DNA of 63,006 nt, taken from NCBI GenBank assembly GCA_019752535.1, contig JAIEMA010000001.1:1-63006 (forward strand). Reading direction: 5' to 3'. The position numbers and the translations under genes are program-made. Below, piece after piece: positions 1-63,006 of this stretch; position 1 is the first letter of the stretch, and every line of letters starts with the position of its first letter. Source of the stretch: Bacteriovoracaceae bacterium. Lineage in GTDB: Bacteria > Bdellovibrionota > Bacteriovoracia > Bacteriovoracales > Bacteriovoracaceae. The notes below the pieces were generated by a model. The model saw only the letters and a list, made by a program, of their open reading frames with translations, did not search any database and was not told the DNA's origin.

Positions 1-1
1 T

Positions 2-304
2 TTGATTCTTCGTCGATCTGATTTTGAAAGGGATCAAAATTCTGCGCTAAATATTGAAGTCTCTTCTGATGAAGAGCAATCGTCTTTTCAGAATGTGTGC
101 GTTTCAAATTTGAAAGAAATCTCTCAAGTGGATTCGTCCTGGGTGACGACTCATTTGCAGGGGTGTGAAGTTGATCAAATTGCATGGTTCTTTTTATGCG
201 ACTACATGCGCAAAGTCAATGAAACGAGGCCCTCTCATGACGATCATTTTTTGTTTAATTCTCCTCGCAGCAGGCTCATGGGTGATCGCGAGCTTATGGC
301 TTAA
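2..304 (+). CDS. C-terminal part of an unrecognised protein (5' end outside window)
   Basis: An open frame runs from the left edge to a TAA at 302-304, with no convincing start or ribosome binding site inside the window, so it is probably the tail of a longer gene. The visible residues are polar, rich in Ser, Asp and Glu, with no motif I recognise. It overlaps the start of the next gene by about 68 bases in another frame, which would be unusually long. Either the tail is real and coupled to the next gene, or the frame is fortuitous. No function is assigned. Confidence 0.35.
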   Translation: MILRRSDFERDQNSALNIEVSSDEEQSSFQNVCVSNLKEISQVDSSWVTTHLQGCEVDQIAWFFLCDYMRKVNETRPSHDDHFLFNSPRSRLMGDRELMA

Positions 305-1109
305 TGAGAGTCTAAATTTTAAGGTTAAGCGCAGCAATTCAGCAGATCAGCTCAACCTATGGCTTCAAAAATGGCAGCTCATGTCCACAACTGGTGGGTC
401 ACTTTCAGAATTAGGAGAAATTCCTGAATTTAAATTCTTCTCACGCCTAGCCGAAGCTGGTCTGAGGCATGCACGCACATTTGGCAGTTTTCCAAGGGAT
501 CTTCTTTGGGAGTGGCGTGATGGTCTGGCCAAAGAGAGGGCATTTGAGAAACGTTGGCGAGCGGTCAATCAGAGTGCCTACGCTCAGTTTTTAATTTTTA
601 TTTTGATCACATGGAGTTTTGTTTTTATCACCTCAGGCTCAATTGAGATTCAACTTCCATTCACCATTTATTTAGGAATGATCGTTCTTCAAATCATGGG
701 GCTTGTGTTCTTCCCTTGGGCTTTGAGCTCAAGTGCGAGAATGCGTCTTAAGGGATTTAGTGAGTTGTTGGAGAGCCTCTATGTTTTGCGCTCTTTAAGT
801 GGTGCTGGGATTGCTACAGCTCAAGTCCTGAGCGAAGCGAAACTTGAAAATTTAGTTCAGACAAAGATCACAAAAATTCTTGTTGAGCGTGTGCTTAAAA
901 TGGCCCAAATTTTTCAAAAACAAGGAGGGGCCCTAGGTAGGGAAGCGCAAATCCTATTGCAGGAAACTTGGTTTTTACGTGAGGAGTCTTTGACACAATT
1001 AGTGAAATGGGGTGAAGCAATAAAGCTGGTTTTTCTTTTGGTTTTCTTTGCAGGGGCTTATTTTCTCTTCCTTTTAGGGCTGGTATTTGAGCTTTTGAAG
1101 TCAAACTAG
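237..1109 (+). CDS. TadB/TadC-like (T2SS F family) membrane protein
   Basis: A 290-residue integral membrane protein. It has an N-terminal membrane segment (about residues 2-20), a soluble helical stretch, two adjacent membrane segments near the middle, a second helical region rich in Leu/Gln/Glu, and a last membrane segment at the C terminus. This is the layout of the TadB/TadC platform proteins of Flp pilus machines. Family assignment rests on topology and on the nearby CpaF/CpaC genes, not on a clear signature. I chose the ATG at 237 because GAGG lies 9 bases upstream; ATG at 219 and GTG at 165 are also open. It lies on the opposite strand from the rest of the pilus cluster, with ettA between them. 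Confidence 0.5.
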   Translation: MTIIFCLILLAAGSWVIASLWLNESLNFKVKRSNSADQLNLWLQKWQLMSTTGGSLSELGEIPEFKFFSRLAEAGLRHARTFGSFPRDLLWEWRDGLAKERAFEKRWRAVNQSAYAQFLIFILITWSFVFITSGSIEIQLPFTIYLGMIVLQIMGLVFFPWALSSSARMRLKGFSELLESLYVLRSLSGAGIATAQVLSEAKLENLVQTKITKILVERVLKMAQIFQKQGGALGREAQILLQETWFLREESLTQLVKWGEAIKLVFLLVFFAGAYFLFLLGLVFELLKSN

Positions 1110-1160
1110 TCTAATTAAGCTTCTTTTGCTAAGGTGGGCCACTCTTCAAAAGGTGGTTCT

Positions 1161-2843
1161 ATGTCAGATAAAGAAATTATCTTTTCCCTCTATAAAGCTG
1201 GAAAAGTTTATCCTAACAAAAAACAAGTCCTGCGCGATATTTCGATCTCATTTTATTATGGCGCTAAGATTGGTGTCTTGGGTCTTAACGGTGCGGGTAA
1301 GTCTTCACTTTTAAAAATTATTGCTGGCACTGATAAAGATTTTATCGGTGAACTTAATCGCTCAAAAGGCATCACTTACGGCATGCTTGAGCAAGAGCCA
1401 CAGCTTGATCCAGAACTCACGGTGCGTGAAGTTGTTCAGCAAGGTCTTCAGGCCATCGTCGATATCGTGAATCGTTATGAAGAAGTGAACAATAAGCTCG
1501 GCGAGACCATGAGCGATGATGAGATGAATAAGCTCCTTGATGAGCAGTCTCAGCTTCAAGATAAAATGGATGCTGCGAATGCCTGGGATCTTGATTCAAG
1601 ACTTGAACTTGCGATGGAAGCTCTTCGCTGTCCACCGTCTGATCAAAAATGTGGAGTACTCTCTGGTGGTGAAAAGCGTCGCGTGGCCCTTTGTCGTCTA
1701 CTCCTTCAGGAGCCAGATGTTCTTCTCTTAGATGAGCCTACCAACCATTTAGATGCAGAGTCTGTCTTCTGGCTTGAGCGCCATCTTCAGTCTTATAAGG
1801 GAACAATTATTGCGGTCACACATGATCGCTACTTCTTGGATAATGTTGCTGGTTGGATTCTTGAACTTGATCGCGGTCATGGAATTCCTTACCAGGGTAA
1901 TTACTCTTCATGGTTAGAACAAAAAACAAATCGTCTGGCCAAAGAAGAGAAAACAGAATCAAAACGCGCTAAGGCGATGGCCGAAGAGTTGGAGTGGATC
2001 CGCTCAAGTCCAAAAGCTCGTCATGCAAAGTCGAAAGCGCGTATCGCTAACTACGATAAAATGTTAGCTGATTCAAAAACTGAAAAGCGCAACGAGACAA
2101 CAGATCTCTATATCCCACCAGGCCCTCGTTTAGGTGATATCGTGATTGAGGCCAATGGCATCTCGAAAGCCTTTGGCGATAAAGTTCTTTATGAGAATCT
2201 TTCATTCAAGCTTCCTCCAGGCGGAATCGTAGGCATCATTGGTCCCAACGGAGCTGGTAAGACAACACTCTTTAAAATGATCACTGATCAACTAAAACCT
2301 GATGCAGGAACATTTAAAGTCGGAGATACCGCAAAAATTTCTTACGTCGATCAAGGCCGTGAGATGGATTCGGATAAGACTGTTCTTCAAGAGGTGAGCG
2401 GTGGCGCAGAGATTGTGAAACTTGCTGGCCGAGAGATGAACGTAAGAGCTTATCTTGGGAAATTTAATTTTTCTGGTGACGACCATTCAAAACGTATTAA
2501 AGAGCTCTCTGGTGGTGAGAAGAACCGTCTTCACCTTGCAAAAGTTTTAAAAGAAGAAGGTAACGTTCTTCTTCTGGATGAGCCGACCAACGATCTTGAC
2601 GTTAATACCCTTCAGGCCCTTGAGCGTGCTCTCATTGAGTTTCCAGGATGTGCTGTGGTTATTTCCCATGATCGCTACTTCCTCGATCGTATTTGCACTC
2701 ATATGCTCGCATTTGAAGGTGATTCAAGTGTGGTCTGGTTTGATGGGAATTTCTCAGACTATCATGAGGATCTTCGTCGCAGAAAAGGCGCACAAGCCGA
2801 TGTGCCAAGTCGTGTGACCTATAAGAAACTGACCCGCGTGTAA
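1161..2843 (+). CDS. ettA: Energy-dependent translational throttle protein EttA (ABC-F ATPase)
   Basis: A 560-residue ABC-F protein with two nucleotide-binding domains and no membrane segments. Walker A motifs are GLNGAGKSS (about 41-49) and GPNGAGKTT. The two signature motifs begin LSGGEKRR and LSGGEKNR, each followed by a Walker B LLLDEPTN. An arm insertion with the AWDLDS segment typical of EttA lies in the first domain. EttA binds the ribosomal E site and gates entry into elongation according to the ATP/ADP ratio. The start at 1161 has AAAGGTGG just upstream; a GTG at 1134 is open but has no site. Length and motif order are typical. Confidence 0.93.
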   Translation: MSDKEIIFSLYKAGKVYPNKKQVLRDISISFYYGAKIGVLGLNGAGKSSLLKIIAGTDKDFIGELNRSKGITYGMLEQEPQLDPELTVREVVQQGLQAIVDIVNRYEEVNNKLGETMSDDEMNKLLDEQSQLQDKMDAANAWDLDSRLELAMEALRCPPSDQKCGVLSGGEKRRVALCRLLLQEPDVLLLDEPTNHLDAESVFWLERHLQSYKGTIIAVTHDRYFLDNVAGWILELDRGHGIPYQGNYSSWLEQKTNRLAKEEKTESKRAKAMAEELEWIRSSPKARHAKSKARIANYDKMLADSKTEKRNETTDLYIPPGPRLGDIVIEANGISKAFGDKVLYENLSFKLPPGGIVGIIGPNGAGKTTLFKMITDQLKPDAGTFKVGDTAKISYVDQGREMDSDKTVLQEVSGGAEIVKLAGREMNVRAYLGKFNFSGDDHSKRIKELSGGEKNRLHLAKVLKEEGNVLLLDEPTNDLDVNTLQALERALIEFPGCAVVISHDRYFLDRICTHMLAFEGDSSVVWFDGNFSDYHEDLRRRKGAQADVPSRVTYKKLTRV

Positions 2844-2847
2844 TTTC

Positions 2848-2871
2848 TTTGGGGAGCTTAGGCTCCCCAAA
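2848..2871. terminator. Hairpin between convergent ettA and cpaF
   Basis: A 10-bp perfect stem (TTTGGGGAGC with GCTCCCCAAA) and TTAG loop lies where ettA and cpaF converge. The cpaF stop codon is inside the hairpin. Neither side has a long T-run, so it may be a weak bidirectional terminator or an RNA 3' end protector. Confidence 0.6.
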
Positions 2872-3943
2872 TCACATCATAAATGGGCTGATCAAGATCG
2901 CAGCCATAGACCTTGATGATTTGCTTAATTTTTCTTTTTTCTACATACACCACGTAGCCCACATTCCTGGCCACTAACCTTAGAACCTCTTGGTAGCTCA
3001 TGTCTTTGTTTCCGCTTGCGAGAACAAAAAGTTGGGCCACACGAAGCAGGGCATCCACTGCACTTGAAGCATGAAGTGTGCTCATTAATCCTTTATGTCC
3101 GGTGTTCATGGCCAACAAATAAGGCACGACTTCATGAGAGCGCATCTCTCCAAGCAAGATTCGATCAGGCGATAATCTTAAGGCATGCGCGAGGTAGTCC
3201 GTTAAGCTTCTTCCAGTCATTCGAGAAGAGAGCATGCGTGTAAGCCTAGGAGACTGGCAGCTGATCTCTTGAGTGTCTTCAAGTATCACCACATGATCTT
3301 CGGGATCTAAGTGCTGGAGCAATGAACTGAGAAGTGAGGTCTTTCCTGAGCCTGTGGCTCCTGCGACAAGGATATTTTCTTTCTGTTGAATCAAATTCTT
3401 TAAGATCTCTTCTCCATTAGAATCAATCTCATAATCTTTTAAAGGGTAAGAGACTTGCGCAAGCTGTCTTAAAAAGAGTTTCGTGCGTCCTTGTGGAGAG
3501 ATAGAGGAGTGAAGAAGTGTTACTCGCCACTGGGATTGATTGTATTGAAGAAATGCACTTCCACAGGGATGAGTATAATTAAATTCAAGTCTCATGCGAG
3601 CAGCTAAGGTCTCGGCCCAAAGATCCCAATCTTCCTCATCAAGGGGAGATGAAATCTTGCTGCGTATATTGCCTACGGATTCAATAAAATTCGGTCCATG
3701 ACAAAATATTTCCCTTACGTTTGGATCTATGTTTTGAAAAACCCAATCCATCTCTAGAGTTTTCACCCATTGCTCTAGACCAATCGCTTGAGTCTCAGGG
3801 AAATCTTTATGCCAAAAATCTTCTAGCATTCCCAAGCTTGGGACAGAGCCTTTATCGAGAAACTTTCTCCACTGCGTTCGTGCCCAAGGGATAACTGGGG
3901 GTGAGAATGTTTCAACAGTATTTTCTTTAAAAAGAGCGAGCAT
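2858..3943 (-). CDS. cpaF: CpaF/TadA-type pilus assembly ATPase
   Basis: A 361-residue secretion ATPase of the CpaF/TadA branch. Walker A GATGSGKTS is at about 195-203, followed by the Asp box LEDTQEI, then a segment ending RILLGEMR (Walker B region) and a His box around STLHASS. It should power Flp pilus extrusion from the cytoplasmic face. It is shorter at the N terminus than many CpaF proteins. Its ATG overlaps the stop codon of the upstream secretin gene by one base (TAATG), so the two are translationally coupled and probably made in set amounts. Confidence 0.88.
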   Translation of the reverse strand: MLALFKENTVETFSPPVIPWARTQWRKFLDKGSVPSLGMLEDFWHKDFPETQAIGLEQWVKTLEMDWVFQNIDPNVREIFCHGPNFIESVGNIRSKISSPLDEEDWDLWAETLAARMRLEFNYTHPCGSAFLQYNQSQWRVTLLHSSISPQGRTKLFLRQLAQVSYPLKDYEIDSNGEEILKNLIQQKENILVAGATGSGKTSLLSSLLQHLDPEDHVVILEDTQEISCQSPRLTRMLSSRMTGRSLTDYLAHALRLSPDRILLGEMRSHEVVPYLLAMNTGHKGLMSTLHASSAVDALLRVAQLFVLASGNKDMSYQEVLRLVARNVGYVVYVEKRKIKQIIKVYGCDLDQPIYDVIWGA

Positions 3944-5205
3944 TAGTTTTCCTCTTCAATGATTAAATAACCTTCAATGCGCTTATAGGTAGATTGCTTT
4001 CCTCGTGAGCCGAAAAGAACTCGTAGCAGTGGGACATCCTTTAAGCCGGGAAGATGTTTTCTGTCCTCACCTGAGCTTTTGTAGCCAATATGAAAAAGCT
4101 TATACACCATGCCGGGTTTAACGATCACAGACGATTTTTCTTTAGAGCCACTGATCGCTCCATTACTTGGACGAGTGAATTCTGTTTCATAGTCTAAAGC
4201 CAGATGACCATCTCTCTCTGACACAAGTGTTGTGATTTTAAGACCAGCAAATCTCCAGTCTATGGGGGCCATCACAACGCCCTGACCTTGTGAGATATTT
4301 TGAAAGGGAATTTGCGCTCCCACTTCGATGACATGGGGTTTTTCGAGTCGCACTAAGGTCTCAGGTTCTGCAAGTGTCGACATATCAATATTATTTTCAG
4401 CTAAGACGATTTGATTATCAGAAATCAATTTTTTTAAACCTTGATCAAAGAGATCTAAAGGCTTTGCTCTTAAGGCAGAAAGTCCAAAGCTGATCTCTTG
4501 GCCGTTCATACTTTCAATTTGAATGAGTTTAAGTTTGAGTTTTAGATTCCCACGTGCCCAGCGCGATTCACGGGAAATAAATTTCACCCCCCAGCGTGCG
4601 CTCAGTGCTTCCATAATCTCTTTCCCCCTTACTCCTGATTCATGAGTGCACTCCATATCCAGGTAGCGTGTGCGACATGAGACTCGAGTGATAGAAGCAT
4701 CAAACAGATCACGGTAAACATCAGTCACAATCAGGCGTTTTAATTCAGCAATGGCTTCAACATGAAAAACCACTCGATCTTTGTGCTGAGTTTTCAAAAG
4801 TTGAAGATAGCGCCAATCTTCGAGAGTTTTTACTTCACCATCTACCACCATGAGAGGTCCCTTGAGATTAAGGGTGAGGCCTAAATCTTTGAGAGTTTCT
4901 GCAAGCTGAGTGGTTTTTAAGAAGCTAGTTTTTGAGAGGACGTAGACCTGAAGTTGTTTTTTTCCATTTTTGTCCCAAATGACTAAGTCAGAGAATCCAA
5001 CCTGGCGGCCCTTGATAAGTAATTTTGTGCCCAAGAGGCGAGTCGTGAGGACATCTTTGTTGCCCACAGAGTAGTTTTTGAGCTTTTCCAAGCCAATTTC
5101 TCGCTGTTCACCCTTCGCAATGATTAAATCTTCGCTTGTTGCAGCGCATGATTCTTTGACAACGCTGAGAAGGACAGCTACAACCAATGGACTTAATTTA
5201 AGCAT
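3943..5205 (-). CDS. cpaC: CpaC/RcpA-type outer-membrane secretin of the Flp pilus
   Basis: About 420 residues: a signal peptide (hydrophobic run then SCAAT, cleavage near residue 22), an N-terminal pilus-assembly domain, and a C-terminal secretin domain with the characteristic VPLLRVLFGS near the end. It should form the outer-membrane pore for the pilus. The frame stays open upstream to 5508, but only the methionines at 5205 or 5220 place a signal peptide at the N terminus; GAGATG precedes 5205. Its first codons carry, on the other strand, the promoter of the small basic protein gene that starts at 5219, so the two 5' ends touch or overlap. Confidence 0.82.
   Translation of the reverse strand: MLKLSPLVVAVLLSVVKESCAATSEDLIIAKGEQREIGLEKLKNYSVGNKDVLTTRLLGTKLLIKGRQVGFSDLVIWDKNGKKQLQVYVLSKTSFLKTTQLAETLKDLGLTLNLKGPLMVVDGEVKTLEDWRYLQLLKTQHKDRVVFHVEAIAELKRLIVTDVYRDLFDASITRVSCRTRYLDMECTHESGVRGKEIMEALSARWGVKFISRESRWARGNLKLKLKLIQIESMNGQEISFGLSALRAKPLDLFDQGLKKLISDNQIVLAENNIDMSTLAEPETLVRLEKPHVIEVGAQIPFQNISQGQGVVMAPIDWRFAGLKITTLVSERDGHLALDYETEFTRPSNGAISGSKEKSSVIVKPGMVYKLFHIGYKSSGEDRKHLPGLKDVPLLRVLFGSRGKQSTYKRIEGYLIIEEEN
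5156..5184 (+). promoter_or_regulatory. Sigma-70-type promoter for the small basic protein gene
   Basis: A perfect TTGACA (5156-5161), a 17-base spacer, then TACAAC (5179-5184). Transcription would begin near 5191, about 28 bases before the ATG at 5219. The promoter lies inside the signal-peptide codons of the divergent secretin gene, so its RNA polymerase traffic could interfere with that gene. Confidence 0.6.
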
Positions 5206-5218
5206 CCAGGAGCATCTC

Positions 5219-5380
5219 ATGGCCTCACGTACCGCTATTACTGAAGCACGCCGTAAAGCAAAACACCGCGCAATGGGCGCAAAACGCAAAGCTGCTGATC
5301 GCAACAAGGGAACAACTCCTAAGTTTGCTATCCACGAAGGTGCTGCACCTAAAGCTGCTAAGAAAGCTGCTACTAAGTAA
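5219..5380 (+). CDS. Small basic Lys/Arg/Ala-rich protein, 53 residues
   Basis: It encodes 53 residues beginning MASRTAITEARRKAKHRAMG and ending in a Lys/Ala tail. There is no membrane segment and no Cys. A strong AGGAG lies 6 bases before the ATG and a near-consensus promoter lies at 5156-5184, so this is a genuine expressed gene. The frame stays open upstream to 5078, but that part is antisense to the secretin. Composition suggests nucleic-acid or ribosome binding; I do not recognise a named family. The tail resembles histone H1-like Lys/Ala repeats. It is divergent from the secretin and convergent with the pilus-cluster gene at 5391. Confidence 0.75.
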   Translation: MASRTAITEARRKAKHRAMGAKRKAADRNKGTTPKFAIHEGAAPKAAKKAATK

Positions 5381-5390
5381 TTTTCCTTTC

Positions 5391-5681
5391 TCATAAGAAA
5401 ACCCTCAAAGTTTCTCGAATGAATGATGGATCCACGGTGACTTCTTGTAAGTCGCCGTGAAAGTCCACGCACAAATGCCAAGACACTTCTTGTCTGTTGG
5501 GTATGCATGGTTGTGAGCTAGAAATCATTTCTATAAATTCTCGTGGAATATGAAACTCGGATTCCATTTTATCTACTAGATGCTGAGCATGTGCATGCTG
5601 ATTCATCGGATAACTCATCACGATGACCTTTGCCTCACATAGAGCTGGCAGTAGAAAGAGCAGACTAATAAGCAATTTCAT
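5391..5681 (-). CDS. Small exported protein in the pilus cluster (hit-locus-like position)
   Basis: A 96-residue protein with a clear signal peptide (MKLLISLLFLLPALCEA, cleavage before Lys18) and two further Cys residues that could form a disulfide. I chose the ATG at 5681 because AGAAGGAAG precedes it and the signal peptide starts there. The gene overlaps the end of the upstream gene by 17 bases. In Bdellovibrio bacteriovorus the hit locus is a gene for a small exported protein of about 100 residues (Bd0108) beside Flp pilus genes. Size, export and position match here, but I cannot claim sequence homology by eye. Confidence 0.65.
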   Translation of the reverse strand: MKLLISLLFLLPALCEAKVIVMSYPMNQHAHAQHLVDKMESEFHIPREFIEMISSSQPCIPNRQEVSWHLCVDFHGDLQEVTVDPSFIRETLRVFL

Positions 5682-6072
5682 AATTTCTTCCTTCTTTTTT
5701 TTCTTGGATAGCTTCGATACCTGCGATGTAGGGTATAACGGACCATTCTTCATGAATTAAAGACTGATGGTGTTCTCGATATGTTTTTTCAGGAAGCCAT
5801 AAAAAGATTTGCTCATTCTCAAGTTTTGAGAGGATCGCTGTGGCAATAGGCTTTCCTGATTTCTTTGAAAGTATTATTTTTTTATTTTTCTCAAATGCTG
5901 TGTGAAGAACTCCGCTTATTTTAATTTCAATATGATTTTCGGGAATCGCTTGGGAGACATTCACCTCGGGATCTGAGGGCCAGCAGAGTATAAGTAAGAA
6001 GCTATTAAAGGATAGCGCCGCTAAAAATATTTTAAGTGCGAGTTTTTTTCGACTCTGTTTAGACTTTTGCAT
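5665..6072 (-). CDS. Single-pass membrane protein of the pilus cluster, possible short CpaB
   Basis: A 135-residue protein with a basic N terminus, one membrane segment (about residues 12-30) and a mostly beta-type extracytoplasmic domain. A CpaB/RcpC protein with a SAF domain normally sits next to the secretin in Tad clusters. This one is half the usual length and lacks an obvious SAF motif, so it may be a minimal or unrelated replacement. Its start ATG lies within the last codons of the 53-residue gene upstream. Confidence 0.6.
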   Translation of the reverse strand: MQKSKQSRKKLALKIFLAALSFNSFLLILCWPSDPEVNVSQAIPENHIEIKISGVLHTAFEKNKKIILSKKSGKPIATAILSKLENEQIFLWLPEKTYREHHQSLIHEEWSVIPYIAGIEAIQEKKEGRNYEIAY

Positions 6073-6220
6073 TTATGCTCTCCAATTTCTTCCATTCTGT
6101 TTCAAATCTCGTGATGTCATCCTTCATCGCTTCAACATGCTTTTGATGAATGAAATGTTGTGTCGCTAAAAGGCTACTAAATGCACTTACCCATAAAGCA
6201 AAGAAGAGAATTTGGCTCAT
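6059..6220 (-). CDS. 53-residue bitopic membrane protein of the pilus cluster
   Basis: The reading frame runs from ATG at 6220 to TAA at 6059-6061. It encodes a hydrophobic N-terminal segment (residues 3-20) followed by a charged helical tail (HQKHVEAMKDDITRF onward). The ATG overlaps the stop codon of the upstream gene (ATGA), GGAGG lies 5 bases before it, and its end overlaps the next start by 14 bases. Such coupling on both sides argues strongly that it is real. Shape resembles a small pilus accessory or anchor protein; no family is recognised. Confidence 0.75.
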   Translation of the reverse strand: MSQILFFALWVSAFSSLLATQHFIHQKHVEAMKDDITRFETEWKKLESINAKV

Positions 6221-6777
6221 TCAATCCTCCATGTGGCTTGTCTCTCAAGGGGTGAGATCAGATTCATAGAAACATTAAAACTCATCAGAGGCGTAACCTG
6301 TCGCCAAGAGAGTTTGTTTTTTCTTAACTGGGCTACATCTAGTTTTCGGCTAAAGAATAATTTGTGTTTATAGGGAGAGAGTGTGGGCTCGAGGTGAAAT
6401 TGACATCCGGACAATCGTTGTTGGATGGCATTCTTTTCATAGTTCAGGAATGCCGCTTCTTGTAAGCCCATTAGAATTTTTTTGGCTTTCTCCCAGTTTA
6501 AAGCTAAAAGCCAACCCGTTCCGGGAAAGAAAAGGGCGATGCCCTGTGAGACTTTTCCGGCCGAGAGCATGCGGTTGACTGAATTGACTCTTGCGATGAG
6601 TTGATTGGTTTGAAGAATTGTTTTTTTTAAGCACAATACTTGTTTGTGGTGAGCTCTTGTATCTTGCAGTCTTTTTTGCCAGACAACTGCCTGAACACCA
6701 ATCATGATCGCCATAAGTAGTAGTAAGACGAAACCAGGGGCTTCGAGGAACCCTCGATTATTTAAAAGATTATTCAT
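6217..6777 (-). CDS. Membrane-anchored pilus-cluster protein, TadE/TadG-like N terminus
   Basis: A 186-residue protein. The N terminus reads NNRGFLEAPGFVLLLLMAIM, a short leader then a hydrophobic segment, similar in layout to TadE/TadG pseudopilins, although the usual Glu at +5 is not clearly placed. The rest is a predicted extracytoplasmic helical then mixed domain. I chose the ATG at 6777, which overlaps the stop of the upstream gene. Function beyond pilus assembly is not supported. Confidence 0.6.
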   Translation of the reverse strand: MNNLLNNRGFLEAPGFVLLLLMAIMIGVQAVVWQKRLQDTRAHHKQVLCLKKTILQTNQLIARVNSVNRMLSAGKVSQGIALFFPGTGWLLALNWEKAKKILMGLQEAAFLNYEKNAIQQRLSGCQFHLEPTLSPYKHKLFFSRKLDVAQLRKNKLSWRQVTPLMSFNVSMNLISPLERQATWRIE

Positions 6778-6991
6778 GAAGCTTACCCCTGAATGACCAA
6801 TGAACTTGAGGCCCAAGGCAGGCTGAGCCCCAGGAATAAGTTAGAGGAGAGCTCGTCATTGAGGCCGACACTCGTCTTATTTCTTTTCGCCAAATCTGAG
6901 AGGTGCAAAGAGATCGACTACTTAAAACAAAGAAACTGAGCGCACAAATCAGCATGCCTGTGGTCGTGAATGTGGACGTCAAAATGCTCAT
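6770..6991 (-). CDS. Small membrane protein downstream of the Flp pilin
   Basis: A 73-residue protein with an N-terminal membrane segment (about residues 8-27) and a short basic, Ser/Trp-containing tail. It begins two bases after the pilin stop codon and overlaps the next gene by 8 bases, so it belongs to the same transcript. Only a weak GAAGTGA serves as ribosome binding site, suggesting translation by readthrough from the pilin. No family is recognised. Confidence 0.6.
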   Translation of the reverse strand: MSILTSTFTTTGMLICALSFFVLSSRSLCTSQIWRKEIRRVSASMTSSPLTYSWGSACLGPQVHWSFRGKLHE

Positions 6992-6993
6992 TT

Positions 6994-7164
6994 TTAATTC
7001 ACTTCGATATTGTTCACAATTTCAGTTTTCATCATTTCAACTCGCTTTTTGATCACACCACCGAACTGCTTAACTGCGACCAGACACATTATTCCTACTA
7101 GTCCTGATACGATTACGTACTCCATGAGGGCTTGGCCTTTCTGATTCTTTTTCACTAAGTTCAT
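6994..7164 (-). CDS. flp: Flp-type (type IVb) major pilin
   Basis: This 56-residue protein is the diagnostic member of the cluster. A basic leader ends in Gly10, and the mature protein begins QALMEYVIVSGLVGIM, so Glu and Tyr sit at +5 and +6 exactly as in Flp pilins. A hydrophobic segment and a short charged tail follow. AGGAG lies 5 bases before the ATG. It is the first gene of the minus-strand cluster, as expected for the most abundant product. A matching prepilin peptidase (TadV/CpaA) is not in the window and must lie elsewhere. Confidence 0.93.
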   Translation of the reverse strand: MNLVKKNQKGQALMEYVIVSGLVGIMCLVAVKQFGGVIKKRVEMMKTEIVNNIEVN

Positions 7165-7311
7165 AAAACTCCTTTGTTTTATTGATAGGGGCAGAGCGAA
7201 TAGACCACGAAGGCATGATTTTTGTCGTCAAAAGTGGGGCATGGTTGAGCAGGAAATTCAGGTATGAAACAGTGATTGCTCCAAATGGAGTCAAGGGGTT
7301 AGAATAATTAC

Positions 7312-7965
7312 ATGGAAGATAATGCGAAGGTTTTCGTTTTTGAAAAGAAAGAGATTTTTCTTATTTTTGTATTCGTGGTGATCATGAGTGTCACTTGCTT
7401 TACCTTGGGAGTAAATCTGGGGAAGAAGCTTGCGCTTGAAAAAGCGGACATCACAAGTGCAGATACTAAAGTGGTGGAGATGAAATCTTCGGTTGAAGAA
7501 GATGCAGACTCGACTGGCGATATGCCGAAGATGAATGATGAAGAGAAGCTTGATAAAATGATGGAAGATTCAAAGAATCGCCTCAATCAAGAACTTCAGC
7601 AGGGTTTCAGTAATGAAGAGGGCGAGAAGCCAAAGACTGAAGAGGCTACTACTGCTACTGCAGCAGTACCTGTCACAAAGCCAGCAGTAAAGGCTTCAGA
7701 AGTAACAACTGCGACTGAACAGACCGGAAAATATACAATCCAACTTGGAAGCTATAACTCAATGGATGAAGCCAAGCAGTTTGCAGAGGGCTTTACTGTG
7801 AGAGGCTATAATCCCATTATCAATGAAGTCATCATTGCAGAAAAAGGGACTTGGTATCGAGTCTCTTTAGGTCTTTTTGAGACGACCGCTGCTGCTCGCG
7901 AATATATCAAGAAAGAAGCGACTCTATTTCAGGGCCAGGACTACGTCATTTCTGAAATCAAATAA
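7312..7965 (+). CDS. SPOR-domain inner-membrane protein
   Basis: A 217-residue protein with a short cytoplasmic start, one membrane segment (about residues 14-34), a long acidic then Thr/Ala/Lys-rich linker, and a C-terminal SPOR domain (about 140-217, beginning YTIQLGSYNSMDEAKQFAEG). SPOR domains bind glycan strands without stem peptides at division septa, so a role in cell division or wall remodelling is likely. It is divergent from the pilin operon and its last 8 bases overlap the end of purB. Confidence 0.88.
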   Translation: MEDNAKVFVFEKKEIFLIFVFVVIMSVTCFTLGVNLGKKLALEKADITSADTKVVEMKSSVEEDADSTGDMPKMNDEEKLDKMMEDSKNRLNQELQQGFSNEEGEKPKTEEATTATAAVPVTKPAVKASEVTTATEQTGKYTIQLGSYNSMDEAKQFAEGFTVRGYNPIINEVIIAEKGTWYRVSLGLFETTAAAREYIKKEATLFQGQDYVISEIK

Positions 7966-9253
7966 CTGGAAGCGGGTAAGTCGCATCAACCCGCTTGAAA
8001 GTTTCATCCACAGCTTTTAAATACACACTCTCAAGGGTCACTTGAGATGGAAGTTTTAAATTTGTGTGCTTCTCGACAGAAGCCTGAAAACTTTTGGCAT
8101 CAGTCGCTTCAAAAGCGGCTTTTTGGATCAATGTATAGAGCTCTTCACGATGACCCTTCCATTCTGGAAGAAGAGAGTGAAGATAAAAACTAGAAAGAGA
8201 CTGATAAGCCGACTGAGCCTTCGCTTTCACAACTTCTTCATTAATGTGAAGCATATCAAGTTGTTTTGAAAGTCTTCTTAATGAATAGAGCCAAAGACCA
8301 CAGAGATCGGGGAGATATAATCTTTCAGCACTGGAGTGAGAAATATCTCTTTCGTGCCAGAGTAGAACATTTTCATGAGCGACAGAAAGATAGCCACGCA
8401 TCAAGCGAGCAATCCCTGAGAGATTCTCGGCTGCAATGGGATTCTTCTTATGAGGCATGGTCGATGAACCTTTCTGACCAGGCGCAAAGCCCTCATAAAG
8501 TTCATTCACATCAGAGCGGTGAAGATGACGAATTTCAATTTCAAATCTCTCTAGAGCTGAAGCAAAAAGAGCGGCCAGCGAGACAAATTTAGCCAGACGA
8601 TCACGAGGAACGATTTGGGTCGAGACTGGCTCACAACTTAATCCCACACGTTTTAACACATCAGCTTCAAGCGCTGGGGAGAGAATGGTGTAGTTGCCCA
8701 CTGCTCCGGACATTTTGCCTGTGATTTCGTTTTTCGAGAAGTCTTCAAGTTCACTAAAACGGCGGCTCATTTCGGTGTAAGCGGATAGAAACTTTTGACC
8801 AAAACTCATGGGCTCTGCATACATGCCATGAGAGCGACCAATGGTGAGAAGATTTTTATGTTTCTCGGCCGTCTGTCTCAATTGATGCAAAACTTTTTTA
8901 TAAGTTGGAAGAATCAAGTTGATCGCATCTTTTAATTGTAGAGAGAGGGCCGTATCGATGATATCTGAAGATGTACAGCCGAAATGAAACCACTTGGCTT
9001 CAGAGGGGTCTAGATTTTCAGTAATGCTGGTACAAAACGCAATCACATCATGATGTGTTGTCGCTTCAATTTCATTGATGCGAGCGGGATTTATTTTGGC
9101 TTTTGATTGAATGGCCTGGGCCACACCTTTGGGGGCGACATTAATTTTCTCCAAACTTTCTAGAAGAGCGATCTCGACCTTAAGAAAGTTTGAAAACTTT
9201 GCCTCTTCACTCCAAACGGCCGTCATATCTTGTTGTTCGTAGCGAGGTACCAT
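7958..9253 (-). CDS. purB: Adenylosuccinate lyase
   Basis: A 431-residue enzyme of the fumarase/aspartase superfamily. The signature GSSTMPHKKNPI is present, as are the TTHHDVIAF and TSSDIIDTA segments that carry active-site residues. It catalyses two steps of purine synthesis: SAICAR to AICAR and adenylosuccinate to AMP. Length matches the Bacillus/Thermotoga type rather than the longer E. coli enzyme. Its ATG overlaps the stop codon of the outer-membrane gene before it (TAATG), an unexpected partner for a purine enzyme. Confidence 0.95.
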   Translation of the reverse strand: MVPRYEQQDMTAVWSEEAKFSNFLKVEIALLESLEKINVAPKGVAQAIQSKAKINPARINEIEATTHHDVIAFCTSITENLDPSEAKWFHFGCTSSDIIDTALSLQLKDAINLILPTYKKVLHQLRQTAEKHKNLLTIGRSHGMYAEPMSFGQKFLSAYTEMSRRFSELEDFSKNEITGKMSGAVGNYTILSPALEADVLKRVGLSCEPVSTQIVPRDRLAKFVSLAALFASALERFEIEIRHLHRSDVNELYEGFAPGQKGSSTMPHKKNPIAAENLSGIARLMRGYLSVAHENVLLWHERDISHSSAERLYLPDLCGLWLYSLRRLSKQLDMLHINEEVVKAKAQSAYQSLSSFYLHSLLPEWKGHREELYTLIQKAAFEATDAKSFQASVEKHTNLKLPSQVTLESVYLKAVDETFKRVDATYPLPVI

Positions 9254-10002
9254 TAGTAGAAGAATCCTAGTTCTAAGGCAAAGGTATACCAGCCTAGAGA
9301 GAGATTTCGATTACTCTGGGGTCCTTCGACCCAAGAAATGTTGTACGTGAACTTACCACCATAGAAGAAACTTGTCCTGGTGCGCTTATGAATTCCATAA
9401 TCCGCTGTCATCCCGTAACCTCTATAGCTGTCACCGGTAAATCCCTCAGCTAGAGTGTTATAAGTCGCAAAGGCTTGAACGGATTCAAAGACATTTTCAG
9501 TCTTAAGAAAATCGAGGAAGAATTTGAAGCGGTAGCCAAAACCAAGGCCCATAGTGTTAATCGTTTGATTTGAATCATTAGGGCGCTGGAAGGCTGCTTC
9601 GCCACCAGTTGAGCGATTTTGAGTGATCACATCCCATTTGGTCGCCGAACGGCGGTAGGTCGCTCCCCACCATAGCTTATGCCAAGCATCTGAGCGCCTG
9701 AGCCAAGTGACTTCAAGACCTGTGAGTTTTTTTAAATACTCATATTCACCGTTGAGATGAATAGAAGCGGAGAGCTTATTGCGATCACTTCCGGTGTAGC
9801 GACGCTGATCACTAATACCAAGATCTGAGTTATAGGCGTAAATGAGGCTTTCATCCCATGTATATTTTTCTTTTCTGCGCTTTTGAATGTCTTCACCTGA
9901 AGGATCAAGCTCATCTGGTGAGAGCTCAAAAGCTTCATCGGGATTCTCGTAAGCTGAAAAGACGGGGAGTGAAATCAGGAGAGTGAGTAATAAGTATTTC
10001 AT
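9253..10002 (-). CDS. Exported protein, probable outer-membrane beta-barrel
   Basis: A 249-residue protein with a signal peptide (MKYLLLTLLISLPVFSA) and a body of alternating aromatic/polar strands, ending LELGFFY with a terminal aromatic residue as in many beta-barrels. It sits between a TolC-like gene and purB with one-base overlaps on both sides, so it may work with the TolC-like channel. No named family is recognised. Confidence 0.7.
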   Translation of the reverse strand: MKYLLLTLLISLPVFSAYENPDEAFELSPDELDPSGEDIQKRRKEKYTWDESLIYAYNSDLGISDQRRYTGSDRNKLSASIHLNGEYEYLKKLTGLEVTWLRRSDAWHKLWWGATYRRSATKWDVITQNRSTGGEAAFQRPNDSNQTINTMGLGFGYRFKFFLDFLKTENVFESVQAFATYNTLAEGFTGDSYRGYGMTADYGIHKRTRTSFFYGGKFTYNISWVEGPQSNRNLSLGWYTFALELGFFY

Positions 10003-11528
10003 TATCTCACCGCCAATGTTTCAAAGTTATCACCTGGGAGATCATCTATACCCACAGTTTCAGCGAGCTCAAGTTTTTTGACGAGGTGATCAAGCTTTAC
10101 GTTTTCACTATTAATTTTTGAAATGACCCAGTTATCTAGAGAGAGCTTAATTTGGGGAAAGCTGGTTCTTCCGGCCGTATAGTTATCAAGCGTAGTATCA
10201 AAATTTGAGCGTGCATTCTTGTCTTGGTACTCCGCAATTGTAACCTTTTGCTCCAGGTAGCGAACAGTGCGAATAAGAGTGCGGATTTTTACATCGATGG
10301 CTCGCTTAGAGTTAAAATATTGAATCTCTGCAATTCTCTTATCGAGATAGGCACGTTTGTTGACGCGTGAATTAAATAATCCCCCCTCGCCAATAAGTGT
10401 CCAAGTCATATTCACAGCAGCTACCATTTCAACATTTCGGCCAGTCGGGGTGGAGCGATTCCAGGTGTTACCGTTTGGTCCAAACTGTTGCTGGTAGGTT
10501 CCGACGCCTACGGTGAATTTTGGTAGAGGAAGATTATCCTTGAGAGTTTTCTCGTAACTTCGCTGAGCTGTCTCGTAAGCGACTTTCGCATCTCTTAAAC
10601 TTGGAGCCGTTTCAACGGATTGGCGTAAAGCTTCTTCGGCCGTCGAAGTCAGACTTGTGAATTTAAGTTGCTCCACAGTGCGATAGCTTGGGTGGTAATC
10701 ATCACCCAAATAGTTGGCCATGCGCTCTTCTTCTTGGCCCACATCATAAAGTGATTGTTGATACTCTGTTTGGGCACGTAAGAATTCACTTCGCGTTTGG
10801 TAATACTCCATCGCCGGAATTTTTCTCAATTGCAGTTTTTCACGAGCGAGGCGATGAATGAATGAAGCCTGGCGAAGTTGTTCGCGCTTAATTTTTACAA
10901 TTTCTTTGGCCCGAACGAGAGAGAAAAATTGAGCAATCGTTCCGAAACGCAGCTTACGGCGCGCTTCAGTTAAGCGTTGAGTTTCTCGATTCAAGATCTG
11001 TTTACTATTTAAATAGTTTAAATAATCGCGGCCCCAATTGAAGACCGTATAATCTTTAATGGTCAGGCCAAAATTTCCACCCGGGGCCACTTGAGAGCCA
11101 AGGCCTGTGGTTTGGCTTTGAGAGCTATAAAAACGATCGTATCTTTGGTTAGCCGCATTTAGTTCTAAGGAGAGATTAGGCATCCAAAAACTTTCAACTA
11201 AATCTTGCTTAAGAAGATCGATGCTGGCGTTTGTGTTTGTTCTTACTTGCTCGAAAGGATTTCGGCGCAAACTCTCTTCAATAGCAGAACGCAATTCGAT
11301 CACACGTCCAAGATCACGCTCTTGCTCAAGGGGGCGCGAGCGTCCATTGATGGATACAGGTGTAGTTTGAGGGGCTGCTTCGGGAACAGAATCAGGCAGA
11401 GGAGGGGGGGCCTCCTCTGAAATAGCTGTGTCCCCTGGAACGGCTTCTGGTTCAAGATCATCTTGAGCGTGAACCATCGTCGCAAGCAGCATCAAGGCCA
11501 ATAAGGCGATGAGGCGCCAGGATACCAA
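10002..11528 (-). CDS. TolC-like outer-membrane efflux protein
   Basis: A 508-residue exported protein with a signal peptide ending MVHAQ, a Pro/Glu-rich linker, then two repeats of the outer-membrane efflux (OEP) helical domain with long Gln/Arg/Glu-rich helices. Such proteins form trimeric channels for type I secretion or drug export. It starts with TTG at 11528, with GGGAG 7 bases upstream. No membrane-fusion protein or inner-membrane pump is adjacent. A C7 tract within a perfect hairpin interrupts the linker codons at 11397-11419. Confidence 0.85.
   Translation of the reverse strand: MVSWRLIALLALMLLATMVHAQDDLEPEAVPGDTAISEEAPPPLPDSVPEAAPQTTPVSINGRSRPLEQERDLGRVIELRSAIEESLRRNPFEQVRTNTNASIDLLKQDLVESFWMPNLSLELNAANQRYDRFYSSQSQTTGLGSQVAPGGNFGLTIKDYTVFNWGRDYLNYLNSKQILNRETQRLTEARRKLRFGTIAQFFSLVRAKEIVKIKREQLRQASFIHRLAREKLQLRKIPAMEYYQTRSEFLRAQTEYQQSLYDVGQEEERMANYLGDDYHPSYRTVEQLKFTSLTSTAEEALRQSVETAPSLRDAKVAYETAQRSYEKTLKDNLPLPKFTVGVGTYQQQFGPNGNTWNRSTPTGRNVEMVAAVNMTWTLIGEGGLFNSRVNKRAYLDKRIAEIQYFNSKRAIDVKIRTLIRTVRYLEQKVTIAEYQDKNARSNFDTTLDNYTAGRTSFPQIKLSLDNWVISKINSENVKLDHLVKKLELAETVGIDDLPGDNFETLAVR
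11397..11419. repeat. Perfect 9-bp inverted repeat with G-tract loop inside the TolC-like gene
   Basis: CAGAGGAGG and CCTCCTCTG flank five G residues; with the adjoining bases this makes a run of seven G (C7 in the coding strand). It encodes part of the linker just after the signal peptide (EEAPPPLP). Confidence 0.8.
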
Positions 11529-11617
11529 ATGTCTCTCCCACGTATGTGGTTGTGTGTGTCAAAGTGATCTTAACAGTGAAGGGGGGCGGTAGGTAAAGTG
11601 TAAGTTTTCTGACGCTT

Positions 11618-11965
11618 TTAGAGATTTATTCCAGGGCAGCCTGATCGAATGATGGATTCTTCCATGCTTTGAACTTGAAGTGTCGCCAGATAAAGTTCGT
11701 TTCTCACAGTGATTTGATTCGCCTCAAGGCGCTTGCGCATAATCTTTCGCATTTCAGGAGTTTCCTTCAATACTTTTTGGTTACGCTGAAGAAGGCTGCT
11801 GAGTTTTTGACGAACTTTTATTTTATCAGTGCGGTCTTGCATTAATTCTTTGCAGCGAAGCGAGAGATTGGGATCAGTGATGATGTCCTTAACAACGCTA
11901 TTTTGCTGAGCCAGGGCGACCACGCAAAAAGAAAGAGTCAATAATGTGACGATAAATCGTTTCAT
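11618..11965 (-). CDS. Small exported protein of unknown function
   Basis: A 115-residue protein with a signal peptide (MKRFIVTLLTLSFCVVALAQ) and a charged, helical mature part rich in Lys/Arg/Glu with two Cys (about positions 40 and 111). The frame is open upstream to 12178, but that part overlaps the kdsB start region and lacks signal-peptide character, so I use the ATG at 11965. It is divergent from kdsB. No family is recognised; it could be a periplasmic chaperone-like or inhibitor protein, which is only a guess from shape. Confidence 0.65.
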   Translation of the reverse strand: MKRFIVTLLTLSFCVVALAQQNSVVKDIITDPNLSLRCKELMQDRTDKIKVRQKLSSLLQRNQKVLKETPEMRKIMRKRLEANQITVRNELYLATLQVQSMEESIIRSGCPGINL

Positions 11966-12067
11966 TCTTCTATTATAACGTGTGGTGTCCACTAAAGTGC
12001 AACCGGTAAATGGTTGTCTGTTAGCTTTTTGAAGGCCTATATTGAAGTGTCCAACTCTTGAGGTCTT

Positions 12068-12808
12068 ATGCAGTCTGCCGTTGTCCTGATTCCGGCCCGC
12101 TTTCAATCCACTCGATTTCCGGGAAAGCCTCTTGCACCCATTGCAGGAATCTCGATGATTGAGAGGGTTTATAACCAATCCTTAAAATCAGGCTTTGTTT
12201 GTTATGTTGTGACTGATGATGAGCGTATAGAACAAGCTGTGAATGCATTTGGTGGCAAGGTTTTACGGGTTGACGATGATGTGCCCTCTGGCTCTGAGAG
12301 AATCGCCCTGGCCTATCAAAGATTTCTCAAGTCTACAGATTGTGAATTTGTCGTGAACGTTCAAGGTGATGAGCCACTTCTCAAAGGCGAAATTTTAAAC
12401 GATCTCGTGAAATATCATCAAAAATCAGCCTTTGATGTCACCACACTCGTTCGTCCTCGCAAAAGAAGCGAGAGCGACTGGACGAATCCTAATGTTGTAA
12501 AAGCGGTGATGGGAGTAGGCGGACGATGCAGTTATTTCTCCCGCGCTAGCGTCCCCTTTGAGCGCGATGGAGCTGAGGCTCCTTGGTATCAACACATTGG
12601 AGTTTATTGTTATAAGGTCGAAGCGCTTTTAAAGTTTGTGAGACTTCCGGCCTCACCGCTTGAGCAATTAGAAAAGTTAGAACAGCTGCGCGGTATGGAG
12701 AATGGCTTAACTTACGGCGCACTTCCAACAAATCAAAAATTAATTGGTGTCGATAGCCCTGAAGATATAAAGAAAGTTGAGGAGGCCTTAAGTGAGCAAG
12801 CACAGTAA
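12068..12808 (+). CDS. kdsB: 3-deoxy-manno-octulosonate cytidylyltransferase (CMP-KDO synthetase)
   Basis: A 246-residue nucleotidyltransferase with the N-terminal motif PARFQSTRFPGKPL and the NVQGDEPLL metal-binding segment. It activates KDO with CTP to give CMP-KDO for LPS inner core assembly. It is the first gene of a five-gene operon and overlaps pyrG by 17 bases. The presence of CTP synthase next in line fits its substrate demand. Start at 12068 has GAGG upstream. Confidence 0.95.
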   Translation: MQSAVVLIPARFQSTRFPGKPLAPIAGISMIERVYNQSLKSGFVCYVVTDDERIEQAVNAFGGKVLRVDDDVPSGSERIALAYQRFLKSTDCEFVVNVQGDEPLLKGEILNDLVKYHQKSAFDVTTLVRPRKRSESDWTNPNVVKAVMGVGGRCSYFSRASVPFERDGAEAPWYQHIGVYCYKVEALLKFVRLPASPLEQLEKLEQLRGMENGLTYGALPTNQKLIGVDSPEDIKKVEEALSEQAQ

Positions 12809-14405
12809 GAAATATATCTTTGTAACGGGTGGAGTGACGAGCTCTCTTGGTAAAGGGTTAGCAGCTGCTTCTATTGCGGCCCTCATTGAGAGACGTGGTT
12901 TTAGAGTCAATCTTTTAAAGATGGATCCCTATATCAACGTTGATCCAGGAACGATGAGCCCTACTCAGCATGGCGAAGTTTTTGTCACTGATGATGGAGC
13001 TGAGACAGATTTGGATCTTGGTCATTACGAGAGATTCACAAGCCTCACACTTTCCAGAAAAAATAATTTCACGACCGGACAAGTTTATCTTCAAGTGATT
13101 GAGAATGAACGTGAAGGAAAATATCTTGGAAAAACCGTTCAGGTGGTTCCGCATATCACCAATGAGATTAAGCGCAGGATACTACTTGCGGCCGAAGAGT
13201 GCGATCTTTTGATTGGAGAGATCGGTGGGACAGTGGGTGATATTGAATCTCTTCCTTATCTCGAATCCATTCGCCAATTCGCTCATGATGTAGGAACTGA
13301 GAACGTCCTCTTTATTCATTTAGTTCTTGTGCCTTATATTGCTGCGGCTGGAGAGTTAAAATCTAAACCTGCCCAGCACTCTGTAAAAGAGCTTCGTGGC
13401 ATTGGTTTATTCCCTCACATGATCATCTGCCGCTCAGATCGCCCGATTGATCAGGATATATTGGATAAAATCTCTCTCTTCTGTAACGTTTCAAAAAAGA
13501 ATGTCTTCCAATCGATCGATTTAGATTTGATTTATAAAGTCCCTCTTGAATTCCATAAACAAGGACTTGATGAGAGGATCACAGAAATTCTTAATATTTG
13601 GTCCCCTCAGCCGAACATGAAAGAATTAGAGCAAGTCGTCTACAACGCGACAAATCCAATTCATGAAGTAGAGATTGGGATTGTAGGCAAATACACCGAT
13701 TTAATTGAAAGTTATAAATCTTTGGATGAAGCGCTCACGCATGCAGCGATTGGGACTCAAACAAAACTCAAGCCAGTTTATATTGATGCTGAAGAGTTAG
13801 AGAAAACCAAAGATTTAAAAATTCTTGATTCAGTTCATGCGATTTTAGTTCCGGGTGGATTCGGGGCCCGGGGAACAGAAGGTAAGATCCTTGCCATCCA
13901 ATACGCGCGTGAGAAGAAAATCCCATTCTTTGGCATTTGTCTTGGCCTGCAGCTTGCGATGATTGAGTTTGCTCGCCATAAAGCCGGTATCAAGAGTGCC
14001 ACGTCTATGGAGTTCTCTGAGTCAGGTGATTTTGTTATTCACTACATGTCTGGTCAGCGCGACGCTCAAAAGGGTGGAACGATGAGACTTGGGGCTTATG
14101 ATTGCAACATCGTAGAGGGAAGTCTTGCTCATAAGATCTATGGCTCTCTCACTATTTCAGAGAGACATCGTCATCGTTTAGAAGTGAATAATGAATATGT
14201 AGAGCAACTCAAAAAAGCCGGAATGACCATTTCCGGAACAAATAAACAACTTAATTTGGTTGAGTTGATTGAAATTAAGGATCATCCTTTCTTCATCGCT
14301 TGCCAGTATCACCCAGAATTTAAATCACGCCCTGTAGCCGCGCATCCATTATTTGCGAGCTTCATGAAAGCCGCGATTGTACAGAAAGAAGGAAAGAAAG
14401 CATGA
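12792..14405 (+). CDS. pyrG: CTP synthase
   Basis: A 537-residue enzyme with the N-terminal synthase domain (FVTGGVTSSLGKGLAAASIA) and a C-terminal class I glutamine amidotransferase domain with nucleophile Cys in FFGICLGLQLA and the His-Glu pair in YHPEF. It converts UTP to CTP with ammonia from glutamine. GTG start within the end of kdsB, so the two are coupled. Its position inside the KDO operon ties CTP production to CMP-KDO formation. Confidence 0.97.
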   Translation: MSKHSKKYIFVTGGVTSSLGKGLAAASIAALIERRGFRVNLLKMDPYINVDPGTMSPTQHGEVFVTDDGAETDLDLGHYERFTSLTLSRKNNFTTGQVYLQVIENEREGKYLGKTVQVVPHITNEIKRRILLAAEECDLLIGEIGGTVGDIESLPYLESIRQFAHDVGTENVLFIHLVLVPYIAAAGELKSKPAQHSVKELRGIGLFPHMIICRSDRPIDQDILDKISLFCNVSKKNVFQSIDLDLIYKVPLEFHKQGLDERITEILNIWSPQPNMKELEQVVYNATNPIHEVEIGIVGKYTDLIESYKSLDEALTHAAIGTQTKLKPVYIDAEELEKTKDLKILDSVHAILVPGGFGARGTEGKILAIQYAREKKIPFFGICLGLQLAMIEFARHKAGIKSATSMEFSESGDFVIHYMSGQRDAQKGGTMRLGAYDCNIVEGSLAHKIYGSLTISERHRHRLEVNNEYVEQLKKAGMTISGTNKQLNLVELIEIKDHPFFIACQYHPEFKSRPVAAHPLFASFMKAAIVQKEGKKA

Positions 14406-15199
14406 AAATGGATTTTTTTATCGGCCCCTGTGTACTTGAGAGCCGCGATCTCGCCATGACCATTGCCGAGAGACTCGTTAAAGATCTTGACCCTTTTAAG
14501 AGCAAAATAAATCTGCATTTTAAAGGTAGTTTTGATAAGGCCAATCGTTCTGCCTTCACCTCTTATAGAGGGCCAGGTTTGGATGAAGGTTTAAAGATTC
14601 TACAAGAAGTCAGTCAGACATTTAAAATTCCGACGATCACTGATTTTCATCTGCCTGATCAAGCTGAGGCCGTGGCATCTGTTGTGAACGTACTTCAAGT
14701 GCCAGCCTTTTTGTGCCGTCAAACTGATATGATTCACGCCGGCTCTCTGGCCTGTGTGAAATTTAAACGCGACCTTAAAGTGAAGAAGGGTCAATTTCTC
14801 TCTCCAGAGGAAACTAAAAACATAGTTGATAAAGCCGTCTCAGCGGGAATGAATAAGGATCATATTCTTCTCACAGAACGTGGAAGTTCATTTGGTTACA
14901 ACAATCTCGTTGTTGATATGGCCTCTTTTCAAATCATGAAGTCATTTGGAGTTCGTACTGTTCATGATGCCACTCACTGTGTTCAACGCCCTGGAGGTCT
15001 TGGCACGGCAACAGGTGGAAAGCGCGAACAGATCCTGACTTTGGCCAAGGCCGCTGTAGCAGCAGGCGCTGATGGTATTTTTATGGAAACTCACCCTGAT
15101 CCCACGAAAGCACTCTCTGATGCCGCCACAGCTCTTCCACTTGAACAAGTGAAAGCTATTGTAGAGAAACTTTTAGCGATTAAAGAGGTTGTAGGATGA
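14402..15199 (+). CDS. kdsA: 3-deoxy-8-phosphooctulonate synthase
   Basis: A 265-residue TIM-barrel enzyme that condenses arabinose-5-phosphate with phosphoenolpyruvate. Motifs include IGPCVLESRD at the N terminus, TDFHLPDQAEAV, FLCRQTDM, TERGSSFGYNNLVVDM and the METHPDP segment. The Cys in IGPCVLES is the metal-ligand position that marks the metal-dependent class (Aquifex type) as opposed to the Asn of the E. coli enzyme. ATGA overlap with pyrG and with kdsC. Confidence 0.95.
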   Translation: MKMDFFIGPCVLESRDLAMTIAERLVKDLDPFKSKINLHFKGSFDKANRSAFTSYRGPGLDEGLKILQEVSQTFKIPTITDFHLPDQAEAVASVVNVLQVPAFLCRQTDMIHAGSLACVKFKRDLKVKKGQFLSPEETKNIVDKAVSAGMNKDHILLTERGSSFGYNNLVVDMASFQIMKSFGVRTVHDATHCVQRPGGLGTATGGKREQILTLAKAAVAAGADGIFMETHPDPTKALSDAATALPLEQVKAIVEKLLAIKEVVG

Positions 15200-15741
15200 T
15201 TGATTTTAAAGCACTGGCCAAAAAGCATGAGTCAAAACTTAAAAACATAAAAGTGGCTTGTTTTGATTTAGATGGAATTCTCACAGACGCTAAAGTTCAT
15301 TATGACGGAGAAGAGGTTGGATTTAACCGCTCGTTTTGTGTTTATGATGGCTATGGAATGAAGCTTCTAATGAATGCTGGACTTAAAGTCGGTGTCATCA
15401 CTGGTGGAAATTCAGTGAGTGTCCAAAAACGCACGGAACAGCTTGGTCTTGATTTCTGTTATATGGGAAATGAGGATAAGGTCGGCGCTTTTAAGGATGT
15501 GATGCAAAAGTACAATGTTAAGGCCGATGAAATTCTATATATGGGAGATGAGCTCTTTGATATCCCCCTTCTTAAAGCTTCAGGATTTTCTGCGACAGTT
15601 CCAAGTGCAGGACCTGAAGTCCTGGAGATGGTAGATTATATTACATCTCGCAAAAGTGGTGAAGGGTGCGCAAGGGAAGTGATAGATATGCTTCGTTATG
15701 CTCAAAACATTCACCCAGTTCTTGAAGATATAAAACTATGA
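15196..15741 (+). CDS. kdsC: 3-deoxy-manno-octulosonate-8-phosphatase (HAD family)
   Basis: A 181-residue HAD-superfamily phosphatase without a cap domain. Motif I is FDLDGILTDAK, motif II is the ITGG segment and motif IV is YMGDELFDIPLL. It removes the phosphate from KDO-8-P, the product of the gene just before it. Four-base overlaps join it to kdsA and to the next gene. Size and motifs are typical of KdsC tetramers. Confidence 0.92.
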   Translation: MIDFKALAKKHESKLKNIKVACFDLDGILTDAKVHYDGEEVGFNRSFCVYDGYGMKLLMNAGLKVGVITGGNSVSVQKRTEQLGLDFCYMGNEDKVGAFKDVMQKYNVKADEILYMGDELFDIPLLKASGFSATVPSAGPEVLEMVDYITSRKSGEGCAREVIDMLRYAQNIHPVLEDIKL

Positions 15742-16322
15742 AAATTGAAACAGGGAAAAAGATTTATCGCACTTCAATGATTGCTCCCTTGCGCTTGGTC
15801 CTTCTAGGATTAGTGGCTTTCTTTTTTCATGATCTCTATTTAGGAACTTTTCAAGAAGATAAATTTCTGTCTGCTGGTGCTTTCAGGCTTTTAGATGTGG
15901 CCCGCTTCCATTTGAAATATCCGGCTGAGTTTATATGGCTCTCGACCCTGAGCTTACCTCCATTTCTTTATTATGCTTTTATTCGTGGTGTGCGCTTTTA
16001 TGAAAAAGGCTATCGCTTTAATAAAGGTATTCCTTTTTTAAATTCTTGGCACAAATACGAAGACATCAAACAATATAAACTTTTAGCCCCTAAAAGCACT
16101 CTCGCAGTCTTTACCAACAGTGGAGATATACAATTAGTTGTCGATGGAAATATTGAAAGAGTGATTGCTATTCTTGATCAGCATGGTGCCAAGGGTGACT
16201 TAACTCAAGATGCTTATGTGAAGCTTGTTCAAAATTTGAGAAATTTTTGTTTGCTTGTTATCGCTTTCACAATGGTGCTTTATGCGGCGTTAAAGATGGG
16301 CTGGTTTAGATTTATTCACTAA
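15738..16322 (+). CDS. Membrane protein with a bacterial PH-like middle domain
   Basis: A 194-residue protein with two N-terminal membrane segments (about 15-35 and 60-85), a central beta-rich domain starting at FYEKGYRFNKGIPF that looks like a bacterial PH domain, and a C-terminal membrane segment. It is the last gene of the KDO operon (ATGA overlap with kdsC) and overlaps the end of the converging tsaC gene by four bases. A link to LPS assembly is inferred from position only. Confidence 0.6.
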   Translation: MKIETGKKIYRTSMIAPLRLVLLGLVAFFFHDLYLGTFQEDKFLSAGAFRLLDVARFHLKYPAEFIWLSTLSLPPFLYYAFIRGVRFYEKGYRFNKGIPFLNSWHKYEDIKQYKLLAPKSTLAVFTNSGDIQLVVDGNIERVIAILDQHGAKGDLTQDAYVKLVQNLRNFCLLVIAFTMVLYAALKMGWFRFIH

Positions 16323-17266
16323 GCTCGAAAACTAGCGGCTTTATAGAGTCTGTTCATTAAGGCCCTCCAGTTTTCATCTTTTCTCTGCTTCTCATTGACC
16401 ATAACCAAAATTGCGTCATGCCCTGGGGATAGATCTCTTAATTGCTGATAAAACATTCTAGCTTCGAGGACAGGATCGTTTCCTAACTCTAAATGAGCAA
16501 TTTTTGAAAACGTTTTCTTGAGCTTCTTCTGTGAGCTTTCGATGACTTCTTCTTGCGGGATTTTCTCTCCCACGATAACTGGAATTGAAGGCATATAATG
16601 GTGTTCAAGCTGTCCAGGAGCGACCGGACTCTCAGCATAACCTGTCTCTGTTGGAAGACCTTGGTCTTCTAAGATGTCATGAAGAGTGGCCGCGGTATAA
16701 AATCCAGGACGATAGACAACTAATTTCCAGCGTGAGCCAGCACGTGTGACGGCGGCGACTGTGGATTCAATTCCCACGTCACACGGGCCACCATCTAAAA
16801 TGAGAACCGAGTCTCCAAACTCTGCTCTGACGTGTTCAGCACTTGTGGGTGAAGTCTTTCCAAATTTATTAGCACTCGGGGCCGCCAGACCATGAAAGTC
16901 TTTAAGAAGTTCTAAGGTGAGTTGATGGCGAGGACAGCGAAGACCTACATCCGTTAATCCCGAAGTGATCAGTGGATTCAGTGTATGAATTTTTGGAGCA
17001 ATTAAGGTTAGTGGCCCGGGCCAGCATTTAAGCGCTAATGCCGCATGAATCTCAGTCCAATCAGTCGTAAGTGACTTGGCTTTTTCGATGCTATCGACAT
17101 GAACGATCAAGGGATCAAAGAATGGTCTCTCTTTGACTTCAAAGACTCTTTTAATGCCCTTTTCATTTTCTATATCAGCGGCTAAACCGTAAACGGTCTC
17201 TGTTGGGATGGCGACAACATCGCCCTCTTTTAGTCTTTGTTTTGCTTCACTCAATGGCATTCTCAC
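16319..17266 (-). CDS. tsaC: L-threonylcarbamoyladenylate synthase (Sua5/TsaC)
   Basis: A 315-residue enzyme made of a YrdC domain (about 5-195, with IPTETVYGLAAD and the LAAPSANKFGKTSPTSA segment) followed by a C-terminal Sua5 domain. The longer two-domain form is Sua5-like. It makes threonylcarbamoyl-AMP from threonine, bicarbonate and ATP for the t6A37 modification of ANN-decoding tRNAs. Its start overlaps the end of the large exported protein upstream by four bases (ATGA). Confidence 0.93.
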   Translation of the reverse strand: MRMPLSEAKQRLKEGDVVAIPTETVYGLAADIENEKGIKRVFEVKERPFFDPLIVHVDSIEKAKSLTTDWTEIHAALALKCWPGPLTLIAPKIHTLNPLITSGLTDVGLRCPRHQLTLELLKDFHGLAAPSANKFGKTSPTSAEHVRAEFGDSVLILDGGPCDVGIESTVAAVTRAGSRWKLVVYRPGFYTAATLHDILEDQGLPTETGYAESPVAPGQLEHHYMPSIPVIVGEKIPQEEVIESSQKKLKKTFSKIAHLELGNDPVLEARMFYQQLRDLSPGHDAILVMVNEKQRKDENWRALMNRLYKAASFRA

Positions 17267-19347
17267 TCACTCCAAATGGATGCAGGCTGTCTTGTGCCAT
17301 TTAAACGTTTGTAATTATCAATCACTCCTAAGCCTCTAAACTGACCTAGAGTGTACTGTGTAGAATAGGGCATTCCGACTTTAGATGTCGCGTAGAATGA
17401 ACCATTCACAAACGCATTTTCACCAAACAATACTTGGAATGTAGCAAGATCATCAATTTCTTTTAGTATTCCTGCCATCATTTTTTTGAGTTGTGCTAGC
17501 TCGTAGCGTCCAGTTCCAGTCAAAATGCTTTTGTATTTCTGGTAGGGTTCTAGAAGTTTTTTTACACAAGAGGATTTCTGATTACAGAGTTGATTAAATT
17601 CCTGACTGACTTGAGCTTCGGTGAGATTGTTAAAATAAACCAATCCATCTCCCATCACCCGCACATTCGTTGTGACAAGCAGCGGCCCTTTCAGATCGCC
17701 ATTGCGTACAAGAGTTTTTAAGTCGGCAGGCAGCGTAGTATAGCGATCGATGTAGTTCTCTGCATCTTTTTTATAAGAGCGATCCACCCAACGATCTGTT
17801 CTCGCGGCTTCATAAGAGAGTCCCACGGTCATTGAGAATTGTTCATGATTCTCTATTGTCATTTTGTCAGGATCTGGAGATTGAGCGAGAGTCGCTTCAT
17901 ATTCAATACTTATTTTTCTAGTGAAAGCGGCATCGTTTCTTACACCCGTATTAAATTGAAAAATCCTAAAGATAAAACTTGAAAAAAGTCTGCTCCAAAA
18001 ATTTTGCACCAAGCGAATGGATTCACTATAGCTTCTAAAGAAAGTTTTAACGACTTGATCCTTGATAACTCTGACTTGCTCCATTGAAGACTTCTTAAGA
18101 TTTCCCCAAAGAAGGAGCATGGCCCTAGAATTTGTCGCTGAGTTTTCACCTTCATTAAGACTTAAAACATAGGGTTCAAGGAATCGAATTTCAGGAGCGT
18201 TCTTTCTTAACAGAGAGCTGAACTCTTGAGAGGTTTCTGACCCATCACTTAAAGCCATTTTGTTATTTTCTTTAAAGCTGAGTTGGAACTCTTTGTTCTT
18301 TTCTGCTTCAAATGTGAGATCGTAGCTTAAAAGAGTAAACTTAATAATTTTAAAAAAATCCAACTGCAGAGCAGCTGATACACCAGCACTTTTTTTCTGC
18401 GCTGACTTATGTGAAACCCTTAGGAATTCACCAGGAATATTAGTATCTCCTGATTTTATGCTTTGAAGAATGAGGGTCGAAGTGTTTGTGAGATCAACAA
18501 GTGCGCCTGCTGAAAACGAGAGACCGTACCATGGAGGACTTTCAATTAAACCACCAGCTCCAACACTCCAGGTGTCTTCACGCTTTAAGATCTTCCCCTC
18601 ATCTAGTGCCAAGGCACCTTGAGGAGTGTGGGCAAGAAATGGAAGAAAGAGATATCTGAAATCAGCTATAAGCGCTTCACTAAAGCTTGGAGCGAAGTGA
18701 TAGGTCGTATAAACACGCTTAAAATTTATTCCCGCAAATGCGGCTATCTCACTGGCCGACATGCTTACGGCCCCGGCTTCAGACATTTTTCCGAGGAATG
18801 TGGTGGCTTCAATGACCACTGTAAAAGTGTCCATGACGATCCAGCGGCTTTGATCAAAGAGATCAGGCGAGATTTGGCGATCCACATAAAGCCCGAATCC
18901 ACCAAAAGGTTTCTGCCAACTGAAGCCCGAAAAATTTTGGACACCAAGATTAAATTGATTGTTAAACATGTTCACGCGGTCCGCTTCACCTTGGCCTATG
19001 CCCTGGTAGCGTGCATCGAGCCAAGTTCGAATTTGACCGAAGAGTAGTGACTCTTGGCCATCTGTGGGAGTAGAGCTTTTAGTGTTCAAGTGCAAATTGT
19101 TTTCTTTATGGGCTGTGTTGGATTGAGCTATTTCCTGATCAAAGAGAAAGGGAATCAGTTCATGAACGGGATCGGCCACAGGAGCTGCTTTAAGACCCAT
19201 TGCTTTTAACTGATTCTGGGATTGCATCTTAGCAATGAACTCAGGTGATAAGCGAATGTGGGTGAGTTCTAAGGGATTTTCTGCAGCTAATAGGACACTC
19301 GAAAAGAGCAATGCTACAATCATTATGTATCCGCGCCATCCGTGCAT
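17263..19347 (-). CDS. Large exported protein of unknown function, 694 residues
   Basis: A signal peptide (MHGWRGYIMIVALLFSSVLLAAE with AAGGA upstream of the ATG at 19347) is followed by a long mixed, strand-rich sequence with several Trp/Tyr/Phe-containing amphipathic segments, for example WQKPFGGFGLYVDRQ. An outer-membrane or surface location is likely. No family is recognised. The frame is open further upstream to 19455, but that part is polar and overlaps the divergent gene at 19438. Coupled to tsaC downstream by ATGA. Confidence 0.65.
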   Translation of the reverse strand: MHGWRGYIMIVALLFSSVLLAAENPLELTHIRLSPEFIAKMQSQNQLKAMGLKAAPVADPVHELIPFLFDQEIAQSNTAHKENNLHLNTKSSTPTDGQESLLFGQIRTWLDARYQGIGQGEADRVNMFNNQFNLGVQNFSGFSWQKPFGGFGLYVDRQISPDLFDQSRWIVMDTFTVVIEATTFLGKMSEAGAVSMSASEIAAFAGINFKRVYTTYHFAPSFSEALIADFRYLFLPFLAHTPQGALALDEGKILKREDTWSVGAGGLIESPPWYGLSFSAGALVDLTNTSTLILQSIKSGDTNIPGEFLRVSHKSAQKKSAGVSAALQLDFFKIIKFTLLSYDLTFEAEKNKEFQLSFKENNKMALSDGSETSQEFSSLLRKNAPEIRFLEPYVLSLNEGENSATNSRAMLLLWGNLKKSSMEQVRVIKDQVVKTFFRSYSESIRLVQNFWSRLFSSFIFRIFQFNTGVRNDAAFTRKISIEYEATLAQSPDPDKMTIENHEQFSMTVGLSYEAARTDRWVDRSYKKDAENYIDRYTTLPADLKTLVRNGDLKGPLLVTTNVRVMGDGLVYFNNLTEAQVSQEFNQLCNQKSSCVKKLLEPYQKYKSILTGTGRYELAQLKKMMAGILKEIDDLATFQVLFGENAFVNGSFYATSKVGMPYSTQYTLGQFRGLGVIDNYKRLNGTRQPASIWSE

Positions 19348-19437
19348 ATTTGATCCTTCTTGGAACTGGTAGTTTCTTTGTCGGTCAGATGGGGCATGAA
19401 TTTTAGGCCCGCTAACAGCTTGAGGAGAAGCCTGTTT

Positions 19438-19701
19438 ATGAGTGACGCTAACCATGAGAAATTCCGTGAATTAATTGATAAAACTCACAATTGGCCGGAC
19501 TATTATGTATGGAAATTCATTGTAAAAGCTGAGGCACATGATCAAGTAGTGGCGCTTTTAGTTGGGCACGAAATCACTGTGAAAGAGTCTGGAAAGGGAA
19601 CTTATGTGAGTATTAATGCTAGAAAATTGGTTAATACAACAGATGAAGTTTTAGAAATTTATAAATTAATCTCAGAAATACCAGGTGTACTTAGTTTATG
19701 A
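19438..19701 (+). CDS. DUF493 (YbeD-like) family protein
   Basis: An 87-residue cytoplasmic protein of the YbeD/DUF493 type: a compact ferredoxin-like fold with the WPDYYVWKFIVKA segment and a later SGKGTYVSINARKLV strand pair. In other bacteria these are small putative regulatory or ACT-like domains. GAGGAGAAG precedes the ATG at 19438; an upstream start at 19360 would run into the divergent exported-protein gene. It overlaps gpsA by four bases. Confidence 0.8.
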   Translation: MSDANHEKFRELIDKTHNWPDYYVWKFIVKAEAHDQVVALLVGHEITVKESGKGTYVSINARKLVNTTDEVLEIYKLISEIPGVLSL

Positions 19702-20729
19702 AGCAATATCAAACAGCAATCGTTTTAGGGGCCGGAGCCTTTGGTACATCCATTGCATTTGTTCTCGCTCAAAATTTTAAACGAGTCATTATTAAAGTTC
19801 GATCAAATGATATCTATGAAGAAATTAAACGCGGAGAAAATCACACCTATCTTCCTGGCCAACAAATTCCTTCAGAAATTGTTCCGGCCCTCAGTTGGGA
19901 AGAACTAAAAAGTTTAATAGAAGGTGAAGTTGAATTAGTCGTTTCTGGTCTCCCGACAAGTGCGATTCGACCATTTTTCAGAGAGAACGCTGATGAAGTG
20001 AAAAGTTTTTTGAAAAAGGGTATTCCTTTTGTTTCTCTCGCTAAAGGGATTGATACCGAAACACTTGAGCTTCCTGATGATATGTTCAAAGACTATCTCG
20101 CTGATTATGAAGATCAGTTGACCTATCTCTCAGGTCCCTCGTTTGCCAAAGAAATTTTGGACAAACAGATCACTCTTGTGAGCCTTGCCGGACGTTCTCG
20201 AGTCACACTTCTTAAGGCCAGCGAAATGCTACAAACCGATTTCTTTAAGTGTTTTCCCACTTATGACATCAAGGGTGTGCTGTTAGGGGGCGCGCTTAAA
20301 AACGTCTTAGCTATTGCTGGTGGTATCATTGAAGGCTTGGGTTATAACCATAATACCAGAGCGGCGATGATTACTCGAGGCATTGTCGAAATGCTCAGAT
20401 TTGGCGTGGTATTTAACGCCAGACCAGAAACTTTTTATGGTTACTCAGGAATGGGGGATTTGATTCTCACTTCCACAGGAGAGCTCTCTAGGAATAAGCA
20501 ATTTGGTATTGAGGTTGCTAAGGGAAGAAAGCCGGAAGAAATTATTAAGGCCACACGCTCTGTGGTTGAAGGGTATAAAACGACAAAAGCAGCGTATGAG
20601 CTTGCTCAGAGATATGACATACGTTCAAAAATATTCATTGGCATGTATATGGTCTTGTATAAAGGTTATGCCCCTGATCAGTTAATAAGTGAGCTGATGA
20701 AAATGCCCGCCAAGTTCGATGGAGAATAA
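19698..20729 (+). CDS. gpsA: NAD(P)H-dependent glycerol-3-phosphate dehydrogenase
   Basis: A 343-residue enzyme with an N-terminal Rossmann motif GAGAFGTSIAFVLAQ, the YLSGPSFAKEI segment, and the KNVLAIAGGIIEGLGYNHNTRAA catalytic region in which the Lys is catalytic. It reduces dihydroxyacetone phosphate to sn-glycerol-3-phosphate for phospholipid synthesis. ATGA overlap with the DUF493 gene and two bases before the following lipoprotein start. Confidence 0.95.
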   Translation: MKQYQTAIVLGAGAFGTSIAFVLAQNFKRVIIKVRSNDIYEEIKRGENHTYLPGQQIPSEIVPALSWEELKSLIEGEVELVVSGLPTSAIRPFFRENADEVKSFLKKGIPFVSLAKGIDTETLELPDDMFKDYLADYEDQLTYLSGPSFAKEILDKQITLVSLAGRSRVTLLKASEMLQTDFFKCFPTYDIKGVLLGGALKNVLAIAGGIIEGLGYNHNTRAAMITRGIVEMLRFGVVFNARPETFYGYSGMGDLILTSTGELSRNKQFGIEVAKGRKPEEIIKATRSVVEGYKTTKAAYELAQRYDIRSKIFIGMYMVLYKGYAPDQLISELMKMPAKFDGE

Positions 20730-20730
20730 A

Positions 20731-21003
20731 ATGAAGTTTATCATTCTACTTCTATTCATTTTTGGTTGCTCTTCACCTGTTCCAACTGAAGACACTGATA
20801 TTCCTTTTTGCAAGGAAGATACCGAATGTACTCTCTACCGATCAAAGTGTGGGAAGGTGAAGGCTTTTAACGTGAAATACTCTCACTATGTTGAAAATGA
20901 GTTTAAGAAGCGCGAGGAAAAAATGGAATGTGAGAACTTTCCTGACACCAGACGCTACGGCGTCCGGTGCGAAATGAATGCCTGTGTCTTAGTTCAACGC
21001 TGA
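20731..21003 (+). CDS. Small Cys-rich lipoprotein
   Basis: A 90-residue protein with a lipobox signal (MKFIILLLFIFGC, Cys13 acylated) and six further Cys in the mature part, so a disulfide-stabilised periplasmic or outer-membrane fold is likely. GGAGA lies just before the ATG at 20731, one base after the gpsA stop. Its end overlaps the converging gene by ten bases. No family is recognised. Confidence 0.7.
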   Translation: MKFIILLLFIFGCSSPVPTEDTDIPFCKEDTECTLYRSKCGKVKAFNVKYSHYVENEFKKREEKMECENFPDTRRYGVRCEMNACVLVQR

Positions 21004-21602
21004 CTGGCCGATGTTTCTTTCTTCGGTTGAGTCGTAGAAGGTGAGCCTTTGTCTTGTCTCTCACTTCTTCCATCGTCAACCACTGCGCCATTGCCTTTAA
21101 TGTCAAGGGTACAAACTGCACTGAGACCTTGGAGTGGCTTTTCTGCCTTCTTATGTAGAGATTCAAACTCATCATAGCTTACAATATTTGAATCAGTACC
21201 AGATCCATCTCTCATGAGAAAAAGATCACTTTTTTCACCTTGTGACCAACCAACCACGCCTGAAATTTTTTGGCCTTCAAGTTTTAAATCAAAAAGAATG
21301 GCTTCCTTGATTTTTTTATTTTGTGTTCCACCAGCCATCGCTACAACAAGAATGGAAACATCATCAGCTAATTGCATTTGTTTCTTTTTACAGAATTCCT
21401 CAGCCTCAACCTTCGATTTGAATTTAGCTTTTGAAAATTTATAAGTCTTTTCATCGCGAAAGTTAAAAGTATCACTTTCCAGATCTAGATCTTTCTTTTC
21501 AGAAAACCCAGTAAGAGAGAGAGGATTTGAAGGATCTTGTGCATAAAGATTAATAGAAGCAGCCGAAAGAATAAGTGCTGCCAGTAGAAATAATGACTTC
21601 AT
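20994..21602 (-). CDS. Exported protein of unknown function
   Basis: A 202-residue protein with a signal peptide (MKSLFLLAALILSAASINLYAQ). The mature part has a KFKSKVEAEEFCKKK helix and ends in a low-complexity polar tail (Ser/Lys/Gln/Thr). Two Cys could pair. AAGGAG precedes the ATG. It lies downstream of a mini-lipoprotein on the same strand. No family is recognised. Confidence 0.7.
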   Translation of the reverse strand: MKSLFLLAALILSAASINLYAQDPSNPLSLTGFSEKKDLDLESDTFNFRDEKTYKFSKAKFKSKVEAEEFCKKKQMQLADDVSILVVAMAGGTQNKKIKEAILFDLKLEGQKISGVVGWSQGEKSDLFLMRDGSGTDSNIVSYDEFESLHKKAEKPLQGLSAVCTLDIKGNGAVVDDGRSERQDKGSPSTTQPKKETSASQR

Positions 21603-21683
21603 GAAAGACTCCTTAGTGCCTGCTTATCGGCTTCAAGGCTCGAAAGCTCGAGTCTTTTCGTTTTGATGAGTTAAATCCGACTC

Positions 21684-21809
21684 TTATCTGCCTCTAGGAT
21701 TGATCGAATCATGGTAGTGGCTCTGACGGTTGGAGTTGTCGGAGTGAGAATCGATTGAAGAGCAACCAAGACCCAAGGCGAGTGCGAGTAGAATGAAGAC
21801 AATTTTCAT
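21684..21809 (-). CDS. Mini-lipoprotein, 41 residues
   Basis: The frame from ATG 21809 to TAA 21684 encodes a lipobox signal ending LGLGC (Cys16) and a 26-residue Ser/His/Asn-rich tail. CAGGAG lies 7 bases before the ATG. Size and layout resemble entericidin-type lipoproteins, though no sequence match is claimed. It precedes the exported-protein gene on the same strand. Confidence 0.72.
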   Translation of the reverse strand: MKIVFILLALALGLGCSSIDSHSDNSNRQSHYHDSINPRGR

Positions 21810-21973
21810 ATTTTTCTCCTGTCACCATTATATATCGCACTATGTATATCAAATCATTCAGTTTATTCTTCGTTAAAAACGAACAATTGGTTCGATTTTA
21901 TTGATCATTAATTTGAGTTAATAACTCTTGAAAACAAGGTATGTTTCAGATGTTTCTAACAGGAGCGAAGCCT

Positions 21974-22849
21974 ATGTTTAAGATTTTAGGGATAATGTTT
22001 TTTTTGGCATTAAGTAATCAGCATATTTTCGCTCAGTCTCAAGAGATTGTCGCCACAGATCCCAAACCAAGTTTACTCTCTAAAGTTGTCGATAATTTGT
22101 CTATCGGATATTTCTCAGAAATATTAGGCCCTTCTCTTTCTTCTTTAAGTGAGAGCAAGTATCCCGATGTCGATAGCAAGGGAAATTTCTCAGAAGGCTC
22201 TGAGCCCATTCAAGCTTGGAATCAAATTTCTTTTGGATATAAAATAAACTCCGTTTGGAAAGCCATTTTTAATCCTCGATTCACTCTTCATTTAGGAACA
22301 CGAAAAGATATACCAGCTGATGATGGTGTGATGAGAACTGAAGACTTTTTAGTAGGTGCTCAAGGAACCATCTGGAAATCCGGAGATTGGTCACTTTGGG
22401 TGAGACCGGCCTATCGACTTCCTACCAGCAGGGCTACGATTGATGCCAATTGGAACGGCCAAGTTGAATGGCTTCATATTATTGATAAGGCGCCAAACTC
22501 TTCAACTGCCTGGGGAGTTGGAATGTGGCATATGGTGAGAGCCTACGTCCCTTCAGAGGCTTCGGTGAATGAGCGCTGGCGCATGTATATGGCGCCATAT
22601 GTCAATTACACGTTTAATGATAAATTTCGCTATGATTTTTATTATGAAAATGAAATACAACACAACGAACCGTTTGGTGAAAAGGATTACCTCTTTTCCA
22701 AAAGAAGTCTTCAGTCCGCATTTACTGGTATAAATTGGAACATCAACAAATCATTTAGTGTGTTCCCTTTTCTGCGCTTTTATTCGGTAAGAAAAATTCA
22801 ACAAGAAACAATGGGTGTGGGGACCTGGATTAGTGCCTCTCTCTTTTAA
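21974..22849 (+). CDS. Outer-membrane beta-barrel protein (first of a tandem pair)
   Basis: A 291-residue exported protein: a signal peptide (MFKILGIMFFLALSNQHIFA), then alternating amphipathic strands rich in Trp/Tyr/Phe, ending WISASLF with a terminal Phe typical of outer-membrane barrels. AGGAG upstream supports the ATG at 21974; a methionine at 21941 is also open. The next gene, eight bases on, encodes a protein of the same size and end pattern, so the two look like diverged duplicates. Confidence 0.7.
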   Translation: MFKILGIMFFLALSNQHIFAQSQEIVATDPKPSLLSKVVDNLSIGYFSEILGPSLSSLSESKYPDVDSKGNFSEGSEPIQAWNQISFGYKINSVWKAIFNPRFTLHLGTRKDIPADDGVMRTEDFLVGAQGTIWKSGDWSLWVRPAYRLPTSRATIDANWNGQVEWLHIIDKAPNSSTAWGVGMWHMVRAYVPSEASVNERWRMYMAPYVNYTFNDKFRYDFYYENEIQHNEPFGEKDYLFSKRSLQSAFTGINWNINKSFSVFPFLRFYSVRKIQQETMGVGTWISASLF

Positions 22850-22857
22850 GGAAATAT

Positions 22858-23718
22858 ATGAAAATCATTTTACTTCTTCTCGCACTAGCTCTTAACACAT
22901 TGGCCATCGCCGAGGATGCGGCACCCTCACCATGGGGAATGAATTACTTCTCTTTTTGGGAAGGAAACTCCCTTTACAGTGGTAAAACGGCAACCAATGA
23001 AAGAGGTGGAAGACTTGATGATGGTTTGCAACTTTTTAATTTGATCTCTACCACTTATAAAGTGACTGAAAAGTATTCAATCGATCTCCAAACTCGCTTA
23101 GAGCACATTGCTATTACCTACAATGGAGACACAAAGCGTGGCGCTCCGACTCGACCATCATGGCGCTTTCAGGGCTTGAGAATCGGAATTTCAGGTAAGC
23201 TTGCTTCTGGAGAAAAGTGGAGCCTTAAAGGGGCTTTCAATACGGATATACCTGAACTCAATGGCCGTGATGCAAGACTTAGAAAAACGATCTTTAATCC
23301 TGGCTTGTTTACGGGGTTAAACTACACGTTTACTGACAGATGGTCATTGTATGCCATTCTTTCTCCTCGCTATTTCTTCTACACCGATAATGATGCCGTA
23401 GAGCCTGAATGGACGGCTGCTAAGCGTGACCCAGGTGAGAAGCCAAGATTGATTCTCGCTGCTTCTCCGACGATAAATTATGCATTAAATGACAAAACAG
23501 GATTGAGAGCTGGATTAGATCTTTCTTTCAGACAATTTGTTGAGAGTGACCCGTTATATTTAAAGCGCTGGCCAACCTCGGCTTCAGTTGGGCCAACGTT
23601 TAATATTTCTAAAAGCTTGTTTATTTATCCGTATGTTCAAACATGGCCATTTGATGGTCAAAAGATGACCATCAAAACGACCTCTTACGGTGCGTGGATA
23701 AACGGCGTTATTTTTTAA
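22858..23718 (+). CDS. Outer-membrane beta-barrel protein (second of a tandem pair)
   Basis: A 286-residue exported protein with a signal peptide (MKIILLLLALALNTLAIAE), repeated amphipathic strands (YSIDLQTRLEHIAI, WSLYAILSPRYFFY) and a final Phe in WINGVIF. It shares size, strand spacing and C-terminal pattern with the preceding gene. It is probably a porin-like or assembly-dependent outer-membrane protein; ligand unknown. Its stop overlaps the stop of the converging mini-lipoprotein by four bases. Confidence 0.7.
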   Translation: MKIILLLLALALNTLAIAEDAAPSPWGMNYFSFWEGNSLYSGKTATNERGGRLDDGLQLFNLISTTYKVTEKYSIDLQTRLEHIAITYNGDTKRGAPTRPSWRFQGLRIGISGKLASGEKWSLKGAFNTDIPELNGRDARLRKTIFNPGLFTGLNYTFTDRWSLYAILSPRYFFYTDNDAVEPEWTAAKRDPGEKPRLILAASPTINYALNDKTGLRAGLDLSFRQFVESDPLYLKRWPTSASVGPTFNISKSLFIYPYVQTWPFDGQKMTIKTTSYGAWINGVIF

Positions 23719-23852
23719 TGATTAAACTTGCCGAAGAAGTTTTGATGAACAGCTTCTTCATGATCTTTAGCTGAAGCAGGATCTCTCTTGCTAATAGAAG
23801 TAGAGCAAGCACCAAGGAACGAGCAAAGAACCAATAGAGTAATTAATTTCAT
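23715..23852 (-). CDS. Mini-lipoprotein, 45 residues
   Basis: The frame from ATG 23852 to TAA 23715 encodes a lipobox signal (MKLITLLVLCSFLGAC, Cys16) and a short charged, His-containing tail. CGGAGG lies 6 bases before the ATG. That ribosome binding site and the start codon itself are covered by the inverted repeat at 23850-23889, so translation may depend on opening a hairpin. No family is recognised. Confidence 0.72.
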   Translation of the reverse strand: MKLITLLVLCSFLGACSTSISKRDPASAKDHEEAVHQNFFGKFNH

Positions 23853-23889
23853 AGAAGCCTCCGGTTAATATCTTATCGGAGGTTCTATG
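23850..23889. promoter_or_regulatory. Near-perfect inverted repeat covering the start region of the 45-residue lipoprotein
   Basis: Left arm CATAGAAGCCTCCG (23850-23863) and right arm CGGAGGTTCTATG (23877-23889) pair over 13 bp with one bulged base, around a 13-base A/T-rich loop. Read on the minus strand the hairpin holds both the GGAGG and the ATG of the lipoprotein gene. Each arm carries a GGAGG-ATG arrangement, on opposite strands. Confidence 0.75.
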
Positions 23890-23921
23890 GAATATTTAAG
23901 GACTCTCTAACTATTGAGGTT

Positions 23922-26072
23922 TTAAGGCTTTAAGTGGTCTTTAATTTTCCCAATTGAGATCGTCTCTCCTAATGAGATGATGGTGCCATCTGGCTTTTGA
24001 ATGAAATAAGCCGGGACTCCAAATATTCTAAACCCTTTCAAAAAATTGGTAATCGTGTCGTCTCTTTGGGTCCAGTCACCTCTAAGGAGAACTATATCGT
24101 TATCAACTGCGAAGTTTTTAAACTCCTGAGTATCGAGAACGAGTTTTTTATTCACTTTGCAGGTTAAGCACCACGCGGCAGTGAAATCAAAAAAGACCCA
24201 TTTCCCTTTATGAGTCTCCAGCATCTCTGGGCTCCAAGGCTGCCACAGGTTTTCTATATCATTGGTGATCGTCCGGTCAGCAGGCTTTAAAGGGAAATTT
24301 TTAATTGCCCCAAGTACCAGGGCAAATGGAAGAAGAAAGAAGAGTAGGGCAAGGCCTGTGTTTTTTGAAATCTTGGCCCTGAAAAAGAAGGCAAAAAACA
24401 GAGAGATAAAAAATAAAGCTAAAGGCCACATCCAGAGTGCAGGATCTACTAAATTTAAAAAGACATCTGAGAGCCATGCCACTGTGACTAGCATTGAGAG
24501 GCCTAGAAAATATTTTAATTTCTCCATCCAAGCACCTGGCTTAGGAATAAAGCTAATCAGTGTGGGAAAAATGGCAGTTAATAAAAATGGAAAGGAGAGG
24601 CCTAAGCCAATGAAGGCAAAAATCAAAAAAATCATGGCGTTACTGTTTGTGAATGCAAACGTTAAAGCCGTGCCTAGAAATGGTGCTGAGCAGGGAGTTG
24701 AAAGGATTGTGGAGAGAACTCCAGAGAAGAAATCGCCCGTGAAGCCATCTTTAATTTGGGCATTACCAATTGATTTACCACCGGGGGTAGTGAACTCGAA
24801 GAGTCCAAAGAGATTAAGAGAGAGTACAAATAAGAGTCCGATCATGGCTAACACGAAGAGAGGAGATTGGAGCTGAAAGCCCCATCCGACGGCTTCTCCG
24901 GAACTTTTCACAATCACAATTGAAGTGGCCAGCATCAAAAAAGTACTAATCACTCCTGCACTATAGACAAGATTATGCTGAATGACTCTTTTATGAGGAA
25001 GGCTTTGGTATTTAATCATCCCAAATAATTTGAGAGATATAACAGGCAACACACAAGGCATAAGATTTAAAATTAAGCCGCCGGCAAAAGCAAATAGCAA
25101 CATAAACAGCAGCCCCGCTTCATCTGGCTCTTGAGAAGGAGCAACTGATTCAGTGGTGCCCGCAGTGAGGGACTGTTGAGATTTAAAATGATCTTCTAGT
25201 CCTGTTGAAGTGGTAGAAAAACTTGAAATGGATTTTTCAATAATTAAACTTTTTCCGTCTTTGTCTTGGTAGATGAACTTAACGTTCACTTCAGGTGAAA
25301 ATTTACCATTGCTAGGCAATGGATAGCTCGGTTCTTGGTATTCTCCATCCCAGTCAACAGTGAGTTTTCCATGAAGACTATTCTCGTTTGGATTAAAACG
25401 AATCTCCTCACGCTTAAATGTGAGAGGGGGAGCTAAAAAGGGAGTGAGAAGATTTTTGTCTTTGTTGTAGCTCTCTTTAGGATAATTGCTAACGGTATAA
25501 TCAATTCTTAACGTTTTCTCACCATCTTTAGATACGTACAGTTCAAGATTTTTGGGCCAGCTTGAAACTTGAGGCAGAGCTTTTAATCTTTTTTGAAGTT
25601 CATCATCTCCAAAACCAGAGCGTCGAGATTTAACAACCACTTGATCATTCTTTTCAAAAAGCAACTCTGCATCCTGTCCACCAGGCAAACAGATATCTTT
25701 GCAGATCAACCATTGAACTTTAACTTTTAGATTTCCTACAAGGTTAAGTGGGATTTTAAAAAAATAGGTCGGGTCACCTTGATAGCCATAGGTGAGAATA
25801 TCGCCAGCCTCAATATAGCGATTTGGCGTTGGCCACTCGAGTTGAACAAATTTTTGCTCGACTCCATCAAGTTCAAATTTAAATTGAGTAGCGATTCCCG
25901 CATCGCCCGGATTTTTCCAGTAGGTATGCCATTTCTCTTCATGCTTAATTGTGAGAGCAAGTAACTTTTGTGTGCCGCTCAAAACATCCGATCCGAGCAC
26001 AGCATGGTCTTCACGTTCTTGAGCGAATGAAAGAAATGAGACAAACAGTAATAAGAAAGCGAAAATCTTCAT
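23922..26072 (-). CDS. dsbD: DsbD/ScsB-type thiol:disulfide interchange protein
   Basis: A 716-residue protein: signal peptide, an N-terminal periplasmic domain with the Cys pair in LICKDICLPGG, a central multi-span membrane domain with the Cys of LMPCVLP and TPCSAPFLGTA, and a C-terminal thioredoxin-like domain with active site AAWCLTCK. Electrons pass from cytoplasmic thioredoxin across the membrane to periplasmic substrates. The long N-terminal domain is more like ScsB/DsbD-alpha variants than E. coli DsbD. Divergent from the BtuF-like gene with 27 bases between starts. Confidence 0.9.
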   Translation of the reverse strand: MKIFAFLLLFVSFLSFAQEREDHAVLGSDVLSGTQKLLALTIKHEEKWHTYWKNPGDAGIATQFKFELDGVEQKFVQLEWPTPNRYIEAGDILTYGYQGDPTYFFKIPLNLVGNLKVKVQWLICKDICLPGGQDAELLFEKNDQVVVKSRRSGFGDDELQKRLKALPQVSSWPKNLELYVSKDGEKTLRIDYTVSNYPKESYNKDKNLLTPFLAPPLTFKREEIRFNPNENSLHGKLTVDWDGEYQEPSYPLPSNGKFSPEVNVKFIYQDKDGKSLIIEKSISSFSTTSTGLEDHFKSQQSLTAGTTESVAPSQEPDEAGLLFMLLFAFAGGLILNLMPCVLPVISLKLFGMIKYQSLPHKRVIQHNLVYSAGVISTFLMLATSIVIVKSSGEAVGWGFQLQSPLFVLAMIGLLFVLSLNLFGLFEFTTPGGKSIGNAQIKDGFTGDFFSGVLSTILSTPCSAPFLGTALTFAFTNSNAMIFLIFAFIGLGLSFPFLLTAIFPTLISFIPKPGAWMEKLKYFLGLSMLVTVAWLSDVFLNLVDPALWMWPLALFFISLFFAFFFRAKISKNTGLALLFFLLPFALVLGAIKNFPLKPADRTITNDIENLWQPWSPEMLETHKGKWVFFDFTAAWCLTCKVNKKLVLDTQEFKNFAVDNDIVLLRGDWTQRDDTITNFLKGFRIFGVPAYFIQKPDGTIISLGETISIGKIKDHLKP

Positions 26073-26099
26073 GAAATAGTTCCCCTTAAGGGTTTATGC

Positions 26100-26903
26100 G
26101 TGAAAACAAGAAATCGTGACATACCTCAAAAAATTATATGCCTGACTGAGGAGTCAGTCGAGACATTGGCGCTCTTAGGAAGGCTAGATTTAGTCGCTGG
26201 AGTCTCTATTTTTGTTAAACGCCCCGAAGAGGCTCAAAGCCTCCCTAAAGTGTCGGCCTTCACCAACTCAAAAATTGAAAAAATTGTCGAATTGAAGCCC
26301 GATTTAATACTAGGTTTCTCAGATATTCAAAAAGATATCGCTAGGGATTTAATTGGAGCAGGACAAAATGTATGGATTGCCAATCAGCGCTCCATCAGTG
26401 AGATCTTGGATTACATTCTTTTGCTTGGACGTTTAGTGGGGGAAGAGTCCAAAGCCTTGGCCCTCGTTGAAGGATTTGAGCAGAAGATTGAAGAGATAAA
26501 ATTAAGTGCAAAGAGTTTAAAATTTCGACCAAAAGTGTATTTTGAAGAATGGGATGATCCACAAATTTCTGCCATTCAGTGGGTGAGTGAGCTGATTGAG
26601 ATTTGCGGTGGAATAGATATATTTAAAGATCGCTCCCGAGGAAAACTCGCAGCGGAGAGATTTACCAAGCAAGAAGAAATTCTAGAGAGAAATCCTGATG
26701 TTATTATTGGGTGTTGGTGCGGAAAAAAAGTCAGACTGGAAAGTTTTAAAACGCGACAGGGATGGAGCTCTATTTCAGCTGTTAAAAATGATTTAATTTT
26801 TGAATTAGAGCCAGAAATTTTTCTTCAACCGGGGCCTGCCCTATTCGTGGATGGTCTTGAAATTATGCATAATTTAATAAAAGAAGTGGCCTTGAGGGCT
26901 TGA
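26100..26903 (+). CDS. BtuF-like cobalamin-binding protein without signal peptide
   Basis: A 267-residue protein of the periplasmic-binding-protein class III fold. Characteristic stretches are ICLTEESVETLALLG, the LKPDLILGFSDIQ segment, VYFEEWDDP, WVSELIEICGG and IIGCWCGKK. It starts with GTG at 26100 and has no signal peptide or lipobox, as in a known subgroup annotated as cobalamin-binding proteins. It is more likely cytoplasmic than a transport component. No transporter genes are adjacent. Confidence 0.78.
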   Translation: MKTRNRDIPQKIICLTEESVETLALLGRLDLVAGVSIFVKRPEEAQSLPKVSAFTNSKIEKIVELKPDLILGFSDIQKDIARDLIGAGQNVWIANQRSISEILDYILLLGRLVGEESKALALVEGFEQKIEEIKLSAKSLKFRPKVYFEEWDDPQISAIQWVSELIEICGGIDIFKDRSRGKLAAERFTKQEEILERNPDVIIGCWCGKKVRLESFKTRQGWSSISAVKNDLIFELEPEIFLQPGPALFVDGLEIMHNLIKEVALRA

Positions 26904-26933
26904 CGTTTTTTTATAGGGTATTATGTTGAGATT

Positions 26934-27512
26934 ATGAAAAAATTGCTTTCTTTGTGTCTCTTATTTTTGAGTCTTGAATCTCTTTCTATGACCCCGGAAG
27001 AGAGAGCCATTCGAAGGGAAGAGTTGCGCCGACAAATGCATCACAAGATGCTCAATGGCATGCTGGATGATCCTGAAAGAATTATGCATCAAATGGATAG
27101 AATGATGGATGATCTTTTAAGAGATTCACTTTCTGATATGGAAGACCTGCAGAGAGATTTCTCACAAATGAGAAGTCTGCAATTTGCACCAAGGGCTTCA
27201 GTAAGAACTGAGTGGAGTGAGGATCAGAGCGGTCGAATTTTAAAAGTGATCTCACCCAATAAAGAGACAAAGATGGATGTTCAAGTTTTGAATGGAGTTG
27301 TTTCTATTAAGACTGAGCAAAATTCCACACATTACCATAATCAGATGTCTCGCACTCAACTTGTACCAGGTGACTGTGATGGGGATAAGGTGAAGATGGA
27401 GGCAAAGGATGGAGCCCTCGTATTGCATTTTCCTTGGAAGAATAAATCGATAAAGCCCATAAAGGACGAGAGAAAACCAATTCAGTCAAATAAGCAAAAT
27501 GTAGACGTCTGA
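26934..27512 (+). CDS. Exported protein with a small-heat-shock-like (Hsp20) domain
   Basis: A 192-residue protein: signal peptide (MKKLLSLCLLFLSLESLS), a Met/Asp/Arg-rich helical stretch with repeated HQMDRMMDDLL-type segments (about 40-80), then a beta-sandwich-like region (about 90-165) with the LKVISPNKETKMDVQVLNG strand pair and KVKMEAKDGALVLHFP, resembling an alpha-crystallin domain. A periplasmic Hsp20-type chaperone would be unusual, since the family is mostly cytoplasmic. The domain call is from pattern only. Confidence 0.6.
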   Translation: MKKLLSLCLLFLSLESLSMTPEERAIRREELRRQMHHKMLNGMLDDPERIMHQMDRMMDDLLRDSLSDMEDLQRDFSQMRSLQFAPRASVRTEWSEDQSGRILKVISPNKETKMDVQVLNGVVSIKTEQNSTHYHNQMSRTQLVPGDCDGDKVKMEAKDGALVLHFPWKNKSIKPIKDERKPIQSNKQNVDV

Positions 27513-27582
27513 GTAGTATAATCCTCTAAAGTAATAGGTTAGAATAACCGATAAGAATGGCAATCCAACCTAGGAGGCCACG

Positions 27583-27732
27583 ATGAAATGGGTAACAATT
27601 CTGCTTTTGACTTTAACTTTTGTAGGCTGTGCTCATCAATTCAGAGACCGTAAGATTTCTTCTGTTGAAGAGAAAAACGAAGAGCAGTTTCAAAGACGTC
27701 TCTCGATTGATCCACGCGGAAGTCGCTACTAG
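27583..27732 (+). CDS. Mini-lipoprotein, 49 residues
   Basis: The frame from ATG 27583 to TAG 27730-27732 encodes a lipobox signal (MKWVTILLLTLTFVGC, Cys16) and a 33-residue charged tail rich in Arg/Glu. TAGGAGG lies 5 bases before the ATG. It ends exactly against the stop of rsgA on the other strand. No family is recognised. Confidence 0.75.
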   Translation: MKWVTILLLTLTFVGCAHQFRDRKISSVEEKNEEQFQRRLSIDPRGSRY

Positions 27733-28677
27733 TCAGCGATCCCAATCCTCGATCTGAGAGACCTCATCTCGGATACGTTTAAAAGATTCTAATCTAGAGT
27801 GAACCACGGCATGTCCGTGGTTTTCTTTTTCTAACGTATGAAACCAGCATCCTTTACTCGATTCTTCGTGTTGGCAGTTGCTAAATTTACATTTGACGGC
27901 GCCATCAGCAATATCTGGAAAGCAGGAGAGTAGTTCTTCTTCCGATAAATCTGTAAGTGACATGGATCTCACCCCAGGTGAATCAACGAGCGTGAAATCG
28001 CCGCATTCAACTAGTTCAGCCCAAGTGGTCGTATGCATGCCTTTGCCAACTTTCCCAAGATCTCCACTAATAAGTTCGGCTTCACCTTTTGACAGCTCAG
28101 TGATGAGACGGCTTTTTCCGACTCCTGATTGGCCAAGCAAGATCGCTGTATTATTTTTTAAAATCGTATGAAGCTCGTTAAACCCTTTATCTAAAATCTT
28201 TGGTTTCCAATTGGGGTTTTCTGCGCAGACTTCAAAACATTTTACTCCAAGTGAGCCTAAGCGTTCGACCTCGAAGGCGAGATCAAACTCATTTTCATAA
28301 AGATCCATTTTATTGAAAACGAGTAGAGCAGGAAGACCCCATTGCACTGATCTCACGAGATAGCGATCAACAAGTCCCCTCTTGTAGGTGGGCTGACCGG
28401 CACTGACGACTATGAGGACAGCATCTACATTGGCCGCAATAATTTTCTTGGTGTGTTCGCGAGGAATGTTTCGAAAGATTTCTGACGTTCTGGGCTCAAC
28501 ACTTGTGATTGTCCATTGCGTTTCACCATCTGGTGTCAGCTCAACGCGATCACCAACTACGAGGTGATCGTGTTTTAAAAGCTTGGCCAGAGCGGTTGCA
28601 GAAATAATGTCGCCACGTTCCGTGAGACAGTCAAAGATGCGTTTATTAGAGCTGAAAATGCGTGCTTTTAATAACAT
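27733..28677 (-). CDS. rsgA: Ribosome small-subunit biogenesis GTPase RsgA
   Basis: A 314-residue circularly permuted GTPase: an OB-fold N terminus, then G4 (NKMDLYE) before G1 (LGQSGVGKSRLI) and G3 (DSPG), and a C-terminal zinc-binding knuckle (CKFSNCQH then a later Cys). It checks late 30S assembly. The frame allows a start at 28695 too; I prefer 28677 because MLLKARIF matches the usual short N terminus. Confidence 0.93.
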   Translation of the reverse strand: MLLKARIFSSNKRIFDCLTERGDIISATALAKLLKHDHLVVGDRVELTPDGETQWTITSVEPRTSEIFRNIPREHTKKIIAANVDAVLIVVSAGQPTYKRGLVDRYLVRSVQWGLPALLVFNKMDLYENEFDLAFEVERLGSLGVKCFEVCAENPNWKPKILDKGFNELHTILKNNTAILLGQSGVGKSRLITELSKGEAELISGDLGKVGKGMHTTTWAELVECGDFTLVDSPGVRSMSLTDLSEEELLSCFPDIADGAVKCKFSNCQHEESSKGCWFHTLEKENHGHAVVHSRLESFKRIRDEVSQIEDWDR

Positions 28678-28707
28678 GTGAGAGTGTTTTAGCACGTGTA
28701 ATTGAGT

Positions 28708-28735
28708 TTGACATTTAGTCTGTGAAAACGATAAC
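28708..28735 (+). promoter_or_regulatory. Sigma-70-type promoter of tRNA-Arg
   Basis: TTGACA (28708-28713), a 16-base spacer and GATAAC (28730-28735) lie just ahead of the tRNA, putting the transcript start about 15 bases before its 5' end. The spacer is one base short of the optimum. Confidence 0.5.
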
Positions 28736-28756
28736 TTATGAGAATTCCTAGGTTAG

Positions 28757-28833
28757 GCACCCATAGCTCAGCTGGATAGAGCAACCGCTTTCTAAGCGGT
28801 CGGTCAGAGGTTCGAATCCTCTTGGGTGCGCCA
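28757..28833 (+). tRNA. tRNA-Arg(TCT)
   Basis: A 77-base tRNA with encoded CCA. Acceptor stem GCACCCA/TGGGTGC with discriminator G; anticodon stem ACCGC/GCGGT around TTTCTAA, giving anticodon TCT; T arm AGAGG-TTCGAAT-CCTCT. It reads AGA and AGG codons. A terminator follows at once, and after that comes an element with pieces of this tRNA's 3' half. Confidence 0.95.
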
Positions 28834-28846
28834 CTTAAAATAAAAC

Positions 28847-28874
28847 GCCACCCATAAGGGTGGCTTTTTATTTT
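28847..28874 (+). terminator. Rho-independent terminator of tRNA-Arg
   Basis: A 7-bp stem GCCACCC/GGGTGGC with an ATAA loop (28847-28864), followed by TTTTTATTTT. Good stem and T-tract, 13 bases after the tRNA end. Confidence 0.85.
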
Positions 28875-28880
28875 CAAGAC

Positions 28881-29016
28881 ATGTCAGAGGATGAAGAATC
28901 TCGAAGAGGTTCGACAAAAATAGCAGGAGGCTATTTTTGGGAACCGAGCGTAAGCGAGGGAGTGCGAAGCACCTGAGGGCAGTGGCCCGAAGTCTATCCT
29001 CTTGGGTGCGCCACTT
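28881..29016 (+). repeat. Element with a split copy of the tRNA-Arg 3' half around a structured insert
   Basis: The last 18 bases of tRNA-Arg plus three flanking bases (28816-28836) recur exactly at 28996-29016, 180 bases downstream. The preceding T-arm strand AGAGGTTCGA (28806-28815) recurs at 28905-28914. In the tRNA these two blocks are adjacent; here 81 bases (28915-28995) separate them, after T-loop base A58. The region can fold: GAATCTC-GAA-GAGGTTC (28896-28912), a 9-bp stem AAAAATAGC/GCTATTTTT (28916-28938), and small hairpins GTGC-GAA-GCAC and GGGC-AGTG-GCCC. A 31-codon frame from 28881 has no ribosome binding site. The rest of the gap between tRNA-Arg and 29116 shows nothing else. 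Confidence 0.7.
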
Positions 29017-29115
29017 CTAAAAAGCTAAGCTCAATCATCTTTTTGTCTGATGGCCGCAATTCGCATTATTTAAAGAGAGACTTAAATTAACTCTATACCT
29101 AACCAAGGAGTTTTT

Positions 29116-29481
29116 ATGTCTAACTATTCAATCTGGCTCGATCATCAGCACGCCTATATTTATAAGTTTGATCTCGAGGGAATGGAAGAGATGACCTTCA
29201 AGTCAGATTCATACGGCGGAAGTAATGAGAATCATCAAGCCGATGAAAAGTTCTTCCATAAACTTGCTGGAAAGCTTGAGAATGCTGACGAAGTCGCTAT
29301 CTTCGGTCCAGGAGTAGCCAAGGATCAGTTTAAACATCATTGTGAAAATCATCATCATGCCAAACTTGCGAAAGCGATTGTTGGTGTCAAATCGATGATG
29401 GCCCATCCCACTAAAGCGATGATCATCAAAGAGTCTCATGACTTTTTTAAGAATTTGCACATGTGGACAAAGAATTACTAA
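29116..29481 (+). CDS. Small His-rich protein, possible eRF1-domain-like family
   Basis: A 121-residue cytoplasmic protein. It begins SIWLDHQHAYIYKFD and has the segments EVAIFGPGVAKDQFKHHCEN and KAIVGVKSMMAHPTKAMII. The pattern of an IWLDH opening, a GPG-A-K-F helix and a late HPT motif resembles small bacterial proteins annotated as translational-machinery or eRF1-like C-terminal domains; this is from memory of the pattern, not an alignment. A good AAGGAG precedes the ATG, and a strong terminator follows. Confidence 0.7.
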   Translation: MSNYSIWLDHQHAYIYKFDLEGMEEMTFKSDSYGGSNENHQADEKFFHKLAGKLENADEVAIFGPGVAKDQFKHHCENHHHAKLAKAIVGVKSMMAHPTKAMIIKESHDFFKNLHMWTKNY

Positions 29482-29492
29482 TTCTATTGAGA

Positions 29493-29520
29493 GGAGCTAC
29501 TTATTGAGTAGCTCCTTTCT
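29493..29520. terminator. Bidirectional terminator
   Basis: An 8-bp stem GGAGCTAC/GTAGCTCC with a 7-base loop (29493-29515), followed on the plus strand by TTTCTTTTT. The stop codon of the minus-strand gene (29497) lies inside the stem, so it serves both convergent genes. Confidence 0.8.
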
Positions 29521-30030
29521 TTTTATTTTGTACGTTGCCGCATCGACTTCTCTGAATCGCTCTTTAAGAATATAAAGAAGTTTACCCTTCTTTGAGTACA
29601 TTCTCTTTTCCGTTCTCATTTCATCAGATTCAAACTGCCCAAATCCTTTAATATAAGATCCATTTTTTAATTGAATGTCATACGTCCATTCTTCCCAACT
29701 CCAGGGAGTGCCTTGAAATTGAACGAAACCCATAAACGTTTTTCCATGGTCTTGGACTTTAAATTTACCGTTCTCATCAATTTGAGTGAAGTTCGTTGTG
29801 ATCTCTTTGGCTTTACCGATTTCTTTTGTGGGTTGAACAACCTCTTCCATAATCTGTTTTGCATCGGGATCCACTGTCCGTCTGACGATAGAGAGAATTT
29901 TACCCATTGGTTTCGTGGCTTTTGGCTTATAGACCAGCACTTCACCCGTAAAATGCTCTACAAAAGCAGGATGCTTCCCAGTGAGTGCATGAGTGCATGA
30001 AAATAAGAAAAGAAAAACGAACCACTTCAT
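29497..30030 (-). CDS. Probable lipoprotein, DUF3833-like
   Basis: A 177-residue protein with a short signal ending FLFSC, a plausible lipobox with Cys12. The mature part begins with an EHFTGEVLVYKPKAT strand and continues with repeated beta segments (GKTFMGFVQFQGTPWSWEEWTYDI). The strand pattern brings DUF3833 to mind, but I hold that loosely. Its start overlaps the stop of the next gene by four bases, so the two are coupled. Confidence 0.6.
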   Translation of the reverse strand: MKWFVFLFLFSCTHALTGKHPAFVEHFTGEVLVYKPKATKPMGKILSIVRRTVDPDAKQIMEEVVQPTKEIGKAKEITTNFTQIDENGKFKVQDHGKTFMGFVQFQGTPWSWEEWTYDIQLKNGSYIKGFGQFESDEMRTEKRMYSKKGKLLYILKERFREVDAATYKIKRKELLNK

Positions 30031-30776
30031 TTTTGAGAATCTCGATAAATTTCGGCGACTGGATAGTCTCCACCAAGTTCTTCAAGGGAGAGATAGAGGG
30101 TTACGAGCATGACCCCTAAAAGAAGAAAGTCAGTGGTGAGTTTTACTTTTTTCTCGAGCAAAAAACTAAAAACACTTTGAAAAGATTTTTGGAACTCATC
30201 GAGCTTAAACTTCATTGGGGCATCTAACGCTTGGCCGAAGTGAGCTTTAAAAAGGGAAGCCATCTTTTCTTTATCTTCTTCGCTCCAGGATTCTTGCACA
30301 AGTCCAGAGAGTACAAGACCTCTTTTGAAGAGTTCATTATCTTGAAAATAAAATCCGTTATAAAGCTCTCTAATTCCCTCTACAAAACCATCTGTAAATT
30401 GCGCCCAAAGACTTGTGGGATTCCAGCCATATCCTTTTTCGGAGACACTGAAACCGCTTAAGCGAAGATCAAGAAACATAGGGCCAGTTTGTGTGATTTG
30501 TTTGAAATAGAGTGAAAGAATTTTTTCACCTAACATCTTTCTCGCTTCAGGAGTTTGGGGGAGCTTGGGGGAGGCTAGAGAGAAAGTCATTTGGTCAGGA
30601 AGCACAGGGGCAAGCGTGCGGCGCGCCTCGTCACTACCTTCCTTGGTGAGCAATCTTTTAGACAATTGGGTCGCATCTTTGCTGAGCGCACTCCAAGAGA
30701 CCACATCAAAGAGTATGGTTGGTACATGTCTAAGCAATTCTTTGAGAGCTCCTGGGAGCCATGACATAAAAGACAT
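30027..30776 (-). CDS. Uncharacterised protein with a C-terminal membrane segment
   Basis: A 249-residue protein, mostly helical, with one hydrophobic segment near the C terminus (LTTDFLLLGVMLVTLYLSL). There is no signal peptide. Tail-anchoring to the inner membrane is the simplest reading. ATGA overlap with the downstream lipoprotein gene suggests the pair act together at the envelope. No family is recognised. Confidence 0.6.
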   Translation of the reverse strand: MSFMSWLPGALKELLRHVPTILFDVVSWSALSKDATQLSKRLLTKEGSDEARRTLAPVLPDQMTFSLASPKLPQTPEARKMLGEKILSLYFKQITQTGPMFLDLRLSGFSVSEKGYGWNPTSLWAQFTDGFVEGIRELYNGFYFQDNELFKRGLVLSGLVQESWSEEDKEKMASLFKAHFGQALDAPMKFKLDEFQKSFQSVFSFLLEKKVKLTTDFLLLGVMLVTLYLSLEELGGDYPVAEIYRDSQK

Positions 30777-30815
30777 GCGATTATTATCTGCCGGAAGTCA
30801 TAACAAGGAAAGTAA

Positions 30816-32192
30816 ATGTCCCGTGTCTTTATAGCTGGAGCCTCAGGATTTATTGGCCAAGCCCTTATTCAAAAGCTGCAGGAAGATGAAAGTCTCTCTC
30901 TCGTGGCCATGTCTCGCCAAAAGATAGCTTCCAAGCATGAGCGCCTCATTTGGAAGCAAGGTGATCTCTTTTCATTGAAGGATATTGCAGAAGCTCTTGA
31001 GGGCTGTGATCAGGCCATTTATCTTGTTCACTCAATGTTGCCTTCGGCTTCATTAGTGCAAGGAACTTTCTATGATCTTGATCTCATTTTGGCCGATAAT
31101 TTTGCCCGCGCATGTAAATTAAAAAAGATCTCGCATGTCGTTTATCTCGGGGGCCTCATGCCCGAGGATCAGTCACAGATGTCTTGGCATTTGAAAAGTC
31201 GCTTAGAAGTGGAGCATTGCTTAGAAGGGTGCGCTCCTAAAATTACAATTTTGAGGGCTGGCATGGTCATAGGCCGTGGTGGCTCATCATTTGCTATTCT
31301 GAGACGCCTGATCCAGAGACTTCCAGTTATGCTTTGCCCGAGCTGGACATTAACAAAGGCACAGCCAATTGATCTTGAAGATCTTCTTTCAGTTATAAAA
31401 TGCTGCATGAAAGATGAGTCAGTGAAGGGGAATATATGGGATGTCGGTGGACCAGAGGTGATGACTTATCAGAAAATGATGAGTCTTATGGCCCGCTCTC
31501 TCAGTAAATCTCCGCGCATGATTTCTGTCGGAACATTTAGTTTAAACATGTCTCGCTTCTGGGTGACCTTAGTCACTGGGGCTCCAAGAGCCTTGGTTTA
31601 TCCACTGGTTTTGAGTTTGCGATATGCAATGTTGGTGAACCAAAAAAGAAGATTTCCAAGAACTGAGTTAATGCAAACGACATTTAATCAGTCTCTTGAG
31701 CATTGGGGAAAATTATCTGAAGGGGATGTACACGCCTTTCACACGCCGATTGTTCTTCGAGCTCCTAAGCATGTTCGCTCTGTTCAACGCTTGATTCTTC
31801 CAAAAAATAAAGACGCTCTTTGGGTCGCCGAGGAATATTTTAAATGGTTGCCTCAGTTTTTTAACTTCGTCATTCGCATACGAATCGAAAATCAATTGTG
31901 TCGGTTTTATTTGATTCATCCCAAGATAACGTTGTTGTTACTTGAGAAATCAATTGAGCGAAGTTCTTCTGACAGACAGTTGCTCTACATCAAAGGTGGC
32001 CTGTTAGCTGCCGAGCAAGGCAGAGGGAGATTAGAGTTTCGCGAAGTGTTGGATAAAAAGTTTGTCATTGCTGCGATCCATGATTTCAGACCAGCACTGC
32101 CCTGGATTATTTACAAGTGGACGCAGGCAGTGGTTCACTTATTCGTGATGAATGCCTTTGGGAGACATCTCAAGGAAGTAAAAGGTTCTTAA
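30816..32192 (+). CDS. NAD(P)-binding SDR/YbjT-like protein with an extra C-terminal domain
   Basis: A 458-residue protein. The N-terminal Rossmann domain has GASGFIGQALIQKL and the LVHSMLPSASLVQG and YLGGLM segments of atypical SDR (NmrA/YbjT) proteins. After about residue 300 comes a second domain (starting near WVAEEYFKWLPQFF) that resembles DUF2867, usually fused to such proteins. Substrate unknown. The next gene, one base on, encodes a shorter paralogue. Confidence 0.8.
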   Translation: MSRVFIAGASGFIGQALIQKLQEDESLSLVAMSRQKIASKHERLIWKQGDLFSLKDIAEALEGCDQAIYLVHSMLPSASLVQGTFYDLDLILADNFARACKLKKISHVVYLGGLMPEDQSQMSWHLKSRLEVEHCLEGCAPKITILRAGMVIGRGGSSFAILRRLIQRLPVMLCPSWTLTKAQPIDLEDLLSVIKCCMKDESVKGNIWDVGGPEVMTYQKMMSLMARSLSKSPRMISVGTFSLNMSRFWVTLVTGAPRALVYPLVLSLRYAMLVNQKRRFPRTELMQTTFNQSLEHWGKLSEGDVHAFHTPIVLRAPKHVRSVQRLILPKNKDALWVAEEYFKWLPQFFNFVIRIRIENQLCRFYLIHPKITLLLLEKSIERSSSDRQLLYIKGGLLAAEQGRGRLEFREVLDKKFVIAAIHDFRPALPWIIYKWTQAVVHLFVMNAFGRHLKEVKGS

Positions 32193-32193
32193 T

Positions 32194-33252
32194 ATGAAAA
32201 TTGCCATTTTCGGCGCTACAGGTTTTGTGGGAACTGCGCTCACTTTAAAACTCCTCGATCTGGATCACCATATTGTGGCCCTCTCGCGCAGCCCCCAGGA
32301 CTGGCCAATTCAACATAAAAATCTACAAGTCATTGAAGGTGATATCTCTGATATTCATGCAATCGAAAAAGTTCTTAAAGGCGTTGAGTGTGCTTATTAC
32401 TTGGTTCATGGTCTAGCTGAGAATGATGAAGATTTTGAGTATGTAGAAGTCAACGGAGCCACTCAGTTCGTTCATGCCGCGATTAAAACGAAAATGAGAA
32501 AAGTGATTTATCTCGGAGGCCTGGGCCCCGATTCAGATCTCTCTCCTCATTTAAGAAGTCGCCAACTCGTGGGTGAAATATTAGGTTTAATCCCTGGCGC
32601 TTGCCTGGAATTTAGGGCTTCAATTGTTCTTGGTGCTAATTCAACCAGTTTTGAAATGATTAAAGCGCTTGCTCAACGTCTGCCAGTTCGTCCTTATGCT
32701 CCCTGGCTTGATACTCAATGCCAACCGATTGGTGTTGAGGATTTGATGAGTTATCTTGTCTCCGCTCTTGATGTTCAGTTGGTTGGTCATAATGTCATTG
32801 AAATTGGGGCTCCTGATGTTCATGCCTATGGAGAGCTGTTAGATATCGTTGCAAAAATTGATGGAATCACCAGGCCTAAATTCCTGCTCCCCACAATGGA
32901 TCAAAGATTATTTTATCCATTAATTGATTTAGTGTTGCCAGAATTTGCGGATGTCGGAAAAAAACTTTTTATCTCGCTCTCCCATCCGACAGTCGTGACA
33001 GATAATAAAGCGGAAGAAGTTTTTCCTGAAATAAAACCTAAATCCACTCTAGAAGCTATGGAAGTTGCGATGAAGGAGTCATCGACTACTTATCCTGCCG
33101 TTTGGGAAGGGGATTTTTGGAAAGAAGTCAAAGATCACACCGTGCTCTCGACACGTCAGGGACAGCAATTATTATTAGAGAAACTCAAGATGTTCACTCT
33201 TCCTTATCAAGAGAAATTACTAAGTAAGCTTCCTAAAAGGAAAAAGAAGTGA
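32194..33252 (+). CDS. NAD(P)-binding SDR/YbjT-like protein (single domain paralogue)
   Basis: A 352-residue atypical SDR. FGATGFVGTALTLKL is the dinucleotide-binding loop; AYYLVHGLAENDEDFE and VIYLGGLGPDSDLSPHLRSR follow. The same landmarks in the same order occur in the preceding gene, so the two probably arose by tandem duplication, this one without the DUF2867-like tail. Four-base overlap with murI. Confidence 0.8.
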   Translation: MKIAIFGATGFVGTALTLKLLDLDHHIVALSRSPQDWPIQHKNLQVIEGDISDIHAIEKVLKGVECAYYLVHGLAENDEDFEYVEVNGATQFVHAAIKTKMRKVIYLGGLGPDSDLSPHLRSRQLVGEILGLIPGACLEFRASIVLGANSTSFEMIKALAQRLPVRPYAPWLDTQCQPIGVEDLMSYLVSALDVQLVGHNVIEIGAPDVHAYGELLDIVAKIDGITRPKFLLPTMDQRLFYPLIDLVLPEFADVGKKLFISLSHPTVVTDNKAEEVFPEIKPKSTLEAMEVAMKESSTTYPAVWEGDFWKEVKDHTVLSTRQGQQLLLEKLKMFTLPYQEKLLSKLPKRKKK

Positions 33253-34049
33253 GTGATCCAAGAGCGATAGGCATATTTGATTCTGGTCTTGGCGGTTTAA
33301 CTGTCTTGAAAACTCTTGCCTCTGAATTTCCACAGGAGTCGTTTCTCTATTTAGGAGACGTTGCGCGACTTCCCTATGGAAACAAGTCACCAGAGACCAT
33401 TCGAAAGTATGGCGAACAGATTTTGCGCTTCTTAGTTCAAAGAAATGTGAAGATGCTTATTATCGCCTGCAATACTGCTTCCACTGTTTTTCTCGATGAG
33501 AATCAATTTAGCGGGCTTCCTTTGTTTAACGTGATCCCTCCGGGATCTTCTGCGGCCATCGAGAGTACAAAAAATAAGAAAATTGGAGTCATTGCGACTT
33601 CAACAACGGTGAAGGGGCACGCTTACAAAAAAACACTTGAGAAAATGGATTCTCGTGTTGAAGTTCTAGAAGTGGCCTGCCCACTTTTTGTCCCGCTAGC
33701 AGAAGAGGGGATGGTGAATGATGAAGTCACTCAATTGATGGTTAATCGTTATTTAAAAAATTTGATTGCTGAAAAAATTGATACACTGGTTCTCGGTTGC
33801 ACTCACTATCCCATTCTTAAAGATGACATTGCAAAAGTGACTGGCCCCGGAATTGAGCTGATTGAATCGGGAAAGGTATTGGCCAAGATTATAAAGTCAC
33901 ATTTTGAAGCGACAAAAACTGGCGCTCCTCAAAATAATACGGCCCAAATTAATATCTGTGCTACGGATGTCACTGTCCAGTTTGAAGAGTTTGCAAAGAA
34001 AATGATGGAGCCAAGAAAAGTGGGAGAACTCGAGAGAGTTGTTGTTTAA
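33249..34049 (+). CDS. murI: Glutamate racemase
   Basis: A 266-residue enzyme that makes D-glutamate for peptidoglycan. It has the IGIFDSGLGGLTVLK opening, the first catalytic Cys in IIACNTASTV and the second in LGCTHYPIL. GTG start overlapping the preceding SDR gene by four bases; its end overlaps the converging NlpC/P60 gene by four bases. Confidence 0.95.
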   Translation: MSDPRAIGIFDSGLGGLTVLKTLASEFPQESFLYLGDVARLPYGNKSPETIRKYGEQILRFLVQRNVKMLIIACNTASTVFLDENQFSGLPLFNVIPPGSSAAIESTKNKKIGVIATSTTVKGHAYKKTLEKMDSRVEVLEVACPLFVPLAEEGMVNDEVTQLMVNRYLKNLIAEKIDTLVLGCTHYPILKDDIAKVTGPGIELIESGKVLAKIIKSHFEATKTGAPQNNTAQINICATDVTVQFEEFAKKMMEPRKVGELERVVV

Positions 34050-34576
34050 ATTTTATCGTCCCAGCTGAATTTGGGCTTAGCCTCTTCACTATCCATTATA
34101 TTTCTCCATCTTTTCACAGAATGGATTTTCTTCCAGAGAGGGTGGCGACTATCAAGTTGATCACGAGCCACAGATTTTCCAGAGCGCGAAGCATGAATCA
34201 TCGTGGTGGGATCAATCATGTACGCAACGTGAGAAATTCCTTTGCGATAGGTATTTCTGAAGAAGACCAAATCACCAGCTTTGATTTCTGATTTTTTAAC
34301 CTCTATAAAACGATCATCTTGCGCTTGCTCTCTTGAAGAGCGGGGCAACTCAATCCCTACGACAGTAAAAATTTTCTGAATAAAAGAAGAGCAATCCTCT
34401 GAACTTGGTTTTCTGGCGCCATAAGAATAAGGAGAGCCCTCAAACATTGAGGCGTAGTCATTCATTCTTTCTTGGTCTTCAGGCCATAGCCATGGTTTTG
34501 ATTCAGTTGCAAAACAGCTGAGTGAAATCAAAACACTGAGCAAGAGGAAGAGGTTACTTTTTCTGAATACTACCAT
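34046..34576 (-). CDS. Exported NlpC/P60 cysteine peptidase
   Basis: A 176-residue wall hydrolase: a signal peptide ending SCFATES, then an NlpC/P60 domain with catalytic Cys in SSEDCSSFIQ, catalytic His in GISHVAYMI and a third polar residue (His) in MIHASRSG. It likely cleaves stem peptides of peptidoglycan. ATG at 34576 is preferred; a TTG two codons earlier is in frame. Overlaps the end of the membrane protein upstream. Confidence 0.88.
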   Translation of the reverse strand: MVVFRKSNLFLLLSVLISLSCFATESKPWLWPEDQERMNDYASMFEGSPYSYGARKPSSEDCSSFIQKIFTVVGIELPRSSREQAQDDRFIEVKKSEIKAGDLVFFRNTYRKGISHVAYMIDPTTMIHASRSGKSVARDQLDSRHPLWKKIHSVKRWRNIMDSEEAKPKFSWDDKI

Positions 34577-35474
34577 TACCAAGCTCTACCTTGAGTTCAA
34601 TGCCATCTTCTTTTGACAATGATTTAAAAGACGGATCGACTATTCCTTGTCCCACCTTGAGATCAAAGCGATAAGAAAGTTCAGAATCTGCAGCAATGAC
34701 CACCATTCCATTACCTAGCTGAACGAATGTATCGTTGGCCGGAGCAATGATGTCAACCTTTCCGGCATCTCCGTTAATTGTATATTTAAATTTTGCAGGA
34801 ACCTTAATACTACAGTCTGTTCCCCCAACACTTTTTAAATTCATAGTGACGACTTCTTTTTCTTGGCGAATAAAGCCATCACTTGGTTCTGCAGAAACTT
34901 TACATGTCCAAACTAAGCGCGATTCCTGAGTGTAGCTCACCTCTAGCTGACCGCGATCAAATTCAATGACTACATCTTCAACTTGCTCGGGTGGAATTTC
35001 GTACGAACCTTCAAAAACATTTTTAAATTGTGAGTCTGAAAATTCGTAGGAATCACCGACTTTAAACTGTCCTAGCTGGCCATCGATATCAATGAGACCA
35101 CCTAAGACTTGAACTCTGTCCTCTTTAACGGAAAGAATTGGCGTAAATTTCCACCACAAGACGCCCAAGATAAGAAAGAAAGCGATTAAGCCAGAGAGCA
35201 ATGTGATAGAGACTGCTCTCTTCACATTTGGGGCCGAAGTGTATTGAAGAGGGATTTTATGTTTTAAACGAATGAAATTTGCAGCTCCACGAGGACCGCC
35301 AAGGGCCATTTTCACTTTGGTAAAATCTGCGCCCGGCATCGTGTGAGCATAGGCATGCAATTGTTGACTTAAGTTCTTTAAAGCCTCTTCTCTTTCATCA
35401 GATGAAAGCTCCGCGAGGAATTCCTCGGTCTTAAGTAAAAAATCCTGAACATCTTGCTCGGTTATTCCAGTCAT
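34554..35474 (-). CDS. Membrane protein with a HAAS-like N terminus and a DUF4097-like beta domain
   Basis: A 306-residue protein. The N-terminal soluble part has FLAELSSDEREEALKNLSQQL, resembling the HAAS/DUF1700 helix bundle that often pairs with PadR regulators. One membrane segment follows (about 92-115), then an extracytoplasmic beta-helix-like domain with repeated VDI/DGQL strands, as in DUF4097 adhesin-like proteins. No PadR gene is present here. TTAGGAGAG precedes the ATG at 35474. Coupled to the NlpC/P60 gene by overlap. Confidence 0.7.
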   Translation of the reverse strand: MTGITEQDVQDFLLKTEEFLAELSSDEREEALKNLSQQLHAYAHTMPGADFTKVKMALGGPRGAANFIRLKHKIPLQYTSAPNVKRAVSITLLSGLIAFFLILGVLWWKFTPILSVKEDRVQVLGGLIDIDGQLGQFKVGDSYEFSDSQFKNVFEGSYEIPPEQVEDVVIEFDRGQLEVSYTQESRLVWTCKVSAEPSDGFIRQEKEVVTMNLKSVGGTDCSIKVPAKFKYTINGDAGKVDIIAPANDTFVQLGNGMVVIAADSELSYRFDLKVGQGIVDPSFKSLSKEDGIELKVELGNGSIQKK

Positions 35475-35586
35475 TGGCTCTCCTAACGTCGTCATTATAA
35501 CACCATAACTTATCGAAAAGCATAGCTGAAATGTCTCAAGTCGCTGTCCTGATTTGACGATGAGTAAAGGACGCCACGGAGGTTAC

Positions 35587-36048
35587 ATGTCAGACAAGAA
35601 AGTTTTTGATTTCGAACAAAAGAGAAAGCAATCCATCGAGCAGAAGCGCAGAACATTTGAGCGCGTGTTGTTTGACGAATTTCTTGGAGTCGATGCAGTC
35701 ATTGATGATAACGGATCTGGATTTCCAGTGAAGCTTATTGATATCTCTGCTGACGGGTGTCAGTTTCAGGTTCCATTTACCGCGAAGGCAAGAAGCAAGT
35801 TTAGTGCTGAATCTGAAGTCACACTGAAGCTTTTTTTTACAAAGACGAGCTTTCTTCCAGTCGTTGTAAAAATTCGCCATACTTCTGAATATATTGACCA
35901 GAAGGGAGACGCACATTGGCGATGCGGTGGTGAATTCGATCAGTCATTGCCAAGTTTTCAAGCGCTCGCGAGCTTTGTTCAGTTTATTTATAAGTACGCT
36001 GAGTTCTCGTGCCATGACAGTGCCGCGCACAAAGTCTATTTCCTTTAA
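35587..36048 (+). CDS. PilZ-domain protein
   Basis: A 153-residue protein with the PilZ signature split across an RxxxR (KRRTFERVLF, about 21-30) and a DxSxxG (DISADGCQF) motif, the residues that wrap cyclic di-GMP. It ends soon after the domain, so it is a stand-alone adaptor. GGAGG lies 5 bases before the ATG at 35587. The window's pilus cluster and degenerate HD-GYP protein are plausible partners, but nothing here links them. Confidence 0.82.
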   Translation: MSDKKVFDFEQKRKQSIEQKRRTFERVLFDEFLGVDAVIDDNGSGFPVKLIDISADGCQFQVPFTAKARSKFSAESEVTLKLFFTKTSFLPVVVKIRHTSEYIDQKGDAHWRCGGEFDQSLPSFQALASFVQFIYKYAEFSCHDSAAHKVYFL

Positions 36049-36075
36049 TCGCCAAACGCTAATCAAAAAGCTAGA

Positions 36076-36099
36076 ATAGGGGTCCTTAAGGACCCCTAT
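36076..36099. promoter_or_regulatory. Perfect 24-bp palindrome covering a start region
   Basis: The half-site ATAGGGGTCCTT is followed at once by its exact complement, so 24 bases read the same on both strands. In RNA this gives a 10-bp stem closed by TTAA. It contains the AAGGA ribosome binding site (36088-36092) and the first two bases of the ATG at 36098. It could be an operator, a translation-blocking hairpin, or an end-of-gene hairpin for the PilZ gene (no T-run follows). Confidence 0.85.
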
Positions 36100-37264
36100 G
36101 AAAATTGCCGTTTTAGGCCCCTCAAATGCAGCCTTGATGATGACTAGAGATCTACTCTCTTTAGGAGCATCGGTGCGCTTGTTTTGGGAAGGAGTTCTTG
36201 GTGGTGAAGAGCTTTTAAAATTGCACCAAGAAGGCGTGCTCATCAATTCACCTTGGCAGCAAGTGACAAAACGCTTTTTGCTCGCTGGCCAAAAACCCGC
36301 TGATCAAACTCGCTTCGCCGATCTTTTTCGTGTGAGCTATTTAATCAATCCAGAACCGATCATCGAGCAAAGTCAATCAAGTCAGCCAGAAGTTTATGAA
36401 AAGCTCACTCAAGAGTTTATGGCCTCGCTTAAAAGACAGTTAGAAATGTTTGAAGATGTAGATGTCGTGATCGATGCAAGTCCCTGTGTGCCCCGCAGAG
36501 AGCTTGGCCCCGGAGGCCCAGCCATTGGTGAGAATCGCCTTCGTCCTGGAACAGTGGCTTATGGTGATGAACAGGCGAACTGGAGTGATTGGGCAGGAGA
36601 GGCTCAAGAGATTGCCGTGATAGGTGATGGGCTTCAGGCGGCAAAAATTATTGTTGGATTACAGAAATGGTTCCAAGAAAAGAAAGGACGTATCTTTCAC
36701 ATCTCTTTAAGCCCTATTCCATTTAAAGATTTTTTTACTGAAGATCATGGACCTATCAATAATGCGCTTAATGATTTCTTGATAACAGCACAAGCAGAAG
36801 TTAAAGCAGAGAATGAGAAGTTTTTAGTTCAGCTCGAAGAATGGAGTGAGCTAGATGATTTTGTTAAAGTAAAAAAGCCAAAACCTGAACAACCGATTCC
36901 ACGCTACGTAGTCTTTTCGGGCCATGTTGTCTCTGCTGTGGATCAATTAGTCGATAAAAGCAGAAGTTTTCTTACGATTGAAACCTCTCCTTTTGCTCAA
37001 GGTCAGGTGCAAGTTGAAAACAATGAACTTGAACTTAAAACAATTGGTGTTGATCGCTTAATTGGGGCCACTGGGACACGCAGACCCTGGGATAAGTTCT
37101 ACAGTCTTGATTTACAAACACATCCCAATGGTAAGGATGCACTGGACTCCATGGGGATTCATCGCGAAATTGGCTTCTTTACGATTGGACACATTGATAG
37201 TGCTCAAAAAAGAGAGCGCATGATAACAGAATTAAAAAAATTATTTTCTCCGAGGAATGCATGA
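36098..37264 (+). CDS. Dinucleotide-binding (FAD/NAD) oxidoreductase-like protein
   Basis: A 388-residue protein with two Rossmann-type motifs: KIAVLGPSNAALMM at the N terminus and EIAVIGDGLQAAKIIVG near residue 170. A later LIGATGTRRPWD resembles the GATG segment of pyridine nucleotide-disulfide oxidoreductases. No redox Cys pair is present. Substrate unknown. It is followed by a lipoprotein with a four-base overlap. Confidence 0.65.
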   Translation: MKIAVLGPSNAALMMTRDLLSLGASVRLFWEGVLGGEELLKLHQEGVLINSPWQQVTKRFLLAGQKPADQTRFADLFRVSYLINPEPIIEQSQSSQPEVYEKLTQEFMASLKRQLEMFEDVDVVIDASPCVPRRELGPGGPAIGENRLRPGTVAYGDEQANWSDWAGEAQEIAVIGDGLQAAKIIVGLQKWFQEKKGRIFHISLSPIPFKDFFTEDHGPINNALNDFLITAQAEVKAENEKFLVQLEEWSELDDFVKVKKPKPEQPIPRYVVFSGHVVSAVDQLVDKSRSFLTIETSPFAQGQVQVENNELELKTIGVDRLIGATGTRRPWDKFYSLDLQTHPNGKDALDSMGIHREIGFFTIGHIDSAQKRERMITELKKLFSPRNA

Positions 37265-37998
37265 AGTTTCTTTTGGTATTAGTTCTCTTGTCGGCTTGTA
37301 GTAGTGAGCCTGTTCGAGTTGATAATCCTTCGACTCCTTATCAGACGGCTGGAAATGAGCAGTTCTTTTTACCAGAATTACCGGCTTGGGTGAATGGAAG
37401 TCTTAGTGCTCAATGTTTAAGATCTCAGTCTGTTCGTTACATGGATTATACAGCTCTAGAGAAAATTCACGGACTTGATTTTAAGCAGAAAGTCGAACTT
37501 CAGACTCAGTATAACCGTAAATTAAAAGAGCGTTATTCATCAAACTCGCTAGCTCTCTCTCCTCAAGAAGAATCCGTCTTATTTCTTGAAAGCCTTGAGC
37601 TTGTAAAGGGTGGCCTAAAAGATTTAAGATTCCCAACCAATAGCTCCATTCATCTTGTCTGGTTGGACAGTTTTAATAAAGAGCTCTTTGCTAAAAAGTG
37701 GTTAGAAAAATTGGGCAATAAAGGTGAGCCAGTTGTGCTTATCAGTTTATGTCAAACAGCTTCTAAAATGGAAGATTGGATCGAGGAGCAAGAGCTTGAT
37801 GATTATGGATTTTACCTTTTAGGGATTGAGAGCATGGGCCCAAGCAAGGTCAATGGAGAGATGGCAGGTGGAGCCATCATGCCGCTTGATGCTTTTTTTC
37901 CCTTTCAATCAACAACACTTTGGATAAAGGGAATTCAGCCAGCTGAATTTCCCAATGGATATACATCAAAAATCGTGGAGGACACCAATGTTCGGTAA
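37261..37998 (+). CDS. Lipoprotein of unknown function
   Basis: A 245-residue protein with lipobox MKFLLVLVLLSAC (Cys13). The mature part has a helical region around DFKQKVELQTQYNRKLKERY and a Rossmann-like alternation later (PVVLISLCQTASK). ATGA overlap with the oxidoreductase-like gene and an 11-base overlap with the cyclophilin gene, so all three are one transcript. Confidence 0.7.
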   Translation: MKFLLVLVLLSACSSEPVRVDNPSTPYQTAGNEQFFLPELPAWVNGSLSAQCLRSQSVRYMDYTALEKIHGLDFKQKVELQTQYNRKLKERYSSNSLALSPQEESVLFLESLELVKGGLKDLRFPTNSSIHLVWLDSFNKELFAKKWLEKLGNKGEPVVLISLCQTASKMEDWIEEQELDDYGFYLLGIESMGPSKVNGEMAGGAIMPLDAFFPFQSTTLWIKGIQPAEFPNGYTSKIVEDTNVR

Positions 37999-38524
37999 AA
38001 GCGTTAAAAAAAGTGATCATAAAGAAGAGTTAACTGGTGTCGAAGCCATATTTCATACAACGATGGGCGATTTCACAATTGACCTCTTTGTGAATGAGTG
38101 TCCGGAGACCGTTTGGAATTTTATTAATCTCGCTGAAGGCCGCCAGGAAACAGAGAAGGGCGGAAATTTCTATGACGGTCTCATCTTTCATCGTGTGATT
38201 AATGGCTTTATGATTCAAGGCGGATGCCCTGAAGGTTCTGGGAGAGGTGGGCCAGGCTATCGCTTCCAGGATGAATTCAACAAAGAACTTCGCCACAAAG
38301 GTGCAGGTATTCTTTCTATGGCCAATGCTGGGCCAGGAACAAATGGCTCACAGTTCTTTATTACTCTCGCGGCGACACCTCATTTAGATGGCCGTCACAC
38401 TGTTTTTGGTGAAGTCATTGAAGGATTAGAAGTCGTTCAAAAAATTGGAAGAACTCCAACAGGACCGATGGATCGCCCACGTGAAGAAGTGCGTATTAAT
38501 TCGGTAGAGATTGTTCGTCAGTAA
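37988..38524 (+). CDS. Cyclophilin-type peptidyl-prolyl isomerase
   Basis: A 178-residue cyclophilin: FHTTMGDFTIDLF, FYDGLIFHRVINGFMIQGG (catalytic Arg), GPGTNGSQFFIT and LDGRHTVFGEV are all canonical. No signal peptide, so cytoplasmic. GGAGG lies 7 bases before the ATG at 37988. It accelerates cis-trans proline isomerisation. Confidence 0.93.
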   Translation: MFGKSVKKSDHKEELTGVEAIFHTTMGDFTIDLFVNECPETVWNFINLAEGRQETEKGGNFYDGLIFHRVINGFMIQGGCPEGSGRGGPGYRFQDEFNKELRHKGAGILSMANAGPGTNGSQFFITLAATPHLDGRHTVFGEVIEGLEVVQKIGRTPTGPMDRPREEVRINSVEIVRQ

Positions 38525-38533
38525 ATTATTATA

Positions 38534-38556
38534 AGGGGGCACTAAAAGTGCTCCCT
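38534..38556. terminator. Hairpin between convergent cyclophilin and recJ genes
   Basis: A 10-bp stem AGGGGGCACT/AGTGCTCCCT (one G-T pair) with AAA loop. The tail is A/T-rich on both sides but without a clean T-run; probably a weak bidirectional terminator. Confidence 0.6.
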
Positions 38557-40237
38557 ATAAAATGATCCTTTCAACTTGAAGTTGAATTGATTCATTCCCA
38601 TTGAAACGGTTGATTCCGATTCCAAATTGCAGAGTAAAGGGCGTTGTGCCCTGCTTTTGAAAAACTTCATCGGGGCTGGGCTCATTCCATTTACCCAAAT
38701 AATTGAAACTGATTCCTGCAAAATTAGATTGTGGATTTTGTGCAGGAGAAAACGTCCATTTAACATGAGCATCTTTTAAAATTCGATAACTCGCTAGCTT
38801 CACACCTGACATTCTAAACACCGGTCTCTCGTTTCCATTACCAAAAGGTTCGAGGTGAGTGAGATCTCTCACGAGTTGAGGAGTGATTTCTTCAGGTTTA
38901 AGTTCTACGTCCCATCTCTCCGCTCTCGTTCTTAAAACTTCTGGAAGTCTTGCCACTACTTCTTTAAAGCGCTTCTGGAAGGCAGGGACATTTTCTTTTT
39001 TAAGACTTAATCCAGCCGCGGCTTTATGCCCGCCAAATTTAATGAAGAGATCTTTACACTCCTCAAGGCACTCAAAAATATTCATCTCTCCTGCAGCACG
39101 AGCGGAACCTTTAACAATTCCTTCTTCTTCAGCATTCGTAAGGACCACGGCAGGAACATGAAACGCATCCACCAGTTTACTCGCGACAATGCCCACAACG
39201 CCTTCATGCCAATCAGGTCGATACACAACGTTGGCCACAAGATTATCTGTGATGTTTTTTCTGACTTCTTCTTTGGCACCTTCAACAACTTCGGCTTGAA
39301 TCATACGACGATCTCGATTCGATATTTCGAGATGTTGATAATGCTCTCTGGCTTCTTCTCTCGTTTGAGCAATAAGAAGCTTAAGTGCACGTTCAGGATG
39401 ATCTAAGCGGCCTTTCGAATTAATCATCGGGCCGATGTTGAAAGATATTTTCTCACTAGTTACCCCTGCGGCTAATTCTTCAGGTGCAAAAAATTGCAAC
39501 AATCCTGGATAAGAGCAGGTTGGAATTTGTTTTAAGCCATGACGACAAAGACGCAAGTTAACTGGAGTCAAAACGGCGAGATCACAAATTGTTCCCACAG
39601 CGACAAAAGGCAAGAGCGGATAGACACTGGGAACCGTCTTCCCATCGGCTATCAGAAGCTCTCTCATTTTTACCGCCAGTGCAAACGCCACACCCACGCC
39701 GGCGAGCGGTCTGAGTGGAGAGTCAACTGGCTCATCTCTGCGATTTGGATTAACCACTGCATAGGCAGGAGGAATAATTTCTGCAGCATCACGATGGTGA
39801 TCTGTAATAATAAGATCAATATTCTTTTCTAGCGCGTATTGAGCAGTGGCCACGTTAGAGATGCCACAATCAACAGAAATTAAAACTTTGACACCGCTCT
39901 CTAGAGCATTATCAATTGAGATTGGATGAATCCCATAGCCTTCAACGAAGCGAGAGGGCTGAAACACTTCAATCTCAACTCCAAACATTTTAAAGAAATG
40001 CCACAAGAGTGCACAAGAAGTAGTGCCATCCACATCATAGTCACCATAGACCGCTATTTTTTCATTTCTATTGAGTGCATCAATAAGACGAATGGCCGCC
40101 TTTTCCATATCTATCATCTTGGTGAGATCTGGAATTTCTTTTAAATTCCAAGAGAGAAACTCTTGGGCTTCAGCGCCTGTGTGTCCGCGTTTTTCTAAGA
40201 GACGTTGAAGGGCTGGATGCAGGGTTTTTTCCGTCAT
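38555..40237 (-). CDS. recJ: Single-stranded-DNA-specific exonuclease RecJ
   Basis: A 560-residue DHH/DHHA1-family nuclease: VYGDYDVDGTTSCALL (motif I), VDCGIS (motif II), IITDHHRDA (the DHH motif) and the GGHKAAAGLSL motif of DHHA1. It degrades 5'-ended single strands in recombination and mismatch repair. Length is close to the E. coli protein. It follows a small zinc-ribbon gene by 18 bases. Confidence 0.94.
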   Translation of the reverse strand: MTEKTLHPALQRLLEKRGHTGAEAQEFLSWNLKEIPDLTKMIDMEKAAIRLIDALNRNEKIAVYGDYDVDGTTSCALLWHFFKMFGVEIEVFQPSRFVEGYGIHPISIDNALESGVKVLISVDCGISNVATAQYALEKNIDLIITDHHRDAAEIIPPAYAVVNPNRRDEPVDSPLRPLAGVGVAFALAVKMRELLIADGKTVPSVYPLLPFVAVGTICDLAVLTPVNLRLCRHGLKQIPTCSYPGLLQFFAPEELAAGVTSEKISFNIGPMINSKGRLDHPERALKLLIAQTREEAREHYQHLEISNRDRRMIQAEVVEGAKEEVRKNITDNLVANVVYRPDWHEGVVGIVASKLVDAFHVPAVVLTNAEEEGIVKGSARAAGEMNIFECLEECKDLFIKFGGHKAAAGLSLKKENVPAFQKRFKEVVARLPEVLRTRAERWDVELKPEEITPQLVRDLTHLEPFGNGNERPVFRMSGVKLASYRILKDAHVKWTFSPAQNPQSNFAGISFNYLGKWNEPSPDEVFQKQGTTPFTLQFGIGINRFNGNESIQLQVERIIL

Positions 40238-40255
40238 AAATTGACGTTAACAAAC

Positions 40256-40504
40256 TCACCACAGAACGTAGAGTCCTTTGATGAGATCCTCTTCAGCTAA
40301 ATCTTCACTCTCAGCGAAAAGGCCTTGGAATGTTTGGGTTTTGTCGGAATGAATCTTGGCAAAATAATTTAAAGGGAGAAAGGCTTTGCCGCATTTTTGA
40401 CACTTTTCAGGCTCGACATGCGTCTCATGACAATGCCCGCACTTGTGGCAGAGCTTCATTATCAACTTATCTTGTTTAAGCTTTTTAGGCTCAGTTTCTT
40501 TCAT
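40256..40504 (-). CDS. Small zinc-ribbon protein
   Basis: An 82-residue protein with two Cys pairs, CHKCGHC and CQKCGKAF, separated by about 15 residues: a treble-clef or ribbon zinc site. A basic N terminus and an acidic C-terminal tail flank it. It sits just upstream of recJ on the same strand. Function unknown; nucleic-acid binding is possible. Confidence 0.75.
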   Translation of the reverse strand: MKETEPKKLKQDKLIMKLCHKCGHCHETHVEPEKCQKCGKAFLPLNYFAKIHSDKTQTFQGLFAESEDLAEEDLIKGLYVLW

Positions 40505-40572
40505 TTTTCACTCGCGGGTTGCAGGGACCGCAATGACTTATCGGATTGAGTTAAATCAGCTTGAATAAAAAA

Positions 40573-40593
40573 AGCCTCGCATTTTGCGAGGCT
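40573..40593 (-). terminator. Rho-independent terminator of the coiled-coil protein gene
   Basis: An 8-bp stem AGCCTCGC/GCGAGGCT with a 5-base loop; on the minus strand it is followed by seven T. A run of nine G (40598-40606) lies between it and the end of the gene. Confidence 0.85.
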
Positions 40594-40637
40594 CTTAGGG
40601 GGGGGGAGAGTCTTAAGAGTCTTTCTTAAGAAATTTA

Positions 40638-41942
40638 TTAAAACATCATTGGACCCATCGGTGCAGCGACTTGACCAGGCATCATCGCTGACTGCTGAGG
40701 CATTCCAGGTGTTTGAAATTGCCCGAATACTGCACGTCCAGAGTCATCCATTCCCGGCATTCCAAAGTTAAATGATCCAGGAATTTGATTCATTTGTGGC
40801 TGTTGATAGTAAGGAAGTGACTGCTGTCCAAATCCACCCATCTGCTGACCCATGCCCATCATTCCCATACCGGCACCGTAGTAGTTATTGGTGACTGAAG
40901 GCTGCTGCTGCATCCATGGATTGAATGGGTATGAACCCATGATTACGTTTTGAGCAGGTGATTGCATTTGGCCATAATTCATTTGGTTGCCAAAATAACC
41001 GCCACCGTTTTGATTCATTCCAAGAATGTTCATTGGTTGCTGCTGATTGTGCATTTGAGAGAACATGCTGATTAACACTTGATTTAATCCAAGCATAACC
41101 TGCGTGAACTGCTGCTGTTGTTTGTTTAAGTCCTCAATCTGCTTACCAAGAACACTGAAGCGCTCTTCTGACTGACAGACGTAGAAGTCGTGATCTTTTT
41201 TGCTCTTATCAAGTTCTGCTTGGCGACGAGCAAGTTCTTCTTCACGCTTTTTTGCTTCTTCTTCCTTTAAAGCAAGAGCTTCATCTTTCTTTTTTGCCTC
41301 TTCAGTCTTTGCAAGAAGTTCTTCTTCTTTCTTTTTTAACTCTTCTTCTTTTGATTTAAGTGCCTCTTCAGCGGCTGCGACTTTTTTGTTGGCTTCTTCT
41401 AATTGAAGACAAGCTGTATCAGCGGCTTTCTTTGCTTCATCGAGAGCAAGTTTTGTTTTATCAAGTTCTTCTTTAGAAACTTGGTTTGCACCCTCAAGCT
41501 CTTTTACTTTTGCTTCAAGTTCTGCAATTCGAGAAACCTGATCACCAAGTTGCTTTTCAAGTTCAGCTATTTGAACTGCTTTAGCGGCATCAGATGCTTT
41601 CGATGCTTCTAAGTCAGCTTGAGATTTAGAGATTTCAGATTGTGCTGTCGCAAGCTTCTCAGTGAGCTCTTTTGACTTGGCCTTTTCTGCATTGATTTGA
41701 TCGTTAAGTTTTTTAATCACTTCTGGATCATTGAGTGTAATATTGATAGTCGTATTTTGATTCACTTGTGTCGCTTGAAGGCGAGATAAGTGAGGATACG
41801 GATCACTTGGATTTTCTTCCGAAGCGATAGTTCTATAGAATCCATGAGTAGAATATTTTCCAACTACATGATCTAGAGTAAACGGTGAGGCCAAAACGGC
41901 GAGGGCGGCAAATGTCCAACCCCATTTCATTTGATTTTTCAT
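40638..41942 (-). CDS. Exported coiled-coil protein with a Gln/Met/Gly/Asn-rich tail
   Basis: A 434-residue protein with three parts. An N-terminal hydrophobic segment (about 8-22, signal peptide or anchor) is followed by a short Ser/Pro region. About residues 85-270 form a long continuous coiled coil dense in Lys, Glu and Ala (runs such as EEELKKKEEELLAKTEEAKK). The C-terminal 150 residues are low-complexity Gln/Met/Gly/Asn/Pro (for example GMGMMGMGQQMGGFGQQ). AAGGGAGAG precedes the ATG at 41942. It might span the periplasm or form a filament. No family is recognised. Confidence 0.75.
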   Translation of the reverse strand: MKNQMKWGWTFAALAVLASPFTLDHVVGKYSTHGFYRTIASEENPSDPYPHLSRLQATQVNQNTTINITLNDPEVIKKLNDQINAEKAKSKELTEKLATAQSEISKSQADLEASKASDAAKAVQIAELEKQLGDQVSRIAELEAKVKELEGANQVSKEELDKTKLALDEAKKAADTACLQLEEANKKVAAAEEALKSKEEELKKKEEELLAKTEEAKKKDEALALKEEEAKKREEELARRQAELDKSKKDHDFYVCQSEERFSVLGKQIEDLNKQQQQFTQVMLGLNQVLISMFSQMHNQQQPMNILGMNQNGGGYFGNQMNYGQMQSPAQNVIMGSYPFNPWMQQQPSVTNNYYGAGMGMMGMGQQMGGFGQQSLPYYQQPQMNQIPGSFNFGMPGMDDSGRAVFGQFQTPGMPQQSAMMPGQVAAPMGPMMF

Positions 41943-42164
41943 AACTCTCTCCCTTAGAAATAATAGATACACCCTGCACTCTGGTATCCAAGTTTGATGC
42001 CAAAGAGACCTTTGTGATTTCAAGAGGTTGGGGTGGAGTAGGGCTAATTTATGAATAAAATTCATTCACTCTGTCTACAAAACTGACAATTTAGGCCACT
42101 TTATAAGAGGGGCAAATTTAAGCTCTCTCGGTACAGATAGCTGCAAGTAGCTTAAACTATAGGG
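41943..42164. other. Divergent intergenic region
   Basis: About 222 bases between the coiled-coil gene and ppk1. It must hold both promoters, but I see no near-consensus site, no strong hairpin and no small gene with a ribosome binding site. Confidence 0.5.
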
Positions 42165-44294
42165 ATGAGAAAACAGCGTAAGGGGCGATCACCCCGTAAA
42201 ATTGAGTTCAATGTTGATCCTACCCATTTCCTAAACCGTGACTTGTCATGGCTACAGTTTAATCGACGTGTTTTAAATGAAGCTGTCGATGAACGTACAC
42301 CCCTTATAGAGCGTCTTCGCTTCCTTATTATCTTTAGCGCCAATCTGGATGAATTTGTCATGAAGCGGATAGGAAGAATGAAGCGCCAGGTGGATTCTGG
42401 TCTGATTCATAAGTCTGTCGATGGTATGGGGGCCGAAAAGCAAATCGTCGAAGTCAGAGAGCATATTCTTGAAGATTTAGAGACTCAGCAAAAAGTTTTT
42501 AAGTCCCTTATCGATCCTTTAGAGAAAGAAGGCATTTTCTTTTATTCTTATGAAGATCTAAATGATGTGGATAAAAAGTTTTGCGACGACTATTTTAAAA
42601 GTAAAGTTTTCCCCGTTTTAACTCCATTGTCAGTTGATCCAGGACATCCTTTTCCATTCATCTCGAATCTCTCATTTTCTCTAGCTCTTATTTTAAGAAA
42701 TCCACAAACCAATGCGATTCAATTCTCGCGGGTGAAGATCCCACAGGGGGTTTCTTCTTGGTTGAAACTTCCATCCGATGGCGTAAAGGCTCATCGTTTT
42801 GTGCGTGTGACTTCTATTGTGCGATTTAATCTTCCCGCACTTTATCCCGGAATGGAGATTCAGCAAGTCACTCCTTTTCGAGTGACTCGAAATGCAGACA
42901 TTGAGCATAGAGATGAAGAGGCTGAAGATTTAATGAGTCAAGTGGAAGAAGGACTCAAAGAGAGAAGACTTGCTGAGTGCGTAAGACTTGAAACATATAA
43001 AGACTGTGACGCTGCGATGTTGAGTTTCTTAAAAGAGTCACTTGATATCAATGACAATGATGTCTACATGGTGGATTACCCCATGGATTACAGCTCATTT
43101 AAAGTCATCGTCGATCTTGATTTTCCAAAGCTCAAGCACAAGACCTGGGTTCCAATCGTTCCAAGAATTTTCCAAGAAGAATCTAATGTCTTCCAGGTTA
43201 TCAAACAAGGTGATGTCTTAGTTCATCACCCGTACGAGTCTTTTAGTGCTAGCGTCGAGAGATTCATCTCCCAAGCAGCAGAAGATCCCCATGTCCTTGC
43301 GATAAAGATGACGCTTTATCGCACAGGCGACAATAGTCCGTTTATTCGCAGTTTAATAAAGGCTGCAGAATCGGGAAAACAAGTCGTGTGCTTAATTGAA
43401 CTCAAGGCACGATTTGATGAAGAGAGAAATATTTTTTGGGCCAACAAACTTGAAGATGCTGGAGTGCATGTCGTTTACGGAATTTTAGGATTAAAGACTC
43501 ACACGAAAACGGCTCTGGTCGTCCGTCAAGAGCATGATGGTGAAATCCTTTGTTATTCGCACATAGGAACTGGTAACTATAACGTCCAGACTTCTTCGCT
43601 TTATACTGATCTGGGCCTTCTGACTTGTGATAAACGCATAACAGAAGAAGTGATGGAAGTGTTTAATTATTTAACAGGCAGCTCTCTCAGAACTGACTAC
43701 AAAGAATTAATGCTTGCACCGATCAACATGAAGAGTAAGTTCATTGCCAAAATCAGAGCTGAAATAGAAGTCGCTAAAAAAACTGGATCGGGGATCATCA
43801 TCGCTAAGATGAATAGCCTTGAGGATGAAGTCATAACTGAAGCCCTCTATGAGGCTTCAACTTACGGTGTGGATATTACACTTTATGTTCGTGGGTTTTG
43901 TTGTCTTAAACCTGGCATAAAAGGGTTATCGGAAAGAATAAAAGTCGTATCAGTGATTGGACGCTTTTTAGAGCACTCACGTGTCTTCTATTTCTCTAAC
44001 GGAGAAAAGGAGCCACTAAAGGGTGAGTTCTGGATAGGTTCTGCCGATTGGATGCATCGAAATCTTCATAATAGGGTAGAGCTCATTGTTCCTATTCATG
44101 AAACAAGGAACAAGGAGAAATTGTGGGAGTTCTTAGAAGTTTTAAAAATGGATAATCGTAGAGCTTGGGACTTAATGGCCGATGGTAAGTATATTCAGCG
44201 CCAGCCGGGGCCTGATCAGGCAGAGGTTGGAACTCATGACGTTTTGATGAGTAAAACGTTGGCCCGAGAAAAAAATCTCGGTGGTGGAGAATGA
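42165..44294 (+). CDS. ppk1: Polyphosphate kinase 1
   Basis: A 709-residue enzyme with the N-terminal LNRDLSWLQFNRRVLNEA motif, the phosphorylated His region GLKTHTKTALVV, and the second conserved His in LEHSRVFYF. It polymerises ATP gamma-phosphate into polyphosphate. It overlaps the sixA-like gene by four bases and faces an exopolyphosphatase gene, so both making and breaking of polyphosphate are encoded here. Confidence 0.97.
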   Translation: MRKQRKGRSPRKIEFNVDPTHFLNRDLSWLQFNRRVLNEAVDERTPLIERLRFLIIFSANLDEFVMKRIGRMKRQVDSGLIHKSVDGMGAEKQIVEVREHILEDLETQQKVFKSLIDPLEKEGIFFYSYEDLNDVDKKFCDDYFKSKVFPVLTPLSVDPGHPFPFISNLSFSLALILRNPQTNAIQFSRVKIPQGVSSWLKLPSDGVKAHRFVRVTSIVRFNLPALYPGMEIQQVTPFRVTRNADIEHRDEEAEDLMSQVEEGLKERRLAECVRLETYKDCDAAMLSFLKESLDINDNDVYMVDYPMDYSSFKVIVDLDFPKLKHKTWVPIVPRIFQEESNVFQVIKQGDVLVHHPYESFSASVERFISQAAEDPHVLAIKMTLYRTGDNSPFIRSLIKAAESGKQVVCLIELKARFDEERNIFWANKLEDAGVHVVYGILGLKTHTKTALVVRQEHDGEILCYSHIGTGNYNVQTSSLYTDLGLLTCDKRITEEVMEVFNYLTGSSLRTDYKELMLAPINMKSKFIAKIRAEIEVAKKTGSGIIIAKMNSLEDEVITEALYEASTYGVDITLYVRGFCCLKPGIKGLSERIKVVSVIGRFLEHSRVFYFSNGEKEPLKGEFWIGSADWMHRNLHNRVELIVPIHETRNKEKLWEFLEVLKMDNRRAWDLMADGKYIQRQPGPDQAEVGTHDVLMSKTLAREKNLGGGE

Positions 44295-44785
44295 AGCTTA
44301 TATTTATAAGGCATGCTCATGCAGAGGGGCACTTCCTTGAATCTCCTGACCAAGATATGCTCAGAGAACTGACAGAGAAGGGCACTAAGATTTTCAAAGA
44401 AAATTTGAAAATTATGAAGAAAGCACTTCCTGTTCCCGACGTTGTTTTTTGCAGTCCACTCATCCGCTCGATACAGACGGCAGAAATTGTATGGGAGCAT
44501 TGGAAGAATGCAGATTTAGAAATGCTCACAGATCTTCACCTCTTAGATGATCCTCACCATTTAGTAGAATACATCTCTTTTCTTCCCAATGAAGGCACCT
44601 ACTGTTTTGTAGGGCATGAGCCTCATTTCTCTTCAGTGATTGCCGCTCTCTTAGGACTTCATCCGGAGCATGATTTTTTGCGCTTTAAGAAAGGAGCTTT
44701 TTTGATGCTCGAGGGTGGATTTTGGCAGGGCTTTATGATGACTCTTTTTGCTCCACCGGCCATGATCAAAGAAATTTCAAATTAG
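44291..44785 (+). CDS. sixA: Phosphohistidine phosphatase SixA-like (histidine phosphatase family)
   Basis: A 164-residue histidine-phosphatase-superfamily protein with IRHAHAEGH at the N terminus (catalytic His in the RHA/RHG motif) and the second His in FVGHEPHFSSV. SixA dephosphorylates His residues of signalling proteins; here its partner may be the phosphohistidine of Ppk1, which is inference from coupling alone. Four-base overlaps with ppk1 and with the converging ppx gene. Confidence 0.85.
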   Translation: MKLIFIRHAHAEGHFLESPDQDMLRELTEKGTKIFKENLKIMKKALPVPDVVFCSPLIRSIQTAEIVWEHWKNADLEMLTDLHLLDDPHHLVEYISFLPNEGTYCFVGHEPHFSSVIAALLGLHPEHDFLRFKKGAFLMLEGGFWQGFMMTLFAPPAMIKEISN

Positions 44786-45729
44786 CTTAAATGAAGAAAT
44801 TTTCTAGGTGTATCATCCAGCATTGAAAGAATAATGCCTTCTTTAAGGCCAACTTTGGGGAGAAGTATTTTCTTCGCCCCAAGCATTTCCATCACGGCTT
44901 TCACCATCATGGTAGCAGGTAAAATCACGTCGGCCCTATTCTGATCGAGTTCTAGCTTTCGAATGCGATCGACAAAACTCATGGAAAACAGTGTGTCTGC
45001 CATATGAGAGACTTCAGAGAAAAGACACTCTTGGCTCGTTTTCTTTAAAATTTTACGTCTAATCTTTCCAATCCGTCTGAGATTACCACCCGTACCGATA
45101 AAGAGATCAGGCGATTTTTTTCCAAGATATTGTAAGACAAAACGTTGCATTTTTTGAACGATGAGCTTAATCCTCAGATCCAGCTCTTCTCTTGATTCAT
45201 GCCTTAAGAGTCGGACGGTGCCTACGTTAAAGCTGTGACTTGCGACCAATTCACCATTGATCACGATACTTAATTCTGTTGAGCCACCACCGATATCCAT
45301 CAAAACGGCTTTCTTCTTCTTTAAAACGACTTCACTTTGTACCGCTTGATAGATCAGTTTCGCTTCTTGGCGTCCATCAATGGGGCCTATCTCAATGCCG
45401 GTGCAGTGGTTGATGCTATTGATGAGCTGTTTTGAGTTTTTAGCGTCTCTCATCGCACTCGTGGCAATCGCTTTCACATCCTCCACTCTGTAAGCCGTAA
45501 AAAGATGCAGGAGGCGAATGAAGGCTTCTTCCGTCCTGAGGCATTTTTCTGGTGAAATTCGTCCATTTTGAAAAACATCCTCTCCTAGGCGCAGAGGCTC
45601 TCTAATCTCTTTTATAATATCGATTGTCCCGTTCTGCGTGCGCACAATGACGGCTCTAAGGGCATTAGAGCCCAAATCAATTGCAGCAAGGGTGCGACCA
45701 CGAGAAATTGTTGGAAGAAAATGAGTCAT
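44782..45729 (-). CDS. ppx: Exopolyphosphatase / GppA family phosphatase
   Basis: A 315-residue ASKHA-fold enzyme: AAIDLGSNALRAVIV (phosphate 1 loop), ATSAMRDAKN, and MDIGGGSTELSI (phosphate 2 loop). The protein ends after domain II, without the C-terminal HD domain of longer Ppx, as in single-unit PPX/GppA proteins. It removes terminal phosphate from polyphosphate or pppGpp. Its end meets the end of sixA. The start at 45729 lacks a clear ribosome binding site; TTG at 45738 is also possible. Confidence 0.9.
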   Translation of the reverse strand: MTHFLPTISRGRTLAAIDLGSNALRAVIVRTQNGTIDIIKEIREPLRLGEDVFQNGRISPEKCLRTEEAFIRLLHLFTAYRVEDVKAIATSAMRDAKNSKQLINSINHCTGIEIGPIDGRQEAKLIYQAVQSEVVLKKKKAVLMDIGGGSTELSIVINGELVASHSFNVGTVRLLRHESREELDLRIKLIVQKMQRFVLQYLGKKSPDLFIGTGGNLRRIGKIRRKILKKTSQECLFSEVSHMADTLFSMSFVDRIRKLELDQNRADVILPATMMVKAVMEMLGAKKILLPKVGLKEGIILSMLDDTPRKFLHLS

Positions 45730-45818
45730 TGAAAGCAAATATTACACGAAGCCTCGCCAATAGGGCCAATATGATTTATTAAGTTTGTGTAAAGCTAAGA
45801 AATTTTACTGAGGTCTTT

Positions 45819-46175
45819 ATGTGGAATAAAATGGTCACATCGCTTTCCAACATACGATTACGAAGACAAGCGCCATCTTCTTGTGGCGCCTTTGTTGTAA
45901 AATTCCCTAAAAGAATTCATAAGCATGTCTCAGTAGAAGATTTAACCGCTGAAAAATTAAGAAGCATCCTAGAGAATTATGCGTGCGCTCTGCATTTTAC
46001 AGGTTCTGAAGAAAAACTGAGATCATTACTTGAAGGTTTGGCCCCATCTGAGTCTCTTAATCTCGATCATTGGCATATTGTCGATGGAGGAGATGACAGC
46101 AAAATCGTTCAAGTTCGCTTAACTGGTGAGAGAGAAATTAGGCGTTTAGTTCGACTCACATCCCAATCCCTGTAG
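45819..46175 (+). CDS. Uncharacterised small cytoplasmic protein
   Basis: A 118-residue protein with no signal peptide. The N terminus is basic (LSNIRLRRQAPS) and the body alternates helix and strand with a LHFTGSEEKLRSLLEGL segment. GAGG precedes the ATG. I do not recognise a family. It stands alone between the divergent ppx gene and the lipoprotein cluster. Confidence 0.6.
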   Translation: MWNKMVTSLSNIRLRRQAPSSCGAFVVKFPKRIHKHVSVEDLTAEKLRSILENYACALHFTGSEEKLRSLLEGLAPSESLNLDHWHIVDGGDDSKIVQVRLTGEREIRRLVRLTSQSL

Positions 46176-46221
46176 TTTTTTCACATAAAGCTCTTCCCTT
46201 AAAAGGGCATGTTAGCCTTTT

Positions 46222-46242
46222 CGAGAATTTAAATTATTCTCG
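46222..46242. promoter_or_regulatory. Inverted repeat abutting the ribosome binding site
   Basis: CGAGAAT and ATTCTCG are separated by seven A/T bases. The right arm shares its last G with the GGAGG that serves the lipoprotein gene starting at 46253. It could be an operator or a hairpin next to the ribosome binding site. Confidence 0.55.
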
Positions 46243-46252
46243 GAGGTCCCCC

Positions 46253-47542
46253 ATGTCTGCAAGGCGTGCACTTTCTTGGCTCTTATTGGCCGCCCTTATT
46301 CTTCCTATTTTAGCTTCATGCAAAAATGATGGTGACCCTTTACTCACAAAAGAATTGAAAAGTTTTTCTAAAAGTAATGATCTCACTGAAAACACACGTA
46401 AAAGTGCTAAAGACTTACTGGAACTTCAAAGGAATGTTCAAGAAAGTTTGCGCTCTCAACCCACCTTGCTAGCACTACCAAGCGAAGGGAAGGTGATGTC
46501 AGTCGCTAAATCTCAAAGTCTTCACGACAATAATCAACTAGAGACACTCCAGGTTTTAGATTCTCAAACGACCTCTCTTAATAAGTTAGCAGAAAACATC
46601 AAAAAATTATCCAAGCTTAAATACAGCGCAGGGATCTCAAGAGAAGAGATTGTGGAGAATGAGGCTTTAGTCCTTATGAATCTTTTAATTTTACGAGATC
46701 TCTCACAAGTCACTGCAAGTAAGATTCTTTTTCTTATGACAAAATTTGATAAGCCTTACTTTGATGAACTTGAGAGTAACCAAGAAATGAAACAGAGGCT
46801 TCTGGCTGACTACACAACTGCATTGGCGATAAGCGCTGTGAGTGCGAATGACCTTAAAGCTACTCTCGCTCAGCTCCAAGAGATGAGAAGTGAAGGAATT
46901 GTAAAACCATCTGTTGAAAACATGATTACAAAAGTTGTGGGTCATTATGGTGGTGCAGAGAAAAGTAAAAGAGCGGAAGTGGATGAATTCTTAAAGCAAA
47001 GTATTACTGACAAAGCTCAGGGAACTCTTTCACAAGCCATGAAGGACTACCATGACTCTCTTAAGGGTAAAACCTTTCTCTTTGATCCAGCTCTTCCAGA
47101 TCACCCATTAGTCCATGTTTTAGTTATTGTTTCTAATCTTTCATGGGGACTCGTGAATACTTTAGTTGGACTCGGCTTCGTCATCACCGCTGCTATTGTG
47201 GCGCCTATTACAATGGCCGCTGGTGCAACCATTCGTGCTTTTGGTTATGAGCCACTTTTTTATGAGATGCGTATGCCACGTCTTCGCATTGCTGAGAACA
47301 ATATGCAAATTTATGCCGATGTTTGTGGGTTGGGTTACATCCCTAGCAAAATGAGCGCAGGCTTATTTGAGCTTGATTTTTGTACTGGTGAAAGTTTTGC
47401 CAGTGATCATGAAGGTGGGCATGCCAAGCAGTCGGCATTGCTTGGACCTCTCTATTTTCCAGCAGCGATTTTAAGTTACATTTTAAACATGGGCCATGGT
47501 GGCTTCATTGAGGATTGGGCAGATGAGTGGGCCGTTAGCTAA
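46253..47542 (+). CDS. Lipoprotein with membrane segments and an HEXXH motif
   Basis: A 429-residue protein: lipobox signal ending LPILASC, a long helical region, one or two hydrophobic stretches (about 285-325, VIVSNLSWGLVNTLVG onward), and a C-terminal domain with SDHEGGHAKQSALLGPLYF. HEGGH fits the HEXXH zinc-peptidase pattern, and the following FIEDWADEWA could supply the third ligand. It would be a lipid-anchored metallopeptidase of a type I cannot name. Its end overlaps the next lipoprotein by 20 bases. Confidence 0.68.
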   Translation: MSARRALSWLLLAALILPILASCKNDGDPLLTKELKSFSKSNDLTENTRKSAKDLLELQRNVQESLRSQPTLLALPSEGKVMSVAKSQSLHDNNQLETLQVLDSQTTSLNKLAENIKKLSKLKYSAGISREEIVENEALVLMNLLILRDLSQVTASKILFLMTKFDKPYFDELESNQEMKQRLLADYTTALAISAVSANDLKATLAQLQEMRSEGIVKPSVENMITKVVGHYGGAEKSKRAEVDEFLKQSITDKAQGTLSQAMKDYHDSLKGKTFLFDPALPDHPLVHVLVIVSNLSWGLVNTLVGLGFVITAAIVAPITMAAGATIRAFGYEPLFYEMRMPRLRIAENNMQIYADVCGLGYIPSKMSAGLFELDFCTGESFASDHEGGHAKQSALLGPLYFPAAILSYILNMGHGGFIEDWADEWAVS

Positions 47543-48359
47543 ACTTGTTAGTATTCTATTCTTAGGAGTCTTACTCCAAAGCTGTGGAAAGCCTTCGCAT
47601 GTCGAGGGCGCACCACGTTTTACGGCCGCCCATATCACCACTCCTGGCGATGGAGCGGAGTTTTCTGTTTCTAGGCAGGCCACTCGTACGTGGAAAGATT
47701 ATGATGGAGACGGTCTCTCTGATCGTATGGATCCAGATATTGATGACGACGGAATTTATAATCTCTGTGATCAGTATCCTTTTGATGGAACGAAGTGGGG
47801 CGAGGATAAAGATCAGGATGGTATTGCCGATTTTGTCGATTTGAGTTTTGCCAAAACAAAAGATCTACAATCTCTGGCCTCTCTTCAAGAAGATATTTTT
47901 AAAAAACTTGGAATTGTTGTCATGAATGGCTCGGAGTCATTTGCGAAAGACGAGTGGCTAGAGCTTCATTCGACTTTATTTAATGAAGTTCTGATGAAGA
48001 AGCTCTCTTATCAAGAGCTCAAAGTGTTGGTGCGCTACTCAAAAACTGATCAAATTGGTGAGTCTCGATCTGACTTTGATTCATTTTGGAAGCAAATTAG
48101 CTTTTATCCCAACCCAAACCATCTAGGGAATGTGTTGGCTTTTAATGGCAGCTTGGTTCACGAATTAGGTCATTCCCATGCGGCAGAGAATCCCATTGAG
48201 TTTGAAGCTTTTCGCTCTCAATTCTTCTCGTGGTCTTCGCCAAGTCGCTACGGTCTTAGCTCTCCAGAAGAGGGGTACGCAGAAAATTTTGTTTATCTGC
48301 TTTATTTGTCTGGCGACATTAAAATAGATTCACGTCGCTTTGATCTTGTCTTAAATTAG
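47523..48359 (+). CDS. Lipoprotein with Ca-binding-type Asp repeats and an HEXXH peptidase motif
   Basis: A 278-residue protein with lipobox LLQSC, then a run of Asp-rich DxDxDG loops (DYDGDGLSDRMDPDIDDDG and DKDQDGIADFVD), as in thrombospondin type 3 repeats, which bind calcium. The C-terminal half has LVHELGHSHAAEN with HEXXH and a later EEGYAENFVYL where a Glu could be the third zinc ligand. A calcium-stabilised surface metallopeptidase is likely. The ATG at 47523 lies within the end of the previous gene. Confidence 0.75.
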   Translation: MSGPLAKLVSILFLGVLLQSCGKPSHVEGAPRFTAAHITTPGDGAEFSVSRQATRTWKDYDGDGLSDRMDPDIDDDGIYNLCDQYPFDGTKWGEDKDQDGIADFVDLSFAKTKDLQSLASLQEDIFKKLGIVVMNGSESFAKDEWLELHSTLFNEVLMKKLSYQELKVLVRYSKTDQIGESRSDFDSFWKQISFYPNPNHLGNVLAFNGSLVHELGHSHAAENPIEFEAFRSQFFSWSSPSRYGLSSPEEGYAENFVYLLYLSGDIKIDSRRFDLVLN

Positions 48360-48392
48360 AAGATTTTCACTTTCATTAATATGCCCTATGCT

Positions 48393-48410
48393 TTAGAAGA
48401 GAATTTCTAA
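48393..48410. promoter_or_regulatory. Inverted repeat abutting the ribosome binding site
   Basis: TTAGAA and TTCTAA are separated by six bases. The right arm runs directly into the AAGGAG of the lipoprotein gene at 48420, much like the repeat at 46222-46242. Confidence 0.5.
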
Positions 48411-48419
48411 GGAGTCATT

Positions 48420-48890
48420 ATGCGTTTTTTAAGTGTTTTTATTTTAATTTTAGCTGCCTCTTGCGCCTCTAATAGCAAAATCAAAAAGAGTGTAGAAGCT
48501 AAGATTGCAGCCCAAGAAGTCTCCCTAGATGAAGCCACTAAGCCATCACCGATTGAAGACAACATTAAAAACAATAAGATGCTTACTGATCAAGATAAGC
48601 AGGAACTTTTGAAGGTTGTTGAAGAAGTTCGTGAAAAAAATCTACAGAATCTGATTGAGCGCTTAAAAATTCGTAAGGTTTTAGTGCAAGAGATGACTCA
48701 GAATTATAATTCTGAAGAAGTGAAAATCTTAAAGAAAAAATTTTTAATGAACAATCGCAAGCGTGTTGAAAATATGTTTTATGTGCTTGATCGCTTTGAA
48801 GAAATCCTCAAAGAGCATGATGAGAAACACAATATCCTCCAGCACTCCTTGCAAAGTGACATGATGAATAGTGGATTAAATAGACCATAG
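48420..48890 (+). CDS. Coiled-coil lipoprotein
   Basis: A 156-residue protein with a lipobox (LILAASC, Cys16) and a mature part that is almost entirely charged helix (VEEVREKNLQNLIERLKIR, KRVENMFYVLDRFEEIL). It could be a periplasmic rod or adaptor. AAGGAG lies 4 bases before the ATG. Third lipoprotein in a row on this strand; a strong terminator follows. Confidence 0.7.
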   Translation: MRFLSVFILILAASCASNSKIKKSVEAKIAAQEVSLDEATKPSPIEDNIKNNKMLTDQDKQELLKVVEEVREKNLQNLIERLKIRKVLVQEMTQNYNSEEVKILKKKFLMNNRKRVENMFYVLDRFEEILKEHDEKHNILQHSLQSDMMNSGLNRP

Positions 48891-48894
48891 TAAA

Positions 48895-48921
48895 AGCCCC
48901 TCGTAAGAGGGGCTTTTTTTT
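48895..48921 (+). terminator. Rho-independent terminator of the lipoprotein cluster
   Basis: An 8-bp stem AGCCCCTC/GAGGGGCT with GTAA loop followed by eight T. The stop codon of the converging barrel gene lies at the end of the T-run. Confidence 0.92.
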
Positions 48922-49459
48922 AGATTTCAAATGGAAATGAGAGAAGTAGGGCGAGTGTGTTGTAGCTAAAGGTTACTTCTGCTGAAGTGCTTGGATCAGT
49001 ATACTTGTCATAATTTACAGCTCTATATTCAAGATTCAGAGCGAGGTTTGAGAAGGCGTAAAATGTCCCACCCACTTTAAAACCTTTGCCTGGATCCATT
49101 CCATCTGTACCGTCTGTGCCCGCATTGAAAATGTAGGCTCCATAAAGCCTCAAGAATAAGAGGCGGTAACCTAAGAATGCGGCCGTCTCGTTATAGGCTG
49201 AATTACCATCAAAATCTCCACCATTGCTGAGATTATTTCTGACAAAATCTGCGCCAATCTGAAGACCTAAAAGGGAGAGACCACCTCTGACTCCATAATT
49301 GAGACCACTTGAGGTTCCCTTCTGAGTCGTGGAGCCTACAATTTTAGCTTGAACATTTCCCGAAGCGTAACCAACAGTCGGCTCAATGAATGCAATCGCA
49401 TGAGCTTTTTGAAAATAACTCAAACTGAATAGGACAAAAAATAAACCTATGACTTTCAT
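48920..49459 (-). CDS. Small outer-membrane beta-barrel protein
   Basis: A 179-residue exported protein: signal peptide MKVIGLFFVLFSLSYFQKAHA, then about eight amphipathic strands (FIEPTVGYASGNVQAKI, LSLLGLQIGADFVR) and a hydrophobic end LSFPFEI. Size fits an eight-stranded OmpA/OmpW-type barrel. Ligand or role unknown. Confidence 0.7.
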   Translation of the reverse strand: MKVIGLFFVLFSLSYFQKAHAIAFIEPTVGYASGNVQAKIVGSTTQKGTSSGLNYGVRGGLSLLGLQIGADFVRNNLSNGGDFDGNSAYNETAAFLGYRLLFLRLYGAYIFNAGTDGTDGMDPGKGFKVGGTFYAFSNLALNLEYRAVNYDKYTDPSTSAEVTFSYNTLALLLSFPFEI

Positions 49460-49564
49460 AAAATCTCCTTATTGAGATTAATGATAGCAGTTTTTGAAAT
49501 TTTACATATGACCTAGACAGTGCAGATTTCTTGATCGAGGACAGGAATTAGTTGACTAAAAAAA

Positions 49565-49585
49565 AGCCCCTCTAAAAGAGGGGCT
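49565..49585 (-). terminator. Rho-independent terminator of icd
   Basis: A 9-bp stem AGCCCCTCT/AGAGGGGCT with AAA loop, followed on the minus strand by eight T. Almost the same stem as the terminator at 48895-48914. Confidence 0.9.
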
Positions 49586-49591
49586 TTTAAA

Positions 49592-50824
49592 CTAGCGCTG
49601 ATTAAGCTTTTTCTGAAGATTTGAGTTGATCGCTTCAAGGAATTGCTCGGTAGTCAGGTAATGATTGCTTGCGACTTTGTCTCCATGGATGCAAACCGCA
49701 AGATCTTTCGTCATTTTTCCTTCTTCTACTGTTTCGACACAGACTTTCTCTAAAGCCTCACAGAAGAAAGCGAGATCCTTATTGTTATCAAGTTTTGCTC
49801 TATGAGAGAGACCACGAGTCCAAGCAAAAATTGAGGCAATCGGATTGGTAGAAGTCGGCTTTCCTTGCTGGTGCATACGGAAGTGGCGTGTCACAGTGCC
49901 GTGAGCCGCTTCAGCTTCCATTGTCTTGCCATCTGGAGTGACAAGCACGGAAGTCATGAGTCCCAATGAGCCAAAGCCTTGAGCCACGGTATCAGACTGA
50001 ACGTCACCGTCGTAGTTTTTACAAGCCCACACAAAGTTTCCATTCCACTTAAGCGCAGAAGCGACCATGTCATCAATCAAACGGTGTTCGTACACGATGC
50101 CCTTAGCTTCGAATTTTTTCTTGAACTCAGCTTGATAGATTTCTTCAAAGATATCTTTGAAGCGACCATCGTATTTTTTGAGGATTGTGTTTTTCGTCGA
50201 GAGATACAACGGCCAGCCTTTCATCAAGGCCATGTTAAAGCATGAGTGAGCAAAACCGCGGATACTCTCATCCGTGTTGTACATTGAAAGTGCAACACCA
50301 TCACCTTTGAAATTATAAACTTCCCACTCTTGAGTCGCGCCGCCGCCTTCAGGAGTGAATGACATTTTCAAAACGCCTTTGCCTTTAATCACAGTATCAG
50401 TCGCGCGGTATTGGTCACCAAAAGCGTGACGGCCGATCATGATCGGAGCCGTCCAATTAGGGACAAGGCGAGGAACGTTTTTGCAGATGATCGGTTCACG
50501 GAAAACAGTTCCATCCAAAATGTTTCTGATCGTTCCGTTTGGTGATTTCCACATTTGCTTTAAGTTGAATTCTTTCACACGCTGCTCATCCGGAGTGATG
50601 GTCGCGCACTTGATACCGACGTTATATTTTTTGATGGCTTCTGCTGATTCAACTGTGACTTTATCATCCGTCTTGTCACGGTTTTCCATTCCGAGATCGA
50701 AATACTTAATATCGAGATCCATATAAGGAAGAATGAGTTTTTCTTTGATGAATGACCAAATGATTCGAGTCATTTCATCTCCATCAAGCTCAACAACTGG
50801 GTTCTGGACTTTGATTTTTTGCAT
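49592..50824 (-). CDS. icd: NADP-dependent isocitrate dehydrogenase (eukaryotic-like type)
   Basis: A 410-residue enzyme of the subfamily found in eukaryotic cytosol/mitochondria and in some bacteria. [13 protein letters not shown] opens it, KSPNGTIRN binds isocitrate, and [20 protein letters not shown] is the metal/substrate signature; [12 protein letters not shown] follows. It converts isocitrate to 2-oxoglutarate with NADPH production. AAGGAG lies 7 bases before the ATG at 50824. Confidence 0.95.
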
Positions 50825-50923
50825 GGCGTGCTCCTTAGAGGGAAAAGTCTCTCTATTTTTTAGGATTTCACCACTCTTGTCGAGGATATTGGGACTTGCT
50901 CTGCGCGGCAATCGTGAGAAAAG

Positions 50924-51571
50924 CTAGAAAGAAAGTTGAAACCCCAGCTGACCTGTTGAGAAGACGGGACGGTGACCTAAACTCATCAACCATTCGATAA
51001 AGGGAGGAGCAGGCGCTTTCCATTTCTGCCACTCATGTCTTTGAGTAATATAGCGCTGAACGAGAACGAGAAAATCTTCTTCATTGCCATAAGAGAGATG
51101 AAGCATTCTGAGCACGTCTTCATCGGCCAGGTAGAGTTTCACTTTTTTGCCATCCACCATCACGGGAGCGACGGCAAAGCTCATGTTTTGTGCAAACTCA
51201 TCTCTCGGATCATGTTGAGGATTATTCGCTTGTTTAAAATAAGGATGAATACGAATGTCTCGTGCCTGCCAGGCAATACTGAGCTCATGTCTTTGCAGCC
51301 ACCTTAAAAAAGCGCGTCCTTCGCCTAATTCTCTCTCTTCTCGGCGGGCCGCAATTTTAAACCCTCGGTAGGCCCTGACAAAGGTCACCTGCTTAGGCAT
51401 CCGCCTTCTTAAAAGCAGTAATGCTGTGCGGTCCCCAAATTGCGGAGTGCAGTGGCGCCCTTCGGCCCAAACGGAGGTGAATTCGATAAGTGGTGAAGGC
51501 TGACAGGGCTTTGAAGGATCAAAGTCCCCGTAACTAAAGACCGCCTTTCCATAGCGTACTGTGTTCGTCAT
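50924..51571 (-). CDS. Uncharacterised protein divergent from umuDC
   Basis: A 215-residue soluble protein rich in Arg, Trp and aromatic residues (for example WLQRHELSIAWQARDIR). It lacks the N-terminal MCGR of YedK/HMCES proteins, so it is not that SOS protein. It faces away from umuD with about 88 bases between starts, so it may share the damage-response control region. I do not recognise a family. The start at 51571 is preferred over the frame's upstream TTG/ATG options. Confidence 0.6.
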   Translation of the reverse strand: MTNTVRYGKAVFSYGDFDPSKPCQPSPLIEFTSVWAEGRHCTPQFGDRTALLLLRRRMPKQVTFVRAYRGFKIAARREERELGEGRAFLRWLQRHELSIAWQARDIRIHPYFKQANNPQHDPRDEFAQNMSFAVAPVMVDGKKVKLYLADEDVLRMLHLSYGNEEDFLVLVQRYITQRHEWQKWKAPAPPFIEWLMSLGHRPVFSTGQLGFQLSF

Positions 51572-51613
51572 GTTAAACCTTCTACGACGCAACATGGAGA
51601 AAAATTTAACCGC

Positions 51614-51642
51614 TTGATTATTACGGAAAAGTTACGGATAGT
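51614..51642 (+). promoter_or_regulatory. umuDC promoter with a direct-repeat operator candidate
   Basis: TTGATT (51614-51619), 17 bases, GATAGT (51637-51642) make a fair sigma-70 promoter. TTACGGA occurs at 51621-51627 and again at 51632-51638, an 11-base period (one helical turn) exactly between -35 and -10. This spacing, TTAC-N7-TTAC, has the direct-repeat geometry of the alphaproteobacterial GTTC-N7-GTTC SOS box, not the TTAC-N3-GTAA palindrome reported for Bdellovibrio LexA. Confidence 0.5.
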
Positions 51643-51659
51643 GAGGTATGGAGGTTTCT

Positions 51660-52013
51660 ATGCGCGTGGCCGGTTTTCCATCCCCAGCAGATGAGTACGG
51701 ATTAGTCTCACTGTCTCTCTATGAACTCTTGATCCCAAGACCTTCGAGCACCTTTTTTGTCCGTGTCGCCGAAGATCTCGCCCCTAATGTGCGCGTGAAC
51801 GATATCTTGATCGTGGATCGCTCTCTTAAGGTGCGAGCGGATTGTTTGGCACTCGTGGTTCTGGCGGGCCAGCTGTGCTTGAGGAAAGTTCAGCAGCGCC
51901 AGAGCCTTACATGGCTAGTTCCACTCAATGGCGGACAGCCGACAGTTTTAAAAGAAGATGATGAACAATTACTTTGGGGAGTGGTCACTCATGTCATCCA
52001 TCAAACCTACTAG
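51660..52013 (+). CDS. umuD: UmuD'-like translesion accessory protein, lacking the autocleavage machinery
   Basis: A 117-residue protein that aligns with E. coli UmuD from just before the cleavage site: it starts MRVAGFPSPADEY, so only four residues precede the Gly that begins UmuD'. The two catalytic positions are lost: Ser60 (GDSM) is replaced in VRVAEDLAP by Leu40, and Lys97 (TVKK) by Arg75 in LCLRKV. It should therefore act as ready-made UmuD' for the polymerase, without RecA-stimulated cleavage. GGAGG lies 6 bases before the ATG at 51660. It overlaps umuC by 23 bases. Confidence 0.85.
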   Translation: MRVAGFPSPADEYGLVSLSLYELLIPRPSSTFFVRVAEDLAPNVRVNDILIVDRSLKVRADCLALVVLAGQLCLRKVQQRQSLTWLVPLNGGQPTVLKEDDEQLLWGVVTHVIHQTY

Positions 52014-53316
52014 GTGGGCCATTCTCGACTGTAATTCTTTTTACTGCTCCTGCGAGCGACTCTTTCGTCCGCACTTGATCGGACGTCCCGTGGCCGTGCT
52101 CTCTAATAATGATGGCTGCATGATTAGTGTGAGCAAAGAAGCCAAAGCTCTTGGGCTCAAACTTGGGGCCCCCGTCTTTGAAGTGCGAGATCTTATTCGT
52201 CGCCATCGTGTCCAAATCTTTTCTTCTAATTATCAGCTCTATGGTGATCTCTCTCGTCGAGTGATGCGCATTTTGGATGAACTCAATCCCGAAGTCATTC
52301 AATACTCCATCGATGAAGCCTTTATTAATTTCTCTCATGTGCCGGTTGGTGAAGAAGAGGCCTGGGCCCAAGAGCTCTCAAAAAAAGTTTTCCGCGACAC
52401 AGGGATTCCGGTTTCTATTGGAGTCTCTACAACAAAGACACTCGCCAAGGTGGCCAACAGAAGAGGCAAAAAATTAGGACTTAAAAGCTTCTGCCTCCTA
52501 GAGCCTCTTCAAGTGCAAAAGGTACTTGAAGAGACCGAGGTCGGTGATGTGTGGGGAATTGGGGCAGGATCAAAGGCCAAGCTCAATCTATACGGAATTA
52601 AAAGTGCGTGGGATTTTAGAGAATTTCAGAATACGCCTCTCATTCGCTCTCTTTTAACGGTTACCGGGGAGAGACTGCGTGATGAACTCAGAGGAATTCC
52701 CTGTGTAGAGCTGGCGGAAATGAGTGAAAAGAAAATGATTGCGAGCACACGCTCGTTTGGAAAACGAGTGTACGAGTGCCGAGAATTGGAAGAGGCGATT
52801 TCGACTTATGTGGGCTTTGCTTGCGAGAAGTTGCGGGCCCAGGGAAGTGTGGCCCGAGGCTTAAGCGTGATGCTGAGAACGAATCCTTTTGATCACGTGA
52901 ATACGTATTATCGTAGCGATGCTCAAACTTCACTGCCAATCTATACCAATGATACAGGCCTCTTCACGAAAGCGGCTCTCACCTTAGTGCGTGATCTGTT
53001 TCAAAAGGGGCTGGCCTATAAGAAGGCCGGTGTCTTTATTTATGACATTACCCCCAACATCGGCCGTCAGCAGGACCTGTTCCAACAAGAAGAGGAGAAG
53101 GCCCCCTTAATGGAGGCCATGGATGGAATCAATAAGCGCTGGGGACGAGGGACGATACGGATGGCTTCCTGTGGAACGGGCCAGGACTGGCGTATGCTCT
53201 CAGAGCAGAAATCCAATAAAACCCAGCTAAATTGGAATGATTTAGTGGAGGTCAGACGAGAGAGTAAAAATTACAGGCTATTCACAAAACCACCCCACAG
53301 GAATACACAGCCGTAG
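51991..53316 (+). CDS. umuC: DNA polymerase V subunit UmuC (Y family)
   Basis: A 441-residue Y-family polymerase. The metal-binding Asp is in AILDCNSFYCSCER and the catalytic pair in QYSIDEAF; helix-hairpin-helix and little-finger domains follow with DUF4113-like C-terminal RWGRGTIRMAS. A RQQDLFQ sequence near residue 360 fits the beta-clamp-binding motif. It performs translesion synthesis with UmuD'2. The ATG at 51991 is used; the frame is open upstream through the umuD end. Confidence 0.95.
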   Translation: MSSIKPTRWAILDCNSFYCSCERLFRPHLIGRPVAVLSNNDGCMISVSKEAKALGLKLGAPVFEVRDLIRRHRVQIFSSNYQLYGDLSRRVMRILDELNPEVIQYSIDEAFINFSHVPVGEEEAWAQELSKKVFRDTGIPVSIGVSTTKTLAKVANRRGKKLGLKSFCLLEPLQVQKVLEETEVGDVWGIGAGSKAKLNLYGIKSAWDFREFQNTPLIRSLLTVTGERLRDELRGIPCVELAEMSEKKMIASTRSFGKRVYECRELEEAISTYVGFACEKLRAQGSVARGLSVMLRTNPFDHVNTYYRSDAQTSLPIYTNDTGLFTKAALTLVRDLFQKGLAYKKAGVFIYDITPNIGRQQDLFQQEEEKAPLMEAMDGINKRWGRGTIRMASCGTGQDWRMLSEQKSNKTQLNWNDLVEVRRESKNYRLFTKPPHRNTQP

Positions 53317-53418
53317 TATTTTTGTGAAACTTATCACGTCAATCCGTGAACAAAGACCTGGCCCTGAAAGCCAAGTTTAGGCAGATTGGCGAGCACAAAT
53401 GATCTAGAAAGAGGTTTT

Positions 53419-53910
53419 ATGAAAAGTACTCTCACTCTGGCACTTGCACTCCTCTCACTTTCGGCCATTGCTGGAAGAATCACTGTGAATTCCTCATGGG
53501 CAGAAATTGAAGCCAGCAGACAGCACATAACTGTTAAACCCATGGAGCTTAATCCTGTTGGAGGTCTTTTCAATGCCTGCCTCGATGCAGATGGATTAAC
53601 TCTTCGTTCAATCAACAATATTAAGTTTTGCGATGAAGGCCATGAGCAACGCGTAGGCTCAGGTGACAATGTAACTTGGGAGTGGGTGTGTGATCGCTAC
53701 AAAAGCTGGCCAGCAAGCACTCCAAGGATCACAAAAAAGCGTGAGTGCATTGAGTTCGTGACAGAAAGTGAAAACGTTTACTGCAGAAAATATGCTGATA
53801 AAGAATTTTTGATTCCTGTGAAATACCTCATTGAAGTTCAAGAGCAAGGTGGTGAGCAGGGATATAGAACAGTCTTCAAGAAACCATTTACAATCCCAAG
53901 CTGTAATTAA
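53419..53910 (+). CDS. Small secreted Cys-containing protein
   Basis: A 163-residue exported protein: signal peptide MKSTLTLALALLSLSAIAG, then a compact domain with seven Cys (LFNACLDAD, IKFCDEG, WVCDRYK, ECIEF, VYCRKY, final SCN). Several disulfides are likely. AGAGG precedes the ATG at 53419. It is followed by a TIGR02147 regulator and a secreted metallopeptidase on the same strand, so it may share their control and destination. No family is recognised. Confidence 0.7.
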   Translation: MKSTLTLALALLSLSAIAGRITVNSSWAEIEASRQHITVKPMELNPVGGLFNACLDADGLTLRSINNIKFCDEGHEQRVGSGDNVTWEWVCDRYKSWPASTPRITKKRECIEFVTESENVYCRKYADKEFLIPVKYLIEVQEQGGEQGYRTVFKKPFTIPSCN

Positions 53911-53921
53911 GGCCAATTGAG

Positions 53922-54779
53922 ATGGATGCCACTCTATTCGATTTTAACGACTACCGCGAATATCTCACGAAAGTGATGATGCCAAACGGTCCGTATCAGC
54001 AGAAAGGTTCAAACCTTTCGCGTTGGTCACGTCGTCTAGGTCACAGCTCTCCAAGCTTGCTCTCGATGGTGCTTAAGGGTGATAGAACTCCAAGTGATGA
54101 ACTGTTAGAGAAGCTTGTTGATGAGCTCAAACTCTCGCGTCCAGAAGCCAATTTTTTAAGACTGAAAGTTAAGCTCGAGCGCTTAGAGAGAAAAGGCAAA
54201 TCAAGTGAAGAGATTCGCCAAGAAATTGATTCACTCATTAAGAGCGTAGGAAAAGTCCGTCGTCAAGTTGTAGGGCTTTCAGCTTTTGAAAGCATCGCTC
54301 AGTGGTATTGTGTTGTCATAAAGCAATTAATCGCTCTTGGTGATTTCGTCGAAGACGCTGATTGGGTCTGTCGCCGTCTGCGCCAAAAAGTTCGTCCTCA
54401 TCAAGTTAAAAAAGCTATTGAGCATCTTCTCGCTCTTGGCACGATTCAGCGTAATGAAGTCACAGGCCGCTTAGAAGTCGTACATGCAGTGAGCACTCCT
54501 TCAGAAATTCCAAGTCCGGCCATTGTTCAACATCATCTTGGTATGATTGATCGTGCTCGAGATGCAATTGAAGAGCAGAAAGTTCAAGACCGCTGTTTTA
54601 TGGACTTAACTTTAAGAGCTGATGCCAAAGATCTTCCTGAAATAAAAAAAGAGATCGCAGAATTTATTGAAATGATGAATGACAAATATGCCGTCGAAGA
54701 TGCTGCACGCGTCTATCAGTTGAACGTACAATATTTTGAACACACGACAGAGACTTCGAGTGGGGAGCGTTTACAATGA
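53922..54779 (+). CDS. TIGR02147 family protein (DUF4423, probable regulator)
   Basis: A 285-residue cytoplasmic protein of the TIGR02147 family, abundant in Fibrobacter and Bdellovibrio relatives. It opens with a FDFNDYREYLT segment; an XRE-like helix-turn-helix region follows (SRWSRRLGHSSPSLLSMVLKG, with the DELLEKLVDELKL helix), and the long helical DUF4423 region follows. It probably senses a signal and controls neighbouring secreted products. Its stop overlaps the metallopeptidase start by four bases. Confidence 0.88.
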   Translation: MDATLFDFNDYREYLTKVMMPNGPYQQKGSNLSRWSRRLGHSSPSLLSMVLKGDRTPSDELLEKLVDELKLSRPEANFLRLKVKLERLERKGKSSEEIRQEIDSLIKSVGKVRRQVVGLSAFESIAQWYCVVIKQLIALGDFVEDADWVCRRLRQKVRPHQVKKAIEHLLALGTIQRNEVTGRLEVVHAVSTPSEIPSPAIVQHHLGMIDRARDAIEEQKVQDRCFMDLTLRADAKDLPEIKKEIAEFIEMMNDKYAVEDAARVYQLNVQYFEHTTETSSGERLQ

Positions 54780-55822
54780 AAACATGGATTATCCTCTGTG
54801 GACTAGCAAGTTTTGCACTTGCTCATGCGGCCGATAAAATTGAAGTTGTAAAGCCAACAGTTTTAAAGCCTGCCGATGTCTTAAAGCCGATTGATCCAAC
54901 TGAACGTGTACAAATTTGCGGCAAGACGAGCTGTAGGACGATCATGATCAATGATCTCATGAGACAAATTGAAAGAGAGAGAAGTGGCGGTGGAGACATC
55001 ATCGGAAATGGTGGAGGTCTTGCTGAACAAAACTTCACTTACGCCCTCTCTCAGCTTCCTGAATTTATTTCTGAAACTCTGAATGAGGGTTTTGTGAAAG
55101 GGGTAGATGTTACAAATTTAAATAAAATTTACGCAGTTGCGAAATCTGAATCGGCTAAAGCAGATAAGCTCGTGTTCTTATCTGGTAAAAATAATCCAGG
55201 AATCTTTTCTGCCGCCAATGATCCAGAGATTCGTTTAGCGAAAACGGGATTAACCTCTGAGGCTCCAATATTTGTAAATATTGACCTTCTTTATAGTCGA
55301 ACAGAAGACGGAACTGAAATTCTTCCCATGCCAGTGATGATCGCTAGTCTTGTTCATGAATTAGGTCACCAGGCAGGTTTCACAGATCATGCTTACCTTG
55401 ATTTCTTGGGTGCAAGAGTTAGACGAATGATTGAAGCTGATTTTAATCGAGCGGCAAGAAAATTGAATGGAAATTTAAAGATTGAGATGGTGAGTATCAA
55501 CCTTGGATCTTTTTCGATGCCGAAATTGAGTTTAAGTATTGGTGATGCTTTCATCCCTTATGAGAAGCCACTTTATAGCGTTCTCCGCTGTAGAGATGGT
55601 GGTCTGCCACGTGCGGCCCGATTATCAAATCAGCATTGGGAGCGAGCTGCCGAGTTTGGTTCAGTCTGGATCACTCCATTTAGGGCTTGGGCAAGTTTGA
55701 CATGTGTTAATAAATCAGGCGTTTCAGAAACAGAAGATCGTGATTTGATATTAGATTTAAGAATCGACACTTCTGAAGAATTGCCAATGGTCGAAATTGT
55801 TCAACTGGCGATTGAAAACTAA
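54776..55822 (+). CDS. Secreted protein with HEXXH metallopeptidase motif
   Basis: A 348-residue exported protein: signal peptide MKTWIILCGLASFALAHAA, a Gly-rich stretch (GGGDIIGNGGG), then a catalytic-looking segment LVHELGHQAGFTDHAYLD, fitting HEXXHxxGxxD/H of metzincin-like zinc peptidases. C-terminal half is strand-rich with two Cys. Coupled by ATGA to the TIGR02147 regulator. Substrate unknown; cell wall or prey protein targets are speculation. Confidence 0.78.
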   Translation: MKTWIILCGLASFALAHAADKIEVVKPTVLKPADVLKPIDPTERVQICGKTSCRTIMINDLMRQIERERSGGGDIIGNGGGLAEQNFTYALSQLPEFISETLNEGFVKGVDVTNLNKIYAVAKSESAKADKLVFLSGKNNPGIFSAANDPEIRLAKTGLTSEAPIFVNIDLLYSRTEDGTEILPMPVMIASLVHELGHQAGFTDHAYLDFLGARVRRMIEADFNRAARKLNGNLKIEMVSINLGSFSMPKLSLSIGDAFIPYEKPLYSVLRCRDGGLPRAARLSNQHWERAAEFGSVWITPFRAWASLTCVNKSGVSETEDRDLILDLRIDTSEELPMVEIVQLAIEN

Positions 55823-56514
55823 AACGGTGACCACTTGTAGCCGGCCCCTCTCACAGAGTGAAGACCTTCACCAGATGGGCCGAGTTTTTTTCTAAGAGAA
55901 GAGACATGTGTATCAACCGTACGGCTTTGAATGTCACCGTCATGACCCCAGACATCTTCTAAGAGTTGCTCCCGAGAGAAGACTTGATCAGGTCTTTGAA
56001 TTAACTTTAAAAGCAGCTGAAATTCTTTAATCGTTAAAATGACTTCATGACTTTCATTGTTCTGTTTGACCCAGATTTTGAGGCGACTCTTATCAAGTCT
56101 GAAAGGGCCAACTTCTACGATTTCACTTTCTTCGCCTAAGACTAACTTTAAATGTTTCTCAAGTAGGGCCCTGAAGGCTTGAGGGCGGATGGGTTTTTGA
56201 ACAAATGCAGTCGCACCCAAGGCATAAGCTTTGACTTCATCCGCTTCATTCTCACTAGCAGTTAGGATAAGAACAAGGGGTGGAAGAGCGGGAAGTATTC
56301 TTTTTGCACGTTCAAGAAATTGATATCCGTTTTCATCAGCAGAGAGGTTGAGATCCACGATTAAAACATCAATGCCGCCCTCCTGCAGTCGAGTCATGGC
56401 ATTTTGTGGCAAGAGCTCAGCATGAAAATGAACAAGACTAGGAACTGCTTTCTCCACGATGTGGTGAATTTCGATGTCGTCATCAAGTAGCAGTAAGCTA
56501 GGTAGTGTTTTCAC
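55819..56514 (-). CDS. OmpR-family response regulator
   Basis: A 231-residue two-component regulator: receiver domain with acidic LLLDDDIEI (about 8-16), phosphoacceptor Asp in VLIVDLNLS (about 54), conserved Thr in LILTAS and Lys in QKPIRP, then a winged-helix DNA-binding domain (REQLLEDVWGH, RTVDTHVSSLRKKL). No histidine kinase gene is adjacent, so it is an orphan here. Its end overlaps the metallopeptidase end by four bases. Confidence 0.92.
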   Translation of the reverse strand: MKTLPSLLLLDDDIEIHHIVEKAVPSLVHFHAELLPQNAMTRLQEGGIDVLIVDLNLSADENGYQFLERAKRILPALPPLVLILTASENEADEVKAYALGATAFVQKPIRPQAFRALLEKHLKLVLGEESEIVEVGPFRLDKSRLKIWVKQNNESHEVILTIKEFQLLLKLIQRPDQVFSREQLLEDVWGHDGDIQSRTVDTHVSSLRKKLGPSGEGLHSVRGAGYKWSPF

Positions 56515-56587
56515 ATTAATAGGTTAAGACGGATTAGAATAATCATCAACAATTCATGAAAAGGAAGTTTAATCTGGAGCAAATTGA

Positions 56588-58411
56588 TCAGGCGATAAAT
56601 TCAAAGAGCTCTAAAGCGTAGTACTCCTCAAGCCATTTTTTGGCGTGTTCTCCCTTTAGGGCCATTACATCTTTGATAGTCTTCTTTTTCTCACTAAGTT
56701 CTGTAATCAGCGCAATATCGTCTGTCCGGATAACATGAGTTCGACCTCTACTTTGGGAATAAAAGGCAAGCTGTTTACCCAAAGGAAAAAAATTTAAACC
56801 TTGTTTGATTTGAAGGCTCTCAACTTGCTTCTTCTCAAATTCTTCTCGGAAATAAAAACGGGCCGGATTAAGAGAGATATTAAAAGCTAAGTCATAAAAC
56901 ATTTCATAGATCTTCTTCTCTTCTTGAGCAGTCATACCTACTTTCGTTTTAAAATCTCTAGAATGAAATCCATTATGTTGTGTTCTTAGATAAGGGACTT
57001 CGTTATTCACTTCTAAGTTATAATCTTCAGGGTCTTGATCCATCTTCGTATTGGCCGAAAGATAGAATTTAAAAACAGCAAGACTTAAGATCGTATCTTC
57101 AAATTGCCAAATATCTTGATATGTTTGTAGAGCTTCTTCAAAAGTTGTCGTTGGATAGTTTGGAATCAGATTCACTTTCACCGGCACATTATATTTTTTA
57201 GCATGCTCAAGATTTCGAAGTATATCTTCTCTGCGACCTTGTTTTTGCATTAGTTCCAGTACTCGGTCATTGGTAGATTCTGTTCCAAACACAATGATTC
57301 CAATCTTCGCTTTGGAAGCTTCTTTAAAAAACTCTTCTGTTAAGTTTTTATTGTTGATCATGTAGGCACTAGTTCGGAGTTCGAAATTGTCTTGATTCGC
57401 TCGCTCACAGAGTTCTTTGTAGAATTTTGGTGGAACCGCATCAGAAATGAGGTTCACATATGAATTTGGAATGCGCTCTCGGATTTTTTTGATCTCATCA
57501 TAGACGATATCGACAGAGCGGGAGATATAGCGAAATCCTCCCAGATCCCCCATGAGGATGTAGTCACAGAAAGAACATTTCCCCCAATAGCATCCCTTGT
57601 TTACAAGAACCGGGATTCTTAATACTGCATACTTATCCAATTCATCAAAATCGGTATAGGGAATAGCATCGAGCATTTTTGATGTGGCGACACTTCCGTA
57701 AGTCACTTCAGAGAAAAAATCTTCAGGGCACTGACGTATCACTTCTGCAATTTTTTCTTCTGCAAACCCTGAGAAGAAAACATTAAAAAGCTTCAGATCT
57801 TTGATCTCATTCACAACTTCCGGTGGGAGAAGGGAGATCTGAGCGCCACCCAAAATTATTTTTACATTTTTTGATTTTGAACGAAAGTATCTTGCAGTCT
57901 CGAGCGTAAACGGAAGTTGATTGCCAAAGGCACAGCTCATGCAAATCGTTTTGCCTTCGATGTCAAACTGATCCAAAAGTTTATAAAAAAGTTTTTTTAC
58001 AGGAGGGATTGTTGCAAGGCCATTTTTGACATAGTCATCAACTGTTCTAAGGTTATCCATAAAAAATTCGACAAGCGAATTACAGAGGATCACTTTTTGT
58101 TGGTGCTCAATAACAATATTTTTCTCGAGATTTGATATAAGTAAATTGACGTGCCCTATAGCGCTTTTGAGTTGCTTCAGTTTTTCTTTCGGCATCGTAT
58201 CGATTTCTAGTAGATCTCTGTCGAATTCATCACGAATCTCTTTTAATAACTGGGGGTCGGCTATCTCATCAACAAAGGCTCTATTTAGATCGAGATTTTG
58301 TACGTTGAATCCCTCTTTCCTTAATATCGTTGAAAGAAGATGGGGAGCAAGGTAAGGGCCAATTGAGGAAGCTGGTAAGAGAGGCGCAAAGAGGAAAATA
58401 ACGTTTTTCAT
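56588..58411 (-). CDS. B12-binding-domain radical SAM protein
   Basis: A 607-residue protein. The N terminus (IFLFAPLLPASSIGPYLAP) begins a cobalamin-binding-like region, and the radical SAM cluster motif is NKGCYWGKCSFCDY (CxxxCxxC, about residue 270). The C-terminal third is a helical domain. Such proteins methylate or rearrange unreactive carbons; substrate cannot be told. No partner gene adjoins it. A terminator and tRNA-Gly lie upstream on the same strand. Confidence 0.85.
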   Translation of the reverse strand: MKNVIFLFAPLLPASSIGPYLAPHLLSTILRKEGFNVQNLDLNRAFVDEIADPQLLKEIRDEFDRDLLEIDTMPKEKLKQLKSAIGHVNLLISNLEKNIVIEHQQKVILCNSLVEFFMDNLRTVDDYVKNGLATIPPVKKLFYKLLDQFDIEGKTICMSCAFGNQLPFTLETARYFRSKSKNVKIILGGAQISLLPPEVVNEIKDLKLFNVFFSGFAEEKIAEVIRQCPEDFFSEVTYGSVATSKMLDAIPYTDFDELDKYAVLRIPVLVNKGCYWGKCSFCDYILMGDLGGFRYISRSVDIVYDEIKKIRERIPNSYVNLISDAVPPKFYKELCERANQDNFELRTSAYMINNKNLTEEFFKEASKAKIGIIVFGTESTNDRVLELMQKQGRREDILRNLEHAKKYNVPVKVNLIPNYPTTTFEEALQTYQDIWQFEDTILSLAVFKFYLSANTKMDQDPEDYNLEVNNEVPYLRTQHNGFHSRDFKTKVGMTAQEEKKIYEMFYDLAFNISLNPARFYFREEFEKKQVESLQIKQGLNFFPLGKQLAFYSQSRGRTHVIRTDDIALITELSEKKKTIKDVMALKGEHAKKWLEEYYALELFEFIA

Positions 58412-58483
58412 AAGCCTAATTATACCCAGCTTTTGTAAGCCATAAAAATCTTTATGTTAAACGAGACTGAGACTAATAAAAAA

Positions 58484-58500
58484 GCCACCTTAGAGGTGGC
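58484..58500 (-). terminator. Rho-independent terminator of tRNA-Gly
   Basis: A 7-bp stem GCCACCT/AGGTGGC with a three-base loop, followed on the minus strand by six T. It lies 27 bases past the tRNA end. Confidence 0.85.
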
Positions 58501-58526
58501 TTCTTTATTTGGCTTTAGGCTTAATT

Positions 58527-58602
58527 TGGAGCGGGCGAAGAGATTCGAACTCTCGACCTTCACGATGGCAACGTGACGCTCTACCAACTGAGCTACACCC
58601 GC
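58527..58602 (-). tRNA. tRNA-Gly(GCC)
   Basis: A 76-base tRNA with encoded CCA on the minus strand. Acceptor stem begins GCGGGTG; anticodon stem TCACG/CGTGA around TTGCCAT gives anticodon GCC, which reads GGC and GGU. The T arm GAGAG-TTCGAAT-CTCTT is intact. Unlike tRNA-Arg, no partial copies follow it. Confidence 0.96.
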
Positions 58603-58657
58603 GTAGGGAAGAAATTTAATGGCAGGCCTTCCACTCCGTCAACGGCTTTCCTGGTAT

Positions 58658-59986
58658 TTACTGAAATTTCTGTTCCAACGCCTTGATAATCTTCTGATAA
58701 GAGGGATTTGTGTATTGGGCATACAGAATGGGAAGGATTTCGCGCTTGCTGGATGGTTTGTCGGGGCGCAGCAGAATTTTCACAAAACTATCGGCAATAA
58801 CGAAAACTTTTGAAAGCGGGTGTAATTCCTCGCCTGGGCAATCATTAAAACCGACTCCATCCATTTTTCCATGATGCTGCATAAGGACAGTCTTAATGTA
58901 TTCGTTGGCCCCTGGATGGCGCTCAAGAAGAGTGGCGGCATCACGGGCATGAGTAATCACGGCCTGACGTTCCTCATCGACGAGATTTGAATTTCGCAGG
59001 TCTTCATCTGAGTTGATTGAAATCTGCTCGTTAGATTTCAAAGTAATGTCACTGAAAAAGGCGACAAAACTTAAAATCTCCAGATGTTTAGGCTGATACC
59101 AGCTTTGCTTTGAGAGAATGTACTGACACATCACTGCGATCAAGTGGCAGTGCTGATAGGCAAGGCTGACTTTACTGGTGAAGAGAAATTTTAAAAGACC
59201 AGCTAGTTGTGGAGAGTCTTTTACACTCATAATCATCGAGTTAATTCCTGCATCAGCAAGTTCAACAGTCGCCTGATCCATTCCAATTTTAATGACCTGA
59301 TCTGCCACGACATCATAGGAATGGGCCGTCGTGAGAATTCTGTCTTCCATTGAAAGATCTGTTCTCTCAAGCTTCTTTACAAGAGAGTTTGTCACGAATG
59401 TGGTGAAGTATTGCTGATAGTCTCGCTGAACATAAAATTCTTTAAGACCCTGGTCTTCATATTTTTTGATGGCATTAAAATCAAAAACGTCTTTATTATG
59501 AATTCTTTTTACGAATTGATATTCACCAGGTGCTTTTTTGATTCGGATAAAAACATCACATGGGGTTTGAGTGATGTCATAAAAATAAGACAGACTCATG
59601 GGTACATAGTCTGGCTTCACTCGGCGAGCCAGTTCTTCTGGTGTTACTCCTAAAAATTTCGCCGCCTGCTGAATGAGTTTCTCCCATGCAATCGGTTCAG
59701 GGAGGCACAAAGCACGATCGGAGATATCTGCAACTTCTCCCATGACCAATAAGGGAATATCGAGCATTTCACTTTTAAGATGTTCCACTAAGCGCAAGGC
59801 CGTGTTTTCAGCGCCAATTTTATTTTTACAAATAATAAGCGAGATAGTGGGAAGAATTTTGAGCAACTGAATGGCGTCTTCCGCACTTTGGCGAATGATG
59901 ACATCTGTTCCTGCAAAAGTATTGAGATTGAGGGAGAAAATTTTCCTCAAGTCTTCGTTCGGTTCAATGAGTATTGTTTGGCTCAT
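58658..59986 (-). CDS. Receiver-like protein with a degenerate HD-GYP domain
   Basis: A 442-residue protein: N-terminal receiver-like fold (TILIEPNEDLRKIFSLNL) without a clear phosphoacceptor Asp, a middle domain, and a C-terminal helical region that lines up with HD-GYP phosphodiesterases. The metal-binding HD has become SD in FFSDITL, while HHGKMDGVGF keeps HH but has GVGF in place of GYP. It is probably catalytically inactive and could instead bind nucleotide or protein partners. Confidence 0.68.
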   Translation of the reverse strand: MSQTILIEPNEDLRKIFSLNLNTFAGTDVIIRQSAEDAIQLLKILPTISLIICKNKIGAENTALRLVEHLKSEMLDIPLLVMGEVADISDRALCLPEPIAWEKLIQQAAKFLGVTPEELARRVKPDYVPMSLSYFYDITQTPCDVFIRIKKAPGEYQFVKRIHNKDVFDFNAIKKYEDQGLKEFYVQRDYQQYFTTFVTNSLVKKLERTDLSMEDRILTTAHSYDVVADQVIKIGMDQATVELADAGINSMIMSVKDSPQLAGLLKFLFTSKVSLAYQHCHLIAVMCQYILSKQSWYQPKHLEILSFVAFFSDITLKSNEQISINSDEDLRNSNLVDEERQAVITHARDAATLLERHPGANEYIKTVLMQHHGKMDGVGFNDCPGEELHPLSKVFVIADSFVKILLRPDKPSSKREILPILYAQYTNPSYQKIIKALEQKFQ

Positions 59987-60037
59987 ACGCTAAAATTGTA
60001 TCACGCTGAAGCTGTTGGAAAAGCAGGAAAAATACTT

Positions 60038-61105
60038 TTATGACAGAGTGGAGGAGTCAGATGCCTGAAAAGAGGGGCGAGCGATGGCCTTAAGTTGCCC
60101 CGACCGGTTCAAAAGCATGCCAGAAAATCTGTGCCCTTCAGGATTAAAGGCCTGAACTTTTCCCTCTCCACCAGGGATATCGATGACGTATTGGGGGAGC
60201 ATCCAACCTGGTAAGCGATTGTGGAGTTGCCCCCAGAGCATTCTTCCTTCCTCAAGTGAGAGCCAAAAATGCATACCGCCTTTGACCTGATCAGGGTGAT
60301 GGAGGTAGTAGGCAGAAATATCCAGATTCGCTAAGAAGCGAAAGAGCTCGAGCAAGACTTCTGCATCGTTATTAATGCCCTTAAGCAAAACAACTTGTGA
60401 AATCCATTTCATGCCCTTAGGTCGAAATTCGCTAGTAGCCTGCTTTGCTTCTTCAGACCACTCATCTTTGTGATTAGTGTGAACAGATAAAACAATTTTA
60501 AATCTCTTATGAAACGATTCAAAAAGATTTGAAAGCTCTCTCGTTAATCGACTGGGGAGAATCACTGGGACTCTTGAGTGGAAGCGAATGAATTTGATGT
60601 GCTCAATCGTACTTAAGGCCTCAAGCCATCCTTGAATCTTTTCATCCGAAAGGATCAAAGGATCGCCGCCAGTGAAAATAACTTCTTCGATTTCGCTATG
60701 AGCTTGAAGATAGTTGAGCGTTTTTTCTCTATCCTGAGCAAAAGGGCCATCACTTTGGAGCTCATTTTTTCTAAAGCAATAGCGGCAATGAACCGGACAG
60801 ACAGTCGTTGGAATCAAGAGTGCTCTATTGTGGTAGCGATGAATAAGCTGAGATGTTTTGATATGAGTTTTATCGCCAATAGGATCGATAAAGCCATCAA
60901 GGCTAGACTCCTGACTATCCGGGAGAAACTGGCGGGCCAGCACTCCGTTTAAGCCCTGATTCTTGATCATCTGGGCCAGCTTTTTTGGAATCAAAACGGG
61001 ATATTGATTGAGAGTGGGAAGACTCGTCTCAAGAAAAGCAGCTAAGCTCTCTGAGCTTCTAAAGGCTTCGGTTAGTTCTGTTTGCCAGCTAGCGGGGGAG
61101 TTCAC
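60038..61105 (-). CDS. Lysine 2,3-aminomutase family radical SAM protein (EpmB-like)
   Basis: A 355-residue radical SAM protein with cluster motif TTVCPVHCRYCFRK and FTGGDPLILSDEKI, characteristic of the KamA/EpmB family. Length is close to E. coli EpmB (342), which makes beta-lysine for elongation factor P; a true lysine aminomutase is usually longer. No epmA or efp gene is in the window to settle it. GTG start at 61105, overlapping the small membrane gene upstream by 17 bases. Confidence 0.85.
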   Translation of the reverse strand: MNSPASWQTELTEAFRSSESLAAFLETSLPTLNQYPVLIPKKLAQMIKNQGLNGVLARQFLPDSQESSLDGFIDPIGDKTHIKTSQLIHRYHNRALLIPTTVCPVHCRYCFRKNELQSDGPFAQDREKTLNYLQAHSEIEEVIFTGGDPLILSDEKIQGWLEALSTIEHIKFIRFHSRVPVILPSRLTRELSNLFESFHKRFKIVLSVHTNHKDEWSEEAKQATSEFRPKGMKWISQVVLLKGINNDAEVLLELFRFLANLDISAYYLHHPDQVKGGMHFWLSLEEGRMLWGQLHNRLPGWMLPQYVIDIPGGEGKVQAFNPEGHRFSGMLLNRSGQLKAIARPSFQASDSSTLS

Positions 61106-61298
61106 TGAGATTATTCTCTCTTAAGTACTGTCGCTTATATAGCCAAGCACAAAAACGAATAAGAAGTGCTCCACATGCAGCGAGTCCGATGAAATGACCA
61201 ACCACAAGTTCAATCGGTAGTGTGCCACCTTCCCCTAAAACATAAAGGATCCACTTCAAGAGAATGAGGTGGACGATGAGGATCACTAACTCCACCAT
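61089..61298 (-). CDS. Small membrane protein
   Basis: A 69-residue protein with two hydrophobic segments (VELVILIVHLILLKWILYVL and HFIGLAACGALLIRFCAWLY) and a basic tail. I start it at the ATG 61298; upstream methionines fall inside the exonuclease gene. It overlaps the radical SAM gene, so it is likely cotranscribed. No ribosome binding site is obvious and no family is recognised. Confidence 0.55.
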   Translation of the reverse strand: MVELVILIVHLILLKWILYVLGEGGTLPIELVVGHFIGLAACGALLIRFCAWLYKRQYLRENNLSELPR

Positions 61299-61311
61299 AC
61301 GGCGGCGGAAA

Positions 61312-62268
61312 TTATTCTTGTTCAGAAACTTCGATGACCACGTCGGCATCTGGCGTCTCCTTGATTTCAAGTGGTTCAGTTCTCACCTTAAACGACTTAA
61401 TACGTTTAAGAACAAAAGACTTATTCATTTTAGTCACTAAGCAAACTCCATACAGCACTGGGCCTCTCGGCATAGGAATAAGTGCGATAGGCTTCACTGG
61501 GCGCCATTCTTCATCAACCGTTCCGCCCGTGTATTGAATATCAACGATGGTTTGAGATCGAATCAACTCTCTCATGGCTTCAAAACGATTCGGCACCACA
61601 AACGCAGCATCTTTTTTGTATTGGCTCATGGCCATGGTAAACGAGCGTTCTTTGTATTCCTGAAATCTCTCTGAGGGAGTTCTTTCAATCAAAGCGGCCA
61701 TCACCTTAAGGCAAGCGTAGGTATCTTCGAGAGCAATATGATGATGAAGGGGAACTTTAAAAAATTCGGCCAACGTTGAAAGTTTGTAGTTAGCAGGTGA
61801 TTTTCCAGCAGCTTCAGAGTCTGGATTTTTGAGAAGAGCGCGAGCAAATTTGGCACTATCAAAAACTCTTAAAGGGGGAAGCTCTATCAAAAAATCATGA
61901 GAGCCTTTCACTAAAAATGCTCCATCAAACAGGGCATTATGCGCAAGCATTTGTGTGCGGCCTACAAATTCCCAAAGGGAGCGCATGGGGCGCTTGAGCG
62001 TTGGCGCGTTGATGAGATCATCATTCGTTAGTCCATGAATCGCAGCATTGGCGGGATGAATATCTGTCATGGGATTAATGAGTTGATGAAAAACTTCAAT
62101 GTGCCCACTTTGAGTCACCTTCACAGCAGCGATTTCAATAATGCGATCAACTAATGGGGAGAGACCCGTAGTCTCTAAATCAATAGCGACGACACCATAG
62201 GGAAAAACTTTGAGAATTTGTTTTGCCTCATCGGGAGTGATCGTAAGTTCGGTGGAAGTCCTTGACAT
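61312..62268 (-). CDS. DEDDh 3'-5' exonuclease (DnaQ/epsilon-like)
   Basis: A 318-residue protein whose first half is a DEDDh exonuclease: VAIDLETTGLSPL (Asp, Glu), HNALFDGAFL (Asp) and HIALEDTYACLKVM (His, Asp). The second half is a separate domain of mixed strands not seen in DnaQ itself, so this is a proofreading-like or repair nuclease rather than the polymerase III subunit. The start at 62268 has no clear ribosome binding site; the frame is open to 62364. Confidence 0.85.
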   Translation of the reverse strand: MSRTSTELTITPDEAKQILKVFPYGVVAIDLETTGLSPLVDRIIEIAAVKVTQSGHIEVFHQLINPMTDIHPANAAIHGLTNDDLINAPTLKRPMRSLWEFVGRTQMLAHNALFDGAFLVKGSHDFLIELPPLRVFDSAKFARALLKNPDSEAAGKSPANYKLSTLAEFFKVPLHHHIALEDTYACLKVMAALIERTPSERFQEYKERSFTMAMSQYKKDAAFVVPNRFEAMRELIRSQTIVDIQYTGGTVDEEWRPVKPIALIPMPRGPVLYGVCLVTKMNKSFVLKRIKSFKVRTEPLEIKETPDADVVIEVSEQE

Positions 62269-62389
62269 GGAGAGTCTTATAACCGTTTTGACGTGAATAA
62301 GTCTAGGACAACTCGTTGCTCTTTCATTGACAGAATGCTGCGCGTCAAAGCAAAGTGATAGCACTTATTGAATCTAAAAAAGGACCCTT

Positions 62390-63006
62390 ATGGCCAAGAC
62401 CTTTGATGTTGTGGTTTTAGGAGCCGGCCCCGGTGGCTACATAGCCGCTATCCGTGCTTCTCAATTAGGTAAAAAAGTGGCGATCGTCGAAGCGGATAAG
62501 CTTGGCGGTGTTTGTCTGAATCGTGGCTGTATTCCAACAAAAGCTCTCTTAAAGTCAGCTCACTCAGTTCATGAAGTGGCCGATCTTAAATCCCTTGGTG
62601 TGAATGTAAAGCTTGAAGGGCTTGATGGATCAGTCGCAGTCAAGCGCGCCAATGAGATTGCAGCGAATATGTCTAAGGGCATCGCGTTTCTCATGAAGAA
62701 AAATAAGATTGAAGTCTTTGCAGGCAAGGGTGTTTTTAAAACGGCAAAAACTTTAGAAGTCACACTCACTGATGGAAAAAAAGAAGAGCTTCAAGCGCAA
62801 AATATTATTATTGCGACGGGTGCGAAGTATCGCACATTCCCAGGTCTTGAGCACAACGGAAAAAATCTGGTGGGTGCATGGGAAGCTTTAAAAATTGAGA
62901 AGCTTCCTAAATCAATCGGTATCATCGGTGCCGGAGCGATCGGTGTGGAGTTTGCCTATTTCTATAATTCCATTGGCACCAAAGTAACTATTGTAGAATA
63001 CCTAGA
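62390..63006 (+). CDS. lpdA: Dihydrolipoyl dehydrogenase (N-terminal part, runs off the window)
   Basis: The first 205 codons of a flavoprotein disulfide reductase. VVLGAGPGGYIAAIRASQLG binds FAD, and GGVCLNRGCIPTKALLKS carries the redox-active Cys pair. A second Rossmann motif begins GIIGAGAIGVEFAYF near the right edge. It regenerates lipoamide in 2-oxoacid dehydrogenase complexes. AAGGA lies 5 bases before the ATG at 62390. Confidence 0.95.
   Translation, partial: MAKTFDVVVLGAGPGGYIAAIRASQLGKKVAIVEADKLGGVCLNRGCIPTKALLKSAHSVHEVADLKSLGVNVKLEGLDGSVAVKRANEIAANMSKGIAFLMKKNKIEVFAGKGVFKTAKTLEVTLTDGKKEELQAQNIIIATGAKYRTFPGLEHNGKNLVGAWEALKIEKLPKSIGIIGAGAIGVEFAYFYNSIGTKVTIVEYL

Follow-up and report, generated by a model that had tools for sequence, protein, structure and literature searches.

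In E. coli, umuDC is derepressed when LexA is cleaved, and RecA-assisted cleavage of UmuD then yields UmuD'. A umuD-like gene of a Bacteriovoracaceae genome, located in a window of 63,006 nucleotides (the whole stretch of DNA analysed), seems to have no use for the second of these steps, and raises the question of how its product, and the polymerase encoded next to it, may be controlled. We consider it very likely that the locus is a Pol V operon repressed by LexA, and that its small subunit leaves the ribosome already in the activated, UmuD' form. The features on which this reading is based are collected in Table 1.

Table 1. Position and properties of the features discussed in the text. Coordinates refer to the window, unless a contig or locus is named.
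Feature	Position	Strand	Remarks
Divergent orphan ORF, 223 aa	50924..51595	-	intergenic region and SOS box in common with umuD'; no homologues outside the window genus and g37
Candidate LexA/SOS box TTACGGAAAAGTTACGG	51621..51637	+	direct repeat TTACGG-N5-TTACGG; also at lexA (exact) and upstream of recA (1 mismatch)
Candidate LexA operator sites (umuD'C, lexA, recA)	51621-51637; G000:C3:55748-55764; G000:C6:31132-31148		
Shine-Dalgarno GGAGGT	51650..51655	+	4 nt before ATG 51660; overlaps upstream ATG 51648
umuD'	51660..52013	+	117-aa UmuD homologue; MRVA before Gly5; catalytic Ser/Lys absent
Leu40 codon (Ser60 position)	51777..51779	+	followed by 2-residue deletion; alignments including 1UMU, 8GMT
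Arg75 codon (Lys97 position)	51882..51884	+	alignments including 1UMU, 8GMT
umuC, 441 aa	51991..53316	+	NCBIfam UmuC 4.1e-101; IMS, IMS_C, DUF4113
DUF4113 / RecA-NT motif of UmuC	53104..53253	+	E 2.0e-15; predicted RecA-binding (PMC6511836)
Two dead umuD-like genes close together, four g37 species	L172:551-1251; L180:498-1198; L185:537-1226; L193:1-1220		

A UmuD homologue starting next to the cleavage site

The protein, opening with MRVAGFPSPADEYGLVSLSLYELLIPRPSSTFFVRVAEDLAPNVRVNDILIVDRS..., matches the Pfam S24 domain above cut-off (E 2.5e-8). The NCBIfam UmuD model (PRK10276) scores 82.1 bits (E 2.9e-23), below its curated cut-off of 110 bits, and the HumD equivalog model 46.7 bits (E 2.7e-12), below a cut-off of 120 bits. 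By sequence, the closest solved structure in PDB is E. coli UmuD' (1UMU, E 3e-13), UmuD (8GMT) being also found. An AlphaFold2 model has a pLDDT of 80.8, with low confidence for the N-terminal 30 residues or so; when it is compared to PDB by Foldseek, UmuD' ranks first, with a global TM-score of only 0.60-0.65 and an rmsd of 7.9. Pfam, PDB sequence match and Foldseek all assign the S24/LexA C-terminal fold to the protein.

Translation starts at MRVA-G, four residues ahead of the cleavage Gly. The sole longer in-frame start, ATG 51648, overlaps the ribosome site and adds four residues (MEVS): no start gives more than 8 residues before the Gly, and an N-terminal arm of about 24 residues with a cleavage site is not encoded. 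The divergent ORF lies 64 nt away from umuD', and the gap holds the SOS box; together with a strong Shine-Dalgarno sequence, the box leaves no room for an arm in any frame. A longer start, or a frameshifted arm, is ruled out by this intergenic geometry, together with the presence of the same start in five species.

The arm segment GFPSPADEY of UmuD' is kept. In a model, the N-terminus of UmuD' sits near the UmuC active site, and its arm segment enters UmuC (PMC11791011). With this segment preserved, the window protein cannot be called arm-less in the sense that applies to UmuD'; its MRVA leftover, on the other hand, sets it apart from an exact UmuD', which counts against the main reading.

Loss of the catalytic pair

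In the sequence alignment, the Ser60-Lys97 dyad is replaced by Leu and Arg (Table 1). The alignment of the genus features an invariant VAGFPSPADEYG; an invariant Lys was sought in it, and none at all was found, so that an alternative conserved Ser-Lys pair is ruled out. The first-pass annotation had described this ORF as a UmuD homologue, beginning four residues before the cleavage Gly, with Leu and Arg in place of Ser60 and Lys97. The description stands: the ORF and its coordinates agree with the Pfam S24 and 1UMU matches, the start with ATG 51660, GGAGGT and the 64-nt gap, and alignment to 1UMU and 8GMT puts Leu40 and Arg75 at the two positions. The UmuD-family alignment, proposed at the time as a check, also shows both Ser and Lys replaced in the window protein, and no alternative start or frameshift, of the kind considered as a possible objection, restores a longer arm.

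The genome containing the window is a MAG of 3.49 Mb, 97.5% complete. A full-length, LexA-like UmuD, whose presence elsewhere in the genome had also been suggested for checking, was found neither in this 97.5%-complete genome nor in four sister genomes. Other S24-type matches were evaluated as a second UmuD and rejected: one is the single LexA of the genome (L001), with intact Ser and Lys, and two are weak matches (L003 and L004), the former carrying a signal-peptidase-like motif. At 97.5% completeness, a second UmuD might have escaped the assembly, although the sister genomes lack one too. The genome also encodes one RecA and two Y-family polymerases.

Conservation in the genus

The arm-less start and the loss of the dyad are common to all five species of the genus, the window and four others (L035-L038); two of the four sister-species loci correspond to Bacteriovoracaceae MAGs in GTDB (L096, L099). 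An assembly error is thus not the cause of this state. For the closest pairs in the genus, pairwise dN/dS is 0.064 and 0.077, which indicates that umuD' is maintained and not decaying, and rules out a pseudogene. Loss of the catalytic residues and divergence from UmuD might also be expected of a decaying remnant, next to a UmuC able to work without small subunit; given these dN/dS values (0.06-0.08), and the conservation of start, ribosome site, SOS box and umuC linkage in the five species, such a remnant is highly improbable.

The operon and its candidate SOS box

The umuD' and umuC genes overlap by 23 nt, as in an operon. In the UmuC protein, the DCNSFY and SIDEAF motifs are intact, and the NCBIfam match spans the UmuC model to its end; at the C-terminus, some 20 residues extend beyond the conserved tail. 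Since E. coli UmuD and UmuD' bind several polymerases (PMC5342242), and a second Y-family gene is present in the genome, the small subunit could have left Pol V, to become a regulator of DinB, beta clamp and replicase. The overlap with umuC, and a UmuC C-terminal tail intact across the model, make this unlikely, and assignment of the small subunit to Pol V is preferred.

The exact TTACGG-N5-TTACGG repeat occurs twice in the 3.49-Mb genome, only in the lexA and umuD'C promoters, and a copy with one mismatch lies just upstream of recA. For the full 17-mer, with up to 3 mismatches, 0.12 matches are expected by chance in the window alone. Throughout the family, related boxes (TTACG-N6-TTACG) precede umuDC, whether the UmuD is dead or intact. 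These direct repeats differ from the TTAC-N3-GTAA sequence reported for Bdellovibrio bacteriovorus (PMC8565304). A box shared by lexA, umuD'C and recA supports transcriptional control of umuD'C by LexA, for which binding to the box is inferred.

The divergent 223-aa ORF has homologues in two groups, both carrying dead UmuD proteins; in the g37 genomes where their place is listed, these homologues are found away from umuC.

A predicted activation pathway without UmuD cleavage

For the window system, the following pathway may be proposed. Upon DNA damage, RecA*-driven cleavage of LexA would derepress umuD'C via the TTACGG-N5-TTACGG box. UmuD' would then dimerise, its short N-terminal GFPSPADEY arm and its core engaging UmuC immediately, and RecA, bound via DUF4113, would complete the mutasome, giving Pol V activity. 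The UmuD to UmuD' step, a second RecA-dependent proteolytic checkpoint, would be gone and, with it, the arm carrying the Lon and ClpX signals in E. coli, where UmuD cleavage removes the Lon signal and the arm also bears the ClpX one (PMC5342242).

Since neither a cleavable arm nor the Ser-Lys pair is present, and a further full-length UmuD was not found in the 97.5%-complete genome, the delay imposed by the conversion of UmuD to UmuD' cannot operate, as originally anticipated. The accompanying proposal, that the system would be controlled by transcription only, is borne out in part: a LexA box is found at umuD'C, lexA and recA, while the word "only" proves too strong. E. coli UmuD'2C is inactive until RecA* transfers RecA-ATP (PMC4374754, PMC6511836); activation by RecA is probably kept here, because the window UmuC retains DUF4113, which is the RecA-NT motif (PMC6511836). 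Control is thus probably exerted by transcription plus RecA activation, and not by transcription alone.

There is about an even chance that a protein-level delay persists by another route, be it the activation by RecA*-ATP, a membrane sequestration of UmuC, or the action of another protease on UmuD' or UmuC. Such a route would not conflict with how the protein is mainly read here, and disputes only the consequence that no delay is left. The RecA-NT motif of UmuC (PMC6511836), the need for RecA transfer of E. coli UmuD'2C (PMC4374754) and the longer C-terminus of UmuC are in its favor; against it, release of UmuC from the membrane follows UmuD cleavage in E. coli (PMC4552617), which is impossible here, and no new regulatory gene was identified, the divergent 223-aa ORF excepted.

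Dead UmuD proteins in the phylum

In a GTDB scan serving as a control, seeded on two short motifs and hence not an unbiased census, 62 of the 66 loci are outside the genus, and all 62 keep Ser, Lys and upstream sequence; the other 4 belong to the genus. Among the 111 umuC-linked UmuDs of the phylum used for a tree, Ser and/or Lys are missing in 40. Most of these dead UmuDs come from genus g37, whose "GFQSPC" proteins have, in many cases, about 8 residues before the Gly; the rest belong to single lineages, in which the pair has become Ala/Arg, His/Arg or Gly/Arg. Loss of Ser60 is always accompanied by loss of Lys97 (23 of 23 proteins). In the umuC-linked, UmuD-like proteins L200, L201 and L202 (G009, G008), the conserved N-terminal region is a different one (MGREREYF...), and His or Asn stands at Ser60 and Asn at Lys97.

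When a short arm is defined as at most 9 residues by the longest possible start, 22 of 23 short-armed umuC-linked UmuDs are dead, versus 17 of 90 longer-armed ones (Fisher 7e-12, not corrected for phylogeny). Tests of arm versus catalysis on independent pairs give 3:0 in the expected direction, which is not significant. By parsimony, the dead state changes 10 times on the UmuC tree, which was built quickly and contains many weak forks; in g1 and g37 this state may go back to one origin. Two sister species both have an arm of 7 residues: G114 (L169) keeps Ser and Lys, while G113 (L168) has His/Arg. The pair suggests that the arm is lost first, and that the dyad decays afterwards.

Four g37 species contain two dead umuD-like genes close together (Table 1). 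The one adjacent to umuC starts at the core (MQDSFSLDE...) and lacks the UmuD' arm; its partner lies on the opposite strand and has kept ...LLTGFQSPCSEF (GFQSPC arm). Matches of both genes to UmuD models are weak. The two are divergent in three of these species, where they stand 75-80 bp apart with two SOS-box-like sequences between them. For the core gene, dN/dS lies at 0.05-0.07 in L172/L180 and L185/L193, its two closest pairs; for the armed gene it is 0.06 in L172/L180, most of the armed-gene comparisons being saturated. As an armless UmuD' is reportedly defective, and a single arm is used asymmetrically in the Pol V model (PMC11791011), these pairs may naturally be read as a split heterodimer.

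Comparison with known systems

With E. coli UmuD/UmuD', the window protein shares fold, operon with umuC, GFPSPA arm segment and, as a prediction, LexA control; E. coli, in contrast, makes a full-length UmuD, which needs RecA-assisted Ser60-Lys97 self-cleavage, while arm and dyad are absent here. Direct translation in a UmuD'-like form is a feature of phage proteins, and alignment shows it for the window protein too: P1 HumD and N15 gp26 start with MGFPSPA at the cleavage Gly, and the alignment shows no residue in them that corresponds to Ser60. HumD has been called a UmuD that is activated from the start (PMC7092418), and according to the same paper, citing McLenigan 1999, P1 HumD is an example of a UmuD that works although already shortened. 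A LexA site is annotated upstream of P1 humD, as umuD'C is preceded by a candidate box. HumD is, however, a phage protein with a C-terminal extension, whose gene has no umuC beside it and which keeps Lys97, whereas the window gene is chromosomal, umuC-linked and genus-wide, and has lost Lys97 as well.

The common start, the missing Ser60 and a 32% identity to HumD could speak for acquisition of umuD' from a HumD-type phage gene. This origin is improbable, considering the pairing with umuC, absent beside humD, the higher score of the UmuD model over the HumD one (82 vs 47 bits), and Lys97, kept by HumD. Derivation from a resident UmuD is preferred.

Acinetobacter UmuDAb (PMC4807011, PMC3978071) is likewise a UmuD variant encoded on the chromosome, and its N-terminus is altered in the opposite way: its N-terminal domain is required for repression, in genomes without LexA. 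Bacillus YqjX/YolD is the SOS-induced small subunit proposed for YqjW, a Y-family polymerase that carries the RecA-NT motif (PMC6511836), and belongs to a sequence family unrelated to the window UmuD'.

No report of chromosomal, umuC-linked UmuD' genes was found in the open-access literature. The kind of protein is thus already known from phages, a precedent absent from the first-pass annotation, to which the recurrence across the family was not visible either; new is its chromosomal, umuC-linked and genus-wide form, in which Lys97 is also lost, and which recurs in the family.

Implications

In the textbook view, cleavage of UmuD to UmuD' is a second lock, which holds mutagenic repair back to give error-free repair the first opportunity. 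Throughout one genus, and in several related lineages, the polymerase is retained under clear selection although this lock is missing. The purpose of the lock becomes testable, in terms of mutation rate, checkpoint and turnover, and natural uncleavable UmuD' proteins are provided.

Bacteriovoracaceae-type bacteria might have dismantled the UmuD checkpoint repeatedly, one subclade ending with a split UmuD' dimer, the predicted asymmetry of the Pol V dimer being encoded by two genes; we hold this for a serious possibility, slightly less than evenly balanced. If true, the split pair would consist of one gene with the arm entering UmuC and one bare core, and would allow the asymmetric Pol V model to be tested on a natural example.
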